A stretch of 64,000 bases of DNA. Source: Tsukamurella ocularis (GTDB taxonomy: Bacteria > Actinomycetota > Actinomycetes > Mycobacteriales > Mycobacteriaceae). The DNA lies in NCBI RefSeq assembly GCF_024807615.1, contig NZ_JANUCJ010000003.1:868001-932000 (forward strand), given 5' to 3'. Shown one piece after another: positions 1 to 64,000 of this stretch; the stretch's first letter is position 1; each line of letters opens with the position of its first letter. The translations under genes and the position numbers were made by a program. The notes beneath the pieces were generated by a model. It was not told the origin of the DNA and searched no databases. It worked only from the letters and a program-made list of their open reading frames with translations.

Positions 1-1104
1 GAGTGTCGCCCGGCTCGACCCACTCACCAGCAGGCACGCCAGGGGCACAGCGACGACGAGCGGCATCGTCACCAGCAACGCCGCGGACGGGGTCCCGAAC
101 CGGCGGTGCGTGCGGCCCACCACGGGGAGGACCCCCTCCCGTCCCATCGCGAAGAGGGTGCGTGAGAGCGCAGTGACGGAGCCCAGGACGCAGGCGAACC
201 AGGAGGCGGCGATCCCCGCCTCCATCAGCGCCGCGAGGACCGACGATCCGCCGCCGATCCGATCCGGGAGGGTCAACACGATCCGCAGTGAGTCCGTGCC
301 CAGGCGGGCGGAGTCGGGCAGCTGCAACGCCGCGGCGAACAGGTACAGCACCCCGACCACGATCGGAGTCCATCGGATCGCCCGGGTGACCGTGACGAGT
401 GGGTGCCGGGCCTCGCGTGCAACGGTGCCGGCGCTCTCGAAGCCGACGAAGGCCGTGATCGCGAGGAGCACGGCGAAGCCCGCCGCGCCCGGCGTGCCCG
501 ACGGTGCGCTCGGCGCGGCTCCGGCCGCCGCCCCGCCGCCGGCGACGAACGCCACGACGAGCACCGCGGAGGCCGCAAGGATGGCGAAGACCTCGATCGC
601 GAGCATGATGCGGGCCGAGAGTTGCACCCCGCGCAGCATCAGCAGCAGCGCTACGGCGCCGGCCGCGGCGGCCAGCGCGACGGTGGCGGGCATCCCCTGC
701 GGCACCCCGGCCCGGCCGAGGAGGGCGGCGAGGTAGCTCCCTGCCCCGATGAGACTCGCCATCGCCGCGGCCCCGTAGCCGACGAGCAGCGACCATCCGG
801 CGGCGAAGCCGGTCGGCGGCCCCAGTCCCTTGACGGTGTAGCTGTAGAGCCCGCTCACTGCGGCCATGCGCGTGGCGAACTGGCGGACGCAGTAGCCGAC
901 CGCGGCGATGAGGAGGGTCGCGACGACGAAGACCACGATGACCCCACGGCCGACCTCCGCCATCACCAGGGCGGGCAGAGTCACCATGACCGCCGACGGG
1001 GCGACTGCGGAGACGGACTGCGCGAGCACCTGGAGCTGCGAGAGGCAGCCGCGGGGCAGGCCCACCACGGGCGACCTCGCTCTGATCCCCGACGACTCCG
1101 CCAC
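1..1104 (-). CDS. APC-family amino acid/amine permease, C-terminus cut by window edge
   Basis: Inner-membrane transporter of the amino acid-polyamine-organocation superfamily. The frame stays open from a GTG at 1104 to base 1, giving 368 residues of N-terminal sequence with repeated hydrophobic helices and the usual first-helix region (residues 20-60, rich in A, V, S, P), followed by a Gly/Ala-rich loop around GLYSYTVKGLG. A GGAG lies about 12 bases before the GTG. It is divergent from an aldehyde dehydrogenase/permease/amine oxidase operon, so import of an amine or amino acid for that pathway is a reasonable inference. The substrate cannot be read from the sequence. Plus-strand frames over this stretch are antisense shadows. 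Confidence 0.8.
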   Translation of the reverse strand, partial: MAESSGIRARSPVVGLPRGCLSQLQVLAQSVSAVAPSAVMVTLPALVMAEVGRGVIVVFVVATLLIAAVGYCVRQFATRMAAVSGLYSYTVKGLGPPTGFAAGWSLLVGYGAAAMASLIGAGSYLAALLGRAGVPQGMPATVALAAAAGAVALLLMLRGVQLSARIMLAIEVFAILAASAVLVVAFVAGGGAAAGAAPSAPSGTPGAAGFAVLLAITAFVGFESAGTVAREARHPLVTVTRAIRWTPIVVGVLYLFAAALQLPDSARLGTDSLRIVLTLPDRIGGGSSVLAALMEAGIAASWFACVLGSVTALSRTLFAMGREGVLPVVGRTHRRFGTPSAALLVTMPLVVAVPLACLLVSGSSRATL

Positions 1105-1479
1105 GTCACACCTGCTCTCCAGAATCCTGCGTGCACGCTAACCGACGGGAGACGCTCCCGCGTCGAATCCCGATGAACTTCTTCGGGTCTCGAATGAGAA
1201 TCCGGCGGCCCTTCGTCCGCGTCCGGCGCGCCGCCGGACCACCCGGACCGGCGTGACGTGGCCCGATGCGCGCGACTCGAATGAGAATCGCCCCGCCGCG
1301 TCGTTCCGGTTCGAATGAGAATGCGCCGCAGTCGGATTCCCACCCGCGAAAACGAGTGACACGCGCCACATTCCGTGCCTATGGTGGGTTCCAGTGCGAG
1401 GTCGCGAAGGAGCGACAAGTGAGGCCACAGCGCCTGCCCTGCACCATCTTTCGTTCTTCGTATCCCGAGAGGATCCACC
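1105..1479. promoter_or_regulatory. Divergent control region of the amine-catabolism genes
   Basis: The 375 bases between the divergent permease and aldehyde dehydrogenase genes hold no convincing gene. They contain three direct copies of TCGAATGAGAAT at 1190-1201, 1277-1288 and 1311-1322, plus a weaker relative near 1163. A possible promoter for the rightward operon is GTGACA (1356-1361), an 18-base spacer, then TATGGT (1380-1385). The three copies sit upstream of that promoter, as expected for activator or repressor sites; the cognate regulator is unknown. Confidence 0.5.
1190..1322 (+). repeat. Three direct copies of TCGAATGAGAAT
   Basis: Copies lie at 1190-1201, 1277-1288 and 1311-1322, all in the same orientation and identical over 12 bases. 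The last two are 34 bases apart, about three helical turns; the first is 87 bases away. An 11-base match (CGAATGAGAAT) also occurs on the minus strand at 56214-56224 between the ESX locus and the ROK regulator. Confidence 0.7.
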
Positions 1480-2985
1480 ATGACCGCTGCCGTGCAACTT
1501 CCCACCGGACTGGCCCCCGAGGTCATCGACTTCCTCGCCCGGTCGAAGCAGATGTTCATCGACGGGGCGTGGACCGACGCCGCCTCGGGGCGGGTCTTCG
1601 AGACCGTCGACCCGGCCACCGGGCAGGTGCTCACGACGGTGCCGCACGCCGGGCCGGAGGACGTGGAGCGGGCCGTCAGGGCGGCCCGTCGCGCCTTCGA
1701 GGACGGCCCGTGGCGCGGGATCACGCCGGCCGAGCGGCAGCAGATCATCTGGCGGATCGGCGAGGGCATCGCGGCCCGGGCGGAGCAGTTCGCCCAGCTC
1801 GAGTCGCTCGACAACGGCAAGTCGGTGGCGGTGGCGCAGGCCGTCGACGTCACCTGGGCGGCCGAGATCTTCTACTACTACGCCGGCTGGGCCACGAAGA
1901 TCGAGGGCCGCACGATCCCGGTGTCTGTGCCGTGGGCACCCGGGGCCCGTTTCCACGCCTTCACGCAGCGCGAGGCCGTGGGGGTCTGCGCGCAGATCAT
2001 CCCCTGGAACTTTCCGCTGGTGATGGCCGCGTTCAAGGTCGCGCCGGCGCTGGCCTGCGGGAACACCACGATCCTCAAGCCCGCGGAGCAGACCCCGCTG
2101 ACCGCGATCCTGCTCGCCGAGGTGCTCGCGGAGGCCGGAGTGCCGGCCGGCGTCTTCAACCTGATCACCGGCTTCGGCGATGTCGGCGCCTCCCTCGCCG
2201 AGCACGAGGACGTCGACAAGGTGGCCTTCACCGGCTCCACCGAGGTCGGCAAGAAGATCGTGCACGCCGCAGCGGGCAACCTGAAGAAGGTCTCGCTCGA
2301 GCTGGGCGGCAAGAGCCCGCAGGTGATCTTCGCCGACGCCGACCTCGAGGCCGCGATCCCCGGCGTCGCCAGCGGCTTCCTGTTCAACCACGGCCAGGCG
2401 TGCACCGCCGGCACCCGTATCCTCGTCGAGGACGCCGTCTTCGACGACTTCACCGCCGGTCTTGCGGAGTTCGCGGCGTCGCAGAAGATCGGGCCGGGCC
2501 TCGATCCGTCGAACGACATCGGCCCGCTCATCTCGCAGGAGCAGCTGTCCAAGGTCACGGGCTACATCGACGCCGGGATCGCCGACGGCGCCCGCGCCCT
2601 CTCGGGCGGGAAGCGGCACGGGGACAGCGGCTTCTACGTCGAGCCCACCCTGCTGGTGGACGTGACGAGAGACTTCAGCGTGTACCAGGAGGAGATCTTC
2701 GGACCGGTCGCCGTGGCCGTGCCCTTCGATCCCGCCGCGGGCGTCCGCGCCGCGGCGAACGACACCCCGTACGGTCTGGCAGCGAGCGTCTGGACCCGCG
2801 ACGTCTCGAAGGCGCACACGATCGCCTCGCAGATCAAGGCCGGCACCGTCTGGATTAACTGCCACAACGCCTTCGACACCGCGCTGCCCTTCGGCGGTTA
2901 CAAGCAGTCCGGATGGGGCCGCGAGCTCGGCGAGGGCGCGATCGCGGAATACACGCAGGGCAAGTCCGTCAACATCGCTCTGTAG
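1480..2985 (+). CDS. NAD(P)-dependent aldehyde dehydrogenase (phenylacetaldehyde-type)
   Basis: Class 1/2 aldehyde dehydrogenase, 501 aa, full family length, cytoplasmic. Visible hallmarks are the PWNFP motif with Asn177, the cofactor segment FTGSTEVGK, the general base Glu274 in LELGGKSP and the catalytic nucleophile Cys308 in GQACTAG. AGAGGA lies before the ATG. It heads an operon with an APC permease (9-base gap) and a copper amine oxidase. In that setting it should oxidise the aldehyde released by the oxidase (for example phenylacetaldehyde from phenethylamine, or the tyramine product) to the carboxylic acid. The reaction class is secure; the exact aldehyde is inferred from the neighbours. 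Confidence 0.93.
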   Translation: MTAAVQLPTGLAPEVIDFLARSKQMFIDGAWTDAASGRVFETVDPATGQVLTTVPHAGPEDVERAVRAARRAFEDGPWRGITPAERQQIIWRIGEGIAARAEQFAQLESLDNGKSVAVAQAVDVTWAAEIFYYYAGWATKIEGRTIPVSVPWAPGARFHAFTQREAVGVCAQIIPWNFPLVMAAFKVAPALACGNTTILKPAEQTPLTAILLAEVLAEAGVPAGVFNLITGFGDVGASLAEHEDVDKVAFTGSTEVGKKIVHAAAGNLKKVSLELGGKSPQVIFADADLEAAIPGVASGFLFNHGQACTAGTRILVEDAVFDDFTAGLAEFAASQKIGPGLDPSNDIGPLISQEQLSKVTGYIDAGIADGARALSGGKRHGDSGFYVEPTLLVDVTRDFSVYQEEIFGPVAVAVPFDPAAGVRAAANDTPYGLAASVWTRDVSKAHTIASQIKAGTVWINCHNAFDTALPFGGYKQSGWGRELGEGAIAEYTQGKSVNIAL

Positions 2986-2994
2986 GGATCCGCC

Positions 2995-4461
2995 ATGTCC
3001 ACCTCCTCCGCCGCCCCGCACCGCCTCTCCGGCGGGCTGGGGCCCGGTGCCATCGTCTTCATGGTCGTCGCGGCCGCCGCGCCGCTGACCGTGATCGCCG
3101 GGACGGTGCCCCTGGGCATCTCCGCCGGCAACGGCGCCGCCTATCCCGCGTCCTACGTCGTGTGCACGGTGATCCTGCTGTTCTTCGCCGTAGGCTTCAC
3201 CGCGATGTCGCGGCGGGTGCCCGGCGCGGGCGCCTTCTACACGTACATCACACACGGGCTGGGACGGCACGTCGGCCTCGGCGCCGCCTTCCTCGCGCTG
3301 CTCACGTACAGCGCGGTGCAGGGCGCCGTGTACGGCTACATCGGGGCGGCGATCGACACCTTCGTCGCGGGCCACGGCGGACCGTCGGTGCCCTGGTACG
3401 TGTGGTCGCTCGCGATGATGGCCGTGGTCGGCCTCCTCGGCTACCGGCACATCGACCTGTCCGGCAAGGTGCTCGGCGTCCTGCTGATCTGCGAGGTCGG
3501 GATCGTGCTCGCGATCGACGCGGCGGTGCTGGTCACCGGCGGCGCGTCCGGGCCGTCGACGGCGGCCCTCCGTCCGGCCGAGTTCCTCTCCGGCGCCCCC
3601 GGTGTCGCGCTGATCTTCGCCGTCGCCGGGTACATCGGCTTCGAGGCGACGGCGGTCTTCCGCGACGAGGCGCGCGACCCCGAGCGCACCATCCCCCGCG
3701 CGACCTACCTGGCGCTGCTGGTGATCGGCGGCTTCTACGCCCTCTCCAGTTGGTCGGTCGTGACCGCCTGGGGCGACGACGGTGCCGTCGCGCTCGCCGG
3801 GGCGAACCCCGAGGGCATGGTGGTGGACACGGCCGTGCGGTACCTCGGCGCGACGGCCGGCGACCTCGTCGAGGTGCTCCTCATCACCAGCCTGTTCGCC
3901 GCGCTGCTGTCCTTCCACAACGTGCTGGCCCGGTACATCTTCTCGCTCGGCAACAGCGCCGCGCTACCGGCGCGGTGCGGCCGCTCGCACGTGCGGCACT
4001 CCTCGCCCTACGTCGCGTCGGTGGTGCAGACGGTGTCGGCGCTGGTCCTGGTCATGGTCTCCGCGGCGGCGGGCCTCGATCCGGTGACCGAGGTCTTCGC
4101 CTGGTTCGCCGGGATCGCCTCGGTCGGCGTCGTGGCGCTGATGACGCTCACGTCGGTGGCCGTGCTCGTCTACTTCCGGCGGGACGGATCCGATTCCCGC
4201 CGCTGGAACACCCGGATCGCGCCCGTCCTCGGCCTCGCGGGACTGACGGTGCTGCTGGCCATGACCGTGGCCAACATGCCGCTCCTGGTGGGCGGCTCGC
4301 GTCCCCTCGCCGTCGTCGTGGGCGCGCTTCTGGCGGCCGTCTTCCTCGGCGGCGTCGCCCTGGCGCTGCTGCGTCCCGCAGCGGCCCGTCCCCGCCCCTC
4401 CCCGCCATCCGGCGGAACAGCAACCACCCCTGAAGAACCCGAGAAGGAGATCGCACGATGA
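2995..4461 (+). CDS. APC-family permease, probable amine/amino acid importer
   Basis: Integral membrane protein of 488 aa with about 12 hydrophobic helices. The first helix begins at GPGAIVFMVVAAAAPL, matching the APC-superfamily start in which a glycine-rich break binds the substrate. The C-terminal 40 residues are Pro/Arg-rich and probably cytoplasmic. The gene starts 9 bases after the aldehyde dehydrogenase, and its stop overlaps the amine oxidase start (ATGA), so the three are translationally coupled. Its likely job is uptake of the primary amine degraded by the operon. A second APC permease lies divergently at the left edge of the window. Confidence 0.88.
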   Translation: MSTSSAAPHRLSGGLGPGAIVFMVVAAAAPLTVIAGTVPLGISAGNGAAYPASYVVCTVILLFFAVGFTAMSRRVPGAGAFYTYITHGLGRHVGLGAAFLALLTYSAVQGAVYGYIGAAIDTFVAGHGGPSVPWYVWSLAMMAVVGLLGYRHIDLSGKVLGVLLICEVGIVLAIDAAVLVTGGASGPSTAALRPAEFLSGAPGVALIFAVAGYIGFEATAVFRDEARDPERTIPRATYLALLVIGGFYALSSWSVVTAWGDDGAVALAGANPEGMVVDTAVRYLGATAGDLVEVLLITSLFAALLSFHNVLARYIFSLGNSAALPARCGRSHVRHSSPYVASVVQTVSALVLVMVSAAAGLDPVTEVFAWFAGIASVGVVALMTLTSVAVLVYFRRDGSDSRRWNTRIAPVLGLAGLTVLLAMTVANMPLLVGGSRPLAVVVGALLAAVFLGGVALALLRPAAARPRPSPPSGGTATTPEEPEKEIAR

Positions 4462-6419
4462 GCACCACACTCGACCCCGCGGACACCGGCGTATCGACGG
4501 CCGCGATCCCGGTCACGCACCCCCTGGTCCCGTTGCAGGCGCACGAGATCCGCACCGCCAAGCAGGTCCTCGGCGCGGCCGGGCTCCTCGGCGACGCCGT
4601 CCGGTTCGTCTACGTCGGTCTGGAGGAGCCGCACAAGCAGGTGGTCCTGTCCTTCACCCCCGGCGATCCGATCGAGCGCCGCGCCCGGGTGATGCTGCTC
4701 GACCGGGCCACCGGCGCCGGCTCGGACCACGTCGTCTCCATCACCGGACGCACCGTCGTCGGCTCGACGCAGCTGGATTCCCGCACGCAGGGACAGGTCC
4801 CGATCATCGACGAGGAGTTCGAGGACATCGAGAAGTACCTCCTCGACAGCGCGGACTGGCTCGCCGCGATGAGCAAGCGCGGCATCGAGCCCGCCAAGGT
4901 CCGCGCGGTCCCCCTCTCGGCCGGCGTCTTCGGCCACGAGGACGAGGTGGGCCACCGGCTGTGCCGGGTGCTCGCCTTCCACCAGGACGACGGTGCCGAC
5001 CTGCCCTGGGCGCACCCCATCGACGGCGTGGTCGCCTACGTCGACCTCACCGAGGGCCGGGTGACGAAGGTGATCGACGAGATCGAGCTGCCCGTGCCCG
5101 CCGACCGCGGCGAGTGGAACGCGGCCCCGCACGGCACGCCGACGCCCCGCACCGATCTCAAGCCGATCGAGATCACCCAACCCGAGGGCCCGAGCTACCG
5201 CATCGACGGCAACGAGATCACCTGGGCCGATTGGAAGTTCCGGTTCGGATTCGACGTCCGCGAGGGCCTGACCCTGCACACGATCTCGGTCGCCGACGGC
5301 GGCGTGGAACGGCCCGTCGTGTACCGCGCATCGATCGCCGAGATGGTGGTCCCCTATGCCGACCCGTCGCCGGTGCGCTACTGGCAGAACTACTTCGACC
5401 AGGGCGAGTACCTGTTCGGCCGGTACACCAACGCGCTGGAGCTGGGTTGCGACTGCCTGGGGGAGATCCAGTACTTCGACGCCGTCATCGCCGACGAACA
5501 GGGCGAGCCGCGCGTGATGAAGAACGCGATCTGCATGCACGAGGAGGACTTTGGCGTGCTGTGGAAGCACACTGACATGTTCAACGGCATGGCCGAGACC
5601 CGGCGTTCGCGGCGCCTCGTGATCTCCTTCTTCCTCACCATCGGCAACTACGACTACGGCTTCTACTGGTACCTGTACCTGGACGGCACCATCGAGCTGG
5701 AGGCCAAGGCCACGGGCATCGTCTTCAGCTCCGCGTATCGCGGCCCCGAGGGCTTCTCCACCGAGATGGCGCCGGGCCTAGGTGCCCCCTTCCACCAGCA
5801 CATGTTCTCCGCCCGCCTCGACATGGCTGTGGACGGCACCACCAACACGGTGACCGAGGTGGATGCCGTACGCGTGCCGATGGGGCCGGAGAACCCGTGG
5901 GGCAACGCCTTCCGGCAGCAGAAGACGGTGCTCGCCACCGAGGCCGCGGGCGCCCGCCTCGCGGACAATCTCAAAGCCCGCGTGTGGCACGTGACGAACC
6001 CGAACAAGAAGAACTACCTGGGCCAGGAGGTGGGCTACGCGCTCCACCCCGAGGGGCAGCCGGCGCTGCTGGCGGACCCGTCGAGCTCGATCGCGGCGCG
6101 CGCGGCCTTCGCGACCAAGCACCTGTGGGTGACCCGCTACGACGAGGCGCAGCGCTACCCGTCCGGCGATTACGTGAACCAGAACCCCGGCGATGCGGGC
6201 CTGCCGTCGTACATCGCGGGGAACCGGCCGCTCGAGGGCGAGGACGTGGTCCTCTGGCACACCTTCGGGCTGACCCACTTCCCGCGGCCCGAAGACTGGC
6301 CCGTGATGCCGGTGGACTACGCCGGTTTCAAGCTCAAGCCGGTCGGCTTCTTCGACCGCAACCCCGCACTCGACGTGCCGTCGGGGCCGAAGAAGTCGCA
6401 CTGCTGCAGCGGCGATTGA
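4458..6419 (+). CDS. Copper-containing primary-amine oxidase (TPQ enzyme)
   Basis: 653 aa; deaminates primary amines to aldehyde, ammonia and hydrogen peroxide using copper and self-made topaquinone. The cofactor motif T-x-x-N-Y-D-Y is present, with Tyr398 the topaquinone precursor. The catalytic base is Asp314 (YFDQGEY). Copper ligands are His446 and His448 (HQH) and His607 (LTHFPRP). Length and motifs match the Arthrobacter globiformis phenylethylamine oxidase family. The protein ends in a Cys-Cys-containing tail (SHCCSGD) and has no signal peptide, so it is probably cytoplasmic. The start overlaps the permease stop. The dehydrogenase in the same operon would remove the aldehyde product. 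Phenethylamine or tyramine is the likely substrate, by family. Confidence 0.95.
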   Translation: MSTTLDPADTGVSTAAIPVTHPLVPLQAHEIRTAKQVLGAAGLLGDAVRFVYVGLEEPHKQVVLSFTPGDPIERRARVMLLDRATGAGSDHVVSITGRTVVGSTQLDSRTQGQVPIIDEEFEDIEKYLLDSADWLAAMSKRGIEPAKVRAVPLSAGVFGHEDEVGHRLCRVLAFHQDDGADLPWAHPIDGVVAYVDLTEGRVTKVIDEIELPVPADRGEWNAAPHGTPTPRTDLKPIEITQPEGPSYRIDGNEITWADWKFRFGFDVREGLTLHTISVADGGVERPVVYRASIAEMVVPYADPSPVRYWQNYFDQGEYLFGRYTNALELGCDCLGEIQYFDAVIADEQGEPRVMKNAICMHEEDFGVLWKHTDMFNGMAETRRSRRLVISFFLTIGNYDYGFYWYLYLDGTIELEAKATGIVFSSAYRGPEGFSTEMAPGLGAPFHQHMFSARLDMAVDGTTNTVTEVDAVRVPMGPENPWGNAFRQQKTVLATEAAGARLADNLKARVWHVTNPNKKNYLGQEVGYALHPEGQPALLADPSSSIAARAAFATKHLWVTRYDEAQRYPSGDYVNQNPGDAGLPSYIAGNRPLEGEDVVLWHTFGLTHFPRPEDWPVMPVDYAGFKLKPVGFFDRNPALDVPSGPKKSHCCSGD

Positions 6420-6432
6420 TCGCGAGAACAGG

Positions 6433-6480
6433 CGAATCCGGCCCTACGAGCCGCGGAGCGGACTCATGGGGCCGGATTCG
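6433..6480. terminator. Bidirectional hairpin after amine oxidase
   Basis: CGAATCCGGCCC (6433-6444) pairs perfectly over 12 bases with GGGCCGGATTCG (6469-6480), with a 24-base loop. It lies between the stop of the amine oxidase and the stop of the convergent small gene, a position typical of a shared terminator. There is no long T-tract. Confidence 0.6.
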
Positions 6481-6501
6481 GCGCTTTCTCGATGGTGCGC
6501 G

Positions 6502-6852
6502 TCAGTTCCCGTCGGGCGATGCCGGGTCGTCGCCCGAGGGCTGCCCCGCCACCGGCTCGGTGAGGGTGGGCGGCTCCGCGGTCGCGACCGGAGCCGTCGG
6601 TCCTGCGCTCGCGGACCGCGCTGCGTGTGCGGCGGACCCGTCGGGCGGAGCCGCCGAGGCCTGTCGGGCCTCGTCGGCGACGGCGGCCTTGGCCGCTTGC
6701 CGCATCTCGAGGGCGTCGCTCACGGCGTCGCCGATCTCTCGTGCGACGTCGGCGACGGCGGTGGTGATGATCGTCGCGATCCGGCCGACGCGGATGGCCG
6801 TCGACTCGACAGCCTCCTGCGCCGCGTCCTTGCGCCGCTCCAGCTTGCCCAC
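6502..6852 (-). CDS. Small hypothetical protein, helical N-terminus with Ala/Pro-rich tail
   Basis: 116 aa with a GTG start preceded by AGGAGGG at good spacing, which is the main reason to accept it. Residues 1-65 are predicted helical and charged (KLERRKDAAQEAVESTA), with a hydrophobic stretch IATIITTAVADVA. Residues 65-116 are disordered, rich in Ala, Pro, Ser and acidic residues. No family recognised. It follows the desaturase gene on the same strand after 24 bases, so it could be a third member of that operon. Confidence 0.55.
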   Translation of the reverse strand: MGKLERRKDAAQEAVESTAIRVGRIATIITTAVADVAREIGDAVSDALEMRQAAKAAVADEARQASAAPPDGSAAHAARSASAGPTAPVATAEPPTLTEPVAGQPSGDDPASPDGN

Positions 6853-6876
6853 GTCCGCGCCCTCCTGCAGTCCGGC

Positions 6877-8049
6877 CTAGACCGACACCATCTCACGCTC
6901 TGCCGCGCGCTGCCAGCCCGCCTTGGCGAGGGCCTTCGACGCGGCGTCCGCGTGCCGGGCGCGCTCGATGGTCACGGCCAGGTCCGGCTCCTGCTTCGTC
7001 CAGCGGTTCGGCAGCGAGAGCTTCGCGATCTTCTTCCACGTCGAGCCGAGCTGGCCGCGGAGCGAGCCGGTGTTGTAGGGCAGGCCGAACTCCTCGCACG
7101 TCGCGCGGACCTCGGCGGCGATCTCCGGGTAGCGGTTGGCGGGGATGTCGGGGAACAGGTGGTGCTCGATCTGGAAGCTCAGGTTGCCGCTCATGATGTG
7201 GAACAGGCGGCCGCCGTCGATGTTCGCGGAGCCCAGCATCTGCCGGACGTACCACTCACCGCGCGTCTCGTCGGCCGTCTCCTCCTTGGTGAAGGTCTGC
7301 ACTCCCGACGGGAAGTGACCGCAGAAGATGATGGAGAAGGTCCACAGATTGCGGATCAGGTTCGCGGACATGTTGCCCAGGAAGGTCAGCGGGAACAGCG
7401 GGCCGGTGAGCGCCGGGAAGATGACGTAGTCCTTGAGGACCTGCTTGCCGGCCTTCTTCCGCATCCCGGCGACGAGCTCCTTGATGTCGCCCCACTTGCG
7501 CTCGCCCTTGACGATCCGTTCGGCCTCGAGGTCGTGCAGCATGACACCCCACTGGAAGAACACCATGAGCGCGCTCGCGTAAGCGAGGTTGCCCAGGTAG
7601 TAGGGGTTCCACTTCTGTTCGGGGGCCATGCGCAGGATGCCGTAGCCGATGTCGCGGTCCATGTCGAGGACGTTGGTGAACGTGTGGTGCAGGTAGTTGT
7701 GGCTGTGCTTCCACTGATCGGCGGGGCACACGGTGTCCCACTCGAACTCGCGGGAGTTCAGGCCCGGCTCGCGCATCCAGTCGTACTGGCCATGCATCAC
7801 GTTGTGGCCGATCTCCATGTTGTCGAGGATCTTCGACACGCCCAGGGAGCCCACGGCCAGCGGCCACAGCGGAGGCAGGTACATCATGGCGCGGCCCGCG
7901 ATCTCGAAGCCGCGCTGCGCGCGCACGATCTTGTAGATGTACTCGCGGTCCTTGGCACCCAGGTCGTTCACGACGCGGGTGCGGATGGCGTCGAAGCGTT
8001 CGCCGATGGCCTCGACCTGCTCGGCGGTGAGGGTGATGTGCTCGGTCAT
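6877..8049 (-). CDS. Membrane acyl-CoA/fatty acid desaturase (DesA3-like)
   Basis: 390 aa membrane di-iron desaturase. All three histidine boxes are present: H82-N-V-M-H86, H117-N-Y-L-H121-H122 and Q-I-E-H296-H297, with hydrophobic stretches between. GGGGAG precedes the ATG. It lies 27 bases behind a reductase with FAD/NAD and 2Fe-2S domains, the same pairing as mycobacterial desA3 (Rv3229c) and its reductase Rv3230c, which together make oleoyl from stearoyl chains. A delta-9 stearoyl desaturase is therefore the best call; the regioselectivity is inferred. Confidence 0.92.
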   Translation of the reverse strand: MTEHITLTAEQVEAIGERFDAIRTRVVNDLGAKDREYIYKIVRAQRGFEIAGRAMMYLPPLWPLAVGSLGVSKILDNMEIGHNVMHGQYDWMREPGLNSREFEWDTVCPADQWKHSHNYLHHTFTNVLDMDRDIGYGILRMAPEQKWNPYYLGNLAYASALMVFFQWGVMLHDLEAERIVKGERKWGDIKELVAGMRKKAGKQVLKDYVIFPALTGPLFPLTFLGNMSANLIRNLWTFSIIFCGHFPSGVQTFTKEETADETRGEWYVRQMLGSANIDGGRLFHIMSGNLSFQIEHHLFPDIPANRYPEIAAEVRATCEEFGLPYNTGSLRGQLGSTWKKIAKLSLPNRWTKQEPDLAVTIERARHADAASKALAKAGWQRAAEREMVSV

Positions 8050-8076
8050 GATGGACTCCCCTTCGAAGATGGTGGG

Positions 8077-9129
8077 CTACAGCGCGATCTCGACGTCGCC
8101 GACAGGCGCGCTGATGCAGAGCTGAATGTGCTGGTCGGGCTCGTCGTTCGTCTCGCCCGTGAGGATGTTCGTGGTGCAACCCGTCTTGCGGACCGCGGTG
8201 CAGGAGAAGCAGATGCCCATTCGGCAGCCGCTTTCGGGGAACAGGCCGGAGGCCTCGGCCTGATCGAGGATGCTGCGGCCGTCGTTGTCGACCTCGGTTC
8301 CGGCGTCGACGAAGCGCAGGGTGCCGGTCGCCTCGCCCGATGGCGCCGCCACCACGGGCGGGGTGAACTCCTCGACGCGGAGTTCGACGCCAGCGTCGGT
8401 GTACAGCTGTTTCGCGGTCTCGAGGAGCGCCGCCGGCCCGCAGGCGAAGCCGATGTCGCCGAGGTCCTCGAGGTGCTCGGGGCCGAGGTGGCGGCCGCCG
8501 GCGCGGGTGTACACGTAGGTCACCGAGACGTTCTGCCGGCGGGCGAGGCGGTCGAGCTCCTCGCGGTACGGGTTATCGGCGGAGTCGCGGCAGAAGTGCA
8601 GGACGTCGATCGCCCCGTCGTGCTCCTCGTCCACGAGCGTGCGCACGATCGAGAGTACGGGTGTGATGCCGCTGCCGCCACTGATGAGGCGGATCCGCCC
8701 GGGGCGGTCGCCGGGGGTTCCGGGCAGGGTGAAGGTGCCGGCGGCCGGGGTGAGCCCCAGCACGTCCCCGACCGCGAGGTTCTCGCGGAGGTGCTTGCTG
8801 ACATGGCCGTCGGCGTCCGCGGTCACGGTGAACTCGAGATCGCCGCCCTGGTGCTGCGAGCCGGCGGGGGAGAAGCAGCGAGTCTGCCGGACGCCGTCGA
8901 TCACGACGCTGACCTGGATGAACTGGCCTGCCTGGAAGCCCTCGAACTGGCGGGTGGGCGTCACACTGAAGGTCACGGTGCGGTCGCTGCGCCGGCTGAC
9001 GGCGGTGACGCGGCCACGGATGTCGGTCCAGGTGACCATCGGGTCGACGAGCTCGAGGTAGCGGTCCACCGCGTGGGGGGTCAACACCGCCTCGATGACG
9101 GATCCGGCGAATCGAGTGAAGCGGCTCAT
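8077..9129 (-). CDS. Ferredoxin-type reductase partner of the desaturase (Rv3230c-like)
   Basis: 350 aa oxidoreductase passing electrons from NAD(P)H to the desaturase. Order of parts: an N-terminal extension, a flavin-binding barrel with RCFSPAG, a nucleotide-binding domain with GGSGITPVLS, and a C-terminal plant-type 2Fe-2S ferredoxin domain with C-x4-C-x2-C (GCRMGICFSC) and a later Cys near the C-terminus (IQLCIS). I start at the ATG at 9129 (MSRFTRF), which has GGAGA upstream; the frame is open further, but that part covers the promoter. It is the first gene of the desaturase operon and divergent from a TetR regulator. Confidence 0.92.
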   Translation of the reverse strand: MSRFTRFAGSVIEAVLTPHAVDRYLELVDPMVTWTDIRGRVTAVSRRSDRTVTFSVTPTRQFEGFQAGQFIQVSVVIDGVRQTRCFSPAGSQHQGGDLEFTVTADADGHVSKHLRENLAVGDVLGLTPAAGTFTLPGTPGDRPGRIRLISGGSGITPVLSIVRTLVDEEHDGAIDVLHFCRDSADNPYREELDRLARRQNVSVTYVYTRAGGRHLGPEHLEDLGDIGFACGPAALLETAKQLYTDAGVELRVEEFTPPVVAAPSGEATGTLRFVDAGTEVDNDGRSILDQAEASGLFPESGCRMGICFSCTAVRKTGCTTNILTGETNDEPDQHIQLCISAPVGDVEIAL

Positions 9130-9148
9130 GGCTGTGTTTCTCCGTTCA

Positions 9149-9164
9149 GTGCACGCTTGTACAC
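9149..9164. promoter_or_regulatory. Candidate operator between reductase/desaturase operon and TetR gene
   Basis: GTGCACGCTTGTACAC is an imperfect palindrome of the form GTnACnnnnGTnCAC preceded by G. An overlapping dyad extends to GTATGCAC at 9169-9176. On the minus strand it lies just downstream of a possible promoter (TTGACG at 9194-9199 with a CATACT-like box near 9170). A regulator bound here would block the reductase/desaturase operon; the adjacent TetR protein is the obvious candidate. Confidence 0.5.
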
Positions 9165-9270
9165 TCACAGTATGCACGCAGTCGCCGCCTCCCCGTCAAG
9201 GAGTTGTTCCGTGACCTCGGCCACAGCCTCCCCCGCACCGCCCCGACGCAGGGGCGATAGACTGACACCC

Positions 9271-9930
9271 ATGCCCAGACCGACCCCGCGCGCCGTCGAA
9301 CGGCACACCCCGGGGCCGTCGCGGGCGGAGGCCAAGGAGCGCACGCGACAGACCCTGCTCGACGAGGCACTGGCCCTGGCCGGTGAACGCTCGTTCGCGA
9401 GCCTGTCGCTACGCGAGGTCGCCAAGGCGGCCGGCGTGGTGCCCACCGCGTTCTACCGCCACTTCGCCTCGATGGACGATCTCGGCGTCACTCTCGTCGA
9501 GGACGCGATGCGCGTGCTGCGCCGCATGCTTCGCGAGGGCCGGCGGGAGGGCGTGGCGCCCAGCGGCGCGGAGGCGATCCGCGTCGTCGCCAAGCAGGCC
9601 CGCACCAACGACGCGGAGTTCCAGTTCCTGGTGCGCGAGCGCTACGGCGGCTCCCCCGAGCTGCAGCGGGCGATCGACGTGGAGTTGCGGCTGTTCGCCA
9701 AGGAGCTCACGCATGACCTGTCGCGGATCCCCGCGCTCAACGAGTGGAACGTCGAAGACTTGGACATGATCGCCGACCTCTACGTCACGATCATGCTGGG
9801 TTTCGTCGCCGAGCTGGTGCGCATCGACGCCCGCAACACCCGCGACGAGGACGAGCTCATCGACCGCACCACCCGACAGCTCACCGTTGTGGCCCTGGGG
9901 TTGGCGACCTACGCCCCGCGCGAGCACTAG
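9271..9930 (+). CDS. TetR-family regulator of the desaturase operon
   Basis: 219 aa. The HTH lies at about residues 40-75 (SLREVAKAAGVVPTAFYRHF), and the rest is the helical ligand domain. The start is fixed by TAGACT (9258-9263) seven bases before the ATG, a leaderless-promoter arrangement; upstream in-frame sequence is mostly Pro/Ser/Arg and overlaps the control region. It is divergent from the reductase/desaturase operon with a palindrome between them. TetR proteins next to mycobacterial desaturase genes sense acyl-CoAs; that role is inferred here. Confidence 0.88.
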   Translation: MPRPTPRAVERHTPGPSRAEAKERTRQTLLDEALALAGERSFASLSLREVAKAAGVVPTAFYRHFASMDDLGVTLVEDAMRVLRRMLREGRREGVAPSGAEAIRVVAKQARTNDAEFQFLVRERYGGSPELQRAIDVELRLFAKELTHDLSRIPALNEWNVEDLDMIADLYVTIMLGFVAELVRIDARNTRDEDELIDRTTRQLTVVALGLATYAPREH

Positions 9931-9997
9931 TCGCACGCCCGAGGATGTTCACGCGACCGCAACCGCGCGATCATCTACTTCGGCTAACTTTCTTCGC

Positions 9998-10378
9998 ATG
10001 CGTACCGCAACCCGCCTCGCCGGATCGGTCGTCGTGGCGCTCGGCGTCACCGTCGCGACCGTCTCCCCCGCCTCCGCCGCCCTGCCCACCTGCGCGTTGT
10101 CGTCTCTGCCCGCGCAGGCGACCGACACCGCGAACCTGATCCACCAGGGCGGGCCCTTCCCGTATCCCAAGAACGACGGGGTGGTCTTCCAGAACCGCGA
10201 GGGCATCCTGCCCGCGCAGGCCTCGGGGTACTACCACGAGTACACAGTGCCGACGCCCGGCTCGTCGACACGGGGAGCGCGGCGGATCGTCACCGGCGGA
10301 ACTCCGCTCACGTCCCCGCCCAATTGGTACTACACGGGCGACCACTACGCCTCGTTCTGCATCGTGACGGGAGCCTGA
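9998..10378 (+). CDS. Secreted guanyl-specific ribonuclease (RNase Sa/barnase superfamily)
   Basis: 126 aa. Residues 1-28 form a signal peptide ending SPASAA. The mature part closely follows Streptomyces RNase Sa: ATDTANLI, GPFPYPKNDGVVFQNRE, YYHEYTV and TGDHY. By alignment the catalytic Glu is Glu81, the phosphate-binding arginines are Arg92 and Arg96, and the catalytic His is His116. Cys32 and Cys121 match the single disulphide. It cleaves RNA after guanine outside the cell. TAACTT (9985-9990) lies seven bases before the ATG, indicating a leaderless message. The barstar-like inhibitor gene follows after two bases. Confidence 0.93.
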   Translation: MRTATRLAGSVVVALGVTVATVSPASAALPTCALSSLPAQATDTANLIHQGGPFPYPKNDGVVFQNREGILPAQASGYYHEYTVPTPGSSTRGARRIVTGGTPLTSPPNWYYTGDHYASFCIVTGA

Positions 10379-10380
10379 TC

Positions 10381-10686
10381 GTGAAGACCTACACCGTGGA
10401 CGGCAGCCGAGTGACCAGGACGGCCGACTTCTACACCGAGCTCGGCCGGGCAGTGAACGGCCCCGACGGCTACTTCGGGAGCAACCTCGACGCCCTCGTC
10501 GACTGCCTGCGCGGCGGCTTCGGCACCCCCGAGGACGAGCCCTTCAGGTTCCGCCTCACGCACGCCGACGAGGTCCGCGCCGCGCTCGGCGCGAAGTTCT
10601 ACGCCGAGGTGCTGGACGTCTTCGCCACGTCAGGTGTCCCGTTCGCCGCGGAAGCGGACTCCGGACGGGCCGGGCGCACAAGCTGA
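10381..10686 (+). CDS. Barstar-family ribonuclease inhibitor
   Basis: 101 aa cytoplasmic protein with the barstar signature GYFGSNLDALVDCL, in which the helix carrying the Asp residue that plugs the RNase active site is recognisable. The GTG start lies two bases after the RNase stop, so translation is coupled. It should bind and silence the adjacent ribonuclease before export, protecting the producer. Barnase and barstar are the model pair; RNase Sa is known to be inhibited by barstar-type proteins. The C-terminal 15 residues are polar and probably disordered. Confidence 0.9.
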   Translation: MKTYTVDGSRVTRTADFYTELGRAVNGPDGYFGSNLDALVDCLRGGFGTPEDEPFRFRLTHADEVRAALGAKFYAEVLDVFATSGVPFAAEADSGRAGRTS

Positions 10687-10733
10687 TCCGCCGAATCGCC
10701 CAGCCAACGGCGGCAGTGCGCAACGATTGCGGG

Positions 10734-12188
10734 ATGACCACCCCTCAGACGCGCAGCGAGCACGACCTGCTCGGCGACATCGACGTCCCCGCCGACGCCT
10801 ACTACGGCGCCCACACCGCCCGGGCGCTCCTGAACTTCCCGATCACGGGCGTACCCATCGCGATCCACACGCACCTCGTGAACGCCTTGGCCTCCGTGAA
10901 ACAGGCCGCGGCGTCGGCGAATCGGCAGCTGGGGCTGCTCGACGAGGAGCGGTCAGCGGCGATCGTCGCGGCCTGCGAGCGGATCCGCGGCGGCGGGCTG
11001 CACGAGTGGTTCGTGGTCGACACCATCGCGGGCGGCGCCGGCACGTCGACGAACATGAACGCCAACGAGGTGATCGCCAACGCCGCGCTGGAACACCTGG
11101 ACCGACCCAAGGGCGACTACGCCGCGCTGCACCCGCTCGACCACGTGAATCTGGGCCAGAGCACCAACGACGTCTACCCGACCGCGATCAAGATCGCCCT
11201 CATCACCCAGCTCGCCGAGCTGGCCGAGGCGCTGACGGAGCTACGGGGCACCTTCGCCGCGAAGTCCGACGAGTTCGCGGGCATCCTCAAGATGGGCCGC
11301 ACCCAGCTGCAGGACGCCGTGCCGATGACGCTCGGGCAGGAGTTCGGCGCCTTCGCCACGACGCTCGGCGAGGACATCGTGCGGCTGCAGGAGGCGACGC
11401 GCCTGCTGCACGAGCTCAACATCGGCGGCACCGCGATCGGCACCGCCCTCAACGCCCACCCCGGATACCGCCGCAAGGTCATCGAGCAACTGCGCGAGGT
11501 CACGGGCATCCACGAGCTGGTCGGCGCGACCGACCTCATCGAGGCGACCGCCGACGTCGGCGTCTTCGTCCAGCTCTCCGGGGTGCTCAAGCGGATCGCG
11601 GTGAAGCTGTCGAAGACCTGCAACGACCTGCGGCTGCTGTCCTCGGGCCCGCGCGCCGGCCTCGCGGAGATCCATCTGCCCGCGGTCCAGGCCGGGTCGT
11701 CGATCATGCCGGGCAAGGTCAACCCCGTCATCCCCGAGGTGGTGAACCAGATCGCCTACGAGGTGATCGGCCACGACGTCACCATCACCATGGCCGCCGA
11801 GGGCGGGCAGCTGCAGCTCAACGCCTTCGAACCGATCATCGCGCGCTCGTTGGTCGAGTCCATCGCACACCTCACCCGCGGGGCCCGCGTACTCGGCGAG
11901 CGCTGCGTCTCCGGAATCACCGCGAACCGGGAACGGCTGGAGCAGATGGTCGCCGAATCCATCGGCGTCGTCACTGCGCTGAGCCCCACCATCGGCTACG
12001 CCGCAGCGACGTCCGTCGCCGCCGAGGCGCTCGAGTCCGGGCGGGGCGTCGTCGAGATCGTGCGCGAACGCGCCCTGCTCGACGAGGATGTGCTCGCCTC
12101 ACTCCTGAGCCCCGAGTACCTCACCGGGCATCCGCCCCACGCCCTGCAGCCGGGCGACGACGCGCCGGCGGCAGGACGTGGCGAGTAG
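10734..12188 (+). CDS. aspA: Aspartate ammonia-lyase
   Basis: 484 aa member of the aspartase/fumarase superfamily; deaminates L-aspartate to fumarate in the cytoplasm. The N-terminal EHDLLGDIDVPADAYYG is the aspartase-type opening, and the superfamily signature GSSIMPGKVNPV (near residue 322, carrying the catalytic Ser) is intact. The start at ATG 10734 matches family length; no Shine-Dalgarno is visible there or at the GTG 18 bases upstream. Class II fumarase is the alternative, but the opening motif favours aspartase. It is not obviously linked to the RNase genes before it. Confidence 0.88.
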   Translation: MTTPQTRSEHDLLGDIDVPADAYYGAHTARALLNFPITGVPIAIHTHLVNALASVKQAAASANRQLGLLDEERSAAIVAACERIRGGGLHEWFVVDTIAGGAGTSTNMNANEVIANAALEHLDRPKGDYAALHPLDHVNLGQSTNDVYPTAIKIALITQLAELAEALTELRGTFAAKSDEFAGILKMGRTQLQDAVPMTLGQEFGAFATTLGEDIVRLQEATRLLHELNIGGTAIGTALNAHPGYRRKVIEQLREVTGIHELVGATDLIEATADVGVFVQLSGVLKRIAVKLSKTCNDLRLLSSGPRAGLAEIHLPAVQAGSSIMPGKVNPVIPEVVNQIAYEVIGHDVTITMAAEGGQLQLNAFEPIIARSLVESIAHLTRGARVLGERCVSGITANRERLEQMVAESIGVVTALSPTIGYAAATSVAAEALESGRGVVEIVRERALLDEDVLASLLSPEYLTGHPPHALQPGDDAPAAGRGE

Positions 12189-12401
12189 TCCGCCGGCCGG
12201 AGAAGCACCCGAATACGGCTCCGCACCAGAGCATCCAGGCGGGCCTCGGGCCGAAGGTCACGATCGCGCGCCGGCGGGGTCGAGCGGCTCCGAGGTCACG
12301 GAGAGGTACTCGAGCCGGCATCGTCGGCTGCGCGGCGAGCCCGGACGATCGTGCTACTTTTCTCGCGGTACACCGAACATCGCCGGTACCGGAGGACGAG
12401 C

Positions 12402-13103
12402 ATGACTGACGAGGGTTTCGACAACCTGCTGGCGACGATGGCGGAGATGTCCCGCAACATCGCGCAGACGAATTCTCTCGACAGCACACTCGAGAGCGTC
12501 ACGGGCGCCTGTGTCGAGTTGATTCCGCACGTGGCGGGCGCCTCGATCCTGATCGTCGAAGGGCCGGAGAAGTACGGTTCCCTCGCGCCGACCTCAGCAC
12601 TGACTGAAAAGCTCGACGCACTCCAGCACCGGTTCCAGCAGGGCCCCTGCTGGGACGCGGCGACCACCAACCCCGCCACCCGCGCACCCGACCTCCGCAG
12701 CGACGACCGCTGGCCTGAATTCGCGCCCGCCGCGGTGGAAGCGGGAATCCTCAGCATGCTCTCGTTCCGGCTGTTCACCTTCGATTCCCGGGTCGGCGCG
12801 TTGAACCTGTTCTCCGAGAAGGTCGATGGCTTCGGCGACGAATCCGAGACCGTCGGCGGGATGTTGGCGACACAAGCCGCGACGGCCCTCATCGCCAACG
12901 ATCGCGCTTTGCAATTCCGCTCCGCTCTGGCCAGCCGAGACATCATCGGGCAGGCCAAGGGAATGCTCATGGAGCGATTCGACGTAGACGCCGTGCGCGC
13001 CTTCGAACTTCTGGCCCGCGTATCCAGCGACAGCAACGTTCCCCTGGCGACGATCGCAGAACGCGTGGTCGAGAAGGGGTCCGCGAGCCGCGATCCCAGG
13101 TGA
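12402..13103 (+). CDS. GAF-ANTAR antitermination regulator (first of two)
   Basis: 233 aa. A GAF sensor domain spans about residues 20-160, followed by an ANTAR RNA-binding domain at about 170-225 (SRDIIGQAKGMLMERFDVD then AFELLARVSSDSN). ANTAR proteins bind paired stem-loops in RNA and prevent transcription termination; the ligand of this GAF domain is unknown. GGAGG lies eight bases before the ATG, and a TACTTT box at 12355-12360 may be the -10 element. A paralogue lies at 24708-25472. Confidence 0.9.
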   Translation: MTDEGFDNLLATMAEMSRNIAQTNSLDSTLESVTGACVELIPHVAGASILIVEGPEKYGSLAPTSALTEKLDALQHRFQQGPCWDAATTNPATRAPDLRSDDRWPEFAPAAVEAGILSMLSFRLFTFDSRVGALNLFSEKVDGFGDESETVGGMLATQAATALIANDRALQFRSALASRDIIGQAKGMLMERFDVDAVRAFELLARVSSDSNVPLATIAERVVEKGSASRDPR

Positions 13104-13159
13104 TCCCACCGAGTCCTGCACCGCCTGCGGGAACGCCTCTCCCGGTACGGCATCCGTGC

Positions 13160-13194
13160 TAGTCTTCCGCCGTACCGAAGCGATGATCGCTTCG
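13160..13194 (+). promoter_or_regulatory. Possible promoter and 19-bp perfect palindrome before the GlsB-type gene
   Basis: TAGTCT (13160-13165) could be a -10 box. The palindrome CGAAGCGATGATCGCTTCG (13176-13194, one central base) follows, roughly at +4 to +22 of the transcript. It could be an operator or an RNA hairpin at the head of a long (about 190-base) leader to the gene at 13366. The rest of 13104-13365 shows no gene. Confidence 0.4.
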
Positions 13195-13365
13195 CGTGCA
13201 TTCGCATTGAGACCACGGTGCGGCCGCTCAACCGATCGGCGTCGTTGACGCCCTCGGTGTGGACGCGCGCCGTCGGCTTGTCCCGCAGAGCATCACGGAC
13301 CGCCGGTCTCTGCGCGTCCTCCCAGCGAGTGGCCCCACGAGGTTTCCGCACAGAAGGAGGAGACA

Positions 13366-13671
13366 ATGCAGCTCTCGACAACGGTGATCGAGGCGAACCT
13401 GGGATTCGACGGCATAGGCTGGATCGCCTGGATCATCATCGGTGGCATCGCGGGGTGGCTCGCGAGCAAGATCATGGGAACTGATGCGCAGCAAGGACTG
13501 TTCCTCAACATCGTGGTGGGCATCGTCGGCGGCGTCGTCGGCGGGATCATCCTCAGGTTCCTCGGCGTTTCCACAGCCGGTGCCGGATGGATCCTCACTC
13601 TGCTCACCGCGCTCGCGGGGTCGTGCGTTCTGCTGTTCGTCGTGGGCCTGGTCACCGGACGACGGGGATAA
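13366..13671 (+). CDS. GlsB/YeaQ/YmgE-family stress membrane protein
   Basis: 101 aa, almost entirely three transmembrane helices: WIAWIIIGGIAGWLASKIMG, LNIVVGIVGGVVGGIIL and WILTLLTALAGSCVLLFVVG. This is the transglycosylase-associated/GlsB family, small membrane proteins often induced by envelope or general stress. GGAGGAG lies a few bases before the ATG. A small lipoprotein gene follows after 12 bases, probably in one transcript. Molecular function of the family is unknown. Confidence 0.88.
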   Translation: MQLSTTVIEANLGFDGIGWIAWIIIGGIAGWLASKIMGTDAQQGLFLNIVVGIVGGVVGGIILRFLGVSTAGAGWILTLLTALAGSCVLLFVVGLVTGRRG

Positions 13672-13683
13672 GGGGTAGCGACG

Positions 13684-13965
13684 ATGAGACGACTGGAATC
13701 GACCCGTTCCGTGGCAGTGATCGCCGCTCTCGCAGCGGCACTGGCGCTGGGCGGATGCACGAAAGCCGGCGCCGACACCACGTGTAAGGACTTCGTCGCG
13801 ATGTCCGAGGCCGACCAGACCGAGCAGGTCCAGAAGATGTACAAGGACAAGCACGGCGAGGAGCCGGCAGCGGGTGCGGCGACCGCACTGCGAGCGGAGG
13901 CGATCGCCTACTGCAAGACCGCGGGCAAGGAGGACACCAAGATCAAGGAGGTCCCGATCTCCTGA
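13684..13965 (+). CDS. Small putative lipoprotein
   Basis: 93 aa. A hydrophobic signal region (VAVIAALAAALAL) runs into the lipobox LGGC, giving a membrane-anchored mature protein of about 67 residues with two further cysteines that could form a disulphide (TTCKDF and AYCKTAG). The spacing of the two cysteines around charged helices recalls small HdeA-like periplasmic chaperones, but the resemblance is too weak to name it. It is co-directional with the GlsB-type gene 12 bases upstream. Confidence 0.75.
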   Translation: MRRLESTRSVAVIAALAAALALGGCTKAGADTTCKDFVAMSEADQTEQVQKMYKDKHGEEPAAGAATALRAEAIAYCKTAGKEDTKIKEVPIS

Positions 13966-13973
13966 TCGACCGC

Positions 13974-13996
13974 GCCCGGCGAGCACGGGGCCGGGC
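13974..13996. terminator. GC hairpin after small lipoprotein gene
   Basis: GCCCGGC (13974-13980) pairs with GCCGGGC (13990-13996), nine bases after the lipoprotein stop and before the convergent response-regulator gene. There is no T-run, so termination is only suggested. Confidence 0.35.
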
Positions 13997-14080
13997 CGCT
14001 GGCGGGCGAGGGTGACCCCGTTCGCCGGCGCGACCGCGCGGACTCCCGATCTGCTCCGCCGGGACCGGAACCGGGTGCCA

Positions 14081-14740
14081 CTAATCCAGCCCGTTCTCCA
14101 ATGCGTACCGCGCCAACTCGACGCGGTTGCCGAGCTGCAGCTTCCGCAGCGTGGCCTGCACGTGGTTCTCGACGGTGCGATGGCTCAGGTGCAGGCGGGT
14201 GGCGATCTGCTTGGCGGACAGGCCCTTCGCCACCAGCCGCAGCACCTCCGTCTCGCGGGCGGTCAACCCGGGACCTGCGGGCTCGGGCGCCGACGCCATG
14301 CGCCGGAACTCGCCCAGCACCAGCCCGGCGAGGCCCGGCGTGAACACCGGCTGCCCCGCGGCAGTGGCGTGCACGGCGGCCACCAGGTCCTCCGCGGAGG
14401 CGCTCTTGACCAGGTAACCGCACGCGCCGGCCTTCACGGCCTCGACCACATCGTCCCGCTCGTCGGAGGCGGAGAGGATCAGCACCTGCGCCTTCGGCGC
14501 GGCCTCGAGCACCAACGCGGTGCCCGCGGCGCCGTTCCCGTCGGGCAGCGACATGTCCATGAGCACCACGGACGGCTGCACCGCGCCGGCGATCCGCCCC
14601 GCTGCGGCCACCGAATCGGCGGTGCCGGCCACGACGAGGCCGCGCGCCTCGAGGTCGCGGGCCACCGCCTCGCGCCACATCGGGTGATCGTCCACCACCA
14701 GCACGGAAATACCCGCCGGGTCTACGTTCGCGGTCGTCAC
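14081..14740 (-). CDS. NarL/FixJ-family response regulator
   Basis: 219 aa DNA-binding partner of the kinase encoded just upstream. The receiver domain (residues 1-125) has the acidic pair in VVDDHPM, the phospho-acceptor Asp62 (VVLMDMSLPDG) and the switch Lys in YLVKSAS. The C-terminal LuxR-type HTH spans about 155-215 (LTARETEVLRLVAKGLSAKQIA). I prefer the GTG at 14740 because AGGAG lies nine bases before it. An ATG at 14770, overlapping the kinase stop as ATGA, would add ten residues. The target genes are unknown. Confidence 0.9.
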   Translation of the reverse strand: MTTANVDPAGISVLVVDDHPMWREAVARDLEARGLVVAGTADSVAAAGRIAGAVQPSVVLMDMSLPDGNGAAGTALVLEAAPKAQVLILSASDERDDVVEAVKAGACGYLVKSASAEDLVAAVHATAAGQPVFTPGLAGLVLGEFRRMASAPEPAGPGLTARETEVLRLVAKGLSAKQIATRLHLSHRTVENHVQATLRKLQLGNRVELARYALENGLD

Positions 14741-14766
14741 AGCACTCGTCTCCTCATCACCGGCGG

Positions 14767-15984
14767 TCATTGCTCGGGCATCGACCGTGGCACCGACAAC
14801 TCCCATTCCGCCCCTTCGTCGACGCCCGTCGTCAGTTCGGCGCGGCCGCCCAGCGCCCGCATCCGTCCGACGATGGACTCCGACACCCCCAGTCTGCCCT
14901 CCGCCCGCGCGGCATCGAGCCGTCCCGGCGCGATTCCGGCGCCGTCGTCGCGCACGGTGACCAGCACGGCGTCGTCGAGATCCTCGAGCAGTAGGTACGA
15001 GCGCGCTCCCGGACCGGCGTGCAGCGCGGTGTTGTCGAGCGCGTTCCGCACAGCCGCGGCCACCTCGGCGGCAGGCCCGGCCGGCAGCAGCACCGCCCCG
15101 CCGGGCTCCGCGAGGGTCACCGTCGACGACGCGAGCGGCCGCAGCAGGTCCCGCAGGTCGACGGTGCCGCCCGCTTCGGGGGCCGGGGCCGGGCCCACCG
15201 GCGTCTCCGCGATCAGGTGCCGCAGCGCCCGCTCCTGCTGCGCGGCCAGCTCTCCGAGCGCACCCAGCTCCGTTCCGGGATCGCCGAGCTCGGCGCACCG
15301 TCGGGCGAGGAAGGCAAGGGCCTGCAGCACCCCGTCGTGCACCTCCCGGGCGAGGCGCTCCCGGGCCCTGGCCTCCGCCGCGACACGCTCGGCCTCGCGG
15401 AGCTGCTCCTGCGAGCGGATCGCGACGCGAGCGGCGACGCCGAGCCCCAGGCCGACCGCCATGAACACGGGATAGTTGGCATCCCGGACGATGGTCTCGG
15501 GGAACGTACCGCGGTAGATCGCGTTGACGACGGCGATGGCGACGCCGCCGGCCATACCCGCGACGGGTCCGCCGAGGATCGCGGCCGAGACCACCGGATT
15601 GGTGAGCCACAACGTGGTGGGAAGCGCCTGGTTGTTCGCGGTGAACTCGGGCGAGGCCACCCAGACGGTGCCCAGGGCGAGCACCGCGGCGGCCACGAAC
15701 TCGCCGGTCACGAAGGCGCGGTTGCGACCGAAGCCGCGCACATAGCCGAGGCCGGCGATCAGGCTGACCGCTACGACCGCGCCGATCATCACCCAGCTCC
15801 AGCCGATCCGCTGGTACCGGTCGGCCTCGTCGATCTGCCTGCCCACCGCATACACGACCGACAGCGCACGGAACCACTGCGCGCCGCGCCACAGCGGCGC
15901 GCGGGGGTCGCCGTCGGACGCGTGCCTGCCGGCTGCGTCGCCGGCCGACTCGACGCGCCGCAGCCGCGATGCGAGGCCTTCCAT
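14767..15984 (-). CDS. MacS-type membrane sensor histidine kinase
   Basis: 405 aa. The N-terminal 190 residues carry several membrane helices and the opening PLWRGAQWFRALSVVYAVG typical of the DUF5931/MacS kinase group. The HisKA_3 motif LAREVHDGVLQALAF contains the phospho-acceptor His216, and the C-terminal HATPase has VRDDGAGI. The signal is unknown. TAACGT (minus strand, 15991-15996) lies six bases before the ATG, so the gene is probably leaderless. The promoter is back to back with that of the flippase-like gene; the two starts are only 34 bases apart. The response regulator follows and overlaps. Confidence 0.9.
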   Translation of the reverse strand: MEGLASRLRRVESAGDAAGRHASDGDPRAPLWRGAQWFRALSVVYAVGRQIDEADRYQRIGWSWVMIGAVVAVSLIAGLGYVRGFGRNRAFVTGEFVAAAVLALGTVWVASPEFTANNQALPTTLWLTNPVVSAAILGGPVAGMAGGVAIAVVNAIYRGTFPETIVRDANYPVFMAVGLGLGVAARVAIRSQEQLREAERVAAEARARERLAREVHDGVLQALAFLARRCAELGDPGTELGALGELAAQQERALRHLIAETPVGPAPAPEAGGTVDLRDLLRPLASSTVTLAEPGGAVLLPAGPAAEVAAAVRNALDNTALHAGPGARSYLLLEDLDDAVLVTVRDDGAGIAPGRLDAARAEGRLGVSESIVGRMRALGGRAELTTGVDEGAEWELSVPRSMPEQ

Positions 15985-16018
15985 GTGCCCACGTTAACCG
16001 CTGAGTAGGCTGGCGCCG

Positions 16019-17248
16019 ATGCAGCCAGACGACGACGCGCCCTCCCCCGGCGCCGTGTCCTCCAGCGGCCCGCCGCCCGAGGACACGCCATCGAAGGACC
16101 CCGCCGTGACCCGGCGGCGGCTGAGGTGGGTCCGTCGAGCGCTGCTGCTGGTGGTCGCGATCGTCCTCGGGGTCGAGGTCTACCTGTTCGGCCCGACGGT
16201 CTCCAAATCCATCCGCGAGCTGGAACACATCCGCTGGGAATGGGTCGTGGCCTGCGTGATCGCGGTCTTCTTCTCGATGGACTCGTTCGCCCAGGTGACG
16301 CGGGTCCTGCTGCGCTCGGCGGGCGTGAAAGTGACGCAGCGGCAAGCGCTAGGCCTGCAGATGGCCTCGAACTCCGTCTCGCAGACGATGCCGGGCGGGC
16401 AGGTACTCGCGCCCACCCTGGTCTACCGGCGCACCCGCATGTGGGGCGCCTCGCGGGTCATCGCGGCCTGGCAGATCGTCATGAGCGGCCTGCTCATGTC
16501 TGCCGGCCTCGCCGTGCTCGGCCTCGTGGGCGCGCTCATGGCCGGCGCGAAGTCGAGCCCCTACTCGGTGATCTTCTCGGTCGGCATGCTCGTCGTCTTC
16601 ATCGTGCTCGTGCAGTACGTCGCCTCGCACCCCGACGGGCTCTACGTCGTCGGCGCCCGCCTGATCCGCTGGATCAACGACCTGCGGAATAAGCCCGAGG
16701 ACACCGGCCTCGCCCGCCTGCGCGAGGTGATCGAGCAGCTCCAGGCCGTGAAGATGAGCCGCCGCTACGGCGCCGAGGCCTTCGGCTGGTCGATGTTCAA
16801 TTGGATCGCCGACGTGGCCTGCCTCGCCTTCGCCTGCTACGCCGTCGGCGACGCCCCCGGGCTGGCCGCACTCGCCGGCGCGTACGCGGCGTCGAAGGTG
16901 GTCAACTCCATCAGCCCGATCCCCGGCGGACTGGGCCTCGTCGAGGCGGCCCTAGTCCCCGCCCTCGTCCTCGCCGGCATGCCCGCGAGCCAGGCCTTCA
17001 CCGCGACCATCCTCTATCGCCTGGTCAGCTACGTCCTCGTGGTCATCATCGGCTGGGTCGTGTTCTTCGTCTCGTACCGCAGCACGATGGATGTCGATCC
17101 CGACGCCCCGGACAAGAACGGCGAGAAGCCGTCCCAGAAGGCAGGCGCGACGTCGCGAGAGGTCGCGGACTCCGCGCCGCCCGAGCACGACGGCCCGCCG
17201 GACGACGGCGCACCGTCGACCGGAACCGGTCCCGACCAGCGAATTTAG
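16019..17248 (+). CDS. Flippase-like membrane protein (LPG synthase TM / YbhN family)
   Basis: 409 aa with about eight membrane helices between residues 38 and 355, flanked by disordered acidic/Pro-rich tails at both ends. The core motif SISPIPGGLGLVEAAL is the family hallmark. It is the transmembrane part of lysyl-phosphatidylglycerol synthase without the synthase domain; relatives are thought to move lipids or polyprenyl-linked precursors across the membrane. TAGGCT (16006-16011) seven bases before the ATG indicates a leaderless message. The substrate is unknown. Confidence 0.88.
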   Translation: MQPDDDAPSPGAVSSSGPPPEDTPSKDPAVTRRRLRWVRRALLLVVAIVLGVEVYLFGPTVSKSIRELEHIRWEWVVACVIAVFFSMDSFAQVTRVLLRSAGVKVTQRQALGLQMASNSVSQTMPGGQVLAPTLVYRRTRMWGASRVIAAWQIVMSGLLMSAGLAVLGLVGALMAGAKSSPYSVIFSVGMLVVFIVLVQYVASHPDGLYVVGARLIRWINDLRNKPEDTGLARLREVIEQLQAVKMSRRYGAEAFGWSMFNWIADVACLAFACYAVGDAPGLAALAGAYAASKVVNSISPIPGGLGLVEAALVPALVLAGMPASQAFTATILYRLVSYVLVVIIGWVVFFVSYRSTMDVDPDAPDKNGEKPSQKAGATSREVADSAPPEHDGPPDDGAPSTGTGPDQRI

Positions 17249-17457
17249 CGCGCCCCAACCGGCGGTCAAGGGCTGGCGGGCATCGTCGTCCCTGTGAGCG
17301 CGAGACCCGCAGCGCTCACGGCGCCCCGGAGTGGAGGGGGGCGAGGGGGTCAGGCCCGGTCGGGGCTGCGGTTGGGAGGACCGCGCCCCGGCCGCGTGCC
17401 GTCACGACCCCGCGATCCGATTCCCGGCAGGAGCCGCAGATCAATTACCGTTGCCGT

Positions 17458-17880
17458 ATGCGCATCCCGGTCATCGCCGCCCTCGACGTGGTCTTCGTTC
17501 TGCTGTTCGTGGTGATCGGCCGGTTCAATCACAACGAGGCCTTCTCGCCGGCCGGGTTCGCCGAGACCGCGTGGCCCTTTCTCCTCGCGCTCGCCGTGGG
17601 CTGGGCGTTCACCTACGTGCTCGCAGCCCTGCGCGGCCACGAGCCGGGCCGCGCCGCCACCTTCGCCCCGGGGCGCGTCTTCCCCGCCGGCGTCATCATC
17701 TGGGTCTCGACGGTGGCCTTCGGCATGACGGCCCGCGGGCTGCTCACGTCGAAGGGCGTCGAGGTCAGCTTCGTCATCGTCGCGACGATCGCGCTCGGCG
17801 TGTTCCTGCTGGGCTGGCGCGCCGTCGCCCGCGCGGTCCTGTCCCGTCGTGCGAAGGCGAGGCAGGAGACCGCCGCCTGA
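17458..17880 (+). CDS. DUF3054 membrane protein
   Basis: 140 aa with four membrane helices (ALDVVFVLLFVVIGRFNH; WPFLLALAVGWAFTYV; VFPAGVIIWVSTVAFGM; FVIVATIALGVFLLGWRA). Matches the actinobacterial DUF3054 family, function unknown. The ATG at 17458 is preceded at six bases by TACCGT (17446-17451), so a leaderless start is likely and decides against the much longer upstream frame. It ends 16 bases from the convergent lipoprotein gene. Confidence 0.82.
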   Translation: MRIPVIAALDVVFVLLFVVIGRFNHNEAFSPAGFAETAWPFLLALAVGWAFTYVLAALRGHEPGRAATFAPGRVFPAGVIIWVSTVAFGMTARGLLTSKGVEVSFVIVATIALGVFLLGWRAVARAVLSRRAKARQETAA

Positions 17881-17896
17881 CCCGGACGGTACCCGC

Positions 17897-19528
17897 CTAC
17901 TTCAGGTACGCGCCTGCGACCTGCAGTGATCCGGCGCCGGAGCGCTCGCCGCTGACCAGGATCGCGAAGGCCTGGTCGCCGCGGTAGCCGATGAACCAGC
18001 CCGGCCCCTCGGGGCCGTTGGTGCCCACGAGCCCCTTGGCCTTGGTCGACACGAGATCGCTGCCGTCGCCCGACGCGGAGACGGTCGCGTCCACCTTCGC
18101 GCGCACGGCCTTGAGGATCTTCTCGTCGACGTCACCGAGCGGCGCGCTGGGCTTCGCGGTCTGCCCCTGCACCACGTACGGCGCCGTGGTCTTGCCCTTG
18201 GCGATCGCGGCGGCGAAGACCGCCATGCCGAACGGGGTGGCCTTGACGGTGTCGGCGCCGAGCTCGGCGGCGCCCCGGCCGCCCGTGCCGGGCAGCTCTG
18301 CGGTCTTCGTCGTCACGCCCGTCATGGCGAAATCGGTGCCCATGCCGAGCGGGGCGAGCAGCTTCGCCTGCTTGCCGGCATCGTTCCCGGCGGCGGCGTT
18401 GACCTCGCTGTAGAGCGGCTGTAGTACGGGGCCCGTGGTGGCGAGACCGGTGAGCGCCCCGTCGACGGAGATGCTGCTCGCCTGCGTGTTCTGTGCGGCG
18501 GCGAGCACGGCGCCGGTGGAGATGGAGAGCACGACCATCGCGGCGGGCTGTCCTAGCTGGACTACGGCGTTCTCAACGTCGAGCTGCACCTTGGGGTCCA
18601 TCGCGGTCCGCAGGTCGGGACCGGGCGGGCCCTGGAAGCCGACGATCTTGGTGGGCGGCTTCCCGTTGGTGAGCAGCTGCACCTCCCAGCCGGCCGTCGC
18701 GTCGCGGTTGGCCTGCCAGGCGCCCTTGATGCCGTCGAAGAGAGGTGAGAACAGCTGCCGGTTGGCGATGAGCAGGTCGCCCGCCGTGGTGTCCTGCAGG
18801 CCCGGGACGGCCGTGAGCGCGTCGCCGAGGACCCCGTAGTCGTCGTCCCGCAGGTCGACGACGGGCACCGGCTTGCCGGGGTTCGCCTTCGCCTTCGCGG
18901 CGAGGGATTCGGGTGTGACGAGCGGCGCGACCGGGGAGACGATCTTCGCGACCCGGTTCAGGCTGTCGGTCAGGTTCTTGGTCTTGTTCGGATCGACGGT
19001 GAGCCGGTGCACGGTGCCCGCGAACATCAGCTCCGACTTGTCGGCGGCGAAGACCTTCGGCGCCTTCGCGTCGGTGCGGATCTGCCGGATCGAGGTATCG
19101 GGCGTCAGACCTGGCGCGAGCACCGCGGGGTCCCAGGAGATGCGCCAGCCGATGGACAGCTGCGAGGCACTGCCCTTCGTGGTGTAGTCCCAGTCCCGGC
19201 CGTCGCCGAAGTTCCAGTGCGTCTTCACGTCGAAGGTGGCGTTGCCGCCCGAGTAGCGCTGCACGTTGGAGGCGGTGACCTCGACGGACTTCGCATTCAT
19301 GTCGCGCAGCGTGCGGCCGATGACGCCGCCCGCTGCGTCGGGCGAGGAGGTGAAGGCGGCGGCCGCGACGGCCTTGCCCTCACCCAACGCCGTGCCGTAG
19401 CCGTCGAGCATCTTCTGCACCTCGGCGACGGCGCTGTCGCTGCACGCGGCCAGCCCGGAGCCCAGTGTGAGGAGGAGTGCGGAAGCCACCGCGGCGGCGC
19501 TGTACCGTGCCCGGCCGCTGCGTCTCAC
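17897..19528 (-). CDS. Penicillin-binding-protein-like lipoprotein with degenerate active site
   Basis: 543 aa, start GTG 19528 with GAGGAG upstream. A signal with lipobox LAAC29 gives an outward-facing lipoprotein. It is followed by an NTF2-like MecA_N domain (about 35-150), a dimerisation region and a transpeptidase-like domain (about 310-543). The layout matches mycobacterial PbpLipo (Rv2864c), a class B PBP. However, the SxxK site reads Pro367-Val-Leu-Gln370 in TTGPVLQPL, and KTG reads Leu500-Val-Gly502 in GLVGTNG. The nucleophile and both lysines are gone, so it should neither cross-link peptidoglycan nor bind beta-lactams covalently. A structural or sensory role is likely. Confidence 0.85.
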   Translation of the reverse strand: MRRSGRARYSAAAVASALLLTLGSGLAACSDSAVAEVQKMLDGYGTALGEGKAVAAAAFTSSPDAAGGVIGRTLRDMNAKSVEVTASNVQRYSGGNATFDVKTHWNFGDGRDWDYTTKGSASQLSIGWRISWDPAVLAPGLTPDTSIRQIRTDAKAPKVFAADKSELMFAGTVHRLTVDPNKTKNLTDSLNRVAKIVSPVAPLVTPESLAAKAKANPGKPVPVVDLRDDDYGVLGDALTAVPGLQDTTAGDLLIANRQLFSPLFDGIKGAWQANRDATAGWEVQLLTNGKPPTKIVGFQGPPGPDLRTAMDPKVQLDVENAVVQLGQPAAMVVLSISTGAVLAAAQNTQASSISVDGALTGLATTGPVLQPLYSEVNAAAGNDAGKQAKLLAPLGMGTDFAMTGVTTKTAELPGTGGRGAAELGADTVKATPFGMAVFAAAIAKGKTTAPYVVQGQTAKPSAPLGDVDEKILKAVRAKVDATVSASGDGSDLVSTKAKGLVGTNGPEGPGWFIGYRGDQAFAILVSGERSGAGSLQVAGAYLK

Positions 19529-19607
19529 GTGGTCTCCTCGCTGCTCATGGTGTGTTCGGCATCCCTGGCCGCGAAGTTTACCGGTCCTCACATGGCATCC
19601 TTGGGAT

Positions 19608-20342
19608 ATGGAACGGTTGCTGCGCTCGGGGGACCGCGCCGCGTCGTTGATGCCGGGCGTCCAATCACGCCACTGCTTCTCGTTCGGGGATCACTACGAT
19701 CCGGACAATACGCACCACGGCGTCCTGCTCGCGTGCAACGCGGAGCAGGTCGCGGCGGGTACGGGCTTCGACACGCACCCGCACCGCGCCGTCGAGATCG
19801 TCACCTGGGTCCTGTCCGGTTCGCTCGTTCACCAAGACAGCGAGGGACACGCCGGGCTCGTCCATCCCGGCCTCGCCCAGCGGATGAGCGCGGGCACGGG
19901 CGTGCTGCACTCCGAGCGCAACGATCGCCCCGATCCCGCCGGCGCCGACGTCCGATTCGTCCAGATGTGGGTGCTGCCCGACGAGCCCGGCGGCGCACCG
20001 TCGTACGAGCAGCGGGACGTCGACGCCGAGCTCGCGGCGGGCGGCCTGGTCCCCGTCGCCTCGGGCGACCCCGCGCAGGACGCGGCGATCCGGATCGGCA
20101 ACCGCGGCGCCACCCTGTTCGCGGCGCGCCTGGCGCCCGGCCGCGCCCTCGACCTGCCGGACGCGCCCTTCGGGCACCTCTACCTGGCCGACGGCGCCGT
20201 GGTCACCGAGTCCCCGGAGGGCCCGGTCGGTCTGGCCGACGGCGACTCGCTGCGCACCGTGGGGGACGGTCGGCGCGTGACCGCCGGTCCCGACGGTGCC
20301 GAGCTCCTGTTCTGGCGCATGCGCAACCGCCTGGGCGGATGA
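19608..20342 (+). CDS. Pirin-family protein
   Basis: 244 aa bicupin. The N-terminal cupin holds the metal-binding histidines in HPHRAVEIVTWVLSGSLVHQ and a later GVLHSERN. Related to YhhW, which oxidises quercetin in vitro; cellular roles in the family vary and are mostly unknown. The start is the ATG at 19608 (MERLLRSGD); the upstream in-frame sequence is antisense to the divergent lipoprotein gene. The stop is part of a hairpin shared with the convergent hydrolase gene. Confidence 0.88.
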   Translation: MERLLRSGDRAASLMPGVQSRHCFSFGDHYDPDNTHHGVLLACNAEQVAAGTGFDTHPHRAVEIVTWVLSGSLVHQDSEGHAGLVHPGLAQRMSAGTGVLHSERNDRPDPAGADVRFVQMWVLPDEPGGAPSYEQRDVDAELAAGGLVPVASGDPAQDAAIRIGNRGATLFAARLAPGRALDLPDAPFGHLYLADGAVVTESPEGPVGLADGDSLRTVGDGRRVTAGPDGAELLFWRMRNRLGG

Positions 20343-20379
20343 CCGGCCCGCCGGAGACCGACTACGGCAGGGGCCGGTC
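20341..20379. terminator. Bidirectional hairpin between pirin and CocE-type genes
   Basis: GACCGGCCC (20341-20349) pairs perfectly with GGGCCGGTC (20371-20379), with a 21-base loop. The left arm overlaps the pirin stop codon and the right arm the last codons of the hydrolase gene, so one stem serves both convergent genes. Confidence 0.6.
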
Positions 20380-22434
20380 CGAGGGCACGACGAGGTAGCT
20401 GGGCTTCTTCGGGTCGATGAGCACGTGCTGCGGCCGGAACCGCGTCTCCGACGTCACCGGACCCACGGTCATCGACTTGATCAGGTTCAACGCGAAGACG
20501 TCCACCCGCAGCCGGTGCCCCGGCTTGAGTACGGCGCTGACCGCATGGGTCGCGATGTCGAGCTCGACCACCTGCCCGGGCTTGACCAGCTGCCGCTGGG
20601 CCAGGTCCAGCTCGTAGTGCGGCGCGGTGTAATCGCCACCCGCCGTACGGATGCTGCGCGATTCGTCGATCTGCCGCAGCGAGGTGGTCAGCTGTCCGGA
20701 GCTGATCACCTCGGATCGGCCGTCGGGCGAGACGTCGGTGACCATGACGCTCCAGTACGCGTCGCGCGCGTCTTGCGTGGTGGTCAGATGCAGGTTGATC
20801 GGACCGGAGACCACCGTCGACTTGCTGACCGGTTTCGAGCTGAAGGTGAGCCCGTTCATCTCGGCCACGCGGTTATCGGCGGCGCAGCCCTGGAAGACGA
20901 GCAGGCCGAACATCGCCTGCCCGGTGTCGTTGGAGCACAAGGTCGTCAGGCCGGGGCCGACAGTGCGCCGCGCCGCGATCTTCGGCGGCGCGGTCTGCAG
21001 GCTGTTGTCCGACAGGGAACCCGGCGCCGAGCCCGAAGGGAGGCTCGACAGGTACATCCGCTGGTACTTCTGGTCGGGCTCGGGGAAAGTGTCGCCCTGC
21101 CACCAGCCGCCGCCCTTGCGGTGCACCGTGACCGGAGCGTAGTTGTCGATGCCGTTGTCCTCGTCCTTGAGCCACTTGTCGAACCACGCCTTCTGCAGCA
21201 CGTCCGCGCGGGCGGGCTGGTTCACGCCGCCCATGTCGTGCGTGACCGTCACGTGGTACGAGTCGCCCATGATGAGCTTCTTCTTGCTCTTCGGGAGGCT
21301 GCTCAGCTCGGTCGGCAGGCGCCACTCGGTGTTCGTGAACAGGTCGTGCCAGCCGCCGAGGGCGAAGGTCGGCGTGGTGATCTTGTCCAACGGGGTGCGG
21401 TAGGCAGCGCGGAGCGGCGAATTCTTGTCGACCAGATCCTTGGTCTTCGGGTCGAGCTGTTCGACGGTGGGCGAGAAGACGCCGGAGAGCAGCTGCGGCA
21501 CGAAGACCGCGGGGTTCTGGATCCGGTCGCGCAACCACGTCCAGTCGAAGGTGCCGTTGAGCATCGACCGCACGTCGGGGACGAACTTGAGGATGTTGAC
21601 CAGCGCCAGCCACGGGCCGAGGAAGCCGACGCCGAGGCCGCCGCCGGGCGCGATGATGTCGGCCGCCAGGTCGGCGCCCGGCACGACGGGGAACAGCGCC
21701 TGCAGGCCCTTCGGGTTCTTCGCTGCCACCTGCAGCTGGTTGATGCCCGAGTACGAGACGCCCGTCATGCCCATCCGGCCGTTGGTCCAGGGCTGGTTCC
21801 GCACCCAATCCAGCACCTCGACGGTGTCCTCCTGCTCGCGTTGGGCGAAGACCTGCCACACGCCCTGCGAGTTGCCGGTGCCGCGCACGTCGACCACGAC
21901 CTGGGTGTAACCGTTCTGCACGAGCTTGCGGTCGACGCCGGTGAACGAGTTCGCCATGCCTCCGTTGAGCACGTCGCGCAGGTCGTTCACGCCGGCGATC
22001 GGGGTGCCGGCGAAATTGAACAGGTTGAGTACCCCGATGAGCGCATCCGAGAGCACCGGGGTGTTCACCGCGATCTGCGATAGCGCGCTCACGAACTTCG
22101 TGTACGGCGTCATGTTGACGATCGTCGGGGTCTTCGTCGTGATCGCCCGACCCGCGGCGTCAGCGGGCCGGAAGACGTTCGCCTTGAGGACGGTGCCATC
22201 CGACATCCGGATCGGCACGTCCCAGTCCACGGTCATTCCCGGGTACTGGGTCGGGCCGTCGTGCGACGCAGTCCACTCGGGGTTGATCATGCCCGCGACG
22301 CCCGGCCCCGGGTTCCACGGCTCAGCACCGGATCGCGCGACGAGTCCGGGCACGGTGATCGACGTTCCGATCAGCACGAGCGCCGTGAGCAGGGCGGCCA
22401 GAGTCAGCCGCAGTCGCGGACGTATCAGCCCCAT
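20362..22434 (-). CDS. Secreted CocE/NonD-family hydrolase (X-Pro dipeptidyl-peptidase S15-like)
   Basis: 690 aa alpha/beta hydrolase. A signal peptide or anchor spans residues 10-30 (LTLAALLTALVLIGTSITV). The nucleophile elbow GVSYSGI carries the catalytic Ser, GGWHDLF lies near the Asp position, and GDSYHVT carries the His. The C-terminal part is the galactose-binding-like jelly roll of the family, with HRLRVDVFALN. These enzymes hydrolyse esters, amides or Xaa-Pro peptides; the substrate here is unknown. GGGGA lies seven bases before the ATG. It is divergent from the M13 peptidase gene. Confidence 0.87.
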   Translation of the reverse strand: MGLIRPRLRLTLAALLTALVLIGTSITVPGLVARSGAEPWNPGPGVAGMINPEWTASHDGPTQYPGMTVDWDVPIRMSDGTVLKANVFRPADAAGRAITTKTPTIVNMTPYTKFVSALSQIAVNTPVLSDALIGVLNLFNFAGTPIAGVNDLRDVLNGGMANSFTGVDRKLVQNGYTQVVVDVRGTGNSQGVWQVFAQREQEDTVEVLDWVRNQPWTNGRMGMTGVSYSGINQLQVAAKNPKGLQALFPVVPGADLAADIIAPGGGLGVGFLGPWLALVNILKFVPDVRSMLNGTFDWTWLRDRIQNPAVFVPQLLSGVFSPTVEQLDPKTKDLVDKNSPLRAAYRTPLDKITTPTFALGGWHDLFTNTEWRLPTELSSLPKSKKKLIMGDSYHVTVTHDMGGVNQPARADVLQKAWFDKWLKDEDNGIDNYAPVTVHRKGGGWWQGDTFPEPDQKYQRMYLSSLPSGSAPGSLSDNSLQTAPPKIAARRTVGPGLTTLCSNDTGQAMFGLLVFQGCAADNRVAEMNGLTFSSKPVSKSTVVSGPINLHLTTTQDARDAYWSVMVTDVSPDGRSEVISSGQLTTSLRQIDESRSIRTAGGDYTAPHYELDLAQRQLVKPGQVVELDIATHAVSAVLKPGHRLRVDVFALNLIKSMTVGPVTSETRFRPQHVLIDPKKPSYLVVPSDRPLP

Positions 22435-22591
22435 GGAGGAATCCCCTTTAACTTCTCCGCTCGCTCCAGGCCAACCCTGATAGCGGTTTGCGTCACACCG
22501 CACGCTAACGGTGCGCTGGGCCATAGGGAATACTGACGAGTCACTTCTCCCAATATGTGAGATTCCCGGCGTCGGCTGGCAGGATGGACGG

Positions 22592-24616
22592 GTGACGACT
22601 TCTCCCGCTCTGGACCTCAGCCACGTCGACGCCGGCATCCGCGTGCAGGACGACCTGTTCGGCCACGTCAACGGCGCTTGGTTGGACTCGCACGAGATCC
22701 CCGCCGATCGCTCCACCGACGGTGCCTTCTACGCCCTCCGCGACGCCGCCGAGGAGACCGTCCGCACCCTCATCGAAACCTGCGCCGCCGACGCCGGCGC
22801 GACAGGCGACGCCGCGCGGATCGGCGACCTGTACGGGAGCTTCATGGACACCGACACCATCGCCGCCACGGGCCTCGCGCCGCTGGCCGACGAGCTGACG
22901 GAGGTCCGGTGGGCGCAGTCACCGTCGGACCTGGTGACGGTCCTCGGGCGGCTGCAGCGAACGGGTGTGAGCGGACTGCTCGGCTACTACGTGGACACCG
23001 ACGCCAAGCGGTCGGACCGCTACCTGGTGAACGTGGTGCAGAGCGGCATCTCCCTGCCCGACGAGGCCTACTACCGCGAGGAGCAGTACGCGCCGATCCG
23101 GGAGAAGTTCGCGGCGCATGTCGCCGCAACCTTCCGCCTGGCGGCGGAGGCGCTCGAGGGCGTCGTGGCGCCGGGAGAGGAGGACGCGGCCGCCGCCCAG
23201 GTCCTCGAGCTGGAGACCGCGATCGCCACCGGGCATTGGGACGTGGTCGCCCGGCGCGACGCCGACAAGGGGTACAACCTGCGCACCTTCGCCGAGTTCT
23301 CCGCCGAGGCGCCGGGGCTCGCCCCCGCCGCCTGGGTCGCAGCCGTCACCGGCGCGGAGGCGAGCCCCGCGTTCGCCGAGGTGAACGTTCGGCAGCCGTC
23401 CTTCGCGGCGCACGCCGCGAGCCTGCTCACCGACCGCCCGCTCGCGCAGTGGCGCACGTGGCTCGCGTGGCGGGTGCTGCACGCGCGCAGCCCCTTCCTC
23501 ACCGACGCCCTCGTCGACGAGCACTTCGCCTTCTACGGCACCGTGCTGACGGGCACCCCGGAGATCCGGGATCGGTGGAAGCGCGGCGTGACGCTCGTCG
23601 AGCAGTACCTGGGCTTCGCGGTGGGCGAGCTGTACACCGCGCAACACTTCCCTGCCGATTCCAAGGAACGGATGCAGGCGCTCGTCGCCGATCTGGTGGA
23701 GGCCTACCGCCGCCGGATCACCGAGCTGCCGTGGATGACCCCGGCAACACGCGAACGCGCGCTGGAGAAGCTGAGCAAGTTCACCCCGAAGATCGGCTAC
23801 CCGGACACCTCGCGCGACTACTCGGCGCTGGAGATCCGCCGCGACGACCTGATCGGGAACCTGCGCCGCGGCGAGGCCTTCGAGCACGACCGCGAGTTCG
23901 CGAAGATCGGCGCGCCCGTCGACCGCGACGAGTGGTTCATGACCCCGCAGACCGTGAACGCCTACTACAACCCCGGCATGAACGAGATCGTCTTCCCCGC
24001 GGCGATCCTGCAGCCGCCGTTCTTCTCCCCCACCGCCGACGACGCCGTGAATTACGGCGGTATCGGCGCCGTGATCGGGCATGAGATCGGCCACGGCTTC
24101 GACGACCAGGGGGCCAAGTACGACGGCGACGGCAACCTCGAGGACTGGTGGACCGACGCGGACCGCGAGGAGTTCGGCAAGCGCACCACCGCTCTCATCG
24201 CGCAGTACGACGCCCTCGTCCCGCGCGAGCTCGCCGGCGAGCCGGGCGGCTCTGAGCACCACGTCAACGGCGGTTTCACCGTGGGCGAGAACATCGGCGA
24301 TCTCGGCGGCCTCGGCATCGCCCTGGTCGCCTACGCGATCGCGCGGGAGCGCGAGGGCGGCACCGTCGACGACGAATCCACGCGGATCGACGACCTGACC
24401 GGCCTGCAGCGGCTGTTCTTCAGCTGGGGCGTCGTCTGGCGCGGCAAGTCGCGGCCTGAGGAGGCGATCCGGCGGCTCGCGATCGACCCGCACTCGCCCG
24501 CCGAATTCCGTTGCAATGCCATCGTCTCCAACCTCGACGAGTTCTACGCCGCGTTCGGCGTCGATGCCGGGGATCGCCTGTTTTTGGACCGCGACCGCCG
24601 CGTCTCGATATGGTGA
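22592..24616 (+). CDS. M13-family zinc metallopeptidase (Zmp1/neprilysin-like)
   Basis: 674 aa, full family length. Zinc and catalytic residues are intact: H497-E498-I-G-H501 and Glu566 in GENIGDLGG. The substrate-positioning motif NAYYNPGMNEIVFPAAILQPPFF precedes the zinc site. No signal peptide is visible, as in M. tuberculosis Zmp1 (Rv0198c), a close family member. It cleaves small peptides. The GTG at 22592 has AGGA upstream and gives the normal N-terminus; the frame continues upstream into the divergent promoter region. Confidence 0.93.
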   Translation: MTTSPALDLSHVDAGIRVQDDLFGHVNGAWLDSHEIPADRSTDGAFYALRDAAEETVRTLIETCAADAGATGDAARIGDLYGSFMDTDTIAATGLAPLADELTEVRWAQSPSDLVTVLGRLQRTGVSGLLGYYVDTDAKRSDRYLVNVVQSGISLPDEAYYREEQYAPIREKFAAHVAATFRLAAEALEGVVAPGEEDAAAAQVLELETAIATGHWDVVARRDADKGYNLRTFAEFSAEAPGLAPAAWVAAVTGAEASPAFAEVNVRQPSFAAHAASLLTDRPLAQWRTWLAWRVLHARSPFLTDALVDEHFAFYGTVLTGTPEIRDRWKRGVTLVEQYLGFAVGELYTAQHFPADSKERMQALVADLVEAYRRRITELPWMTPATRERALEKLSKFTPKIGYPDTSRDYSALEIRRDDLIGNLRRGEAFEHDREFAKIGAPVDRDEWFMTPQTVNAYYNPGMNEIVFPAAILQPPFFSPTADDAVNYGGIGAVIGHEIGHGFDDQGAKYDGDGNLEDWWTDADREEFGKRTTALIAQYDALVPRELAGEPGGSEHHVNGGFTVGENIGDLGGLGIALVAYAIAREREGGTVDDESTRIDDLTGLQRLFFSWGVVWRGKSRPEEAIRRLAIDPHSPAEFRCNAIVSNLDEFYAAFGVDAGDRLFLDRDRRVSIW

Positions 24617-24707
24617 CAACTGATCAGTAACTACATTTCGAACGACCCGTCCAGCAACCGGCGGATACCCATGATGTGACCCCGTGTCGAACCGGCGCGG
24701 AGAACGG

Positions 24708-25472
24708 GTGGCCGTGCATTCACACAAACAGTCCGGTGAACAACTCCCCTCGGTCCTCGGCGTCGTCCACGAATCACCAGAGGTCCCCCTCGAGGAACTG
24801 ACTCTCGGGGAGCGGATGGGCGAGATCGCGAGGCTGCTGCGCGAGCAGTCCGGGGATTCGGAGTCACTCCTGACGGCCGCCACCCAGTTCGCCGTCGATC
24901 AGGTCCCCGGCGCCGACTTCGCGTGCGTCACCCTGGTCGACCCCAAGGGGGGCATCTCGCATCCCGTGGTGATCGGCGCCGAGGCGCAGCGCGTCGCCGA
25001 CGTGCAGCGCGATCTCGAGGAGGGCCCCAGCGTGGGCGCGACCTTCGAGTCGACCACGATCCTGCTGCTGGAGGACACCGGCGCGGACGACCGCTGGCCG
25101 CGATTCGCCGCCGCCGCGCACGAGGCCGGCGTCGGCTCGATCCTCTCGTTCTGCCTGTACGTGCAGAACGAGGCCTACGGCACCCTCGACCTCATGGCGC
25201 GCGAGCCGCGCGCCTTCGACGCCGAGTCCATTTCGATCGGCTCGCTGTTCGCCGTGCACGCGGCGGTCGCCTTCTCCGCCGTGCGCGAGAAGGAGCAGAT
25301 CCGCGCGGCGTTGACCACGCGCGACGTGATCGGGCAGGCCAAGGGCATGATCATGGAGCGCTACAAGCTGGACTCCGACGCCGCCTTCCGGCTCCTGGCA
25401 CGTCTGTCCCAGGACAGCAACATCCGCCTCGCCGAGGTCGCCGAGCAGGTCATCGACGCCGGACCCGAGTAG
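24708..25472 (+). CDS. GAF-ANTAR antitermination regulator (second of two)
   Basis: 254 aa. A 40-residue polar leader is followed by a GAF domain (about 50-185) and a C-terminal ANTAR domain (about 195-250: TRDVIGQAKGMIMERYKLD, AFRLLARLSQDSN). The ANTAR part is nearly the same as in the paralogue at 12402-13103, but the GAF domains differ much more, suggesting a shared RNA target type with different inputs. I start at the GTG at 24708, which has GGAG six bases upstream; a GTG 24 bases earlier is possible. A strong terminator follows. Confidence 0.87.
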   Translation: MAVHSHKQSGEQLPSVLGVVHESPEVPLEELTLGERMGEIARLLREQSGDSESLLTAATQFAVDQVPGADFACVTLVDPKGGISHPVVIGAEAQRVADVQRDLEEGPSVGATFESTTILLLEDTGADDRWPRFAAAAHEAGVGSILSFCLYVQNEAYGTLDLMAREPRAFDAESISIGSLFAVHAAVAFSAVREKEQIRAALTTRDVIGQAKGMIMERYKLDSDAAFRLLARLSQDSNIRLAEVAEQVIDAGPE

Positions 25473-25516
25473 CCCGACGATCCGCTACGGAGCTGCCGGA
25501 CTCACCCCGGACGACG

Positions 25517-25563
25517 ACGAAAGGGGCCGGCACCGTCTTCTCGACGGTGTCGGCCCCTTTCGT
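25517..25563. terminator. Strong bidirectional intrinsic terminator
   Basis: A 21-bp stem with one G-T pair: ACGAAAGGGGCCGGCACCGTC (arm 25517-25537) against the arm 25543-25563, with a five-base loop TTCTC. The arms end in AAAG/CTTT, giving short T-rich exits on both strands. It separates the GAF-ANTAR gene from the convergent fadB. Confidence 0.85.
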
Positions 25564-25588
25564 TGTTCAGCCCGCGTGACGGTGAGTC

Positions 25589-27781
25589 CTACTCGTAGGT
25601 CTCGCCGGCCTCGGCCTTGGCGACCAGCGAGGCGGGCGGGGTGAACTGCTCGCCGTACTTGCCGGCCAGGAAGTTCGCCTGCGCGATGAACGCCTTCGGA
25701 CCCGCGAGGCCCTCGGCGGGCGTGCCCGGGCGGCCCTCGTAGGTGTTGATGTACTGCAGCACGCCGCCGGTCCAGGCGGGGAAACCGATGCCGAAGATCG
25801 AGCCGATGTTGGCGTCGGCCACCGAGGTGAGCACGCCCTCGTCGAAGCAGCGGACGGTCTCGATCGACTCGATGAAGAGCATGCGCTCCTGGAGCTCGTG
25901 GAAGTCCGGCGTGACGCTGCCCGACTTGAAGTGCTCCTGGAAGCCCTGCCACAGGCCGGTGCGCTTGCCGTCGGCGTAGTCGTAGAACCCGGCGCCGTCC
26001 TTCTTGGACGTGCGGCCGTTCTCGACCATCCAGTCGACCACGGCGAAGGCGCCGTGCTGCGGCACGTCCTTGCCCTCCGCCTTGAGGGCGGTCTCGGTCG
26101 CGAGGCGGATCTTCTGCATCAGGGTGAGCGTGAGCTCGTCCGTCAGCTGCAGTGGCGCGGCCGGGTAGCCGGCCTGCTGGCCCGCCTGCTCCAGGTACAC
26201 CGGGTCGACGCCCTCGCCGATGGCCGCGAGGGCCTCATTGATGAACGTGCCGATGACGCGGGAGGTGAAGAAGCCGCGGCTGTCGTGGACGACGATCGGG
26301 GTCTTCTTGATCTGCAGGGTGTAGTCGATCACCTTCGCCAGGACGGCGTCGGAGGTCTTCTCGCCCTTGATGATCTCCACCAGCGGCATCTTGTCGACGG
26401 GGCTGAAGAAGTGGATGCCGATGAAGTCCTCGGACCGCTTGACGCCCTCGGCGAGGATGGTGATCGGCAGGGTCGAGGTGTTGGAGCCGAGGATCGCGTC
26501 GGGCTCGACGATGTCCTCGATCTCCTGGAAGACCTTGTTCTTCACCTCGACCGACTCGAACGCGGCCTCGATCACGAGGTCGACGCCCGCGAAGTCCTGC
26601 GGGTCGATGGTCGGCGTGATGCGGCCGAGCAGCTCGTCGGACTTCTCCTGCGTGGTGCGGCCCTTGGCCAGCGCCTTCGCCTCGAGCTGCTCCGAGTACG
26701 CCTTGCCCCGCTTGGCGGCGTCGAGGTCGATGTCCTTGAGGACGACCTCGATGCCGGCCTTCGCCGAGACGTACGCGATGGCCGCGCCCATCATGCCGGC
26801 GCCGATGACGCCGACCTTCTTGGCCTGGTACTTCTCGAAGCCGTCGGGACGCGAGCCGCCGCCGTTGATGTGCTGCAGGTCGAAGAAGAACGCCTTGATC
26901 ATGTTCTTCGAGACGCTGCCCGTGGCCAGCTTGGTGAAGTAGCGCGACTCGATCTCGAGGGCGGTGTCGAAGTCGACGTAGGTGCCCTCGAACGCGGCGG
27001 CCATGATGGCCTCCGGCGCCGGCATGGGCGCGCCCTTGAGCTGCTTGCGCAGGTTGGCCGGGAACGCCGGGGCGTTCGGAGCCAGCGTCTTGTCGATCGG
27101 CGAGCCGCCGGGGATGCGGTGCCCCTTGACGTCCCAGGGCTGCACGCCGCCCTCGGGGTTGGCCTTGATCCACGCCTTCGCGGCAGGGAGCAGCTCGTCG
27201 ACGGTGCCGACGACCTCGTTCACGAGGCCGGTCTTCTGCGCCTTGGTCGGGTTCATCTGGGTGCCCTGGAGCAGCACGCCCATGAGCGCGCCCTGCAGGC
27301 CGAGCATCCGGACGGTGCGGGTCACGCCGCCGCCGCCGGGGAGCAGGCCGAGCGAGACCTCGGGGAGGCCGATCTTGCTACCACGCGCGTCCGCCGCGAT
27401 GCGGTGGTTGGCGGCGAGGGCGATCTCGAGTCCGCCGCCGAGCGCGGCGCCGTTGATGGCGGCCACGACGGGCTTGGGCAGCTTCTCGATGCGACGGAGA
27501 TCCTTCTTGATCTCCTGGACGTTGTCGAAGACCTGCTGCGCCTCGGCCGGGGTGGCCTTGCGGATCTCGGTCAGGTTGCCGCCGGCGAAGAAGGTCTTCT
27601 TCGCCGAGGTGATGACGACACCGGTGATGGACTCGGCCTCGGCCTCGAGGCGGTCGACGGTGGCGCGCATGGACGTGCCGTACAGCTCGTTCATGGTGTT
27701 CGCAGAGCTGGTCGGGTCGTCCATCGTCAGGACGACGATGCCGTCGGCGTCCTGCTCCCAGCGGATCATGTTGTCAGACAT
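25589..27781 (-). CDS. fadB: Fatty-acid oxidation multifunctional protein: enoyl-CoA hydratase/3-hydroxyacyl-CoA dehydrogenase
   Basis: 730 aa alpha subunit of the beta-oxidation trifunctional complex. The N-terminal crotonase domain (1-190) has the oxyanion-hole segment GGGLEIALAANHRIAAD. The dehydrogenase domain begins near residue 335 with the NAD fold KVGVIGAGMMGAAIAY and has HFFSPVDKMPLVEII with the catalytic His. The C-terminal dimerisation repeats complete it. AGGAG lies 12 bases before the ATG. The thiolase gene is just upstream on the same strand (34-base gap), the order of M. tuberculosis Rv0859-Rv0860. The two subunits form a cytoplasmic complex shortening acyl-CoAs. Confidence 0.95.
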   Translation of the reverse strand: MSDNMIRWEQDADGIVVLTMDDPTSSANTMNELYGTSMRATVDRLEAEAESITGVVITSAKKTFFAGGNLTEIRKATPAEAQQVFDNVQEIKKDLRRIEKLPKPVVAAINGAALGGGLEIALAANHRIAADARGSKIGLPEVSLGLLPGGGGVTRTVRMLGLQGALMGVLLQGTQMNPTKAQKTGLVNEVVGTVDELLPAAKAWIKANPEGGVQPWDVKGHRIPGGSPIDKTLAPNAPAFPANLRKQLKGAPMPAPEAIMAAAFEGTYVDFDTALEIESRYFTKLATGSVSKNMIKAFFFDLQHINGGGSRPDGFEKYQAKKVGVIGAGMMGAAIAYVSAKAGIEVVLKDIDLDAAKRGKAYSEQLEAKALAKGRTTQEKSDELLGRITPTIDPQDFAGVDLVIEAAFESVEVKNKVFQEIEDIVEPDAILGSNTSTLPITILAEGVKRSEDFIGIHFFSPVDKMPLVEIIKGEKTSDAVLAKVIDYTLQIKKTPIVVHDSRGFFTSRVIGTFINEALAAIGEGVDPVYLEQAGQQAGYPAAPLQLTDELTLTLMQKIRLATETALKAEGKDVPQHGAFAVVDWMVENGRTSKKDGAGFYDYADGKRTGLWQGFQEHFKSGSVTPDFHELQERMLFIESIETVRCFDEGVLTSVADANIGSIFGIGFPAWTGGVLQYINTYEGRPGTPAEGLAGPKAFIAQANFLAGKYGEQFTPPASLVAKAEAGETYE

Positions 27782-27815
27782 CTGTTTCTAAGTCTCCTGT
27801 TGTTCCGGCGGGCGA

Positions 27816-29027
27816 TCAGACGCGCTCGATGATGGTGGCCGAGCCCATGCCGCCGGCGATGCAGAGCGTGATGAGGCCGTAGCGGCCCCCGGTGCGCTCC
27901 AGCTCGTCGAGCACGGTGCCCACCAGCATGGCGCCGGTGGCGCCGAGGGGATGGCCCAGCGCGATGGCGCCGCCGTTGACGTTGACCTGCTCGCGATCGA
28001 GCTTGAAGTCCTTCATCCACTTGAGGACGACGGAGGCGAAGGCCTCGTTGAGCTCCCAGACGTCGATGTCGTCCTTGGTCAGGCCGGCCTTCGCGAGCAC
28101 CTTCTCGGTGGCCGGCGTGGGGCCGGTCAGCATGATCGTCGGGTCGGCACCGGTCGACGCGGTGGCGACGATGCGGCCGCGCGGGGTCAGGCCGGCCTTC
28201 TTGCCGCCGGCCTCGTTGCCCACCAGGACCAGCGCGGCACCGTCGACGATGCCCGAGCTGTTGCCGCCCGTGTGGACGTGGTTGATCTTCTCGACGGTCG
28301 TGTACTTCTGCAGCGCGACGGCGTCGAAGCCGCCCATCTCGCCGATCACGGTGAACGCGGGGCGCAGCTTGCCGAGGTCGGCGGCGGTGGTGCCGGGGCG
28401 ACGGTGCTCGTCGTTGTCCAGCACGACGAGGCCGTTCTGGTCCTTGACGGGCACGACCGACTTCGCGAAGCGGCCCTCGTCCCACGCCTTCGCGGCGAGG
28501 TCCTGCGACTGCGCGGAGTACTCGTCGACGTCATCGCGGGAGAAGCCCTCGATAGTGGCGATCAGGTCGGCACCGATGCCCTGGGGCGCGATGTAGTTGT
28601 CGTAGCTGTACTGCGGGTCGTAGAAGAGCGCGCCGAAGTCCGAGCCCATCGGCACACGGGACATCGACTCCACGCCGCCGGCGAGGACCAGGTCGTCACC
28701 GAGAGCCGAGCCGACCTTCTGGGCGGCCATGTTGGTGGCCTCGAGGCCCGAGGCGCAGAAGCGGTTGATCTGCACGCCCGCGACGGTGTCCGGCAGACCG
28801 GCCACGATGGAGGCGGTGCGCGCGATGTCGGCACCCTGCTCACCCACGGGCGAGACGACGCCGAGCACGATGTCGTCGATGGACGCGGGGTCGAGCTCCG
28901 GGTTGCGGTCCTTGATCTCGTCGATCAGGCCGACCACGAGGTCGGTGGGCTTGACGGCGGTCAGCGAGCCGCCCTTGAGCTTGCCACGGGGCGTGCGGAT
29001 CGCCTCGTAGATGAATGCGTCAGACAC
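27816..29027 (-). CDS. fadA: Acetyl-CoA acyltransferase (3-ketoacyl-CoA thiolase)
   Basis: 403 aa thiolase, beta subunit of the fatty-acid oxidation complex. The nucleophile Cys is in [10 protein letters not shown], the catalytic His in GHPLGATGA and the second Cys in [10 protein letters not shown] near the C-terminus. It cleaves 3-ketoacyl-CoA to acetyl-CoA and a shortened acyl-CoA. GTG start with GGACGGGAAG upstream. It is first in the fadA-fadB operon, divergent from a tandem TetR regulator that may control it. Confidence 0.95.
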
Positions 29028-29183
29028 TTGGTCTTCCCGTCCTTTCGAAGAAGGTGTTCCCGGTCCCCGCGGATAGCACGGAGCCCGTCACTCCTACAGG
29101 CTAACCGTGTGTAGCTTATTTGGGAAGAGTGGCAGGTAGATCCTGGTTCGAATCGCCCGCAATGGGCTATTGTGACGTTAATC

Positions 29184-30368
29184 ATGGCAGCAGCATCACG
29201 TTCCGCGGGCACGCGCCTGCGTCCCGCCGAGCGGCGTCGACAGCTGGTCGACGTCGCGACCGCGCTGTTCCTCGAGCAGGGCTACGGCAAGGTCTCGGTC
29301 GCCGACATCGCGCGCGCCGCCGGCATCAGCGGCCCCAGCGTCTATCGGCACTTCCCGGACAAGGAGGCCATCCTCGCGGCGGCCATGCGGTCCGCCGTCG
29401 ACGAGATGGCGGAGACCACCGACCGGGTACTGGCCCGTCCCGGCGCCACCTTCGAGGACCTCTCCTCCGCGGTCTTCGCCATGGCCGTCTCCCGCCCGGG
29501 CCCGCTGGCCCTGTGGCGCTGGAACCGGCGGCACCTCACGGCGGAGCAGGCGCGGGAGATGATCGCCGCCAGCGAGGGCGTGCTCGGCTCGTGGACCGAG
29601 GTGCTCTGTCGCGACCACCCGGAGCTCACCGACGACGACGCCCGGGTCCTCACCTGGGCGGTGCTCGCGGTCGGCGGGTCCGTGCCGCCCAGCCGCGGCC
29701 GCATCGGGATCCGGCGGTACCGCGCCGACCTCGAAATGATCGGCCGTCGGGTGCTGCGCGCGGCACCGTCGACCGCGCCCGGGCTGCCGGCACCTCCACC
29801 GCACCGCGCCCCCGTGGTCCGCAGCGACGAGATCCTCGACGCCGCCTCGGAGCTCTTCTTCTCCCGCGGCTACAGCACCGTCGGCATGGACGACATCGGT
29901 GCAGCCGTAGGCATTTCGGGCCCCAGCGTATACGGGCACTTCCCCTCGAAAGGGTCGATCCTGGTGGGCATCGTCGCCCGGGCGCGCGCGGCGCTGGAGA
30001 TCGGCGTCATCGGCGCGGCCGGGTTGTCCGACGGTGACCCCGTCGCTGAGCTGCGCGCACTGGTGCGCTCCTACGCGGCCAACCTCGTCAGCTCGACCGA
30101 CCTGGCCGTCGCCTTCACCGTCGGCCGCGAGGTGGTGATCGAGTCGGGCGGCGAGGCGCTGCTCGCCGCGCAGAAGGCCTACGTCGCGCGCTGGGTGGCG
30201 CTGCTCGCCGCCGGGTCCGGCGGCGACCTGGATGCGGCGGGGGCCCGCATCGCCGTCGGCGCCGCCATGACCATCGCCAACGACTTCGCCCGCACCCGCC
30301 GCCTCCGCGGCCGTCCCCGCTTCCACGACGAGCTGGTCCACCTCGTCGACGCCGCCCTGGGCATCTGA
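29184..30368 (+). CDS. Tandem TetR-family regulator with two DNA-binding domains
   Basis: 394 aa, twice the usual TetR length. There are two complete TetR HTH units: one near residues 25-65 (DIARAAGISGPSVYRHFPDK) and one near 220-260 (DIGAAVGISGPSVYGHFPSK), each followed by its own helical ligand domain. A Pro-rich linker around residue 200 separates them. It thus looks like an internal duplication that makes a covalent dimer. It is divergent from fadA-fadB, so regulation of beta-oxidation is a fair inference. I start at the ATG at 29184; a GTG 12 bases earlier is possible. No Shine-Dalgarno is visible. Confidence 0.87.
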   Translation: MAAASRSAGTRLRPAERRRQLVDVATALFLEQGYGKVSVADIARAAGISGPSVYRHFPDKEAILAAAMRSAVDEMAETTDRVLARPGATFEDLSSAVFAMAVSRPGPLALWRWNRRHLTAEQAREMIAASEGVLGSWTEVLCRDHPELTDDDARVLTWAVLAVGGSVPPSRGRIGIRRYRADLEMIGRRVLRAAPSTAPGLPAPPPHRAPVVRSDEILDAASELFFSRGYSTVGMDDIGAAVGISGPSVYGHFPSKGSILVGIVARARAALEIGVIGAAGLSDGDPVAELRALVRSYAANLVSSTDLAVAFTVGREVVIESGGEALLAAQKAYVARWVALLAAGSGGDLDAAGARIAVGAAMTIANDFARTRRLRGRPRFHDELVHLVDAALGI

Positions 30369-30377
30369 ATCCCGGCG

Positions 30378-30415
30378 TTCGGCCCGAGCGCCGCCGGCGG
30401 GGCGGCGAGGCCGAA
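30378..30415. terminator. Hairpin between tandem TetR and nitroreductase genes
   Basis: TTCGGCC (30378-30384) pairs with GGCCGAA (30409-30415), and an inner GC-rich arm CGCCGCC pairs with GGCGGCG. It lies ten bases after the TetR stop and just before the convergent nitroreductase stop. No T-run. Confidence 0.5.
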
Positions 30416-30429
30416 GGCGGACCGTCGGG

Positions 30430-31086
30430 CTACCAGCGGTTGACGTGCAGGACCGTGTCGAGCGGGGCGCGCTTGGCGGGCTTGAAGTCGGTGCCCTTGG
30501 TGTACGCGACGGGCAGCAGCACGCCCTGGCGGACCGAGGAGGGGATGCCGAGCGCCTCGGCGACCTCACGCTCGTACCCCAGGTGCAGCGTCGTCCACGC
30601 GGAGCCGAGGCCGCGCTCGCGGAGCGCGAGCGCCAGACTCCATGCCGCGGGCAGCAGCGAGCCCCACAGCCCGGCCTGATTGCCCTCCGGAAGCTCACCG
30701 CCGGGCACGTGGATCGCGCCGATCACCAGCGCGGGCACCCGCTCCATGACCTCGGCGAGGTACGTCGCGCTGGAGGCCACCTTCTCGGCGGTCTCGAGAT
30801 CCTTGGGGGGCTTAGCCGCCCGCGCCGCCGCGCCCGCCTCGGCGTAGGCGAAGTAGGACTTGCGGTAGTACTCGGCGACGATCCTCTTGGGCTCGGGGTC
30901 GGTGAGAACGATCCAGTGCCAGCCCTGGGCGTTGCTGCCCGACGGGGCCTGCAGCGCCACCTCGAGCGCGTCCGTGATCAGGTCGAGCGACACGGGCGTG
31001 TCGAGGTCGAGGCGCTTGCGCACCGATCGCGTGGTGGTCAGCACCTCGTCGGCGGACAGGTCCAGGTGCGGGAAGTCGAGTGCCAT
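30430..31086 (-). CDS. Nitroreductase-family FMN oxidoreductase
   Basis: 218 aa. The FMN-binding arginine region is TTRSVRKRLD (residues 18-27); APSGSNAQGWHWIVL and the C-terminal GLGSAWTTLHLGYE are the family's other flavin contacts. Such enzymes reduce nitro groups, quinones or enoates with NAD(P)H; the native substrate is unknown. TAGGGT (minus strand, 31093-31098) lies six bases before the ATG, so it has its own leaderless promoter rather than being read only from the upstream gene 22 bases away. Confidence 0.9.
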   Translation of the reverse strand: MALDFPHLDLSADEVLTTTRSVRKRLDLDTPVSLDLITDALEVALQAPSGSNAQGWHWIVLTDPEPKRIVAEYYRKSYFAYAEAGAAARAAKPPKDLETAEKVASSATYLAEVMERVPALVIGAIHVPGGELPEGNQAGLWGSLLPAAWSLALALRERGLGSAWTTLHLGYEREVAEALGIPSSVRQGVLLPVAYTKGTDFKPAKRAPLDTVLHVNRW

Positions 31087-31108
31087 GTCTCGACCCTAGC
31101 GAGCCGGG

Positions 31109-31738
31109 CTACCGCCCGCGGGCCGAACCGCTCCCCCGCTTCGCCCGGTCGAGCGTCGCGAGGGACTTCTTCGCCGCGGCGAGCTCGGCCTGCAGCGCCG
31201 CGACGCGATCCGCGGCGGCGTCGCGGGCGGCGGAGAGCACCTCGTCGACCGTGGCCAGCGCCTCCTTGTCGGCGAGGCCGGCCAGCGCCTTGTGCACCGC
31301 CGGCAACGAGATCTCCTGCGCGCCCGCGGGCTTCTGCGCGTTTCGCGTCACCTTGAGCGCAGCCGTGTTGTCGGCACCGACGTACACCGTGATCGCGACC
31401 GACCGAGCAGCCCGCGCGGATGCCGGGACGCCTGCCGGCTTCGCCGGGGCGGCCTTCGCCGGGGCAGCCTTGGCGGCTGCGGGCTTAGGGGCGCGCTTGA
31501 CCGGCTTCGGCTGCTTGGTGGCACGCAGTTCCCGTGCCTCGTAGGGCAACTGGTCGTCGACGCCGGTCGGCTTGACGGTGACGACGACGCCGTCGACCGC
31601 GACCACCCGGGCGGACGCGCCGGCGGCCAGCCCGAGGCTGGGTACGCCCTCGATGAGGTAGACCAGCGGATTCTTGCCCTCGGCGAGCGCCGTGGCGTAG
31701 CGCCCGAGGTCCTCGGAGGTCAGGGTCTGCTCGGCCAT
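31109..31738 (-). CDS. DUF6319-like protein with Lys/Ala/Pro-rich centre
   Basis: 209 aa cytoplasmic protein of unknown function. The N-terminal 75 residues are a compact domain (SEDLGRYATALAEGKNPLVY). Residues 76-115 are a basic Ala/Lys/Pro-rich linker reminiscent of nucleic-acid-associated proteins. The C-terminus (150-209) is a predicted coiled coil (AALQAELAAAKKSLATLDRAKR). The ATG shares one base with the kinase stop (TGATG), so translation is coupled to the receptor kinase. Assignment to DUF6319 is by general resemblance only. Confidence 0.72.
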   Translation of the reverse strand: MAEQTLTSEDLGRYATALAEGKNPLVYLIEGVPSLGLAAGASARVVAVDGVVVTVKPTGVDDQLPYEARELRATKQPKPVKRAPKPAAAKAAPAKAAPAKPAGVPASARAARSVAITVYVGADNTAALKVTRNAQKPAGAQEISLPAVHKALAGLADKEALATVDEVLSAARDAAADRVAALQAELAAAKKSLATLDRAKRGSGSARGR

Positions 31739-33801
31739 CACTTGACTCCCTTCACCAGAGCCGGGAGCACCGACTGCTCGATCGTGTCGATCGCGAGCGG
31801 CCCGCCGTAGAGGAGCGCGTCCACGCCGTTCGTCTTGTCCAGGATGATGATCGGCACGCCGTAGGTCAACGACGACGGGACGCCGTCGAAGCCGCCGTTG
31901 CCGCCCGCGGCGTCGGTGCGCGCGACCACCGTCCGGTCCACCTGGCTCGAATTCACGGCCTTGTAGATGTCCCCGGACGCCAGGGGCAGCCACGATCGAG
32001 TCCCGTCGACCGGCGTCTGCGTGGCGAAGCCGAGCTGCCCCAGGAGCTGGAGCGCGTTCGCCGAGCTGCCGGCGAGCTTCGTCGCCGTGCCGTCGAAGTG
32101 AACGATGTCGATCTTCTTGCCCGCGAACTCCGGGTGCGCGGAGCGCAGCGCGGTGATGCGGCCCTCGTAGGTCTTTTTCACTGCCTCCGCGCGGTCCTTC
32201 GCGCCGAGCGCCTCCGCGATGAACGCCAGCTGCTGCTGCCAGGTCCACCCGGCCTTGCCCTCCGTGGAGACCGCGATCGCGCGGCCACCCGCGAGCGACT
32301 TGAGGTCCTTGACCTTCTCGGACGCATCCGGGTCGGTGTCCAGGATCAGGTCCGGTTTCGCCTTGTCGATCACGGACGTGTCCGGGTTGGTCGAGGTGCC
32401 GGCGCTCGGAACGCCCGACAGCGCGGAGACCCAGGCGGGCAGCTCCGACTTCGGGCCGTTCGCCCCCGCGACCACCTCGAAGCCCAAGGCGGAAACCAGT
32501 TCCGCATCGCCCGCTCCCAGCGCGACGATCCGCTGCGGCCGGTCGCTGAGCTCCGTCGTGCCATTGACGTCCGTCACCGTGCGGGCGCTCCACGCGTCCA
32601 AGGCCGGTCGGCCGCCGTCGTTGCCACCGCCGCTGATCAGAACGATGCCCAGGACCACCGCCAGCACCACGACGAGCGCGGCCGCGCCACCGATCAGCAG
32701 CTTCCTCCGACTCGACGACGTCCTCTCCGCCCCGCCGAGCACGGGCATCGACGGAGAGCTCGGCCCCGTCGGAACGCCCGGTCCCCGCGGCCCGACGGGG
32801 CCGAGCAGCCCCGTCGGCGCGCCGGGCGGCACGCCCGGCCCACCGGGAACCGTCGACATCGAGCCCGGCTGGTTGTACCCGGTCGCGAGCGCCGGGTTCG
32901 ATGGCGTCCCCTGCCAGTTCACGCCCTGCGGCGCGGTGGGCGGCGCCATACCCGCGGCGCCCGACATCCGGCGCGAGGCGGCGGCCAGGGCATCGGAGAA
33001 CTCACCGGCGGTGGTGAACCGGTCCGCGGGGTTCTTCGCCATGGCGCGGCCGAGCACGTGGTCGACCTCCGGCGAGAGGTCTGGCCGCTTGAGTCGGACA
33101 CTGGGTGGATTCTGGCTGATGTGCGCCAGCATCAGCTGGCCCGAGATGGTGGTGGTGAAGGGCGGCGCGCCGGTGAGCAGGACGACCGCGGCACACGCCA
33201 GCGAGTAGACATCGGCACGATGGTCGACGGGGTGCCCGAGCATCGCCTCGGGGGCGGTGTACGCCAACGTGCCGACGACGGTGCCCGCCTGCGTGTTCTG
33301 CCCGACCTCAGTCTGGGCGGCACCGATTCCGAAGTCCGCGAGCTTCACCTGCTCGCCGCGGCGGCCGCGGTCGACGAGGAAATTGGCGGGCTTGACGTCG
33401 CGGTGCAGAATGCCGTGCTGGTGGGCGTAGTCGAGGGCGTCCGCGACTTGTTCGAGCACAGCGACGGTGCGGTCCAGGCTGAACGCGCCCTCCCGGTGCA
33501 CGGTCTCGGCGAGGTTTCCTCCCTCGACGAGCTCCATCGCGATCCACAGGTGCCCATCGGACTCGCCACGGTCGTAGACGTCCACGATGTGCGGATGCTT
33601 GAGGCCGGCGATGAGGTCCGCCTCGCGGTCGAACCGCGCCCGCACCGAAGGATCGGCTGAGAGCTGAGTCTGCAGCACCTTCAGCGCGACGGACCGGGGC
33701 AGCGTCCGGTGCCGCACGCGGTACACCGTGCCCATGCCTCCGGTACCGAGCACCGACTCGATCACGTAGCCCGCGATCGACTCACCGGGTTCCGACGCCA
33801 C
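31738..33801 (-). CDS. Transmembrane Ser/Thr protein kinase with an extracytoplasmic siderophore-binding-protein domain
   Basis: 687 aa. The PknB-type kinase domain (about 10-270) is complete: glycine loop LGTGGMGTVYRV, Lys41, the catalytic loop HRD135VKPANF and D156FG. A Pro/Gly-rich juxtamembrane stretch (275-360) is followed by one membrane helix at about 368-390. Outside, residues 400-687 form a Peripla_BP_2 (FecB/BtuF-type) fold, with DRPQRIVALGAGDAELVSAL at its start. Such domains normally bind iron-siderophores, haem or cobalamin for ABC import. GTG start with GGAGGTGA upstream, and a possible -10 TAGATT at 33839-33844. It lies directly after eccE of the ESX locus. A ligand-sensing receptor kinase is inferred. 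Confidence 0.92.
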   Translation of the reverse strand: MASEPGESIAGYVIESVLGTGGMGTVYRVRHRTLPRSVALKVLQTQLSADPSVRARFDREADLIAGLKHPHIVDVYDRGESDGHLWIAMELVEGGNLAETVHREGAFSLDRTVAVLEQVADALDYAHQHGILHRDVKPANFLVDRGRRGEQVKLADFGIGAAQTEVGQNTQAGTVVGTLAYTAPEAMLGHPVDHRADVYSLACAAVVLLTGAPPFTTTISGQLMLAHISQNPPSVRLKRPDLSPEVDHVLGRAMAKNPADRFTTAGEFSDALAAASRRMSGAAGMAPPTAPQGVNWQGTPSNPALATGYNQPGSMSTVPGGPGVPPGAPTGLLGPVGPRGPGVPTGPSSPSMPVLGGAERTSSSRRKLLIGGAAALVVVLAVVLGIVLISGGGNDGGRPALDAWSARTVTDVNGTTELSDRPQRIVALGAGDAELVSALGFEVVAGANGPKSELPAWVSALSGVPSAGTSTNPDTSVIDKAKPDLILDTDPDASEKVKDLKSLAGGRAIAVSTEGKAGWTWQQQLAFIAEALGAKDRAEAVKKTYEGRITALRSAHPEFAGKKIDIVHFDGTATKLAGSSANALQLLGQLGFATQTPVDGTRSWLPLASGDIYKAVNSSQVDRTVVARTDAAGGNGGFDGVPSSLTYGVPIIILDKTNGVDALLYGGPLAIDTIEQSVLPALVKGVK

Positions 33802-33867
33802 GAACTCACCTCCGCTCCTGCACGTGTACAGCGGTAAGAATCTACCGCGCCGCAGGTTGCGCGCCGC

Positions 33868-36030
33868 TTAACGTGAGGTTGGCGGCTCGTCGGAAGGCTC
33901 GCGTTCGCCCGTCTTTCCCCATCGAGGCGCGCTCGGCGGCTGTACCGGACGGCGCCGCGGGGTCCGGTCGTCCTGGCCCTGCGAGGGCCGCACCCAGCGG
34001 TCTCCGCCCTGCTTGCGCTGAGCGCCGGTGCCCCTCTCGTAGGGCGGCGGGGGCAGCGGCCGCACCGGGCGGGTCGGCCGCTGCGGCGGTACCGGAGGCG
34101 GCGCCTGGTGCGAGGGGACGGGCTGTTGCGGTGCGCCGTGAGCTCCCGGAGCCGGGGCACCCGGGGCGTGCGCGGCGGGCACGGGGTACGGCGAGCCCGT
34201 GCCCCGCGGCGGGACCGGCGGCTGCGCGTGCCGTCCGGCCGGCGGTGCGGGCACCCGCGGCGGAGGAAGTGCCTGCGCAGCCGCCGACGGCGGCAGCGTG
34301 GCCGCCCCCGGGGCCAGACGCGGCGGCGCGGGCACCTGACGCGGCAGGCGCTGCGCCGGCTGCTGCGGTGCGACGGCCGCGATCGGCTGCGCCTGCACGT
34401 CGCAGTAGCGCAGCTCCTCGTCGGTCGGGTTGAGGACGACGTCGAACGGGGCGCGGCGGCCGATCCGCACCCGCACCGCAGACGGCGAGACCTGCTCGAC
34501 GACGAGGTCTGCGTTCGCCCGCTCCGGGGCGCTGCCGGGCGCCCGCAGGGTGAGCATGGTGCGCTCGGGTACGGCGTCGGCGGGGGCACCGTCGAAAACG
34601 GTGATGTCGGCCGGGCGGCCCCCGGGGCCGTCGGCGATCCGGAATCGCGCCTGGTCCGCCAGGGTCGCGGCGAGCGTGGCCCACTGGGCAGGGCGGTCGG
34701 TGTGCACAGCGACGGACGCGCCGGCGCCGACGGAGCGGAGCAGCACGAGTTGCAGCGGGATCAGCTCAGTCGCGAACTCGACGACGAGGGTCTCGGGGAC
34801 CGGCGAACCGTCGAACAGGGGCAGTGCCACCGCGTCGGTCCCGGAGACGCCCCAGACGGGACCCGCGGGGCCGACGGGGATCTCCACTGCTCCGAGGCCG
34901 TCCAGGGGCGCGGAGGGCAGGTCGACGACGCTCGATCCTCCGCCCGGCAGCGTGCCGCGGGCGAGCTCCATCTGACGGCCCGGCATCGGCACGAGCGCAT
35001 CGTCGAGGTTGTCGACGATCGGTACGGCGGTGTCGTAGCGGACGAGCCCGCTGATCTCCACGGGCGCCTGCGCATCGGCCCTGCGCATCCGCAGTACGAC
35101 GGAGGTGCTGTCGCTGTCGAGACCCCACCACCGGTCGAGCTTCTGGGTGGAGGTGCGGACCGGGTCGATCAGGTAGGTGGTCGCGAACTCGGCGCCGTGC
35201 TCGATGTTCTGCCAGGTCTCGGTGCCACCGACGAGATCCGCGCCGAAGGTCATGCGTGAGTCCAGGCGGGCGAGCTCCGCGGCCGGCAGCACGCGGGCCC
35301 GGATCAGGCGCTCCTGCAGCCGCTGCTCGAGCCGCCGGGTCGCGGCCATGAGGGCCTTGGGGCCGGCCGTGCGCGACGGTCCGCGCCGCACGATCCCCGC
35401 CAGGTTGCGGCGGGTGTTCACGCGCAGGACCAGCCACGTGGACCGCTCGGCCATCGCCGCGTAGAAGCGGACGCCCTGCGAATAGGAGGCTCGGTAGGCG
35501 GGACCGGGCGGCACGCGGCGGCCGACGGAGGCCACGTCGATGTCCACGTCCAGGCCGTACTGCGTCATCATCGTCGCGAGCAGGTCCAGCGGCACCGTCT
35601 CCGCGGCGAAAGCGCGGCCCTCGCGCAGGCGGGTCTCCGCCGCATCGGCGGTGAGCTCGATCGCCGAGACCAGCTCGAAGCCGTCGCCCTGCCGCACGCC
35701 GACGCCGTCGACGTCGATCACCCGGCCGGGGATGCCCCCGGTCGCGCGGCGCCGACGACGCAGGTACCGCGCGCGGGCGCCGATCTTCTCGCTGAGCACG
35801 GTGCCGTGCACCGAGACGAAGGCGACGAGGGCGCCCAGCACGATGAGCACGATCACGGACCACAGTGGCCAAGCGCCGCCGACGAGCGCGAACAGGCTCG
35901 CCGAGAGGACGGCCCAGACCAGCGCGCGGCGCAGCGAGATCCGGATGCCGACGGGCCGCCGCAGCCGCGCGACTGCGGGGTGCGTCGGGAGCTCGGCGAC
36001 CGCCGGCCCCGGCGTCACGGTCTCCGTCAT
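33868..36030 (-). CDS. eccE: ESX type VII secretion component EccE
   Basis: 720 aa, inner-membrane core component. Two adjacent membrane helices (about 35-75) are followed by the conserved cytoplasmic EccE domain (80-440: SYSQGVRFYAAMAERSTWLVLRVN, FGADLVGGTETW). The C-terminal 180 residues are Pro/Ala-rich and probably disordered, longer than in mycobacterial EccE. The ATG overlaps the mycosin stop (TGATG) and has GGAGG upstream. EccE sits at the periphery of the EccB-EccC-EccD pore. It is the last core gene of the locus. Confidence 0.9.
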   Translation of the reverse strand: MTETVTPGPAVAELPTHPAVARLRRPVGIRISLRRALVWAVLSASLFALVGGAWPLWSVIVLIVLGALVAFVSVHGTVLSEKIGARARYLRRRRRATGGIPGRVIDVDGVGVRQGDGFELVSAIELTADAAETRLREGRAFAAETVPLDLLATMMTQYGLDVDIDVASVGRRVPPGPAYRASYSQGVRFYAAMAERSTWLVLRVNTRRNLAGIVRRGPSRTAGPKALMAATRRLEQRLQERLIRARVLPAAELARLDSRMTFGADLVGGTETWQNIEHGAEFATTYLIDPVRTSTQKLDRWWGLDSDSTSVVLRMRRADAQAPVEISGLVRYDTAVPIVDNLDDALVPMPGRQMELARGTLPGGGSSVVDLPSAPLDGLGAVEIPVGPAGPVWGVSGTDAVALPLFDGSPVPETLVVEFATELIPLQLVLLRSVGAGASVAVHTDRPAQWATLAATLADQARFRIADGPGGRPADITVFDGAPADAVPERTMLTLRAPGSAPERANADLVVEQVSPSAVRVRIGRRAPFDVVLNPTDEELRYCDVQAQPIAAVAPQQPAQRLPRQVPAPPRLAPGAATLPPSAAAQALPPPRVPAPPAGRHAQPPVPPRGTGSPYPVPAAHAPGAPAPGAHGAPQQPVPSHQAPPPVPPQRPTRPVRPLPPPPYERGTGAQRKQGGDRWVRPSQGQDDRTPRRRPVQPPSAPRWGKTGEREPSDEPPTSR

Positions 36031-37451
36031 CACGACCTCCGCTTCCGGCCGGGTCGCGTCAGCGCGACCACGCCGCCGATCACCAGCAGCACTACCGCGC
36101 CGGCGCCTCCCACGATCGCCGCCGTCCGCCGCGGCCGCGTATCGGGATCGGGCGGGGGCGGCGGGACCAACAGCTTCTCCACCGACTGCGGGTCGATGTC
36201 CGCGTCGATGTCGGGCACCTTCGCGGTCAGGGCGGCCACCGGATCGATCAGCCCGCGGCCCACCTTGTTGTCAGTGCCACGGCCGGGCGCGTGCGCCGTG
36301 GCCACGAGCCGCGCGGCCGCCTGCATCGCCGACAGCTGCGGGTACCGCGCGCGCACCAACGCCGCCGCGCCCGCGGCGTAGGCCGCAGCGAACTCCGGCC
36401 CAGCGAAGGGCACCAGGTTCCGCTCGACAGGAGCACCGTTCACCACGCCATCGCCGCCACGCGAGCTCAGCGAGACGATGCCCGCGCCCGGCGCGGCCAC
36501 GTCGAGCCACGGGCCGTTCAGCGATCCGGTCAGCGGCGTACCCTCCGCGGTAGTGGCGCCCACCGAGAGCACCTGCCCGTCGAACCAGTTCGGCGTCGCG
36601 ACGGTCGTCACCTGCCGCCAGCCGCGCGGGTCGTCGGGCTGGCCGGGATCCGGGTCGGGATTGGCCTTGCAGTCGTTCGACCCGACGGTGCCGCCCTGGC
36701 GGTCCGTCGCGCCCGCGCCGACCACGACGAGCGCGTCCTTGGCGCGCAGCGCGTAGGCGACGGCGCCGCCGATCTCGCGCTGGCGGAACTGGTTGTCAGC
36801 TGCCATACACACGGGCTCGGGCACAACGATCACCTTGGCGCCGCGGTTGGCGGCGCGCACGATGGCGCGGGCGATGCTGCGGGCGTTGACCGCGGCGCGG
36901 CCGAGGTTGGGGTCCGCGTCGTCCGCCGGGTTGTTCTGCAGCGAGAAGCCCGCTGAGTCGACGCGGATCGACAGGATCCGCGCGTCCGGGGCGACGCCCA
37001 CGACGCCATCACCCGCCGCGGGCTGCGCGCCGATGATGCCCGCGACCAGCGTGCCCGTGGAGTCGCAGTCCACCAGTCCACGGTCGCCGGCCACCATGTT
37101 GTCGCCGGCGCCGTCGAGCCCGCGGAGGCGGGCCTGGGGACGCACGCCGGTGCTCAGCACCGCGACGGTCACCCCCGCGCCGGTGGAGAACCTGTGCGCC
37201 TCGTCGACCTGCAGCGTGGTGGCCGGCGCGGGTGCAGCAGCGAGGTTGGAGTTCGGCAGGACGCCGGGCTCCACGCACCGCGGATTGTTGTTGCGCAGCG
37301 GGCGCTCCGGGCCGTCGGTGTCGGGCGGCGCGCCGCCGATGTCGGCGACGGGCGGCACCACCGCACCGGAAGGGGCCGGAGCCCAGCCGCCGGCGGCGAC
37401 CACGGTGAGGGTCGCGGCCGCTGCGGCGACCGCCTTCGGGATTCGGCGCAC
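36030..37451 (-). CDS. mycP: Mycosin MycP homologue lacking its catalytic triad (pseudoprotease)
   Basis: 473 aa subtilisin-fold protein with a signal peptide (1-30), a long N-terminal extension wrapping the domain, and a C-terminal membrane anchor (about 440-465). This is the mycosin architecture, and four cysteines remain for its disulphides. The active site is not intact. Asp is Ser100 (VAVLSTGVRP), His is Thr132 (DCDSTGTLVAGI), Ser is Glu353 (AGPEFAAAY), and the oxyanion-hole Asn is Ala248 (GAGATD). Mycobacterial MycP has a protease-independent role in stabilising the ESX membrane complex, which is presumably all that remains here. The gene is intact between eccD (7-base gap) and eccE (overlap). 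Confidence 0.93.
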   Translation of the reverse strand: MRRIPKAVAAAAATLTVVAAGGWAPAPSGAVVPPVADIGGAPPDTDGPERPLRNNNPRCVEPGVLPNSNLAAAPAPATTLQVDEAHRFSTGAGVTVAVLSTGVRPQARLRGLDGAGDNMVAGDRGLVDCDSTGTLVAGIIGAQPAAGDGVVGVAPDARILSIRVDSAGFSLQNNPADDADPNLGRAAVNARSIARAIVRAANRGAKVIVVPEPVCMAADNQFRQREIGGAVAYALRAKDALVVVGAGATDRQGGTVGSNDCKANPDPDPGQPDDPRGWRQVTTVATPNWFDGQVLSVGATTAEGTPLTGSLNGPWLDVAAPGAGIVSLSSRGGDGVVNGAPVERNLVPFAGPEFAAAYAAGAAALVRARYPQLSAMQAAARLVATAHAPGRGTDNKVGRGLIDPVAALTAKVPDIDADIDPQSVEKLLVPPPPPDPDTRPRRTAAIVGGAGAVVLLVIGGVVALTRPGRKRRS

Positions 37452-37458
37452 GGCCCCT

Positions 37459-39027
37459 CTACTTCAGGAACGACAGGTCGAGTTCGCGCATCGCGGCGAA
37501 CAGTCGGGTGCACCACAGCGCGAGCAGGACGACCGCGAAGATCGCCAGCTTCTCGCCGGCCTCGATGCGGCCGAGGAGCCGTGCCGAGAGCGGGCGGCCG
37601 TGTCCGCCGCGGTCGGTGGAGACGCGATCCGCGAGCAGCAGGCCGCCGGCGCCGAAGCTCGCCAACACGGCGGCGCTGAGCACGATCACGACGAGCCGGC
37701 CGAGGTCCGAGTCGAGCGCTCCGACGAGGACGATCGCGAGACCCGACGCGATGACGAAGCCCGCCACGAAGAACACCGTGGCGTGCACGCGGTCATCGAG
37801 GGTGCGACCGCGCAGCACGCAGATCACGGAGGTCAGCGCGGCGATCGCCACCTCACCCCAGAAGTAGTGACTGCGCGGCACGATCACGGTGAGCGCGGAG
37901 ACCACGAGGATCGCGGCGATCGCGACGTAGAAGCCGGTGAGCAGCTTGGCGGCGGTGCGGGCCTTGCGCTCGAGGCCGGTGTTCTCCTCAGCGCGGGCCA
38001 GCTCGGTGGTCATCTCATCGTCGAAGGTGTCCACGTGGTAGGCGGCGTCGAGCTCGGAGCGGTCGATGTCCTCGCCGGGCGGCGGCAGCGGGTCCGGCCG
38101 GACACCGGCGAGCATGAGGGCCCATCCCTGCGCCCAGTTCGCCAGCAACAGACCACCGATCACGCCGATCGCGGGGATCGCGGGCCGGCCGAGTGGGGTG
38201 TAGGCGAAGAGCGCACTCGCGACCACGACCGCGGCGGCGGTGAGCCCGAGCGCGGCGAGCACCGTCGCGCCCAGACCACTCGCGCGGCCGAGCACGACCA
38301 CGCCGATGAGGGCGAGGGTCGCCCCCGTGAGGACGTTCGCGGCGGTGAAGGCACCGTCGACCCCGCCGTCCGGAGGGATGAGCGTGAATCCGGCCGAGAA
38401 GAGCACGGGGAACGCCGCGAGCTGCAGCGCGTAGGCCACTTGCGGGGCGCCGTACTGCCGGTCCGCGGAGAGCGCGGCGAGCACCACGGCGATCGACGCA
38501 AGAGCCGCCACCGGAAACCACCACAGCACGCTGGAGTGCGCGAACCAGGCGATGAGCACGAGCGCGGCGAAGACCGTCGCGCCGAGCACCAGCGCGAGCA
38601 GCCCCAACGCCCGCGCGGTCGCCGATTCGAACCGGCGGAAGCGCTGGCGGCAGAACTCCTGAATCGCGTCGGCGGTGCTCTCGATGAGCGGCCGGAAGGT
38701 CTGGGTCGAGAAGGTCTCCGCCAGGATCAGGCGGTCACCGTCGAGCACCCCCGCATCGGCGAGCGACTTGTCGCGGGCGAGCGGCGTGCCGCCCTCCCGG
38801 GCGAACGTCCAGGCCCCGGTGGTCGAGAAGTCGTGGTCCGGAAAGATCTGCTCCAGCCCCGGCACCACGGAGTCCATCACGACGGATAGCCGCCGACGGG
38901 CCAGCAGGCTCCGCTCGACGGAGTTCTCGCCGACTTCGACCAGGACACGTACCTGTTCGGGGACGGCGGACCGCCCGGGGCCCGCGGTGTCGGTTCCAGC
39001 GGGCTCCGGGGTGATCGGGAAGACCAT
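37459..39027 (-). CDS. eccD: ESX type VII secretion pore component EccD
   Basis: 522 aa. A ubiquitin-like cytoplasmic domain (about 20-110: RVLVEVGENSVERSLLARRR, DGDRLILAE) is followed by about eleven membrane helices (140-515), the standard EccD layout in which two copies form the membrane channel of each ESX unit. The start follows the EspI-like stop after six bases, with AGGGACG upstream. The next gene is the mycosin, seven bases on. Nothing degenerate is seen. Confidence 0.93.
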   Translation of the reverse strand: MVFPITPEPAGTDTAGPGRSAVPEQVRVLVEVGENSVERSLLARRRLSVVMDSVVPGLEQIFPDHDFSTTGAWTFAREGGTPLARDKSLADAGVLDGDRLILAETFSTQTFRPLIESTADAIQEFCRQRFRRFESATARALGLLALVLGATVFAALVLIAWFAHSSVLWWFPVAALASIAVVLAALSADRQYGAPQVAYALQLAAFPVLFSAGFTLIPPDGGVDGAFTAANVLTGATLALIGVVVLGRASGLGATVLAALGLTAAAVVVASALFAYTPLGRPAIPAIGVIGGLLLANWAQGWALMLAGVRPDPLPPPGEDIDRSELDAAYHVDTFDDEMTTELARAEENTGLERKARTAAKLLTGFYVAIAAILVVSALTVIVPRSHYFWGEVAIAALTSVICVLRGRTLDDRVHATVFFVAGFVIASGLAIVLVGALDSDLGRLVVIVLSAAVLASFGAGGLLLADRVSTDRGGHGRPLSARLLGRIEAGEKLAIFAVVLLALWCTRLFAAMRELDLSFLK

Positions 39028-39033
39028 CGTGCG

Positions 39034-40830
39034 TCAGCGTCCCTCTGTCGTGCGCACCTGCTGCAGCTCGGCGAGCTTCTGGGCGGCCGGCGGCTCGTAG
39101 CCCGAGTTGAAGCCGTCCGCAAGGTCCGCCGCCAGCTCCTCGAACGCACGAACGGTGCGCCGGCGGAGCAGCTCGATGTCGATCGGCTGGTCCGAGTCGA
39201 GGTGCGGGTCGTACGGGATCTCGTGCACGCGCAGCTTCTGCCCGGCGCGGAAGAGCTCGTCGAACTGCTCCACGGAGACGCTGCCCCGGCGCTTCGTGTG
39301 GTTGATGACCACAATGGTGTTCGCGAGCAGGCCGTGCCAGCCGTGATGGCGCAGCCAATCGATGGTCGCGGCCACCTTGCGCACGCCGCGGGTGGTCGCC
39401 GAGGCGGGCAGGATCAGCGCGGAAGAGATCTCCAGGACGCCGGTGCCCGTCTGGGTCTGCAGGCCGCGCCCGGCGTCGACCAGCGCGAGGCTGTAGTGCG
39501 GCCGGAAGATCGAGTACAGGTCGAGCACGTCGTCGTAGTCGGTGACGTCGCGGCCGTTGAAGCGCCACGGCGTGGGCAGCACGTGCAGGTTCGTCGCGGT
39601 CACCGCAAGGTGCTTGTCCACCTGGTTGCGGTCCGACAGGTCGCTCTGCTGAATCAGCGTGCGGGCGGTCGAGCCGCCCTGGTGCCACGCGGTCACCTGA
39701 TCCAGATCGCCGCCGTCGGGGTCGAGGTCGAGGGCGACCACGTTGTCGGCGCGGGTGCGCTCGAGGATCTGGCCGAGCACGCCCACGAGCAGGGTGCCAC
39801 CGGCGTTGTCGGCGAAGACGCTGGTCACGTGGAACTTGTTCTTGGGAACGCGAATCCGGTGCACCAGCTCCGCGTGCTCCTGATCGTTCGCACTGGGGCC
39901 CACGTCGAGGCCCATCTTGCGCAGCCAGGCACGCCAGCCCGAGACCCGCACCGCGGCGTCCGAGAACCGGATCTGCTGGTTGAAGGAGGACGAGGCTGTC
40001 GACATCGGCGCCGACAGCGACTCACCCATCGGACGCATCGGGGCCTGCTGATGCTGCGGCACCATCGGCGCCGGCGCACCCGGTACAGGCGCCTGTCCGA
40101 AGGGCTGCGGCGCCGCGGGGCGGTGGATCTGGCCGGAGGCCTGCGCCGACTGGAACTGGCCGGTCGGCTGGACGCCCTGGAACGCGGCCTGGCCACCCTG
40201 GACCTGGGCGTTCTGCGCGGCAGCGGAGACGAAACTGTTCTGGCCGCCCTGCCACTGCTGCTGGGGCTGCGGCACGGGGGCCGGGGCGGGGACGGGGTTG
40301 GCCGCCTGCGGGGTCGACGGTGCCGCCGGCTCGGTCTTCGGTGCCTCCGCCCTCGGCGCGTCGGCCTTGGCGCCATCCGCCTGAGGAACGTCGACCCTGG
40401 GGGCGTCCGCCGTGGGCGTCCCGTCGGTCGGAGAGTCCGCCTGGGGCGCGGCACCCTTCGGTGCGTCCGTCTTCGGCACGTCGATCTTCGACGGGCCCGT
40501 CTTGGCGGCGTCCGCCTTCGCGCTATCGGCCTCGTTGTCGACGATCGCAGGCTGCTCGGCGGTGGGGCGCTCGTCCGCAGCGACGATCACGGGCGGGACG
40601 ACGGGAGCCGTCGGTACCGCGGCGGATCCTCCGATGTCATCGACCCCGGGGAGCTCGGGCTCCTCCCATTCGCCGCTCACGGGCTCGGACAGCGGGCCGC
40701 CCGTGGGAACGGCCGGTCGGACCACCGGGACGGCAGAGTCGGTCGAGGGCAGGATCGCCGCCGCGGGATCACTGTCATGACTGCTTTGCGGTACGAAAGG
40801 CACCCGAACGTTAGTAGCTGCGTCGCTCAT
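39034..40830 (-). CDS. EspI-like MinD/ParA-fold protein with degenerate P-loop
   Basis: 598 aa. Residues 1-310 are disordered and rich in Pro, Ala and Asp, with runs of A-D-A-P-type repeats and a Gln-rich patch. Residues 320-598 have the ParA/MinD fold found in EspI of ESX-1. The Walker A segment reads FADNAGGTL (residues 339-347) where GGVGKTT is expected, so both the signature and catalytic lysines are missing. The Walker B region is LALVDAGRGL. ATP hydrolysis is unlikely. The start at 40830 is set by GAGAGGTG upstream. It lies between espG and eccD, next to where EspI sits in ESX-1. Confidence 0.85.
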   Translation of the reverse strand: MSDAATNVRVPFVPQSSHDSDPAAAILPSTDSAVPVVRPAVPTGGPLSEPVSGEWEEPELPGVDDIGGSAAVPTAPVVPPVIVAADERPTAEQPAIVDNEADSAKADAAKTGPSKIDVPKTDAPKGAAPQADSPTDGTPTADAPRVDVPQADGAKADAPRAEAPKTEPAAPSTPQAANPVPAPAPVPQPQQQWQGGQNSFVSAAAQNAQVQGGQAAFQGVQPTGQFQSAQASGQIHRPAAPQPFGQAPVPGAPAPMVPQHQQAPMRPMGESLSAPMSTASSSFNQQIRFSDAAVRVSGWRAWLRKMGLDVGPSANDQEHAELVHRIRVPKNKFHVTSVFADNAGGTLLVGVLGQILERTRADNVVALDLDPDGGDLDQVTAWHQGGSTARTLIQQSDLSDRNQVDKHLAVTATNLHVLPTPWRFNGRDVTDYDDVLDLYSIFRPHYSLALVDAGRGLQTQTGTGVLEISSALILPASATTRGVRKVAATIDWLRHHGWHGLLANTIVVINHTKRRGSVSVEQFDELFRAGQKLRVHEIPYDPHLDSDQPIDIELLRRRTVRAFEELAADLADGFNSGYEPPAAQKLAELQQVRTTEGR

Positions 40831-40873
40831 CGACTGCACCTCTCTTGCTGGAAGAATCGTTTGCAGACTAATA

Positions 40874-40903
40874 CACACCCAGGTCAGACGACCAGCGGGT
40901 GTG
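40874..40903 (-). other. Hairpin between espG and the EspI-like gene
   Basis: CACACCC (40874-40880) pairs with GGGTGTG (40897-40903), and inside it GGTC (40882-40885) pairs with GACC (40890-40893) around the loop AGAC. It begins six bases after the espG stop. Without a T-run it may be an attenuator or an RNA-processing or stability element rather than a full terminator. TAGTCT on the minus strand just downstream (40865-40870) could be a -10 box. Confidence 0.45.
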
Positions 40904-40908
40904 ATCTA

Positions 40909-41778
40909 TCAGTTTGTTGTATCGAACCACCCGCGGTCACCGCCTCGCTCAACGAGAGCGGTGATTCCCTCGGAGAATCGTCGCCGGGTACCGGGACTGA
41001 GGGTGACGTCCACGACGCCCCGCGAGCCGCGGTCGGTGGTCGACAGCACGCGGCCGGCGGCCGTGTCCATGACGCCCACCGCCCACGCCGCCTGCCTCCG
41101 CACACCACTGGAATCCGAACGGTGGTAAACGATTTCGGCTCGTCGACCCGTGTATCGCGCGGCGTCAACCAGGATGTCGACGGTCTTCTGGGACAGTTCG
41201 TGCTCGCGCAACCGGCTGCGGACCTCGCGCTCGCCCCGGGGTCCGGTGACCTGCGGATCGAAGCTCGCGACGATCTCCGCCAGCTCGTTCGCCCCCACAG
41301 TGAGCGACTCGAAGTCCGCGGGATCACGCGCGCCCAGGACTCGCCACAGGGGTTCGACCACCGTCGATTCGAAGTCCTCGCGATCGGTGCGGAAGCCCTG
41401 AACGGTGAACTGATCGTCGTTGCGGAAGGCGATGGCCACCACGTCATCGCGGCGCACGACCGCCCCGCGCAGCACGGCGTCACCATCGAAGACGCGGATC
41501 GCGACCTCTGCGGCCGGCGATTGGAGGGCGCGCAGCCACAGCTTGGCCTGGGGATCGACGGATCCGTTCGTACCCACCAGCCCAGCGTCGACCAGCCCGG
41601 GGAGGACCGCCAGGTCAACCATCAACTGGTCGTCGGGCCGGTACACATTGGGATGCACGGCCAGCACCACGGGCGCCAGCTCGCTGACGTCCGAGAGCCG
41701 CATCAGCAACAGCAGCTCGTCGACGTCCGCGGCGAAGGCGGACAGCTTCGCCACCGGTTCCTCGCGCAGCACCGCCAT
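40909..41778 (-). CDS. espG: EspG-family ESX chaperone
   Basis: 289 aa cytoplasmic chaperone, EspG fold. In mycobacteria EspG proteins bind the tip of PPE proteins in PE-PPE dimers, keep them soluble and give system specificity. Visible features: family length, the opening ELLLLMRLSDVSELAPVVLAVHPNVY, and the C-terminal GRVLSTTDRGSRGVVDVTLSPGT strand region. GGAGG precedes the ATG. It follows the two Esx genes as in ESX-3, and its client is presumably the PE/PPE pair of this locus. Confidence 0.87.
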   Translation of the reverse strand: MAVLREEPVAKLSAFAADVDELLLLMRLSDVSELAPVVLAVHPNVYRPDDQLMVDLAVLPGLVDAGLVGTNGSVDPQAKLWLRALQSPAAEVAIRVFDGDAVLRGAVVRRDDVVAIAFRNDDQFTVQGFRTDREDFESTVVEPLWRVLGARDPADFESLTVGANELAEIVASFDPQVTGPRGEREVRSRLREHELSQKTVDILVDAARYTGRRAEIVYHRSDSSGVRRQAAWAVGVMDTAAGRVLSTTDRGSRGVVDVTLSPGTRRRFSEGITALVERGGDRGWFDTTN

Positions 41779-41844
41779 GCGTCCCTCCTCTTCTGACGCG
41801 GCCCGGCCCCGCGCGTGCGGTGGCCGGGCCTCGTCTCGTCGTTC

Positions 41845-42147
41845 TCAGACCCCGTAGAGACCCGCGGCCTGCGCCTGGCCGGCCTGGTGGATCGTGGCGG
41901 CCGTCTGCAGGTTCACGCCGGTCTTGCGGATCGTCATGGCCAGGTTCTCGTTGGCCTTGAGGCAGATCTCGTGGACGTGCTGGTAGCTCTCCTGATCGAC
42001 GCCCACCCAGTTGCCGGCGTTCAGATTCGCGGTGTTGTTGGCCGTCAGCTCCGCGATGTTCGCGTCCGCGACGGCGGAGGCCTTGCCCAAGCTCGCCGAC
42101 GTGATGTCGTAGCTCGCGTAGTCGACCTTGATCAGCGGGGAAGTCAT
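41845..42147 (-). CDS. WXG100 protein (EsxA/EsxH-like)
   Basis: 100 aa helical-hairpin ESX substrate. The W-x-G turn is at Trp47-Val-Gly (NAGNWVGVDQ), flanked by two amphipathic helices; the tail ends AAGLYGV. It should pair with the product of the gene 29 bases upstream and be exported through this ESX system. Second Esx gene in order, which fits the EsxA/EsxH position. Confidence 0.9.
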   Translation of the reverse strand: MTSPLIKVDYASYDITSASLGKASAVADANIAELTANNTANLNAGNWVGVDQESYQHVHEICLKANENLAMTIRKTGVNLQTAATIHQAGQAQAAGLYGV

Positions 42148-42176
42148 GTTCGTGACCCTTCGTAGATGTCGGCGGT

Positions 42177-42482
42177 CTAGACGACGTAGCCGGTGAACAG
42201 GCCACCGGCGTCGCCGTCGGTGCTGGTGATGAGGCCGCCGTTACGGCCGAGCGCCTCGGCGACTGCCTCGAGCTTCTGCTGCTCGGCGTTGCAGACGGCG
42301 ATGAGCTCCTCCATGTGGGCGCTCGCCTTGGTGGTCGTGTCGCCGGCGTTCGCAGCGCGATAGGCCTCAGCGGTGGTGCGGACGAACTTGATGTTGGCGA
42401 GGGTCGTCGCGGCCACGTCGTGGGTCTTCGCGGTACCGGCGGCGTGCGCTCCGGTGTTGAGTTCGTAGATCTGCGGGGGCAT
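42177..42482 (-). CDS. Esx-family partner protein without W-x-G (EsxB/EsxG-like)
   Basis: 101 aa, two predicted helices (residues 10-45 and 53-82) with the turn at AANAGDTTT, where no tryptophan is present. The C-terminal tail GDAGGLFTGYVV resembles the STYTGF tail of EsxG. A classical YxxxD/E signal is not obvious. GGAGG lies before the ATG. By position (after PPE, before the W-x-G protein) it is the EsxB/EsxG member of the heterodimer. Confidence 0.82.
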   Translation of the reverse strand: MPPQIYELNTGAHAAGTAKTHDVAATTLANIKFVRTTAEAYRAANAGDTTTKASAHMEELIAVCNAEQQKLEAVAEALGRNGGLITSTDGDAGGLFTGYVV

Positions 42483-42535
42483 GAGTGTTCCTCCAGTTCA
42501 GTGGTGGTCGTGATGGGCCGAGCGGATGGCGGGGA

Positions 42536-43912
42536 TCAGCGCCCCTCCCCACTCGACGGGACGTCGACGGGAACGGACTCGTACTCGGGCACCGAGTCCT
42601 GGTAGATGGGTATCGCGGCCGTATCCGGCACGACGATGCGCTCCCGTTGCTTGCCCTTCGACCGCGCGACGGGCGCACTGGTCCCGGTCGGGAGGATCGG
42701 GCGCAGCGGCTCTGCCGCCACGCGCGGAACCGGCGGGGGCGGTGGCGCCACCGCGAGACCGTCCGTCGACCAGTTCGCCGGCGCGACCACCTGCGGCAGC
42801 GTGCCCGTACCGGGCTCGACGCGCAACGCGGACGCCGACCGCTGCGCCTGCTCACCGCGGGACATCCGCTCCAGGGTGGGCGAGCCCGGGCGCGCGCCGA
42901 AGTAGCCGACGGACCCGGTCCGGTTCTCGGGATTGACGCCGGAGAGCAGGGCACTCATCGGTTGGTAGACCACGCCACCGCCGGTGCTCGCGGTCCCCAC
43001 GCTGACGCCGGTCTGCAGGGCCTGCCCGCCACCGGACATGGCCACGCCGACCACGCCGCCGGCCACTCCGGCCGCGGTGCCGCCGGCCCCGCCGAGCTGC
43101 TGCACCAGACTCTGGCCGAGCTGCTGGCCTGTGGTGGGGCGGATGGCGCTGTTCTCGCGCGACTGGGATCCCGCCGTCGCCGCGTTGGAGACCGCCTGCT
43201 CGAACCGCTGAGCGTTCACGAGCAGGGTCTGACCGAGCTTCGTGGTGGAGAGCACGCCGCCGGCGGCGCGCATCCAGAGCATGCTGGCGACGGCCTGGGC
43301 ACCCTGTGCGGCGAGCGTCATCTTGGTGACCACGGCGTCGCCGACCGACGCGGCCCCCGCGGCGGCCGCGGGGATCGGGACGCCGATGGACGTGGCCATG
43401 GGCTTCGGCGGGACGAAGGGCTCGAAGGTCATGTTCGCCGTGGAGTTCGCGAGGTAGGTCAGCATCATCGCGGCGTTCTGCGCCCACATCGCGGCGTACT
43501 GCGCCTCGTTCGCGGCGATCGCTCCCGTGTTCACCCCGAGGAAGTTCGTCGCATTGAGCACCGCGTTGGTGATGTGGTTCTGCGCGATCTCGGGCAACTG
43601 CGCCATGCCCGCGAGGGCCGCCGAATAGTCGGCGGCCTGCTTCGTGTGGCGGGTCGAAGCCAGGAGCGCCTGCGTGCGCAGCGCCTCGTTGTGTGCGAGG
43701 TAGATCGCGACGTTGCGCGTCATCAGTGCTGTCTCCGGCGCCTGCCAGGACGCGGCGAGCCGCGGCAGCAGCGACTGGAGGAACACCGACCGCGCACTGA
43801 CGGAGGCAGCGACCGAGGCCCAGGCCGCCGCCGCAGCGGTCGCCGGTGCAGGGCCCGCTCCCGACATCAGGCGCCCCACGTTGACCTCGGGGGGAAGCGC
43901 TGGGAAAGTCAC
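42536..43912 (-). CDS. PPE-family protein
   Basis: 458 aa. The N-terminal 170 residues are a PPE domain: FPALPPEVN at residues 3-11, the W-x-P-like turn SWQAPETALM, and the PPE helix NFLGVNTGAIAANEAQYAAMWAQNAAMM, close to the mycobacterial NFFGINT...MWAQDA pattern. The C-terminal 280 residues are Ala/Gly/Pro-rich with no tandem repeats. GTG start. It lies 13 bases after the PE gene; the two should form a PE-PPE dimer carried by EspG to EccA/EccC. Confidence 0.9.
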   Translation of the reverse strand: MTFPALPPEVNVGRLMSGAGPAPATAAAAAWASVAASVSARSVFLQSLLPRLAASWQAPETALMTRNVAIYLAHNEALRTQALLASTRHTKQAADYSAALAGMAQLPEIAQNHITNAVLNATNFLGVNTGAIAANEAQYAAMWAQNAAMMLTYLANSTANMTFEPFVPPKPMATSIGVPIPAAAAGAASVGDAVVTKMTLAAQGAQAVASMLWMRAAGGVLSTTKLGQTLLVNAQRFEQAVSNAATAGSQSRENSAIRPTTGQQLGQSLVQQLGGAGGTAAGVAGGVVGVAMSGGGQALQTGVSVGTASTGGGVVYQPMSALLSGVNPENRTGSVGYFGARPGSPTLERMSRGEQAQRSASALRVEPGTGTLPQVVAPANWSTDGLAVAPPPPPVPRVAAEPLRPILPTGTSAPVARSKGKQRERIVVPDTAAIPIYQDSVPEYESVPVDVPSSGEGR

Positions 43913-43925
43913 GATGTCACGCTCG

Positions 43926-44213
43926 TCAGAACTGCACGGCGTTGTCGGCCATGATGTACGTGGAGGCGACCGCCGAGAGGCTCACGGCGTACTGCGCGAC
44001 CTCGGCGTGATCAACGATCGAGGTCGCCAGGAAGTTCGCCGCATGGGCCGCGGAACTGGCCGAGACCAGCAGCGATACGTCGTCGATGCCCGCAGGCACG
44101 ATCGCGCCGATGGCGCCGGCCGCGCCACCGATCAAGCCCGAGGTGGTGGCGACATTCGCCATGACCTCGTTGGTTCCCGCCAAGAGTTGTATAGGTGCCA
44201 CGTTCAGGCCCAC
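43926..44213 (-). CDS. PE-family protein with YxxxD secretion motif
   Basis: 95 aa, PE-domain only. Two helices are separated by the PAGIDDVS turn, matching PAAADEVS of mycobacterial PE proteins, with the conserved AAHAANF segment in the second helix. The C-terminal YIMAD is the YxxxD export signal. The first helix is unusual in lacking the classical Pro-Glu near the start. GTG start with AAAGGGGA upstream. It is the first gene after eccC and the partner of the PPE gene. Confidence 0.85.
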   Translation of the reverse strand: MGLNVAPIQLLAGTNEVMANVATTSGLIGGAAGAIGAIVPAGIDDVSLLVSASSAAHAANFLATSIVDHAEVAQYAVSLSAVASTYIMADNAVQF

Positions 44214-44246
44214 CTGCTATCCCCTTTACTAGGTTTTCAAGTTGCA

Positions 44247-44275
44247 ACTAAAACAGAATTGCCAAACTTCGTCAA
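44247..44275 (-). promoter_or_regulatory. Possible internal promoter before the PE gene
   Basis: On the minus strand TTGACG (44270-44275) is followed after 17 bases by TTTAGT (44247-44252) in a locally AT-rich 80-base gap between eccC and the PE gene. This could give separate, higher expression of the PE-PPE-Esx-EspG substrates. Confidence 0.35.
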
Positions 44276-44295
44276 TCCCTGGTTGTCTGAAATTC

Positions 44296-47200
44296 TCATC
44301 CCCAAACCTCGTCGTCTGCCTCCGCTTCGTCCCTGCGTACGCCGTTCCAGGCCACCTGGACGATGTCCGACGGGGCCCCACGTCCGGGGTGGAATCGGCC
44401 CCGGCCAGGGATGCCGAAGCGTTGCCCACGCTCACCTGCGATGTTCACGTTGAACTTGTCCGCGGACAGGGCCAGCGCCATCGGGCTGTGGGTATCGAGG
44501 TACTGGATCAAGGGATCCGAACTGGCCTTGTACAGGTACTCCGCGTCGTTGAGCACCACGATCACGTGGAAGCCGCGAATGACACCGTCGTTCATCAGCT
44601 TCGCGGTCTGGGTGATCGGGTTGGTCCGATCCCCGCGCGCGACGACCGCGTCGTAGTCGTCGATGATGAGGAAGACCTCGGGACCGGTCCACCAGTCGCG
44701 GCGTGCGAGCGCCGAGCTGTCAGCGGCGTCCGGCACCTTGCGATAGGTCACCTTCTCGGGGTCCGTCTCACCCTCGCCCATCCAGTCCACGAGCTTGTCC
44801 TGCCAGCGACGCAGGAAATCGTAGAGGTCGGAGCCGTGCAGCCCGAGGTTCTTCGGGTTGGGCGCGAAGGCGCCGCGGTGCACCCGCTTGGGATCGAGGA
44901 GGGCGATCGCACCGTCGTCGATCGTCGGGTACCGGCGGCTGATCGCCTCGATGAGGGTGTGCACGAAGGCAGACCGTCCGGAGCCGCTCTCGCCGACCAC
45001 GTACATGTGCGCCTCGCGGCCGAAGTCCGCGACGGCGGGGCCGGCGTCGGTCTCCCGGACACCGAAGGGCAGCCGGACGCGCTCGCGCGCGCTCGCCTCG
45101 GCGGGGAGCACCGAGAACAGGTCCCTCTGCAGGACCACCTCAGGCAGCGCCAGCAGTTTCGGCGCCTCGGCGCCGGAGGTGTTGGCGCGGCGGATCCGGT
45201 CCACGATCTCCTCGATGCCGTCGCTGAGCGTCTCCGGCGAGGCATCCCCGTCGGCGCGGGGCAGCGCAACGAGGGCGAGCAGCTCCCGGTCGGTGGTGAT
45301 CACGTGGCCGGCCTTGTCGGGCACCGCCTTGTTCCGCTGCGAGTTCACGACGGACATGTCGTAGCTGGCGGTGGAGACGCGGCCCTCGATGATCGTGTGC
45401 ATGTGGCTCGCGAGGCCCCGGAGCACGGTGTTGCGGGCCGTGGTGATGACGAAATGGATGCCGTAGTTGAGGGCGCCCGAGGCGAGCGCCTCGAGCACTG
45501 CCACCTTGTCTTCGAAGACCCCGCCCTCGGTGACGGCGGCATCGAAGCCGTCGATCACGATGAAGACGTCCCCGAAGGCGTCCTCGGCGATCACCTCAGC
45601 CCCGGGGTCGCTACGCAGCCGCCGGTACTCCGCCATCGAGTTGACGCGGTACTTGCGGAAGAGTTTGACGCGCTGGTCGATCAGATCGGACATCTGGGAG
45701 ACGATCCGGTTGATCGCGTCCTCCTCGGACCGCGTCGCGATCCGGGAGACGTGCGGCAGGTCCTCAAGACGCATCCAGCCGCCGCCCGTGTAGTCGACGA
45801 CGAAGAACTGCACCTGCTCGGGCGAGTGGGTCAGCGCGAGGGAGGTCACCAGCGTCATCGCGGCGGTGGTCTTGCCCTTCTGCGGCGCGCCGTAGATGAG
45901 CACGTTTCCCTGGCCGCCCGACAGATCCAGCTCCCACACCGGCTGCTGGTGCTTGGCCGGGTCGTCGAAGACACCGAAGGGCGTCTTCAAGGTCGCGGGG
46001 GTGCTGACCTTGGGCGCCACCCACTCCTCGGCCCCGAGCGACGGTGCCAGGATGTCCAGGGTGGTGGAGGTGAGCTCGGGGAGCCACGGCTTGTACGCGG
46101 GCCGCGCAGGAGCCGTGGTGAGCAACTCCTTGACGACCGTGAAGACCGTCGGCGCGGCGAGCAACTCCTCCTCGGTGCGCACGATCTCGTCGTCCACGGC
46201 GATCTCGACCTCGAGGTCCGGGATGTCCACCCGGCGCGCGGTGAAGCCGCGGGAGGAGAGGTCGTCGGCGGTGGGCTGCACGATCTCCCGCACGACGGGC
46301 TCGGGCGCCGCCTCGGGCGCGAAGTAGGGCTTGCCCGTGAATCCCGCGTAGAACCGGATCAGGTCGTCCTCGTGGAGCGTCTTGATGAGGCCGTTGCCGG
46401 GCTTGCCGGGCAGGTTCTTGGCGTCGGGGACGCCGATCACCGCGCGCGAGTCTCCGGCGGTGCCGGTGCGAAGGGCGATGTGGTAGTGGATGTTCGACTC
46501 GAGGCCGCGCGAGCGGGCCATCTCCGCGTTCTGCGAGGCGAGCAGCAGGTGTACGCCCACGGACCGGCCGACGCGGCCGATCTGGCTGAAGATGTTCACG
46601 AATTCGGGCTTGGCCTCGAGGAGCTCGGTGTACTCGTCGATGAGCACGAGCAGGGCCGGCATGGGCTCGAGGTCCGGGCAGTGACCGGACTCGCGGGCCT
46701 TCTCGTACTCGGTCAGACCGATGATGTTGAAGGACGGGTAGCGCGCGGCGGCGCTGTCGAAGAGCTGCTGGCGCCGCTTGAGTTCACCGGTGATGACCTC
46801 CATCATGCGGTCGACCATGCTCTCGGACTTCTCGAGGTTGGTGACCACCGCGGCGACGTGCGGGATGTCCTCCATGCCCTGATAGGTCGCGCCGCCCTTG
46901 AAGTCGACGAGCAGCAGGTTGAGCATCGACGGCGGGTGGAACAGGCAGGCGTCGAGGACCAGACAGCGGAGGAACTCCGACTTGCCGGAGCCCGAGGTGC
47001 CGATCATCTCTCCGTGCGGGCCGGTGCCGCCCTGGCTGGCCTCGCGCATGTTGAGGAAGATGCGCGTGCCGTCCGGACCGAAGCCGATCGGGAAGTTGAG
47101 ACGGCGCGGATCGTCGAACCGCTTGATCCGCTGCCAGAAGTCGACCACCTCGATCGCGCCGGGATCGTCGACCTGCACCAGGTTGGCCCAGTCGCGGCCG

Positions 47201-48516
47201 GTGTCCTGACGCTCCTTCGACAGCAGCGAGGCGGTGGTCTCGAGCTCCCACCGAGCGAGCTTGCGCGCGTTGGTGTGCGCGTCGACGAGGTCGAGGTAAT
47301 CGGCACGCGCGATCTCCTTGGGCGCCTCCAGCGGGAGGTCCGAGTCCCACCGGGTCACGATGCCCGCGGAATCCACCTCGAGCAGCACGGCGTGCGGGAA
47401 CGAGTCGATCACGCCGTCCGGCGGCGACATGAGGACGAACGTGACGTCGGCCAGCGAGGCGATCGCCTGATCGGTCATCCGTGCGCGCTCGGCGGATTCC
47501 ACGATCACCACGGTGTGCCGGGTGCGCCCGGTCATCTCGGACTCGGTGGTGAAGGGTCGGGAGTAGTCGACGATGCGGTCCGCCTCGGCGGCCGGCGGTT
47601 CGTCGCCGCCGGCGAGTTCTTCGAGGAGGTCGGTCCAGTTGCCGTAGATCATCCGGCGCGATCCGAGTGCGTCGATCAGCGACGGATGCTGTGCCTGCGG
47701 AAGCCATTTCAGGTACTCCCAGCGGCCGCCGTCGGGAGTGTCTACCACCACGGCGAAGCGCAGCCGGTCGGGGCCGTGCGTGATCGCGAGGTGGTTCAGC
47801 ATCGCGCGCACCATGCCGGCCGACCGCTCCGGATCGCCACCCACGCCCAGCACGGGAACGGTGCGCAAGGTGAAGGCCAGCGGCATGTCCGCGATGGTCG
47901 AGTGGGTGTGCAAGAACTTCACGGTCTCGATCCACTGCACGGGGTCGAGGAACTCCCCCTCGGGCGCCTCGGGCGTGAGCAGCTTGGCCTTCGGCACGAT
48001 GCGGCCGCGGCCGTAGCGGGCCGCGGTGAACCTGGTCTTACGCTCGGCGTCGCCGCCGTTCACCTCCCACATCCGCTCGGTGCCGATGAGCGACGCCGCC
48101 ACGGCCGGATCGGGGTAGGCGTGGGCCAGGGCGTCGAAGTAGTTGCGGCCCCGGGAGAGCGCCTTCTCACGCGAGGTGCCTATCGAGCGGCTGGCCTGCT
48201 TGCGGTCGTGCAGCAGCTGCGCCTTCGATTTGTTGCCGCTGCCGCCGGGGCCCCCGCCCATGTAGGCGAACATGCCGAACAGCAGCATCATCGGCATGAG
48301 CAGCATGACCGGGTTGAAGCCGCGATTCATGCGGATCATCATGAACAGCATGCCGAGCACGGCGACCACCATGATGACCGGCATCATCACCGTGCGCCAC
48401 TTGCCGGGTGGGTCGACCTCGTCGATGGTGTCCGGGGTGCGGACCTCCACCTCCTTCTTGACGACCCGGGGCTCCTTCTTCGGGTGGAGCGGGGGCTCGA
48501 AGACCTGCCTACTCAC
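44296..48516 (-). CDS. eccC: ESX type VII secretion motor ATPase EccC (undivided)
   Basis: 1406 aa FtsK/SpoIIIE-type motor that recognises substrates and drives export. Two N-terminal membrane helices (about 43-86) are followed by three ATPase domains. The first is intact, with Lys512 in GTSGSGKSE and Walker B LLVDFKGGA. The second has Lys882 in GAPQKGKTT. The third carries Arg1181 in place of lysine (GESGSGRSA). Degenerate second and third domains are common in EccC. It is one polypeptide, as in ESX-3 and ESX-5, not split as in ESX-1. The GTG overlaps the eccB stop by one base. Confidence 0.95.
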   Translation of the reverse strand: MSRQVFEPPLHPKKEPRVVKKEVEVRTPDTIDEVDPPGKWRTVMMPVIMVVAVLGMLFMMIRMNRGFNPVMLLMPMMLLFGMFAYMGGGPGGSGNKSKAQLLHDRKQASRSIGTSREKALSRGRNYFDALAHAYPDPAVAASLIGTERMWEVNGGDAERKTRFTAARYGRGRIVPKAKLLTPEAPEGEFLDPVQWIETVKFLHTHSTIADMPLAFTLRTVPVLGVGGDPERSAGMVRAMLNHLAITHGPDRLRFAVVVDTPDGGRWEYLKWLPQAQHPSLIDALGSRRMIYGNWTDLLEELAGGDEPPAAEADRIVDYSRPFTTESEMTGRTRHTVVIVESAERARMTDQAIASLADVTFVLMSPPDGVIDSFPHAVLLEVDSAGIVTRWDSDLPLEAPKEIARADYLDLVDAHTNARKLARWELETTASLLSKERQDTGRDWANLVQVDDPGAIEVVDFWQRIKRFDDPRRLNFPIGFGPDGTRIFLNMREASQGGTGPHGEMIGTSGSGKSEFLRCLVLDACLFHPPSMLNLLLVDFKGGATYQGMEDIPHVAAVVTNLEKSESMVDRMMEVITGELKRRQQLFDSAAARYPSFNIIGLTEYEKARESGHCPDLEPMPALLVLIDEYTELLEAKPEFVNIFSQIGRVGRSVGVHLLLASQNAEMARSRGLESNIHYHIALRTGTAGDSRAVIGVPDAKNLPGKPGNGLIKTLHEDDLIRFYAGFTGKPYFAPEAAPEPVVREIVQPTADDLSSRGFTARRVDIPDLEVEIAVDDEIVRTEEELLAAPTVFTVVKELLTTAPARPAYKPWLPELTSTTLDILAPSLGAEEWVAPKVSTPATLKTPFGVFDDPAKHQQPVWELDLSGGQGNVLIYGAPQKGKTTAAMTLVTSLALTHSPEQVQFFVVDYTGGGWMRLEDLPHVSRIATRSEEDAINRIVSQMSDLIDQRVKLFRKYRVNSMAEYRRLRSDPGAEVIAEDAFGDVFIVIDGFDAAVTEGGVFEDKVAVLEALASGALNYGIHFVITTARNTVLRGLASHMHTIIEGRVSTASYDMSVVNSQRNKAVPDKAGHVITTDRELLALVALPRADGDASPETLSDGIEEIVDRIRRANTSGAEAPKLLALPEVVLQRDLFSVLPAEASARERVRLPFGVRETDAGPAVADFGREAHMYVVGESGSGRSAFVHTLIEAISRRYPTIDDGAIALLDPKRVHRGAFAPNPKNLGLHGSDLYDFLRRWQDKLVDWMGEGETDPEKVTYRKVPDAADSSALARRDWWTGPEVFLIIDDYDAVVARGDRTNPITQTAKLMNDGVIRGFHVIVVLNDAEYLYKASSDPLIQYLDTHSPMALALSADKFNVNIAGERGQRFGIPGRGRFHPGRGAPSDIVQVAWNGVRRDEAEADDEVWG

Positions 48517-50114
48517 TACTTCCCCTTCGGGTCGAACTTCGCGACGACGGGGTCCTGTGCGCCACCGTCGTGCTTGATGGACGCGCTCGCCTGCGAGAGC
48601 GTGGGGCCCTGCGCGAACAGGCTGATGATCGTCCACGGCGCGGGCACCGGGTTGCTCAGGCCCAGTGCCTTCGCGGACGAGCCCGGGTCGTTCGAGCCCT
48701 GATCATCGATGCCGTACCGGATGCCGGTGTCCGCGATCCAGAACTCGCCGCTGTGCTCGCGCGAGTCCTTGGCGGAGCCGGTGGCGTAGACGTACCGTCC
48801 GCTGTTCGCCGGCAGGTACACGTCGTCGGCGATGGTGCCCGCCGAGCCGGGTGCGCCGATCAACGCGATCCGGGCGGCGCTCTGCTGGGAGGTCAGCGGC
48901 AGCGTCCCGGCGACCAGGACCTTCTGCTCCGCGGTCGGCGCATCCCCGTCGTGCGACCAGGTCATACAGGTCACGGGATCGCTCGTCGCGTCCTCGATCC
49001 GTACCTTGCCCGTCGGGAAGTGGTCGACGGCAATCCGCCCGCCCACCTTGGGCCACTGGTTCGCCTTCGACGCCTCGGTCTCGACGACGCCGCTCTTGAC
49101 GGGCGAGACGGTCTGCAGGACCGCCGCCGCGGTCTGGCTGACCTGCTGGATGCCGTCGGCGGCCACGACGTAGTAGGTCCACCCGCCGTCGACGGTGGCG
49201 ACACGCAGCGTAGTGCCGACGAGTAGCTTCTCGGTGTTTGGGAAACGCACTGGCTTACCGAGATCCGTGATCTGCGGGACGTCGATCGGTTCCCGCGCCG
49301 CGAGCGCGTTGAACAGGCCGGGCGACATCGGGATGACGCGCTGGCCGATGCCGATGCCCAGCGCCTCGCGGATCGCGGAATTGCCGAGGTCGAGCCGCGA
49401 GCGGGCCACGATCCCGTCGTCGGAGTAGACGAGCCAGGTCTGGTTGTCGAAGGCGACGACGCGGGCGCGGTCGCCGGTCAGCTCGTCGGTGCCGTCGGCG
49501 GGCGCGAGGGCGCCGCCGATGATCGTGACCTTGACCGCGGAGGTGGCAGTGGTCGGCAGCCCCGTCGACGGGTCGAGCGGCACGGCCGAGCCGGTGGCCG
49601 TGCTGTCGCAGACTGCCCACTGCGATATCCGACTGGTCGAATTGCGGATCACGGTGGGGGCGTACGGGATGCCCACCATCGGGCCGCGAGGCAGCTTCTC
49701 GATCTCCGCTGACTTCGCCAGCACAGGCTTGGCGGGCGAGCCGATGATGAGCTGGCCTGAGACCACGTTGGGGATCGGGCTGAGCGCGTCGCCGACCTTG
49801 ACGTACAGCGCGCCGGTCTGGCTGTCCTGGATGATCTCGCCGTCACCGACCTTGCCCGCGGGGAAGATCACGGCGCCGATCACGCAGCCGAGGACGACGA
49901 CCAGACCGACGGCGAGCGCCATGTACAGGGGCGAGCCCTGGAACTTCTTGACGTCGTCGATCCAGCGCGTGTCACGGCGCACCAGCGCCTCCTCGTTGCG
50001 CCGCTGCAGGTAGGCCTCGCCCGATTTCTGGTACTTCGAGGTCAGTCGGAACCCTCGGACCCGCTCCTGCAGGCCCGATTTCGGGTTCGACGGATCCGGA
50101 GTGATCTCAGCCAT
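48516..50114 (-). CDS. eccB: ESX type VII secretion component EccB
   Basis: 532 aa. A short cytoplasmic N-terminus with the conserved SKYQKSGEAYLQRRNEEALV-type segment, one membrane helix (about 63-85) and a large periplasmic domain made of R1-R4 repeats, with paired cysteines (WAVCDSTATG and VTCMTW). EccB forms the periplasmic face of the ESX pore. Start ATG 50114 overlaps the end of eccA by eight bases. It appears intact. Confidence 0.94.
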   Translation of the reverse strand: MAEITPDPSNPKSGLQERVRGFRLTSKYQKSGEAYLQRRNEEALVRRDTRWIDDVKKFQGSPLYMALAVGLVVVLGCVIGAVIFPAGKVGDGEIIQDSQTGALYVKVGDALSPIPNVVSGQLIIGSPAKPVLAKSAEIEKLPRGPMVGIPYAPTVIRNSTSRISQWAVCDSTATGSAVPLDPSTGLPTTATSAVKVTIIGGALAPADGTDELTGDRARVVAFDNQTWLVYSDDGIVARSRLDLGNSAIREALGIGIGQRVIPMSPGLFNALAAREPIDVPQITDLGKPVRFPNTEKLLVGTTLRVATVDGGWTYYVVAADGIQQVSQTAAAVLQTVSPVKSGVVETEASKANQWPKVGGRIAVDHFPTGKVRIEDATSDPVTCMTWSHDGDAPTAEQKVLVAGTLPLTSQQSAARIALIGAPGSAGTIADDVYLPANSGRYVYATGSAKDSREHSGEFWIADTGIRYGIDDQGSNDPGSSAKALGLSNPVPAPWTIISLFAQGPTLSQASASIKHDGGAQDPVVAKFDPKGK

Positions 50115-52041
50115 TCGATTCCTCGTGCCAGCTCGTCTCCAAGAGATGCCATTGCGACCACGGGAAGTTCGGCGACACCCGCAGAGTCTCCTCGTAGGCC
50201 AGGCGCACGTCCTCGAACTCGAGCGTGCGCAGCAGCGTCCGCTTCTCCTCCGACGGGAGCGCCGACCGGTCGATCGCGCTGACCCGGAAGTCGCGGAAGC
50301 CCCGCGCGGAAGAGATCACGGTGCGCACGAAGCGGGCGTTCGACATCAGGTCGATGCCGGAACACAGGCGGCCCTTGAGATCGAGGGCGCTGACCTCGGC
50401 GAGCCGCTTGTTGTGCTCCTCCAGGTATCCGCGCACGCCGGCGCCGAGGTTCTCCCCGCTCTTGGCCGCGACAGACTCGGCGATCTCCACCAGCTCCTCC
50501 GCCGTGAACGAGCTGAACGAGATCCGCGTCGGGAAGCGCAGCGGGAGGCCGGCGTTCACCTGGAGCAGGCGGTTCATGTCATCGTCGTAACCCGCGAGCA
50601 CCACGACCACCTTGTCACGCAGAGGCTTATCGCCCTCGTTCTCGATCCGGGCCAGCAGCGCCTCGAGCGCCTCGCGGCCGAAACGGGAGGCCTGATCCTC
50701 GCCGTCTCCGGCGACGAGGCCGTACGCCTCATCGAGGAAGAACAGGCCACCGCGAGACTCGTCGACGAGCTTGTTGGTGCGGATGCCTGCCTGGCCCACG
50801 TAGCCCGTCATCATGTCGCTGGGTTGATGCTCGTAGACCTCGGGCTTGGCGATCACGCCCAGGCCGTAGTACAGCTTTGCGAGGATCCGCACGCCCGTCG
50901 TCTTACCGGTGCCCGGCGGACCGGTGATGATCGCGGAGAGACGCATCTCCTCCTCGCTGTACTCCTCACCGAGCTCCTCGCTGAGTTCCTTGCGCTCGCG
51001 GTCCATCTCGACCTTCGAGGCGAGGCGGCGGATCTGCGACTTCACATCCGGACTGCCGACGAGGGCGTCGAGCTCGCGCCACGCGTCGGCGAGGACCACG
51101 TCGCGCTGCCGGTCGAGGCTCTCCTGCTCGATCTCCTGCGCCGTCGTTCCCGTGGTCGGGTCCCACGGATCGGTGCGGGTGTTCATCGACTGCGCGGTGA
51201 CCACCTCGAGGGAGCCGCCCGCGGCAGCGTGGTCGAGGTCCGGGCGCGAGGAGATCCAGGCGCGGGCGTCACGCAGCAGCTTGGCGGCGCCGTCCTCGTC
51301 TCCCGTCGCCCGGAGCGCATAGGCCTGGGTCACCAAGAGGCTCGCCTGCACCAGTTTGAAGTCTTCCGAGGCGAGCGCGGTCTTGGTCGCGGAGAGCGCT
51401 TGGTGGGCGTCGCCCGTGCCGACGAGGGCGCGCGCGGTCAGCGCGGTGACACCGAGCTGCCAGAAGCGGACGGCACCGTCGGACTCGGCGGACACCCAGA
51501 GGGGCTCGCGGCTGTCGGCCACCGTCGAGAGCACCTCGGGCCAGCGACACGCGAGACCGAGCAGGCAGATCCACAGGTAACGCAGGTAGTTCCGCTGAGC
51601 AGGCGAGTCCGCACTCACCTCGCGCTGTAGCCTCGTCAGTTCCTCGGCGGCCTCGGTAAGCAGGCCGGCCTGCGCCAGGATCACCGCGGCGCCCGCGCGC
51701 GCGTAGATCACGTCGGTGACGGGCATGCCCAGCTCGACGACCCCCATCTGCACGGGGATCTTCAGTCCGAGAGCGCCTTCGGCGGGGTCGACGACCATTC
51801 CGTTTCGGCGCAGTTCTACGCCGAAGTTGCGGGCCGAGTTCAGCAGTCCGCGGGCCGCAGCGGGGTCGCTGAGCTGCGATCGGTCGACGGCCATCAAGCC
51901 GATCCACGCATCGCACATCGTGGGGTCGGCCTCGACGGCAAGGCGGAAGGCCTGGGCCGGTTCGCGGGTGTCGGTTCGGGCCGCGAGCGATCGCAGCCCG
52001 AGCGAGAAGTACCGCTGGGCAGTGGGATTGGAGGTCGTCAT
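50107..52041 (-). CDS. eccA: ESX type VII secretion AAA+ ATPase EccA
   Basis: 644 aa cytoplasmic. An N-terminal TPR-like helical domain (1-290) is followed by a CbxX/CfqX-type AAA+ domain with Walker A GPPGTGKTT (Lys380) and Walker B GGLFFLDEAYGL. EccA is thought to separate substrates such as PE-PPE dimers from EspG before export. Its presence is typical of ESX-1, -2, -3 and -5 and absent from ESX-4, so this is a PE/PPE-type system. ATGA overlap with the upstream accessory gene. Confidence 0.94.
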   Translation of the reverse strand: MTTSNPTAQRYFSLGLRSLAARTDTREPAQAFRLAVEADPTMCDAWIGLMAVDRSQLSDPAAARGLLNSARNFGVELRRNGMVVDPAEGALGLKIPVQMGVVELGMPVTDVIYARAGAAVILAQAGLLTEAAEELTRLQREVSADSPAQRNYLRYLWICLLGLACRWPEVLSTVADSREPLWVSAESDGAVRFWQLGVTALTARALVGTGDAHQALSATKTALASEDFKLVQASLLVTQAYALRATGDEDGAAKLLRDARAWISSRPDLDHAAAGGSLEVVTAQSMNTRTDPWDPTTGTTAQEIEQESLDRQRDVVLADAWRELDALVGSPDVKSQIRRLASKVEMDRERKELSEELGEEYSEEEMRLSAIITGPPGTGKTTGVRILAKLYYGLGVIAKPEVYEHQPSDMMTGYVGQAGIRTNKLVDESRGGLFFLDEAYGLVAGDGEDQASRFGREALEALLARIENEGDKPLRDKVVVVLAGYDDDMNRLLQVNAGLPLRFPTRISFSSFTAEELVEIAESVAAKSGENLGAGVRGYLEEHNKRLAEVSALDLKGRLCSGIDLMSNARFVRTVISSARGFRDFRVSAIDRSALPSEEKRTLLRTLEFEDVRLAYEETLRVSPNFPWSQWHLLETSWHEESNG

Positions 52042-55000
52042 CGTGCTTGTTCGGAGTCCTGATCCTGGCTCGAGAGGAACCGTGCGTAGGTCCAGGCGTA
52101 CACCGCCGACTCGATGTCGTGGTACGCCGCGGCGAGGGTCGCGACGAGGATCGCCCGCTCCAGCATCCGGTCGCGCAGGCGCGCCGCGTCCGGCGCGGGC
52201 GCCGTGAGGTCCTCGGCCGAGGCCGGCGTCCGGTCCAGGACCAGCGCATCGCCGAGAGCACGCTCGTCGGCGTGCAGCTGCTCGAGGACCGCGGGCGGGA
52301 CGTCGTCGCGCTCATCGAGGAAGCAGCGGGCGTCGATGCGGGCGGCCTCGATCCCGATCGCGTGCTCGGGCGCGATCGGCTGCGTCTCCAGGTCCCGGAT
52401 CAACGCCCGTGCCTGCCGCTCGGCCTGCTCGCGATCGAGCGACCGGATGTGCTGCAGGCGAGCAGGTGAGACGGTGGCCTCGAACCGGCTGCGACCACCG
52501 GGGAGCACCGCGCCGGGCCGGAGCACGCCGACGACGTTCTCCTCGCCCACGACCTCGGCGTACGCGCGGCTCGGGTGCGTGGTCGCGACCGCGGTGAGCG
52601 TGTAGCCGTCCTGCTCGGCGTACTCGATGAGCTGGCGCACCGGGTCGTCGATCGACGCCCAGCGGTAGCCCGCCGGCATGTTCCAGAGCACACGGACACC
52701 AGCGGGGATCACGACTCCGGGCGGCAGCCAACCCGCGTCCGACGTGGTGACGGCCATGATCGTCTCCGCGTCCTTGACCAGAAGACCTGCGGCCCAGTGC
52801 AGTCCCGACTCGGGAGTGTGCGGGCCGCCGCGCAGCGACCCCAGGATGGACGCGACCGCGTCGTGCACCTGTTGCACGACCGGCGATACCTTCTCCCGCA
52901 GCACCAGCGGCTCTATACGGCCGAGGATGGCAGGTCCGGTAGCGAGCACCGGAGCGGGCTTGGCGGGTGCCGTGAGCTCCTCCGCCTGCTCCTCCCCGAG
53001 CGCGGAACGGGTGGGCTCCGCGGGTGTCGCGGACTCGCCCTCCGGGGGCACGACGGGGTCCTTCGCCGCCACGAACGCGGCGGGCGCCCTGCGGGCGGGT
53101 TCGACCTTGGTGGCGTTCGCAGCCTTGAGCAGGTCCGAGAACTTGACGGGACCGGACTTCCGCACCGGCCTCGCCGCCGCAGCAGCGAGTGACCCGACCG
53201 GATCGGCGGGCGCCGCAGCCTCCTCGGCGGGCGCGGCTTCCTCCGGTGCGGCCGCGACCGGCACGGCCCTGGAGCTTCCGCCGTCGTCCTGCTGCTGCTC
53301 ACTGACGGTGTCGCCCGTCGCGACGGAGCCCTCCTCCGGGCCCTCGCCGACGGCCTCGTCGGTGTCCGCCTCGTCGGCGCCGGTCTCGTCGGTGTCTGCT
53401 TCGTCGACGTCAGCCTCGCCGGCGTCGGCCTCGTCGGCCTCGCCGGCCTCGTCGGCGTCGTCGGCGTCGTCGGTGCCGGCCTCGTCGATGCCGGCCTCGT
53501 CGGTGTCCGCCTCGTCGGCGCCGGTCTCGTCGGTGTCTGCTTCGTCGACGTCAGCCTCGCCGGCGTCGGCCTCGTCGGCCTCGCCGGCCTCGTCGGCGTC
53601 GTCGGCGTCGTCGGTGCCGGCCTCGTCGATGCCGGCCTCGTCGGCGTCCGCCTCGTCGATGCCGGCCTCGTCGGTGTCCGCCTCGTCGGTGTCGGCCTCG
53701 TCGGCGTCAGCCTCGTCACCGGCCGGGCCCTCGTCGGTGCGGTCATCGATGTCCGGCTCGACGTCGGCGATCACGTCTTCGTCCTGCTCTTCCGACGCCA
53801 AGAGGTCGTCCGCCTCGGCGTCCAGCTCGTCGGCGAAGTCGACTTCGGCATCAGCCGCCGCATCGCCCTCCTCCAGGGCACTGTCGTCGAGGTCGTCGAG
53901 GTCGTCCGCACCGGGATCGTCGGCATTGTTGAGCTCGCCTGCGAGGGGATCGTCGGCATCGGTTGTCTCGGGGGGAGCGTCGCCACCACCACCGGGAACG
54001 CGTCCGAACGAGAGGAAGTCGCCGTCCATCGCATCGGCACGGGTGTCCTCGTGTTCGGGCAGCGGGCCGTCGATCGCCCCGGACAGTGTCATCGGGGTGC
54101 CGACACCGGCACCCAGGGCCTCGCTCGCTTCGCTGGCCACGATCTCGGCGGGCGTTGCAGGGAGGGGCAGGAACTGGGTCGGCGCGACGACGGGGATCGG
54201 ACCGCTACTGGGCCCCTGCACGGCGCTCTCGCCCGCACCGGGCGTGCGACCGAGCGCTAGGAAACCGTTGACCAGGGGCTGCGGCACGACGGGGACCGCA
54301 GCATCGCCAGCGGACACGCTCGCCGACGGTGCAGGCCCCAGGCCGAGGAAGCCGTTCGCGATCACCGGCGCATCGATGTCGGCGGACTCCTCGATCCCCT
54401 CCTCAAGAGGCGCAGCCAGCAGGGCGGCGTCCTCGACCGGGTTCTCCACGACGGGCTCTCCGGCGATGGCCTCGTCCGGAACGGACGCCGTGGCCCCGGC
54501 GTGGGGAACTGCCCCCGTGGGAGTGCGGCCGAAGGACATGAATCCGGGGTCCATCGTGGCCTCGTCGCCGGAGTCGGCGAAGGCATCCAGCGCTGCGGCC
54601 GCGGCGTTGTTCGGGGCTGCAACCTCACGCTCGGCGGACACCTGGCCGTGTGCGGATTCATGACCGTTCGTCCCAGCGTGACCGTTGACGGCCCCCAGTC
54701 CGTTGACCGCCTCGTGACCGTTCGCGACCTCGTGGCCCGTGGCAGCGTCGTGACCGTTCGCGACCTCATGACCGTTCGCGACGGCAAGGCTGTCCTGGCC
54801 GGCTCGGGTGTTGCGGATCGCGTACCCGCTGCGGGCGTGTCCGTTCCGGGCGACACGGCCGTTGCGCTCTGTGGCCTCCGCGCTGGCGCCGGGTACCCGG
54901 CCGAAGGCCATGAACCCGCTGACCAGGGCGGCCGCGGGCTTCTTCGTCGAACTCGTGGTCTCCGGCGTGACCATCTTTTCGGCCACCTCAGCGGCCCGTG

Positions 55001-55430
55001 CCCGGGCATTCGCGATCAGCTCGGCGATCCGGTCGGCGGGGTCGATGCCAGCCTGCGCGGACTGGAGCTGCGCCGCCTCGATCTCGGCCTCGACCTGGTA
55101 CACGATCTCCGACTGCTCGAGATTCACCTGCTGCAGACTGCGGGCGAGTTCACCGAGCGCGTGCGAGACGTGGACCAGCGACTCGCCCACGCGGACGATG
55201 CCGATGAAGCTCTGCGCCCACTTGCCCGTCTCGGACTCCAGGAACTCGGAGACGTCGACCTCTGCCAGCTGCGCGGTGGCGGTAGTGCCCTCGCTGGCGA
55301 CGCGGAACGCGTACGACGAGGCCTGGGCGGCGGACAGGGCCCGCGACGCGAGGTCATCGGGCGTCACCTCGTCTTCCCAGATTCCTTCCAGGAGGACGTC
55401 GGCGTGGGGGGTATCAGGGCGATCGATCAC
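52038..55430 (-). CDS. Large ESX-associated accessory/substrate-like protein with acidic repeats
   Basis: 1130 aa, no named family recognised. Residues 1-165 are a long helical region with a single Trp (ETGKWAQSF) that resembles the hairpin of secreted Esp/PE-like proteins. Residues 165-700 are disordered. They hold five copies of a GF[ML]xxGRxPGA-like motif (near 172, 296, 360, 389 and 471), a stretch of N-G-H repeats (about 215-262) and a Glu/Asp/Ala low-complexity block (about 556-697) containing a perfect tandem duplication. Residues 745-1130 form a folded C-terminal domain. Its tail overlaps eccA (ATGA). GTG start with AGGTG upstream. A secreted substrate or docking platform is inferred. 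Confidence 0.85.
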   Translation of the reverse strand: MIDRPDTPHADVLLEGIWEDEVTPDDLASRALSAAQASSYAFRVASEGTTATAQLAEVDVSEFLESETGKWAQSFIGIVRVGESLVHVSHALGELARSLQQVNLEQSEIVYQVEAEIEAAQLQSAQAGIDPADRIAELIANARARAAEVAEKMVTPETTSSTKKPAAALVSGFMAFGRVPGASAEATERNGRVARNGHARSGYAIRNTRAGQDSLAVANGHEVANGHDAATGHEVANGHEAVNGLGAVNGHAGTNGHESAHGQVSAEREVAAPNNAAAAALDAFADSGDEATMDPGFMSFGRTPTGAVPHAGATASVPDEAIAGEPVVENPVEDAALLAAPLEEGIEESADIDAPVIANGFLGLGPAPSASVSAGDAAVPVVPQPLVNGFLALGRTPGAGESAVQGPSSGPIPVVAPTQFLPLPATPAEIVASEASEALGAGVGTPMTLSGAIDGPLPEHEDTRADAMDGDFLSFGRVPGGGGDAPPETTDADDPLAGELNNADDPGADDLDDLDDSALEEGDAAADAEVDFADELDAEADDLLASEEQDEDVIADVEPDIDDRTDEGPAGDEADADEADTDEADTDEAGIDEADADEAGIDEAGTDDADDADEAGEADEADAGEADVDEADTDETGADEADTDEAGIDEAGTDDADDADEAGEADEADAGEADVDEADTDETGADEADTDEAVGEGPEEGSVATGDTVSEQQQDDGGSSRAVPVAAAPEEAAPAEEAAAPADPVGSLAAAAARPVRKSGPVKFSDLLKAANATKVEPARRAPAAFVAAKDPVVPPEGESATPAEPTRSALGEEQAEELTAPAKPAPVLATGPAILGRIEPLVLREKVSPVVQQVHDAVASILGSLRGGPHTPESGLHWAAGLLVKDAETIMAVTTSDAGWLPPGVVIPAGVRVLWNMPAGYRWASIDDPVRQLIEYAEQDGYTLTAVATTHPSRAYAEVVGEENVVGVLRPGAVLPGGRSRFEATVSPARLQHIRSLDREQAERQARALIRDLETQPIAPEHAIGIEAARIDARCFLDERDDVPPAVLEQLHADERALGDALVLDRTPASAEDLTAPAPDAARLRDRMLERAILVATLAAAYHDIESAVYAWTYARFLSSQDQDSEQAR
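53354..53644 (-). repeat. 141-bp perfect tandem duplication inside the acidic region
   Basis: The stretch from 53354 repeats identically 141 bases later and continues to 53644, about 2.06 copies. Each unit encodes 47 residues of Asp/Glu/Ala-rich sequence. It lies in a wider coding tract (53340-53760) made of CGTCGGCCT-like short repeats. The exact identity implies a recent duplication or active slippage. Confidence 0.9.
53984..54917 (-). repeat. Five dispersed coding copies of a GF[ML]xxGRxPGA motif
   Basis: Copies at 54885-54917 (GFMAFGRVPGA), 54515-54545 (GFMSFGRTPT), 54327-54353 (GFLGLGPAP), 54234-54266 (GFLALGRTPGA) and 53984-54019 (DFLSFGRVPGG). They are separated by unrelated acidic linker, so the motif itself is what is kept. 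Confidence 0.8.
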
Positions 55431-55485
55431 TTCGACACCTCACTTCATGCCGGGCGCGGCGCAGCGGCCGCGACGAACGACGTGC

Positions 55486-55809
55486 TCACGATGAAACACT
55501 CACAGTCGACGGGGTCTCGACCCACAGCGACGAGCGCGGAGCGGAGCTGCTCCCGGCCCCGCGACGCGACATACCGGCCGCGGTGAGGGCCTCGGCGGCC
55601 TCGAGCTCGGGCATGACGTCGTCGACGAGGTCCTCGATCGTCCCGACGATCCGTTCGCCGTGAGAGCTCGTGCAGCCCACCGAGGAACTGATCGACGTCA
55701 CGGTCGATCGCAACTGCGCCGTCGCGATAGCTGCGCGTGCCTCGATGGCCCGCGAACCGGCGCTCTGGCCGAGGTTCGCACCGGCGTCCGTATCGGAACT
55801 CAATGCCAC
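55486..55809 (-). CDS. Small helical protein heading the ESX operon
   Basis: 107 aa from a GTG at 55809; a TTG at 55803, six bases after GGGAGG, is an equally likely start. Contains a predicted helix pair (IEARAAIATAQLRSTVTSIS and GTIEDLVDDVMPELEAAEAL) and a Ser-rich tail. No family recognised. The size and helix-turn-helix pattern suggest an Esx/EspF-like protein or a small accessory factor. It ends 55 bases before the large accessory gene on the same strand and is probably first in the ESX transcript. A TACATT box on the minus strand (55870-55875) is a possible -10. Confidence 0.5.
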   Translation of the reverse strand: MALSSDTDAGANLGQSAGSRAIEARAAIATAQLRSTVTSISSSVGCTSSHGERIVGTIEDLVDDVMPELEAAEALTAAGMSRRGAGSSSAPRSSLWVETPSTVSVSS

Positions 55810-56379
55810 CCTCCCGTCCTGCCCAGCCAGACGGCACACACGTACCGACTGAATTCGTTGTCGCAAAAGAATGTACCACTCGTATTGCAACTGCACTTCA
55901 CTGAAGCCGTCCTTGTTTGACCGCAAGACGACAGGTCAGGGCCCACAGGATCGTGATCGACAATTTCGGTTGTCGGTCACGTTGTGCAAGGTCCCGGGTC
56001 GTGACCCTGCGCCGTGATCCCAGGTCTCCGTGCGGCGCCGAAGCGCCGTTTCGCAGATTCCCTAGAACACGTTGCACCGGAATCGAGTTAGCACCGGGCG
56101 ACCTGGCCGGACAGGGAATCACCACCCCGCAGCCGTTGAACCGGGCATCACCCAGCTCCTCGTGCGAGTCTTTCGTGAGCATTCGCACCGGCCGCGAGAA
56201 TTCAGCTTCACCAATTCTCATTCGGCCGCAGCCTACGGGTGGCTCCCCCCGACGGCGACGACTCGCGTTGTCGCTTCCACGACGTTCGAGCGCGCGGCGG
56301 CAGACCTCATGGACAGTGCGGTATCCATCGCCTCATCACGGCCGGGACGCCGCGGGCGCGCGCCACGCGACGTGAACGA
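55810..56379. promoter_or_regulatory. Control region between the ESX locus and the ROK regulator
   Basis: No convincing gene in 570 bases. Contents: a possible minus-strand -10 box TACATT at 55870-55875 for the ESX operon, a 28-base inverted repeat at 55953-55980, a 12-base palindrome GGGTCGTGACCC at 55996-56007, and an 11-base minus-strand match to the amine-operon repeat at 56214-56224. Composition is less GC-rich than the genes around it. The ROK gene reads into this region from the right, so a regulator encoded nearby could act here. Confidence 0.5.
55953..55980. promoter_or_regulatory. 28-base inverted repeat upstream of the ESX operon
   Basis: GTGATCGACAA (55953-55963) and TTGTCGGTCAC (55970-55980) are inverted with one mismatch around a six-base TTTCGG centre. 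Size and symmetry fit a dimeric regulator site, about 80-90 bases upstream of the possible ESX -10 box. An RNA hairpin is the alternative. Confidence 0.5.
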
Positions 56380-57690
56380 TCAGGCGACCGCGCGGGAGAC
56401 GGCACCGAGCGGATCGGTGTAGACACCGTCGAGCGCGGCGGCGCCGGCAGCCTGCTGCTGCACACGCCCACCCGCACCGCTCACGCGGACGGCCCGGCCG
56501 GGCTCGGCCGAAGTGGCCTTCAGCGCGGCGGAGACGTGCGGGAGTATCGCGGTGTGGTCGGTGAAGGCCTGGCCGCCCAGAATCAGCCGGTCCGGGTTGA
56601 AGATGTCGGCCACCAGCGCGGCGGCCTCACCCAGTACCCGGCCGCGCTCGGCGACGATGGCCCGCGCGGTCTCGTTGCCACCATCGGCCAGCTTGTGAAG
56701 ATCCGCAATAGTACGAACCGAAAGCTTTTGCGCGCGAGCAGCATCCACGACAGCAGTATCGGTGACGGCATCCTCGAGGCGGCCAGTGCGCTTCGGATCG
56801 AGCAGCTCGACGTTGCGCGTCGGCAGGTGGCCGATGGTGTGCGGCCCCGACTTCGGCGAGTGCACGGCACCATGCAGCGCCAACGCGACGCCCACCGTCT
56901 CGCGACCGTAGAAGTACAGTGTGGAGCCCTGCGACTCGTACTCCTCGGAGAGGTGCAGCTCGGCGGCGGCCATCGCCTCGACGTGCGGGGCCACCGTCAC
57001 GGGCAAGCCGATTGCGCCCGAAAGGCGTTCGCCCAGAGCGACGTCCTTCCAGCCGAGGCGCGGGTGGTCGGCGACCACACCGCGGTCGTCCACGCGGCCG
57101 CCAATGGCGACGCCAGCGCCCAGAACGGTACGACCGTCCCACCGGGCGAGAAAGCGCCGCGCGCTGGTGGCGATCACCGACAGCACCTCGCCGGGCTCGC
57201 CGCTCTCGGGCGTAGGGATCTGGATGGCGCCGATCACCTTGCCGGCGACGTCGTGCATGGTCACCGTGCTCACCCGGAAGCCGATGTGGATGCCCAAGGC
57301 GACGGGGCCGTTCGGGTCGACCTCGAGCGGCAGACGCGGCCGACCGACGACGCCGCTCGCCGCGCGGTCGGCGCGCTCGCGCACCAGACCGGCCTCGATC
57401 AGCGCCGTGACCTGGCGATTCACAGTGGCGGCCGACAGCTGTGTCTCGCGGACAATCTCGTCGCGAAGCACGAGGCCGCCGCGGCGGATGACACGCAGCA
57501 CGGCCGCCGCGGGCTTCTCCGAGACCCGCAGCTGAGGGGCGAAGACGCGGGCGGGGGCGGCGGTGCGGGCCGGGCGCTCGCCGACGGTGGGCCGGGCCAG
57601 AGGGTTGCGCGGTCGGGCGACGCGGGCCTGCGCGGGGCGGGCCTGCGGGGCGCGGTTGGCAGAAGCGGCGGGAAGATCAACGACGGTCAT
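56380..57690 (-). CDS. ROK-family transcriptional regulator (Rv0485-like)
   Basis: 436 aa. A basic, Pro/Ala-rich 50-residue N-terminus is followed by a winged HTH (about 60-115: VLRDEIVRETQLSAATVNRQ) and a ROK sugar-kinase-like domain (125-430: LGIHIGFRVSTVTMHDVAG). The ROK zinc cysteines (CxCGxxGC) are absent: GHLPTRNVELLDPKRTGRLE occupies that position. The length and the next-door PE/PPE locus recall M. tuberculosis Rv0485, which controls a pe/ppe pair. Regulation of this ESX locus is a testable inference. ATG with GAGGAA upstream. Confidence 0.88.
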   Translation of the reverse strand: MTVVDLPAASANRAPQARPAQARVARPRNPLARPTVGERPARTAAPARVFAPQLRVSEKPAAAVLRVIRRGGLVLRDEIVRETQLSAATVNRQVTALIEAGLVRERADRAASGVVGRPRLPLEVDPNGPVALGIHIGFRVSTVTMHDVAGKVIGAIQIPTPESGEPGEVLSVIATSARRFLARWDGRTVLGAGVAIGGRVDDRGVVADHPRLGWKDVALGERLSGAIGLPVTVAPHVEAMAAAELHLSEEYESQGSTLYFYGRETVGVALALHGAVHSPKSGPHTIGHLPTRNVELLDPKRTGRLEDAVTDTAVVDAARAQKLSVRTIADLHKLADGGNETARAIVAERGRVLGEAAALVADIFNPDRLILGGQAFTDHTAILPHVSAALKATSAEPGRAVRVSGAGGRVQQQAAGAAALDGVYTDPLGAVSRAVA

Positions 57691-58226
57691 GGTTCCTCGA
57701 AGTGTGTGCGTACGCCGCGACCTCCGGGGCTACCCCGGGCGCTGGCGTGAAATGGAGTTGTCGAAGGAGATCAGCCCAGGTGAGAGGGCCGGCAGAATTG
57801 CGAGCGGGAACGCTCAGCAGCAACACATTCGACAGTGCACGCGAACCATGGGGAGACGGCAGCCCAGCGCGACGGTCTCATAACCGACGCGCAGATGGGC
57901 CTCAAGACTCCCGGACATGTGTTGAAAGTAGCACCCCGCACCGCCGGGCGCACAAGCGCAACGAGCTGAATTGCGATGCACGTCACATCTTGGTTGCCCC
58001 GCCTCTCTTCCCAAACCGGCCCGTTCCGGGGTCGCGGCGAAGCATTCGCATCGTCACCCACCACGACCCCGGTTTCAGAACGCATGCCGCGGAAAAGCGG
58101 TAGCGCGCCGCCCGCGCCGGCTCCTATACTCGGCGCCATGCTGTCCTGAGACGTCCTCGGCCCTGCCGCTCGCACCCGGTGTGTCCACTCCACCCGTCGC
58201 GGCCCTGACGACCTCAAGGAGCATTG
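57691..58226. promoter_or_regulatory. Divergent control region of ROK and ABC-F genes
   Basis: The 536 bases hold no gene of normal size. GAGCG/CGCTC dyad at 57802-57815. TATACT (58125-58130) is the best -10 box in the window and should drive the ABC-F gene; transcription from it would begin at about 58137-58138, exactly at a three-codon ORF (see next entry). The sequence from 57960 to 58100 is unremarkable. Confidence 0.5.
58138..58149 (+). CDS. Possible leaderless three-codon upstream ORF (Met-Leu-Ser)
   Basis: ATG CTG TCC TGA follows TATACT by seven bases, the same geometry as the leaderless genes here. It would be the 5' end of the ABC-F mRNA, 77 bases before the ABC-F start. Tiny upstream ORFs regulate several antibiotic-resistance ABC-F genes by ribosome stalling; whether this one does is unknown. 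Confidence 0.35.
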   Translation: MLS

Positions 58227-59762
58227 ATGGCTACCTCTCTCGCTGTTTCCGCACTCTCCCTGCGCTGGCCCGACGGCACCGTCGTCTTCGACGACCTGAG
58301 CTTCACCATCCCGGCTGGGCGCGCGGCCCTGGTCGGCGCCAACGGCGCCGGCAAGAGCACCCTGCTGCGCATCCTCGCAGGTCGGATCAGCCCGACGGCG
58401 GGATCGGTGAGCGGCACGGGCGTCGTCGGCTACGTGCCCCAGCACCCGCAGGCCCGGCCCGAGGACACCCTCGCAGACGCGCTCGGCATCGGCGGCACCG
58501 TCGCCGCGCTGCGCCGCATCGAGGGAGGCTCCGCCGAACCTGAGGACTTCGAGGCCGTCGGCGACGACTGGGACGTCGAGGAGCGCGCGACCGCGGTCCT
58601 CGACGGCCTGGGCCTGCGGCTCGGGGCCCTGGACCGCGCCGTCGGCACGCTGTCCGGCGGCGAGGCGACCCTGCTCGCGATCGCCGGTCAGCTGCTCCTG
58701 CGGCCCGACACCCTGCTCCTCGACGAGCCGACCAACAACCTCGACGAGCGGGCCCGCGGCCTGCTCACCGAGGCGTTGGAGCGGTTCGCCGGCACGGCCG
58801 TGGTGGTCAGCCACGACCTCACGCTGCTCGAGCGCATGCACTCAACGGTGGAGCTCTATCGTGGGTCCGCCCGTGTCTTCGGCGGGCCGTACTCGCACTA
58901 CCGCGAGGTGCTCGACGCCGAACAGGCGGCGGCGGAACAGGCCGTCACCACCGCCAAGGGCGACCTCAAGTCGCAGCAGCGCGACCTGATCGAGGCCCGG
59001 ACCAAGCTCGACAGGCGCAAGCGGTACGCCGACAGAGCCGAGGCGGAGAAGCGCGTGCCGCCGATCCTGGCGGGTCTGCTCAAGCAGAAGGCGGAGGTGT
59101 CGGCGGGGAAGCACCGCGTCCTCCACGAGGGCAGAGTCGACTCCGCCCGCGATGCCCTCGACCAGGCGCGCGAGGGCGTGCGCGACGACCGTTCGGTCCG
59201 CATCACCATGCCCGAACCTGGGCCTGGCGTGCACCGGCTCCAGCTGGACGACGGTCCGCTGCGGGTCATGGGCCTGGAGCGGATCGCACTCGTGGGCCCC
59301 AACGGCGCCGGCAAGACGACGGTGCTGCGCCGCGCCATCGCCGCCGCGCGGGCCGCGGAGCCGCCGACGGTGATCGGCTACGTCCCGCAGGACGTCCGCT
59401 TCGGGCCCGCCGAGGAGGGCTCACTGCTCGACGCCGTGCGAGACGCCCACCCCGACCTCGACGCGCAGCACGCTCACGCCGCGCTGGCTCGGATGCTGTT
59501 CCGGGGGCGGCAGTCGGAGCGGATAGTGAATACCCTCAGCGGCGGCGAACGCCTGCGGCTCGCCCTGGCGATCGCGCTGCTCGGGGATCCGGCACCGTCG
59601 CTGCTAGCGCTGGACGAGCCGACCAACAACCTCGACGTCCCGTCAGTAGAGCTGCTGGTGGAGGCTCTGAAGTCGTGGGAGGGGGCGCTCGTCGTCGTCT
59701 CGCACGACCGCGCTTTCCTCGACCTGCTGGATCTGACCCGCGAGGTCCAGATCACCCGCTGA
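58227..59762 (+). CDS. ABC-F subfamily ATPase
   Basis: 511 aa soluble protein with two ABC domains and no membrane part. NBD1 has GANGAGKST, signature LSGGEATLLAIAG and DEPTNNLD. NBD2 has GPNGAGKTT, LSGGERLRLALA and DEPTNNLD. A charged linker of about 70 residues (250-330) with KGDLKSQQRDLIEARTKLDR is the P-site-tRNA interaction motif. ABC-F proteins act on ribosomes to relieve stalls or antibiotic inhibition. The ATG at 58227 has AAGGA upstream. Which stress or drug it serves cannot be read from the sequence. Confidence 0.92.
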   Translation: MATSLAVSALSLRWPDGTVVFDDLSFTIPAGRAALVGANGAGKSTLLRILAGRISPTAGSVSGTGVVGYVPQHPQARPEDTLADALGIGGTVAALRRIEGGSAEPEDFEAVGDDWDVEERATAVLDGLGLRLGALDRAVGTLSGGEATLLAIAGQLLLRPDTLLLDEPTNNLDERARGLLTEALERFAGTAVVVSHDLTLLERMHSTVELYRGSARVFGGPYSHYREVLDAEQAAAEQAVTTAKGDLKSQQRDLIEARTKLDRRKRYADRAEAEKRVPPILAGLLKQKAEVSAGKHRVLHEGRVDSARDALDQAREGVRDDRSVRITMPEPGPGVHRLQLDDGPLRVMGLERIALVGPNGAGKTTVLRRAIAAARAAEPPTVIGYVPQDVRFGPAEEGSLLDAVRDAHPDLDAQHAHAALARMLFRGRQSERIVNTLSGGERLRLALAIALLGDPAPSLLALDEPTNNLDVPSVELLVEALKSWEGALVVVSHDRAFLDLLDLTREVQITR

Positions 59763-59779
59763 TCGCTTGGAAAATCGGT

Positions 59780-59825
59780 CGATTTCGGCGTCGCACCGCT
59801 CTATGCGCGCGCCATGCCGAAATCG
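59780..59825 (+). terminator. Hairpin after the ABC-F gene
   Basis: CGATTTCGGC (59780-59789) pairs perfectly with GCCGAAATCG (59816-59825), loop 26 bases. It lies 18 bases after the ABC-F stop and upstream of the Fic promoter. Confidence 0.5.
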
Positions 59826-59864
59826 GCGGAATCCTCGACGACCGAGGCTCGATAAGCTGCGGGG

Positions 59865-60695
59865 ATGGAGCGGGCGACGATGGCGGGGGCGATCGCCAAC
59901 AGCGTGCTCGAGGGATGGGCGCCCACACCGCTCGACACCAAGCGGCTGCTCGCGCTGGCGGATGGCGCCGTCACCCTCGATGACTACGTCGCCGGCGCGA
60001 TCGACCGCTCACTCGCCAGCGCCGAGATCGGCCCGCCCGACTGCATCGACGTGCCGCTCGACTTCTCGGACACCTGCTACCCGGGCACGCGAATCCTGCG
60101 CAATCGCTTCGGGATCCGCGATCCGTACGTGCTGCGGCAACTCGAGTTCGAGATCGGGGCCGCCCAGCAGTACGGCATCGAGACCGGGCTGCTCGCGGTG
60201 CCCGCCACCTTCGACGCGGCGCATCTGGTCGCGATCCACCGAGCCTTGTTCGGCGCGATCTACCCGTGGGCGGGCGAGTTCCGCCGCTACGACATGGGGC
60301 TGCGGGACCAGACCTTTGGGGCCGCGTTGATCGAGCGCTACCTCGACGATGCGACGGTGATCCTGCAGTTGCCCCACCAGCCCTTCGCGCAGGCGGCGTC
60401 GCCGAGCGACCGCGCGCGACGGGCCTACGCGCATCGCGCCGCGACGGCGTACGCCTACCTCAACTGCGCGCACCCGTTCCGCGAGGGCAACGGACGCGCC
60501 GCGAAGACACTGCTGCAGCTGGTCGCAGCTCGTGCCGGGTACCGCTTCGATTTCTCCGCCGTCACGAAGGCGCAGTGGGACGGCTCCTCCCGCCGGTCCG
60601 CCCCCGACTCCGGCCACTACCGCCCCGACACGCACGCCCTGTACCGCGTGTTCGAAGCGATCACCGTGCCCGCGGCCTCCGATCAGAGCCGGTAG
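59865..60695 (+). CDS. Fic-domain protein with fused VbhA-like N-terminal segment
   Basis: 276 aa. The Fic motif HPFREGNGRAAK starts at His203 and is complete, so AMP transfer (or a related nucleotide transfer) to a protein hydroxyl is expected. Residues 6-50 (ANSVLEGWAPTPLD, then DDYVAGAID) resemble the VbhA antitoxin, fused in cis. The inhibitory motif is normally S/TxxxEG; here Glu16-Gly17 has Asn12 at the first position. TAAGCT (59853-59858) six bases before the ATG fixes the start and suggests a leaderless message. The stop overlaps the convergent YcaQ-type gene by 13 bases. Target unknown. Confidence 0.87.
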   Translation: MERATMAGAIANSVLEGWAPTPLDTKRLLALADGAVTLDDYVAGAIDRSLASAEIGPPDCIDVPLDFSDTCYPGTRILRNRFGIRDPYVLRQLEFEIGAAQQYGIETGLLAVPATFDAAHLVAIHRALFGAIYPWAGEFRRYDMGLRDQTFGAALIERYLDDATVILQLPHQPFAQAASPSDRARRAYAHRAATAYAYLNCAHPFREGNGRAAKTLLQLVAARAGYRFDFSAVTKAQWDGSSRRSAPDSGHYRPDTHALYRVFEAITVPAASDQSR

Positions 60696-61840
60696 CCCTC
60701 GAGCCCCAACCAGCCGGCCATCTCAGCGACGGTCTGTTCCAGCGCGGCCTCCGACGCGGCGTCGCGGCCGCCGGGTTCCCACGTGGTCGAGTGGATCAGC
60801 AGCTCACCTGCAGCGCGGTCGGCCTTGACGTCGCAGCGCGCGACGATCCGGTCGCCGAACAGGAAGGGCAGCACGTAGTAGCCGTGCACCCGCTTCTCCT
60901 TGGGCGTGTAGATCTCGATCCGGTAGAAGAAGTCGAACAGCGCCTCTGCCCGCTCGCGCTGCCACACGACGGGGTCGAAGGGCGAGAGCAGCGCCCGCGC
61001 CGCCAGCGCCCGGGGCCGCTTGGCGTCCGCATGCAGGTAGACGGTGCCGGGCCACCAGTCCGCCTCCACCGGCAGGAGCTCGCCCGTCTCCACGAGCTTC
61101 TCGACGGCGGGCGCGGCCTGCGCCGTGGACAGCCGGAAGTAGTCGCGCAGGCAGCGCAGCGTCCCGATACCGTGCGCCTTCGCCGACTGACGCAGCAGCT
61201 CGACGAACGCCTCCTCGTCGGAGACCTCCCGCTCCGCGAGCGGGCCGAGCACCGTCGAGGTGGGGGCGTACAGCCGCTCGAACTGGCTGGTGCGGCCGGC
61301 GCTGGTGACCTCGCCGGCGTGGAAGAGCACCTCCAGCCCCTCCTTCACCGACGACCAGTTCCAGCCCCAGTGCGTCTTCTCCACCACCTGCTCGTGCTCC
61401 AGGTGTGCCTCCAGCCCGCGGGCGGTGAGCGGCGGCAGCTCGGCCAGCGCGCCGCGCAGCCGGTCCAGCTGGCCGGGGTGCCGGGCGTCGTAGCTCGCGA
61501 ACCGCTGCGACACCCGGTCCGCGGTCCGACGGTGCCGCAGCAGCGGCCAGGTCTCGGGCGGCACCAGCGAGGCCTCGTGCGCCCATGCCTCCACGAGCCG
61601 GCGCGGGTTCTTGTCGCGGGCGCGGTCGAGCAGCGCGGTGTCGTAGCCGCCGAGGCGCGCGAAGACCGGGAGGTACTGGCTGCGGGCGACCACGTTGACG
61701 CTGTCGATCTGGATCAGTTTGAGGCGGTCGATCGTCTTCTGGACATGCCGCATCGTCGGCGCCGAGGTGCCTGCGAAGCCCGGCTCGAAGCCCTGGGCGG
61801 CGAGGGCGATCCGCCGCGCCTGGGGTTGGGTGACCCTCAT
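60683..61840 (-). CDS. YcaQ/AlkX-type winged-helix DNA glycosylase
   Basis: 385 aa member of the HTH_42 family, which unhooks interstrand DNA crosslinks and removes alkylated bases. The catalytic Q-x-D motif is Gln44-Ile-Asp46 in LIQIDSVNVVARSQY, as in E. coli YcaQ. Winged-helix repeats follow (HGIGTLRCLRDYFRL) and a C-terminal strand domain with HGYYVLPFL. The ATG overlaps the Nudix stop by four bases, so the two are coupled: one repairs DNA and the other probably cleans or hydrolyses nucleotides. Confidence 0.88.
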   Translation of the reverse strand: MRVTQPQARRIALAAQGFEPGFAGTSAPTMRHVQKTIDRLKLIQIDSVNVVARSQYLPVFARLGGYDTALLDRARDKNPRRLVEAWAHEASLVPPETWPLLRHRRTADRVSQRFASYDARHPGQLDRLRGALAELPPLTARGLEAHLEHEQVVEKTHWGWNWSSVKEGLEVLFHAGEVTSAGRTSQFERLYAPTSTVLGPLAEREVSDEEAFVELLRQSAKAHGIGTLRCLRDYFRLSTAQAAPAVEKLVETGELLPVEADWWPGTVYLHADAKRPRALAARALLSPFDPVVWQRERAEALFDFFYRIEIYTPKEKRVHGYYVLPFLFGDRIVARCDVKADRAAGELLIHSTTWEPGGRDAASEAALEQTVAEMAGWLGLEGYRL

Positions 61841-62241
61841 GCGCTCGGCGCGCCCGCCAACCGCGGGAAGAGGTACTGCGCCAGCATCGGCGCGATGGTC
61901 ACGTCGCCGTGGTCGGCCGGGTCCAGCCAGCGGGCCTCGACGATCTCGGCCGCGGCCCGCGGCTCGACCCGCAGCGCGGTGGCGAAGACCGTGGACTCGA
62001 TGTCGGTGTTCGCCTCATTCGCGGCGGGGCCGCGCCACGACACCAGGTGGGTGAGATCCGTCGTCGTCAGCGCGACGCCGAGCTCCTCGTCGACCTCGCG
62101 GACCGCGCAGTCGATCGCGGCCTCCCCCGGCTCCAGCTTGCCGCCGGGCAGCATGAAGGCGTCGGTACCGCGTTTGCGCACCGTGAGCACCCGCCCGGCG
62201 TCGTCCCGGAAACACACCGCAGCGACCGTCAGCACGTCCAT
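61837..62241 (-). CDS. Nudix hydrolase
   Basis: 134 aa. Nudix box complete from Gly34 to Val56 (G-x5-E-x7-REVDEELGV), binding the divalent metal that cleaves a nucleoside-diphosphate-linked substrate. The substrate (oxidised dNTP, ADP-ribose or another) is not evident. TAGGGT on the minus strand (62248-62253) six bases before the ATG shows a leaderless start. Upstream gene of a coupled pair with the YcaQ-type glycosylase. Confidence 0.9.
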   Translation of the reverse strand: MDVLTVAAVCFRDDAGRVLTVRKRGTDAFMLPGGKLEPGEAAIDCAVREVDEELGVALTTTDLTHLVSWRGPAANEANTDIESTVFATALRVEPRAAAEIVEARWLDPADHGDVTIAPMLAQYLFPRLAGAPSA

Positions 62242-62279
62242 GCCGCAACCCTAGCGACGGCCACCGACAGGTTCTTCGC

Positions 62280-63656
62280 TCAGCACTCCGGCACGTTGAC
62301 GGCGAGGCCGCCGAGGGAGGTCTCCTTGTACTTCGACAGCATGTCGGCGCCGGTCTGGCGCATGGTCTCGATGGCCTGATCCAGCGAGACGCGGTGCGTC
62401 CCGTCACCGTGCAGGGCGATGCGGGCGGCGTTGACGGCCTTCACGGAGGCGATGGCGTTGCGCTCGATGCACGGGATCTGCACGAGGCCGCCGATCGGGT
62501 CGCAGGTCAGGCCCAGGTTGTGCTCGATGCCGATCTCGGCGGCGTTCTCCACCTGCGGGGGCGTCGCGCCCATGACCTGCGCCAGCGCACCTGCCGCCAT
62601 GGAGCAGGCGGAGCCGACCTCGCCCTGGCAGCCCACCTCGGCACCGGAGATGGAGGCGCGCCGCTTGTACAGCACCGCGATCGCCGCAGCGGTCAACAGG
62701 TAGTCGCACACGACCTGCTCCCGGCGCGCGGCCAACGACGAGCGGAACTTCAGCGCGTAGTACAGCACCGACGGAACGATCCCGGCCGCGCCGTTGGTGG
62801 GCGCGGTGACGATCCGGCCGCCGCAGGCGTTCTCCTCGTTGACGGCCATGGCCGCGACGTTGAGCCAGTCCATGGCGTCGGCCCCGTCGGAGTCGACGAG
62901 CCTGCGGTACAGCCCCGGCGCGCGCCGCTTGACCCCGAGCCCACCGGGCAGCATGCCCTCTGCGTGGAAGCCCCGCTCGATGCAGGCCTCCATCACCTCC
63001 CAGATGTGCAGCAGTCCGGCGCGCACCTCGCGTTCCGCCACGTCCGACGGTCCGCCGTGCAGCGCGATCTCGTTCTCCAGCATCAGCTGCGGGACGGTGC
63101 GGCCGGTGCGCGGGCAGGTCTCGAGCAGAGCGGCGGCGGTGTCGAAGTCGTGCGGCACCCCGGGCGATCCGGCGAGTGGATTCACGGTGTCTGCGCCGGA
63201 CTCGCGCTCGACGAAGCCGCCGCCGACGGAGTAGTAGACCGCCTCGTGCTCAGCCCCGTCGGCGAGCACCGCCCGGAACCGGATGCCATTGGTGTGCCTC
63301 GGCAGCACGGTGAGCGGGTGCAGCACGATCTCCTCGGCGCACAGCGGCACCTCCTCGCGCCCGCCGAAGCTGATCCGGCGGGCGGCCTCGATCTCTGCGC
63401 CACGCTTCTCGACGTAGTCCGGGTCCACGGTCTCGGGGCGGTTGCCCTCGAGTCCCAGCAGCACGGCGGCGAAGGTCCCGTGCCCGCGCCCGGTGGCCGC
63501 GAGCGAGCCGTACAGATCGACGTGGACGGCGCGCACCGTCGACGGGGCGGATCGCAGCTCGTCGGCGAAGTCCGCGCCCGCCCGCATGGGGCCCACGGTG
63601 TGGGAACTCGACGGGCCGATGCCCACCGAGAACAGGTCGAACACACTGATCGTCAC
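62280..63656 (-). CDS. sdaA: L-serine ammonia-lyase, iron-sulphur type
   Basis: 458 aa single-chain L-serine dehydratase, converts serine to pyruvate and ammonia. The N-terminal beta domain begins [20 protein letters not shown], and the C-terminal alpha domain has the 4Fe-4S cysteines in GSACSMAAG and [17 protein letters not shown] start; TAGGGT (minus strand, 63663-63668) lies six bases upstream, so the message is probably leaderless. Divergent from the cyclase-type gene with 31 bases between starts. Confidence 0.95.
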
Positions 63657-63687
63657 CCTTCCACCCTATGCCCCATACAGTGGACAC

Positions 63688-64000
63688 ATGGGCGACGCCG
63701 AAGATCTGGACATCGACGGTCTGCTCCTCCCGGGCGAACGCAAGTACACCTTCCGTGAGCTCGCCGAGCAGGGCGGCATCGACGTGGAGGACCTTCGTGT
63801 CTGGTGGACCTCCGCCGGCTTCGCGGACCTGCGCGACGACGACCAGAAGGCCTTCACCCGGGACGACGTCGCGATCGTCAAGGACCTCGGCGACCTGTTC
63901 TCCTCCGACGTCGTCGAGGGTGAGGCGGTGGTGCCCGGCGCGCAGTCGCTCGGCCAGGCGATGTACCGGCTCGCCGAATGGCAGGCCGGCATCGTCAAGA
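63688..64000 (+). CDS. Probable adenylate cyclase, N-terminal regulatory domain only (cut by window edge)
   Basis: 104 codons are visible. The segment GERKYTFRELAEQGGIDVED, the following acidic helix with FTRDDVAIVKDLGDLF, and SLGQAMYRLAEWQ resemble the pH-sensing regulatory domain (Ad_Cy_reg) that precedes the class III catalytic domain in M. tuberculosis Rv1264 and Rv2212. The catalytic part, if present, lies beyond base 64000. TACAGT (63676-63681) is six bases before the ATG, again leaderless. Confidence 0.65.
   Translation, partial: MGDAEDLDIDGLLLPGERKYTFRELAEQGGIDVEDLRVWWTSAGFADLRDDDQKAFTRDDVAIVKDLGDLFSSDVVEGEAVVPGAQSLGQAMYRLAEWQAGIVK

What the first reader, a model, noticed from the sequence alone, without database searches (positions are those of the whole stretch)
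36030..37451. ESX mycosin that has lost every catalytic residue
Seen directly: at the conserved blocks the Asp, His and Ser positions are Ser100, Thr132 and Glu353, and the oxyanion Asn is Ala248, while the signal peptide, fold motifs, cysteines and membrane anchor remain and the frame is intact. Four independent losses without frame damage mean selection for the fold, not decay. MycP in mycobacteria is needed for ESX complex stability apart from proteolysis. This locus would be a natural separation of those two roles, and substrates such as EspB-type proteins would not be trimmed.
Basis: partly seen in the sequence, partly recalled or inferred. Interest (0 to 1): 0.88.

Follow-up and report, generated by a model that had tools for sequence, protein, structure and literature searches.

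The report
Protease-dead mycosin kept across Tsukamurella
A protein that normally works both as a cutting enzyme and as a structural cap in a bacterial secretion machine has lost its cutting site throughout most of the genus Tsukamurella, yet evolution still preserves it tightly, so here nature seems to have kept only the structural job.

Summary
Window 36030-37451 (-) encodes a mycosin (TIGR03921, 307 bits, over cut-off) in a complete ESX locus of a Tsukamurella. At the subtilase Asp, His, oxyanion-Asn and Ser positions stand Ser100, Thr132, Ala248 and Glu353. Only one His is invariant, outside the active-site segments. Of 16 genomes held for the genus, 13 carry this mycosin: S/T/E in 13 of 13, A248 in 12. 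It is under strong purifying selection (median omega 0.032; intact ESX-4-type mycosin of the genus 0.051). The window's genome shows no other mycosin, though a second T7SS runs into a contig end. EspB, the one mycosin substrate named in a 2016 paper, was not found in 4 of 4 Tsukamurella genomes searched. By parsimony the losses arose once, on the Tsukamurella stem; the Nocardia-like sister mycosins keep the triad. It is not unique: a 139-row tree needs 7 changes of triad status, with a second full loss in Segniliparus. Best reading: a pseudoprotease kept as cap and clamp of the ESX membrane complex. That role is inferred from published M. marinum mutants and an ESX-5 structure, not tested here. 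The AlphaFold model failed (pLDDT 42).

The parts
36030..37451 (-). mycP homologue, protease-dead mycosin (473 aa)
   Evidence: TIGR03921 307 bits over cut-off 278.75; S100/T132/A248/E353; median omega 0.032
37152..37154 (-). codon of Ser100, at the catalytic Asp position
   Evidence: coordinates follow from the 36030-37451 frame
37056..37058 (-). codon of Thr132, at the catalytic His position
36708..36710 (-). codon of Ala248, at the oxyanion Asn position; closely followed by 8 residues absent from MycP1 (some other mycosins, such as ESX-3-type ones, also have residues there)
36393..36395 (-). codon of Glu353, at the nucleophile Ser position
33868..36033 (-). eccE
   Evidence: TIGR03923 202 bits
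37459..39027 (-). eccD
   Evidence: TIGR03920 178 bits
39034..40878 (-). espI-like protein (label recalled, from position and a MinD-like look)
   Evidence: no Pfam or NCBIfam hit; a relative at 33-35% identity in the same position in g23 loci L149-L152
40909..41778 (-). espG
   Evidence: PF14011 136 bits
41845..42147 (-). WXG100 protein (EsxA-like)
   Evidence: TIGR03930 weak, 16.8 bits, under cut-off
42177..42482 (-). second small Esx-like protein
   Evidence: position and size; no family hit
42536..43912 (-). PPE protein
   Evidence: PF00823 129.5 bits
43926..44213 (-). PE protein
   Evidence: PF00934 38.8 bits
44296..48519 (-). eccC (start set by me downstream of the longest ORF start at 48636)
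   Evidence: TIGR03924 694 bits and TIGR03925 480 bits
48516..50114 (-). eccB
   Evidence: PF05108 417.6 bits
50107..52041 (-). eccA
   Evidence: PF21545 98 bits plus AAA

Best explanation
This is a pseudoprotease: the dedicated mycosin of the ancestral-ESX-1-type (ESX-1AN) secretion system of Tsukamurella. It lost the subtilase triad once, on the stem lineage of the genus, and has since been kept as a structural subunit. It would act as mycosins do outside proteolysis: its anchor and protease-fold domain clamp the EccB periplasmic domains and the membrane raft and cap the periplasmic chamber, so that Esx/PE/PPE cargo passes without being cut. Shown here: descent, loss of all triad residues, full-length frames, strong purifying selection, conserved locus, no second recognisable mycosin in this genome. 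Inferred: folding, complex assembly, capping, absence of cleavage, a single origin of the loss.
For: Homology to mycosins over the whole length (307 bits; MycP1 E 1.4e-93). Triad positions substituted in 13 of 13 genomes that carry the gene. Median omega 0.032 over the 40 of 78 pairs with dS between 0.05 and 2, range 0.021-0.079, every used pair rejecting omega 1 (smallest LRT 257); eccD 0.034, eccB 0.030, eccC 0.020, eccE 0.061; intact ESX-4-type mycosin 0.051 (41 of 78 pairs). All 13 frames run 473-478 codons. eccA to eccE found in 11 of 13 loci: the window and 10 others, eccA being cut by the end of the fetched stretch in G013; the other two are G003 (eccA and eccB not found) and G005 (contig end). 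No other mycosin in this genome: 1 match to the protein, 1 over the family cut-off. Literature: protease-dead and pocket-blocked MycP1 and MycP5 of M. marinum still support secretion, and without MycP the complexes are unstable (PMC5082899, passages read); MycP5 trimers cap the EccB5 chamber and hold the complex together (PMC8131196, abstract, passages and section 7 read).
Against: No structure or experiment here; the AlphaFold model was poor (mean pLDDT 42, 9-sequence alignment). One interface residue of MycP5, Trp523, is Ala in Tsukamurella and Tyr in the Nocardia-like sister; EccB5 Trp437 is Phe here (also in EccB3), while Trp469 is kept (residues found by counting along the printed alignment). 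So the contact need not be the same in detail. In G003 (T. paurometabola by its contig length, recalled) eccA and eccB were not found in the fetched stretch and eccC matches over 87%, yet the mycosin is full length, which a pure clamp would not predict for long. Active-site segments are as conserved as in the active paralogue (75% against 77% invariant), more than a mere scaffold may need. The second T7SS of this genome ends at a contig end, so a missed second mycosin cannot be excluded.
Confidence: 0.8

Rival explanations
1. Repurposed pocket: beyond scaffolding, the former active site became a non-catalytic binding or gating site, with Ser100, Thr132 and Glu353 selected in their own right, for example to hold or guide substrates in the lumen.
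For: S100, T132 and E353 invariant in 13 of 13 while their codons vary silently. Active-site segments 75% invariant against 57% for the rest of the domain (random segments reach this in 1.6% of draws), much as in the active paralogue, 77% against 59% (8.0% of draws). In the dead Mycobacterium mycosins the Ser position does vary (Gly, Asp).
Against: These strands are also core strands, so conservation may be structural. No model good enough to see contacts. No ligand known. A248 is Ser in one genome.
Confidence: 0.25
2. Recent decay: a pseudogene on its way out.
For: Catalytic residues lost; in G003 eccA and eccB were not found, as reported for T. paurometabola eccB and eccC (PMC4791881 section 7 read).
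Against: Omega 0.021-0.079 in all 40 used pairs; full-length frames in 13 of 13; rest of the locus similarly constrained.
Confidence: 0.03
3. Still a protease, with relocated or unusual catalytic residues.
For: The family model still scores over its cut-off and names it a serine protease.
Against: Single invariant His (387), outside the active-site segments; single invariant Lys (238); Glu in place of the nucleophile.
Confidence: 0.03
4. An active mycosin from another T7SS works in trans, and the dead copy only docks.
For: 12 of the 13 genomes with the dead copy also have an intact (D, H, N, S) ESX-4-type mycosin.
Against: In the window's own genome none was found; its second T7SS (G000:C1) shows no mycosin, although that locus runs to a contig end. 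Mycosins are reported to be system-specific (title of a cited work only, seen).
Confidence: 0.06

Closest known systems
MycP1 of mycobacterial ESX-1 (solved: 4kb5, 4hvl, 4j94)
   Same: Long alignment, four cysteines, N-terminal extension; the ESX type nearest to ESX-1AN (PMC4791881)
   Different: MycP1 has Asp, His, Asn, Ser and cleaves EspB; this one has Ser, Thr, Ala, Glu and 8 extra residues soon after Ala248, and no EspB_PE match was found in its genome
MycP5 in the ESX-5 membrane complex (7np7)
   Same: Same domain plan; the published example of the capping and clamping role
   Different: Asp, His and Ser intact in MycP5; no long loop 5 here; MycP5 Trp523 is Ala here
Engineered M. marinum MycP1 S354A and MycP5 S461A
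   Same: Nucleophile lost; protein still supports secretion in the experiments
   Different: Those are single laboratory changes; here the full triad is lost in nature and shared by 13 genomes
ESX-1AN mycosins of the Nocardia-like genus g23 (genus inferred)
   Same: Sister group on the tree (support 85/42), same gene order for the genes detected
   Different: Triad D/H/S kept in 35 of 35 distinct ones examined (8, 29, two genomes in both), though the VINIS and GTS motifs are largely altered
Segniliparus mycosin of an ESX-3-type locus (G022, G051)
   Same: Second full triad loss (Gly, Val, Asp, Ala at the four positions); omega 0.051 for the pair (dS 1.9)
   Different: Different residues, different clade, separate event

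Membership tests
T7SS mycosin family (TIGR03921) | Score over the curated cut-off | tested here: met
   307 bits against 278.75
T7SS mycosin family (TIGR03921) | Encoded within an ESX locus with EccB, EccC, EccD, EccE | tested here: met
T7SS mycosin family (TIGR03921) | Four cysteines as in MycP1 | tested here: met
T7SS mycosin family (TIGR03921) | Signal peptide and C-terminal membrane anchor | tested here: inconclusive
   seen by eye only; no predictor was run
Subtilase peptidase, family S8 (as an active serine protease) | Asp-His-Ser catalytic triad | tested here: not met
   Ser, Thr, Glu in 13 of 13
Subtilase peptidase, family S8 (as an active serine protease) | S8 domain by profile | tested here: met
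   PF00082 79.4 bits against 21.8
Subtilase peptidase, family S8 (as an active serine protease) | Subtilisin fold in a model | tested here: inconclusive
   mean pLDDT 42
Subtilase peptidase, family S8 (as an active serine protease) | Proteolytic activity | not testable with these tools
   needs purified protein
ESX-1AN (ancestral ESX-1) cluster | Operon-like order eccA-eccB-eccC-...-espG-espI-eccD-mycP-eccE, as in Nocardia | tested here: met
   Window order, and g23 loci L149-L152 in the same order for the genes detected; PPE was detected in 2 of these 4, PE and the Esx genes in none. PMC4791881 assigns the T. paurometabola cluster by synteny, its phylogeny being inconsistent
ESX membrane-complex scaffold (mycosin role) | Needed for complex stability and secretion | not testable with these tools
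   published for MycP1 and MycP5 only

The most novel reading that the evidence does not exclude
Mycosin catalysis has been shed repeatedly in mycolate-bearing actinobacteria. In Tsukamurella the dead pocket was then rebuilt and frozen (Ser100, Thr132, Glu353) as a non-catalytic substrate-guiding or gating site of the ESX chamber: a new role for the mycosin, not just a lost one.
Probability: 0.25. Interest if true: 0.8.

Novelty: new variant of a known kind. Interest (0 to 1): 0.66.

Why it matters
Why T7SS machines carry a protease that is needed for secretion while its cutting is not has been open since the MycP1 mutants. Here evolution appears to have done the separation experiment: a complete, conserved ESX system whose only recognisable mycosin lacks the subtilase triad. 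That makes the scaffold role testable in a natural background, asks what protease activity is for where it is kept (EspB control in ESX-1?), and shows that a database model names a dead mycosin as a serine protease. I saw no report of naturally dead mycosins in the listings (25 of 216 papers shown); the library lacks most subscription journals.

Tried and rejected
AlphaFold on the window protein with 8 relatives from the search for related loci: mean pLDDT 42, discarded, no fold search made. Relocated triad: rejected on the single invariant His. Pseudogene: rejected on omega. Label ESX-3: my first thought from gene order; replaced by ESX-1AN because of the espI-like gene, the sister group on the tree and PMC4791881. 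The first tree coded L121, L123 and L127 as lacking the N-terminal columns because the extraction cut them; re-reading showed L121 as D/H/N/S and L127 as D/H kept with Ser to Gly, while L123 is cut by its contig end. One search also counted rows with only the oxyanion residue changed as 'dead'; the counts in this report use the triad alone. In one search L125 was miscoded; recoded (8 changes became 7). Rows dropped: L123 and repeats of the same gene from the 139-row tree; pairs with dS outside 0.05-2 from the omega medians (38 of 78 for mycP); 8 of 38 g23 matches and every match beyond its 30 loci were never read. dS is saturated for many pairs, so omega of distant pairs is rough. The ESX-4-type sequences carried about ten residues upstream of the likely start. 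An early draft of this report called the insertion after Ala248 unique to Tsukamurella; one search does not bear that out and it was taken out.
Full report
What was checked first. The ORF at 36030-37451 (-) is open, 473 aa, GTG start. It scores 307 bits against the mycosin model TIGR03921 (cut-off 278.75) and 79 bits against Peptidase_S8. Against solved MycP1 (4kb5_A, E 1.4e-93) the catalytic blocks align plainly and read Ser100, Thr132, Ala248 and Glu353 where MycP1 has Asp, His, Asn and Ser. The four cysteines align too.

Where it lies. The search for related loci placed the gene in Tsukamurella: seven named Tsukamurella loci at 81-96% identity. The locus reads, on the minus strand, eccA, eccB, eccC, PE, PPE, two Esx-like genes, espG, an espI-like gene, eccD, the mycosin and eccE. 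The same order, for the genes detected, is found in four g23 loci (L149-L152). Genus names of G handles are inferred: g23 as Nocardia-like from genome size and PMC4791881, g30 as Mycobacterium, g8 as Segniliparus (below). Newton-Foot et al. (PMC4791881; passages and section 7 read; authors' name recalled) call such clusters ESX-1AN and assign the T. paurometabola one to it by synteny.

Genus-wide and old. Of 16 genomes held for the genus, 13 carry this mycosin. All 13 have Ser, Thr and Glu at the triad positions and 12 have Ala248, with Ser in G005; codons at these positions vary silently. The three others: G009 (83% complete) has only the ESX-4-type mycosin; G010 has two mycosins, both D/H/N/S; G011 gave only weak matches of 41.5 and 30.8 bits. 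On an 85-sequence tree, which included the active-site columns, the 13 form one clade (support 100/100, stem 0.63) beside the g23 mycosins, with modest support for that sister relation (85/42). The g23 ESX-1AN mycosins keep D/H/S in 8 of 8 and 29 of 29, 35 distinct. None of them has the Asn of the VINIS wall motif, 27 of 29 have GAS or GSS for GTS and 4 of 29 have Ser or Asp for the oxyanion Asn (Gly in 2 of 8). So the pocket had perhaps begun to change before the triad was lost on the Tsukamurella stem. That order of events is inference from the tree.

Selection. Pairwise maximum-likelihood codon analysis of the 13 orthologues gave median omega 0.032 for the dead mycosin (40 of 78 pairs with dS 0.05-2; range 0.021-0.079; smallest likelihood ratio against omega 1 is 257). 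Neighbours: eccA 0.021, eccC 0.020, eccB 0.030, eccD 0.034, PPE 0.050, eccE 0.061, espG and espI-like 0.074 (10 to 13 genomes each). The intact ESX-4-type mycosin, from 13 genomes of the genus (G009 in, G000 out): 0.051 (41 of 78 pairs). Active-site segments are 75% invariant against 57% elsewhere in the domain; the active paralogue shows 77% against 59%.

No helper seen in this genome. A protein search of the window's genome finds this mycosin alone; the family model finds it alone over cut-off, plus a 21-bit match with stops that gave no match to three mycosin queries. A second eccC lies at G000:C1, with an eccD and a DUF4185 protein; it is about 37% identical to the ESX-4-type EccC of G008. 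No mycosin is seen there, but the locus runs up to a contig end, so a missing neighbour cannot be ruled out. The EspB_PE family is over cut-off in two g30 genomes, about 1.5 kb from a mycosin gene in each; it has no match in 4 of 4 Tsukamurella genomes and one g23 genome, and one sub-cut-off match (20.7 bits) in another g23 genome.

Not alone. Triad members are also lost in Segniliparus (G022, whose 3,157,527 bp match the S. rotundus type strain of PMC3035277, abstract read; and G051 of the same genus handle): Gly, Val, Asp, Ala at the four positions. A second mycosin of G051 keeps Asp and His but has Gly for Ser. Among the 30 best g30 relatives of L069, L069 included, 5 have Gly or Asp for Ser and 1 has Arg for His (the other matches were not read). 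One named draft, Mycolicibacterium vinylchloridicum, has Gly for Ser. On a 139-row tree built without the columns at and next to the active site, 23 of 139 rows have lost at least one triad member, needing 7 changes by parsimony; Ser loss needs 6; loss of all three needs 2. This was a quick tree with SH-aLRT support only, and the place of the second G051 mycosin is unsure (31; with the other Segniliparus copies at 95/76), so 6 is also possible. Omega of the dead copies is low too: Segniliparus pair 0.051; ten dead g30 pairs 0.023-0.084, against 0.037-0.081 for ten pairs among five intact relatives that I chose.

How it most likely works. Published work shows that MycP1 and MycP5 of M. marinum with a mutated nucleophile or blocked pocket still support secretion, while the complexes are unstable without them (PMC5082899, passages read), and that MycP5 trimers cap and hold the EccB5 chamber (PMC8131196, abstract, passages and section 7 read). 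A commentary (PMC5156307, part 1 of 2 read) sums this up. The simplest account is that Tsukamurella kept that job and dropped the other. Dead MycP1 also raises ESX-1 secretion in that paper, so loss of cutting might have been favoured, or neutral once no EspB-like substrate was there; this is conjecture. Results that sit less well: MycP5 Trp523 of the EccB contact is Ala here and EccB5 Trp437 is Phe, as also in EccB3; in G003 eccA and eccB were not found although its mycosin is full length; and the frozen replacement residues suggest the pocket is not simply free of duty.

Novelty. Searches for mycosin with Tsukamurella, Segniliparus, pseudoenzyme, catalytically inactive, catalytic triad and inactive protease showed no report of naturally dead mycosins (listings; one search listed 25 of 216). 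The library lacks most subscription journals, so this is not proof. I file it as a new variant of a known kind: a mycosin by descent, not a protease by its residues.

Noticed in passing
31738-33801 (-): A Ser/Thr protein kinase fused to a periplasmic-binding-protein domain (PF00069 plus PF01497) directly beyond eccE; matched in the same place in 9 of the 12 other Tsukamurella loci, the remaining 3 stretches ending in or soon after eccE.
   Followed up: partly
52038-55430 (-): An 1130-aa protein with long acidic repeats just upstream of eccA; only a sub-cut-off DUF5632 match (24.8 bits against 25).
   Followed up: no
L076 (G000:C1:1207001-1225668): A second T7SS in the window's genome (EccC, EccD, DUF4185 protein, and by eye a small Esx-like ORF), with EccC about 37% identical to that of the ESX-4-type locus of other Tsukamurella; it ends at a contig end, without a visible mycosin.
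   Followed up: partly
L144 (G003:C1:327700-347600): In this genome (contig length 4,379,918, T. paurometabola by recall) eccA and eccB were not found and eccC matches over 87%; PMC4791881 reports a transposition that disrupted eccC and deleted eccB in T. paurometabola; the mycosin stays full length.
   Followed up: partly
L192-L220 and L057-L068 (g23, Nocardia-like by inference): ESX-1AN mycosins with intact triad but no Asn in the VINIS wall motif, mostly GAS or GSS for GTS, and a variable oxyanion position: possibly weakened proteases.
   Followed up: partly
L158 / L127 (G051:C2:620001-624500): A second ESX locus in Segniliparus (G051) whose mycosin keeps Asp and His but has Gly for Ser and Asp at the oxyanion position.
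   Followed up: partly
L069, L163-L166, L182 (g30, Mycobacterium by inference): Mycosins with Gly or Asp for the nucleophile (5) or Arg for His (1) among close relatives with an intact triad.
   Followed up: partly
L016:10001-11608 (Mycolicibacterium vinylchloridicum): A MycP5-like mycosin with a long loop insert and Gly for the nucleophile Ser; single draft genome.
   Followed up: no
7np7 (solved MycP5), alignment: MycP5 itself has Asp, not Asn, at the oxyanion position, so loss of that Asn alone does not mark a dead mycosin.
   Followed up: yes
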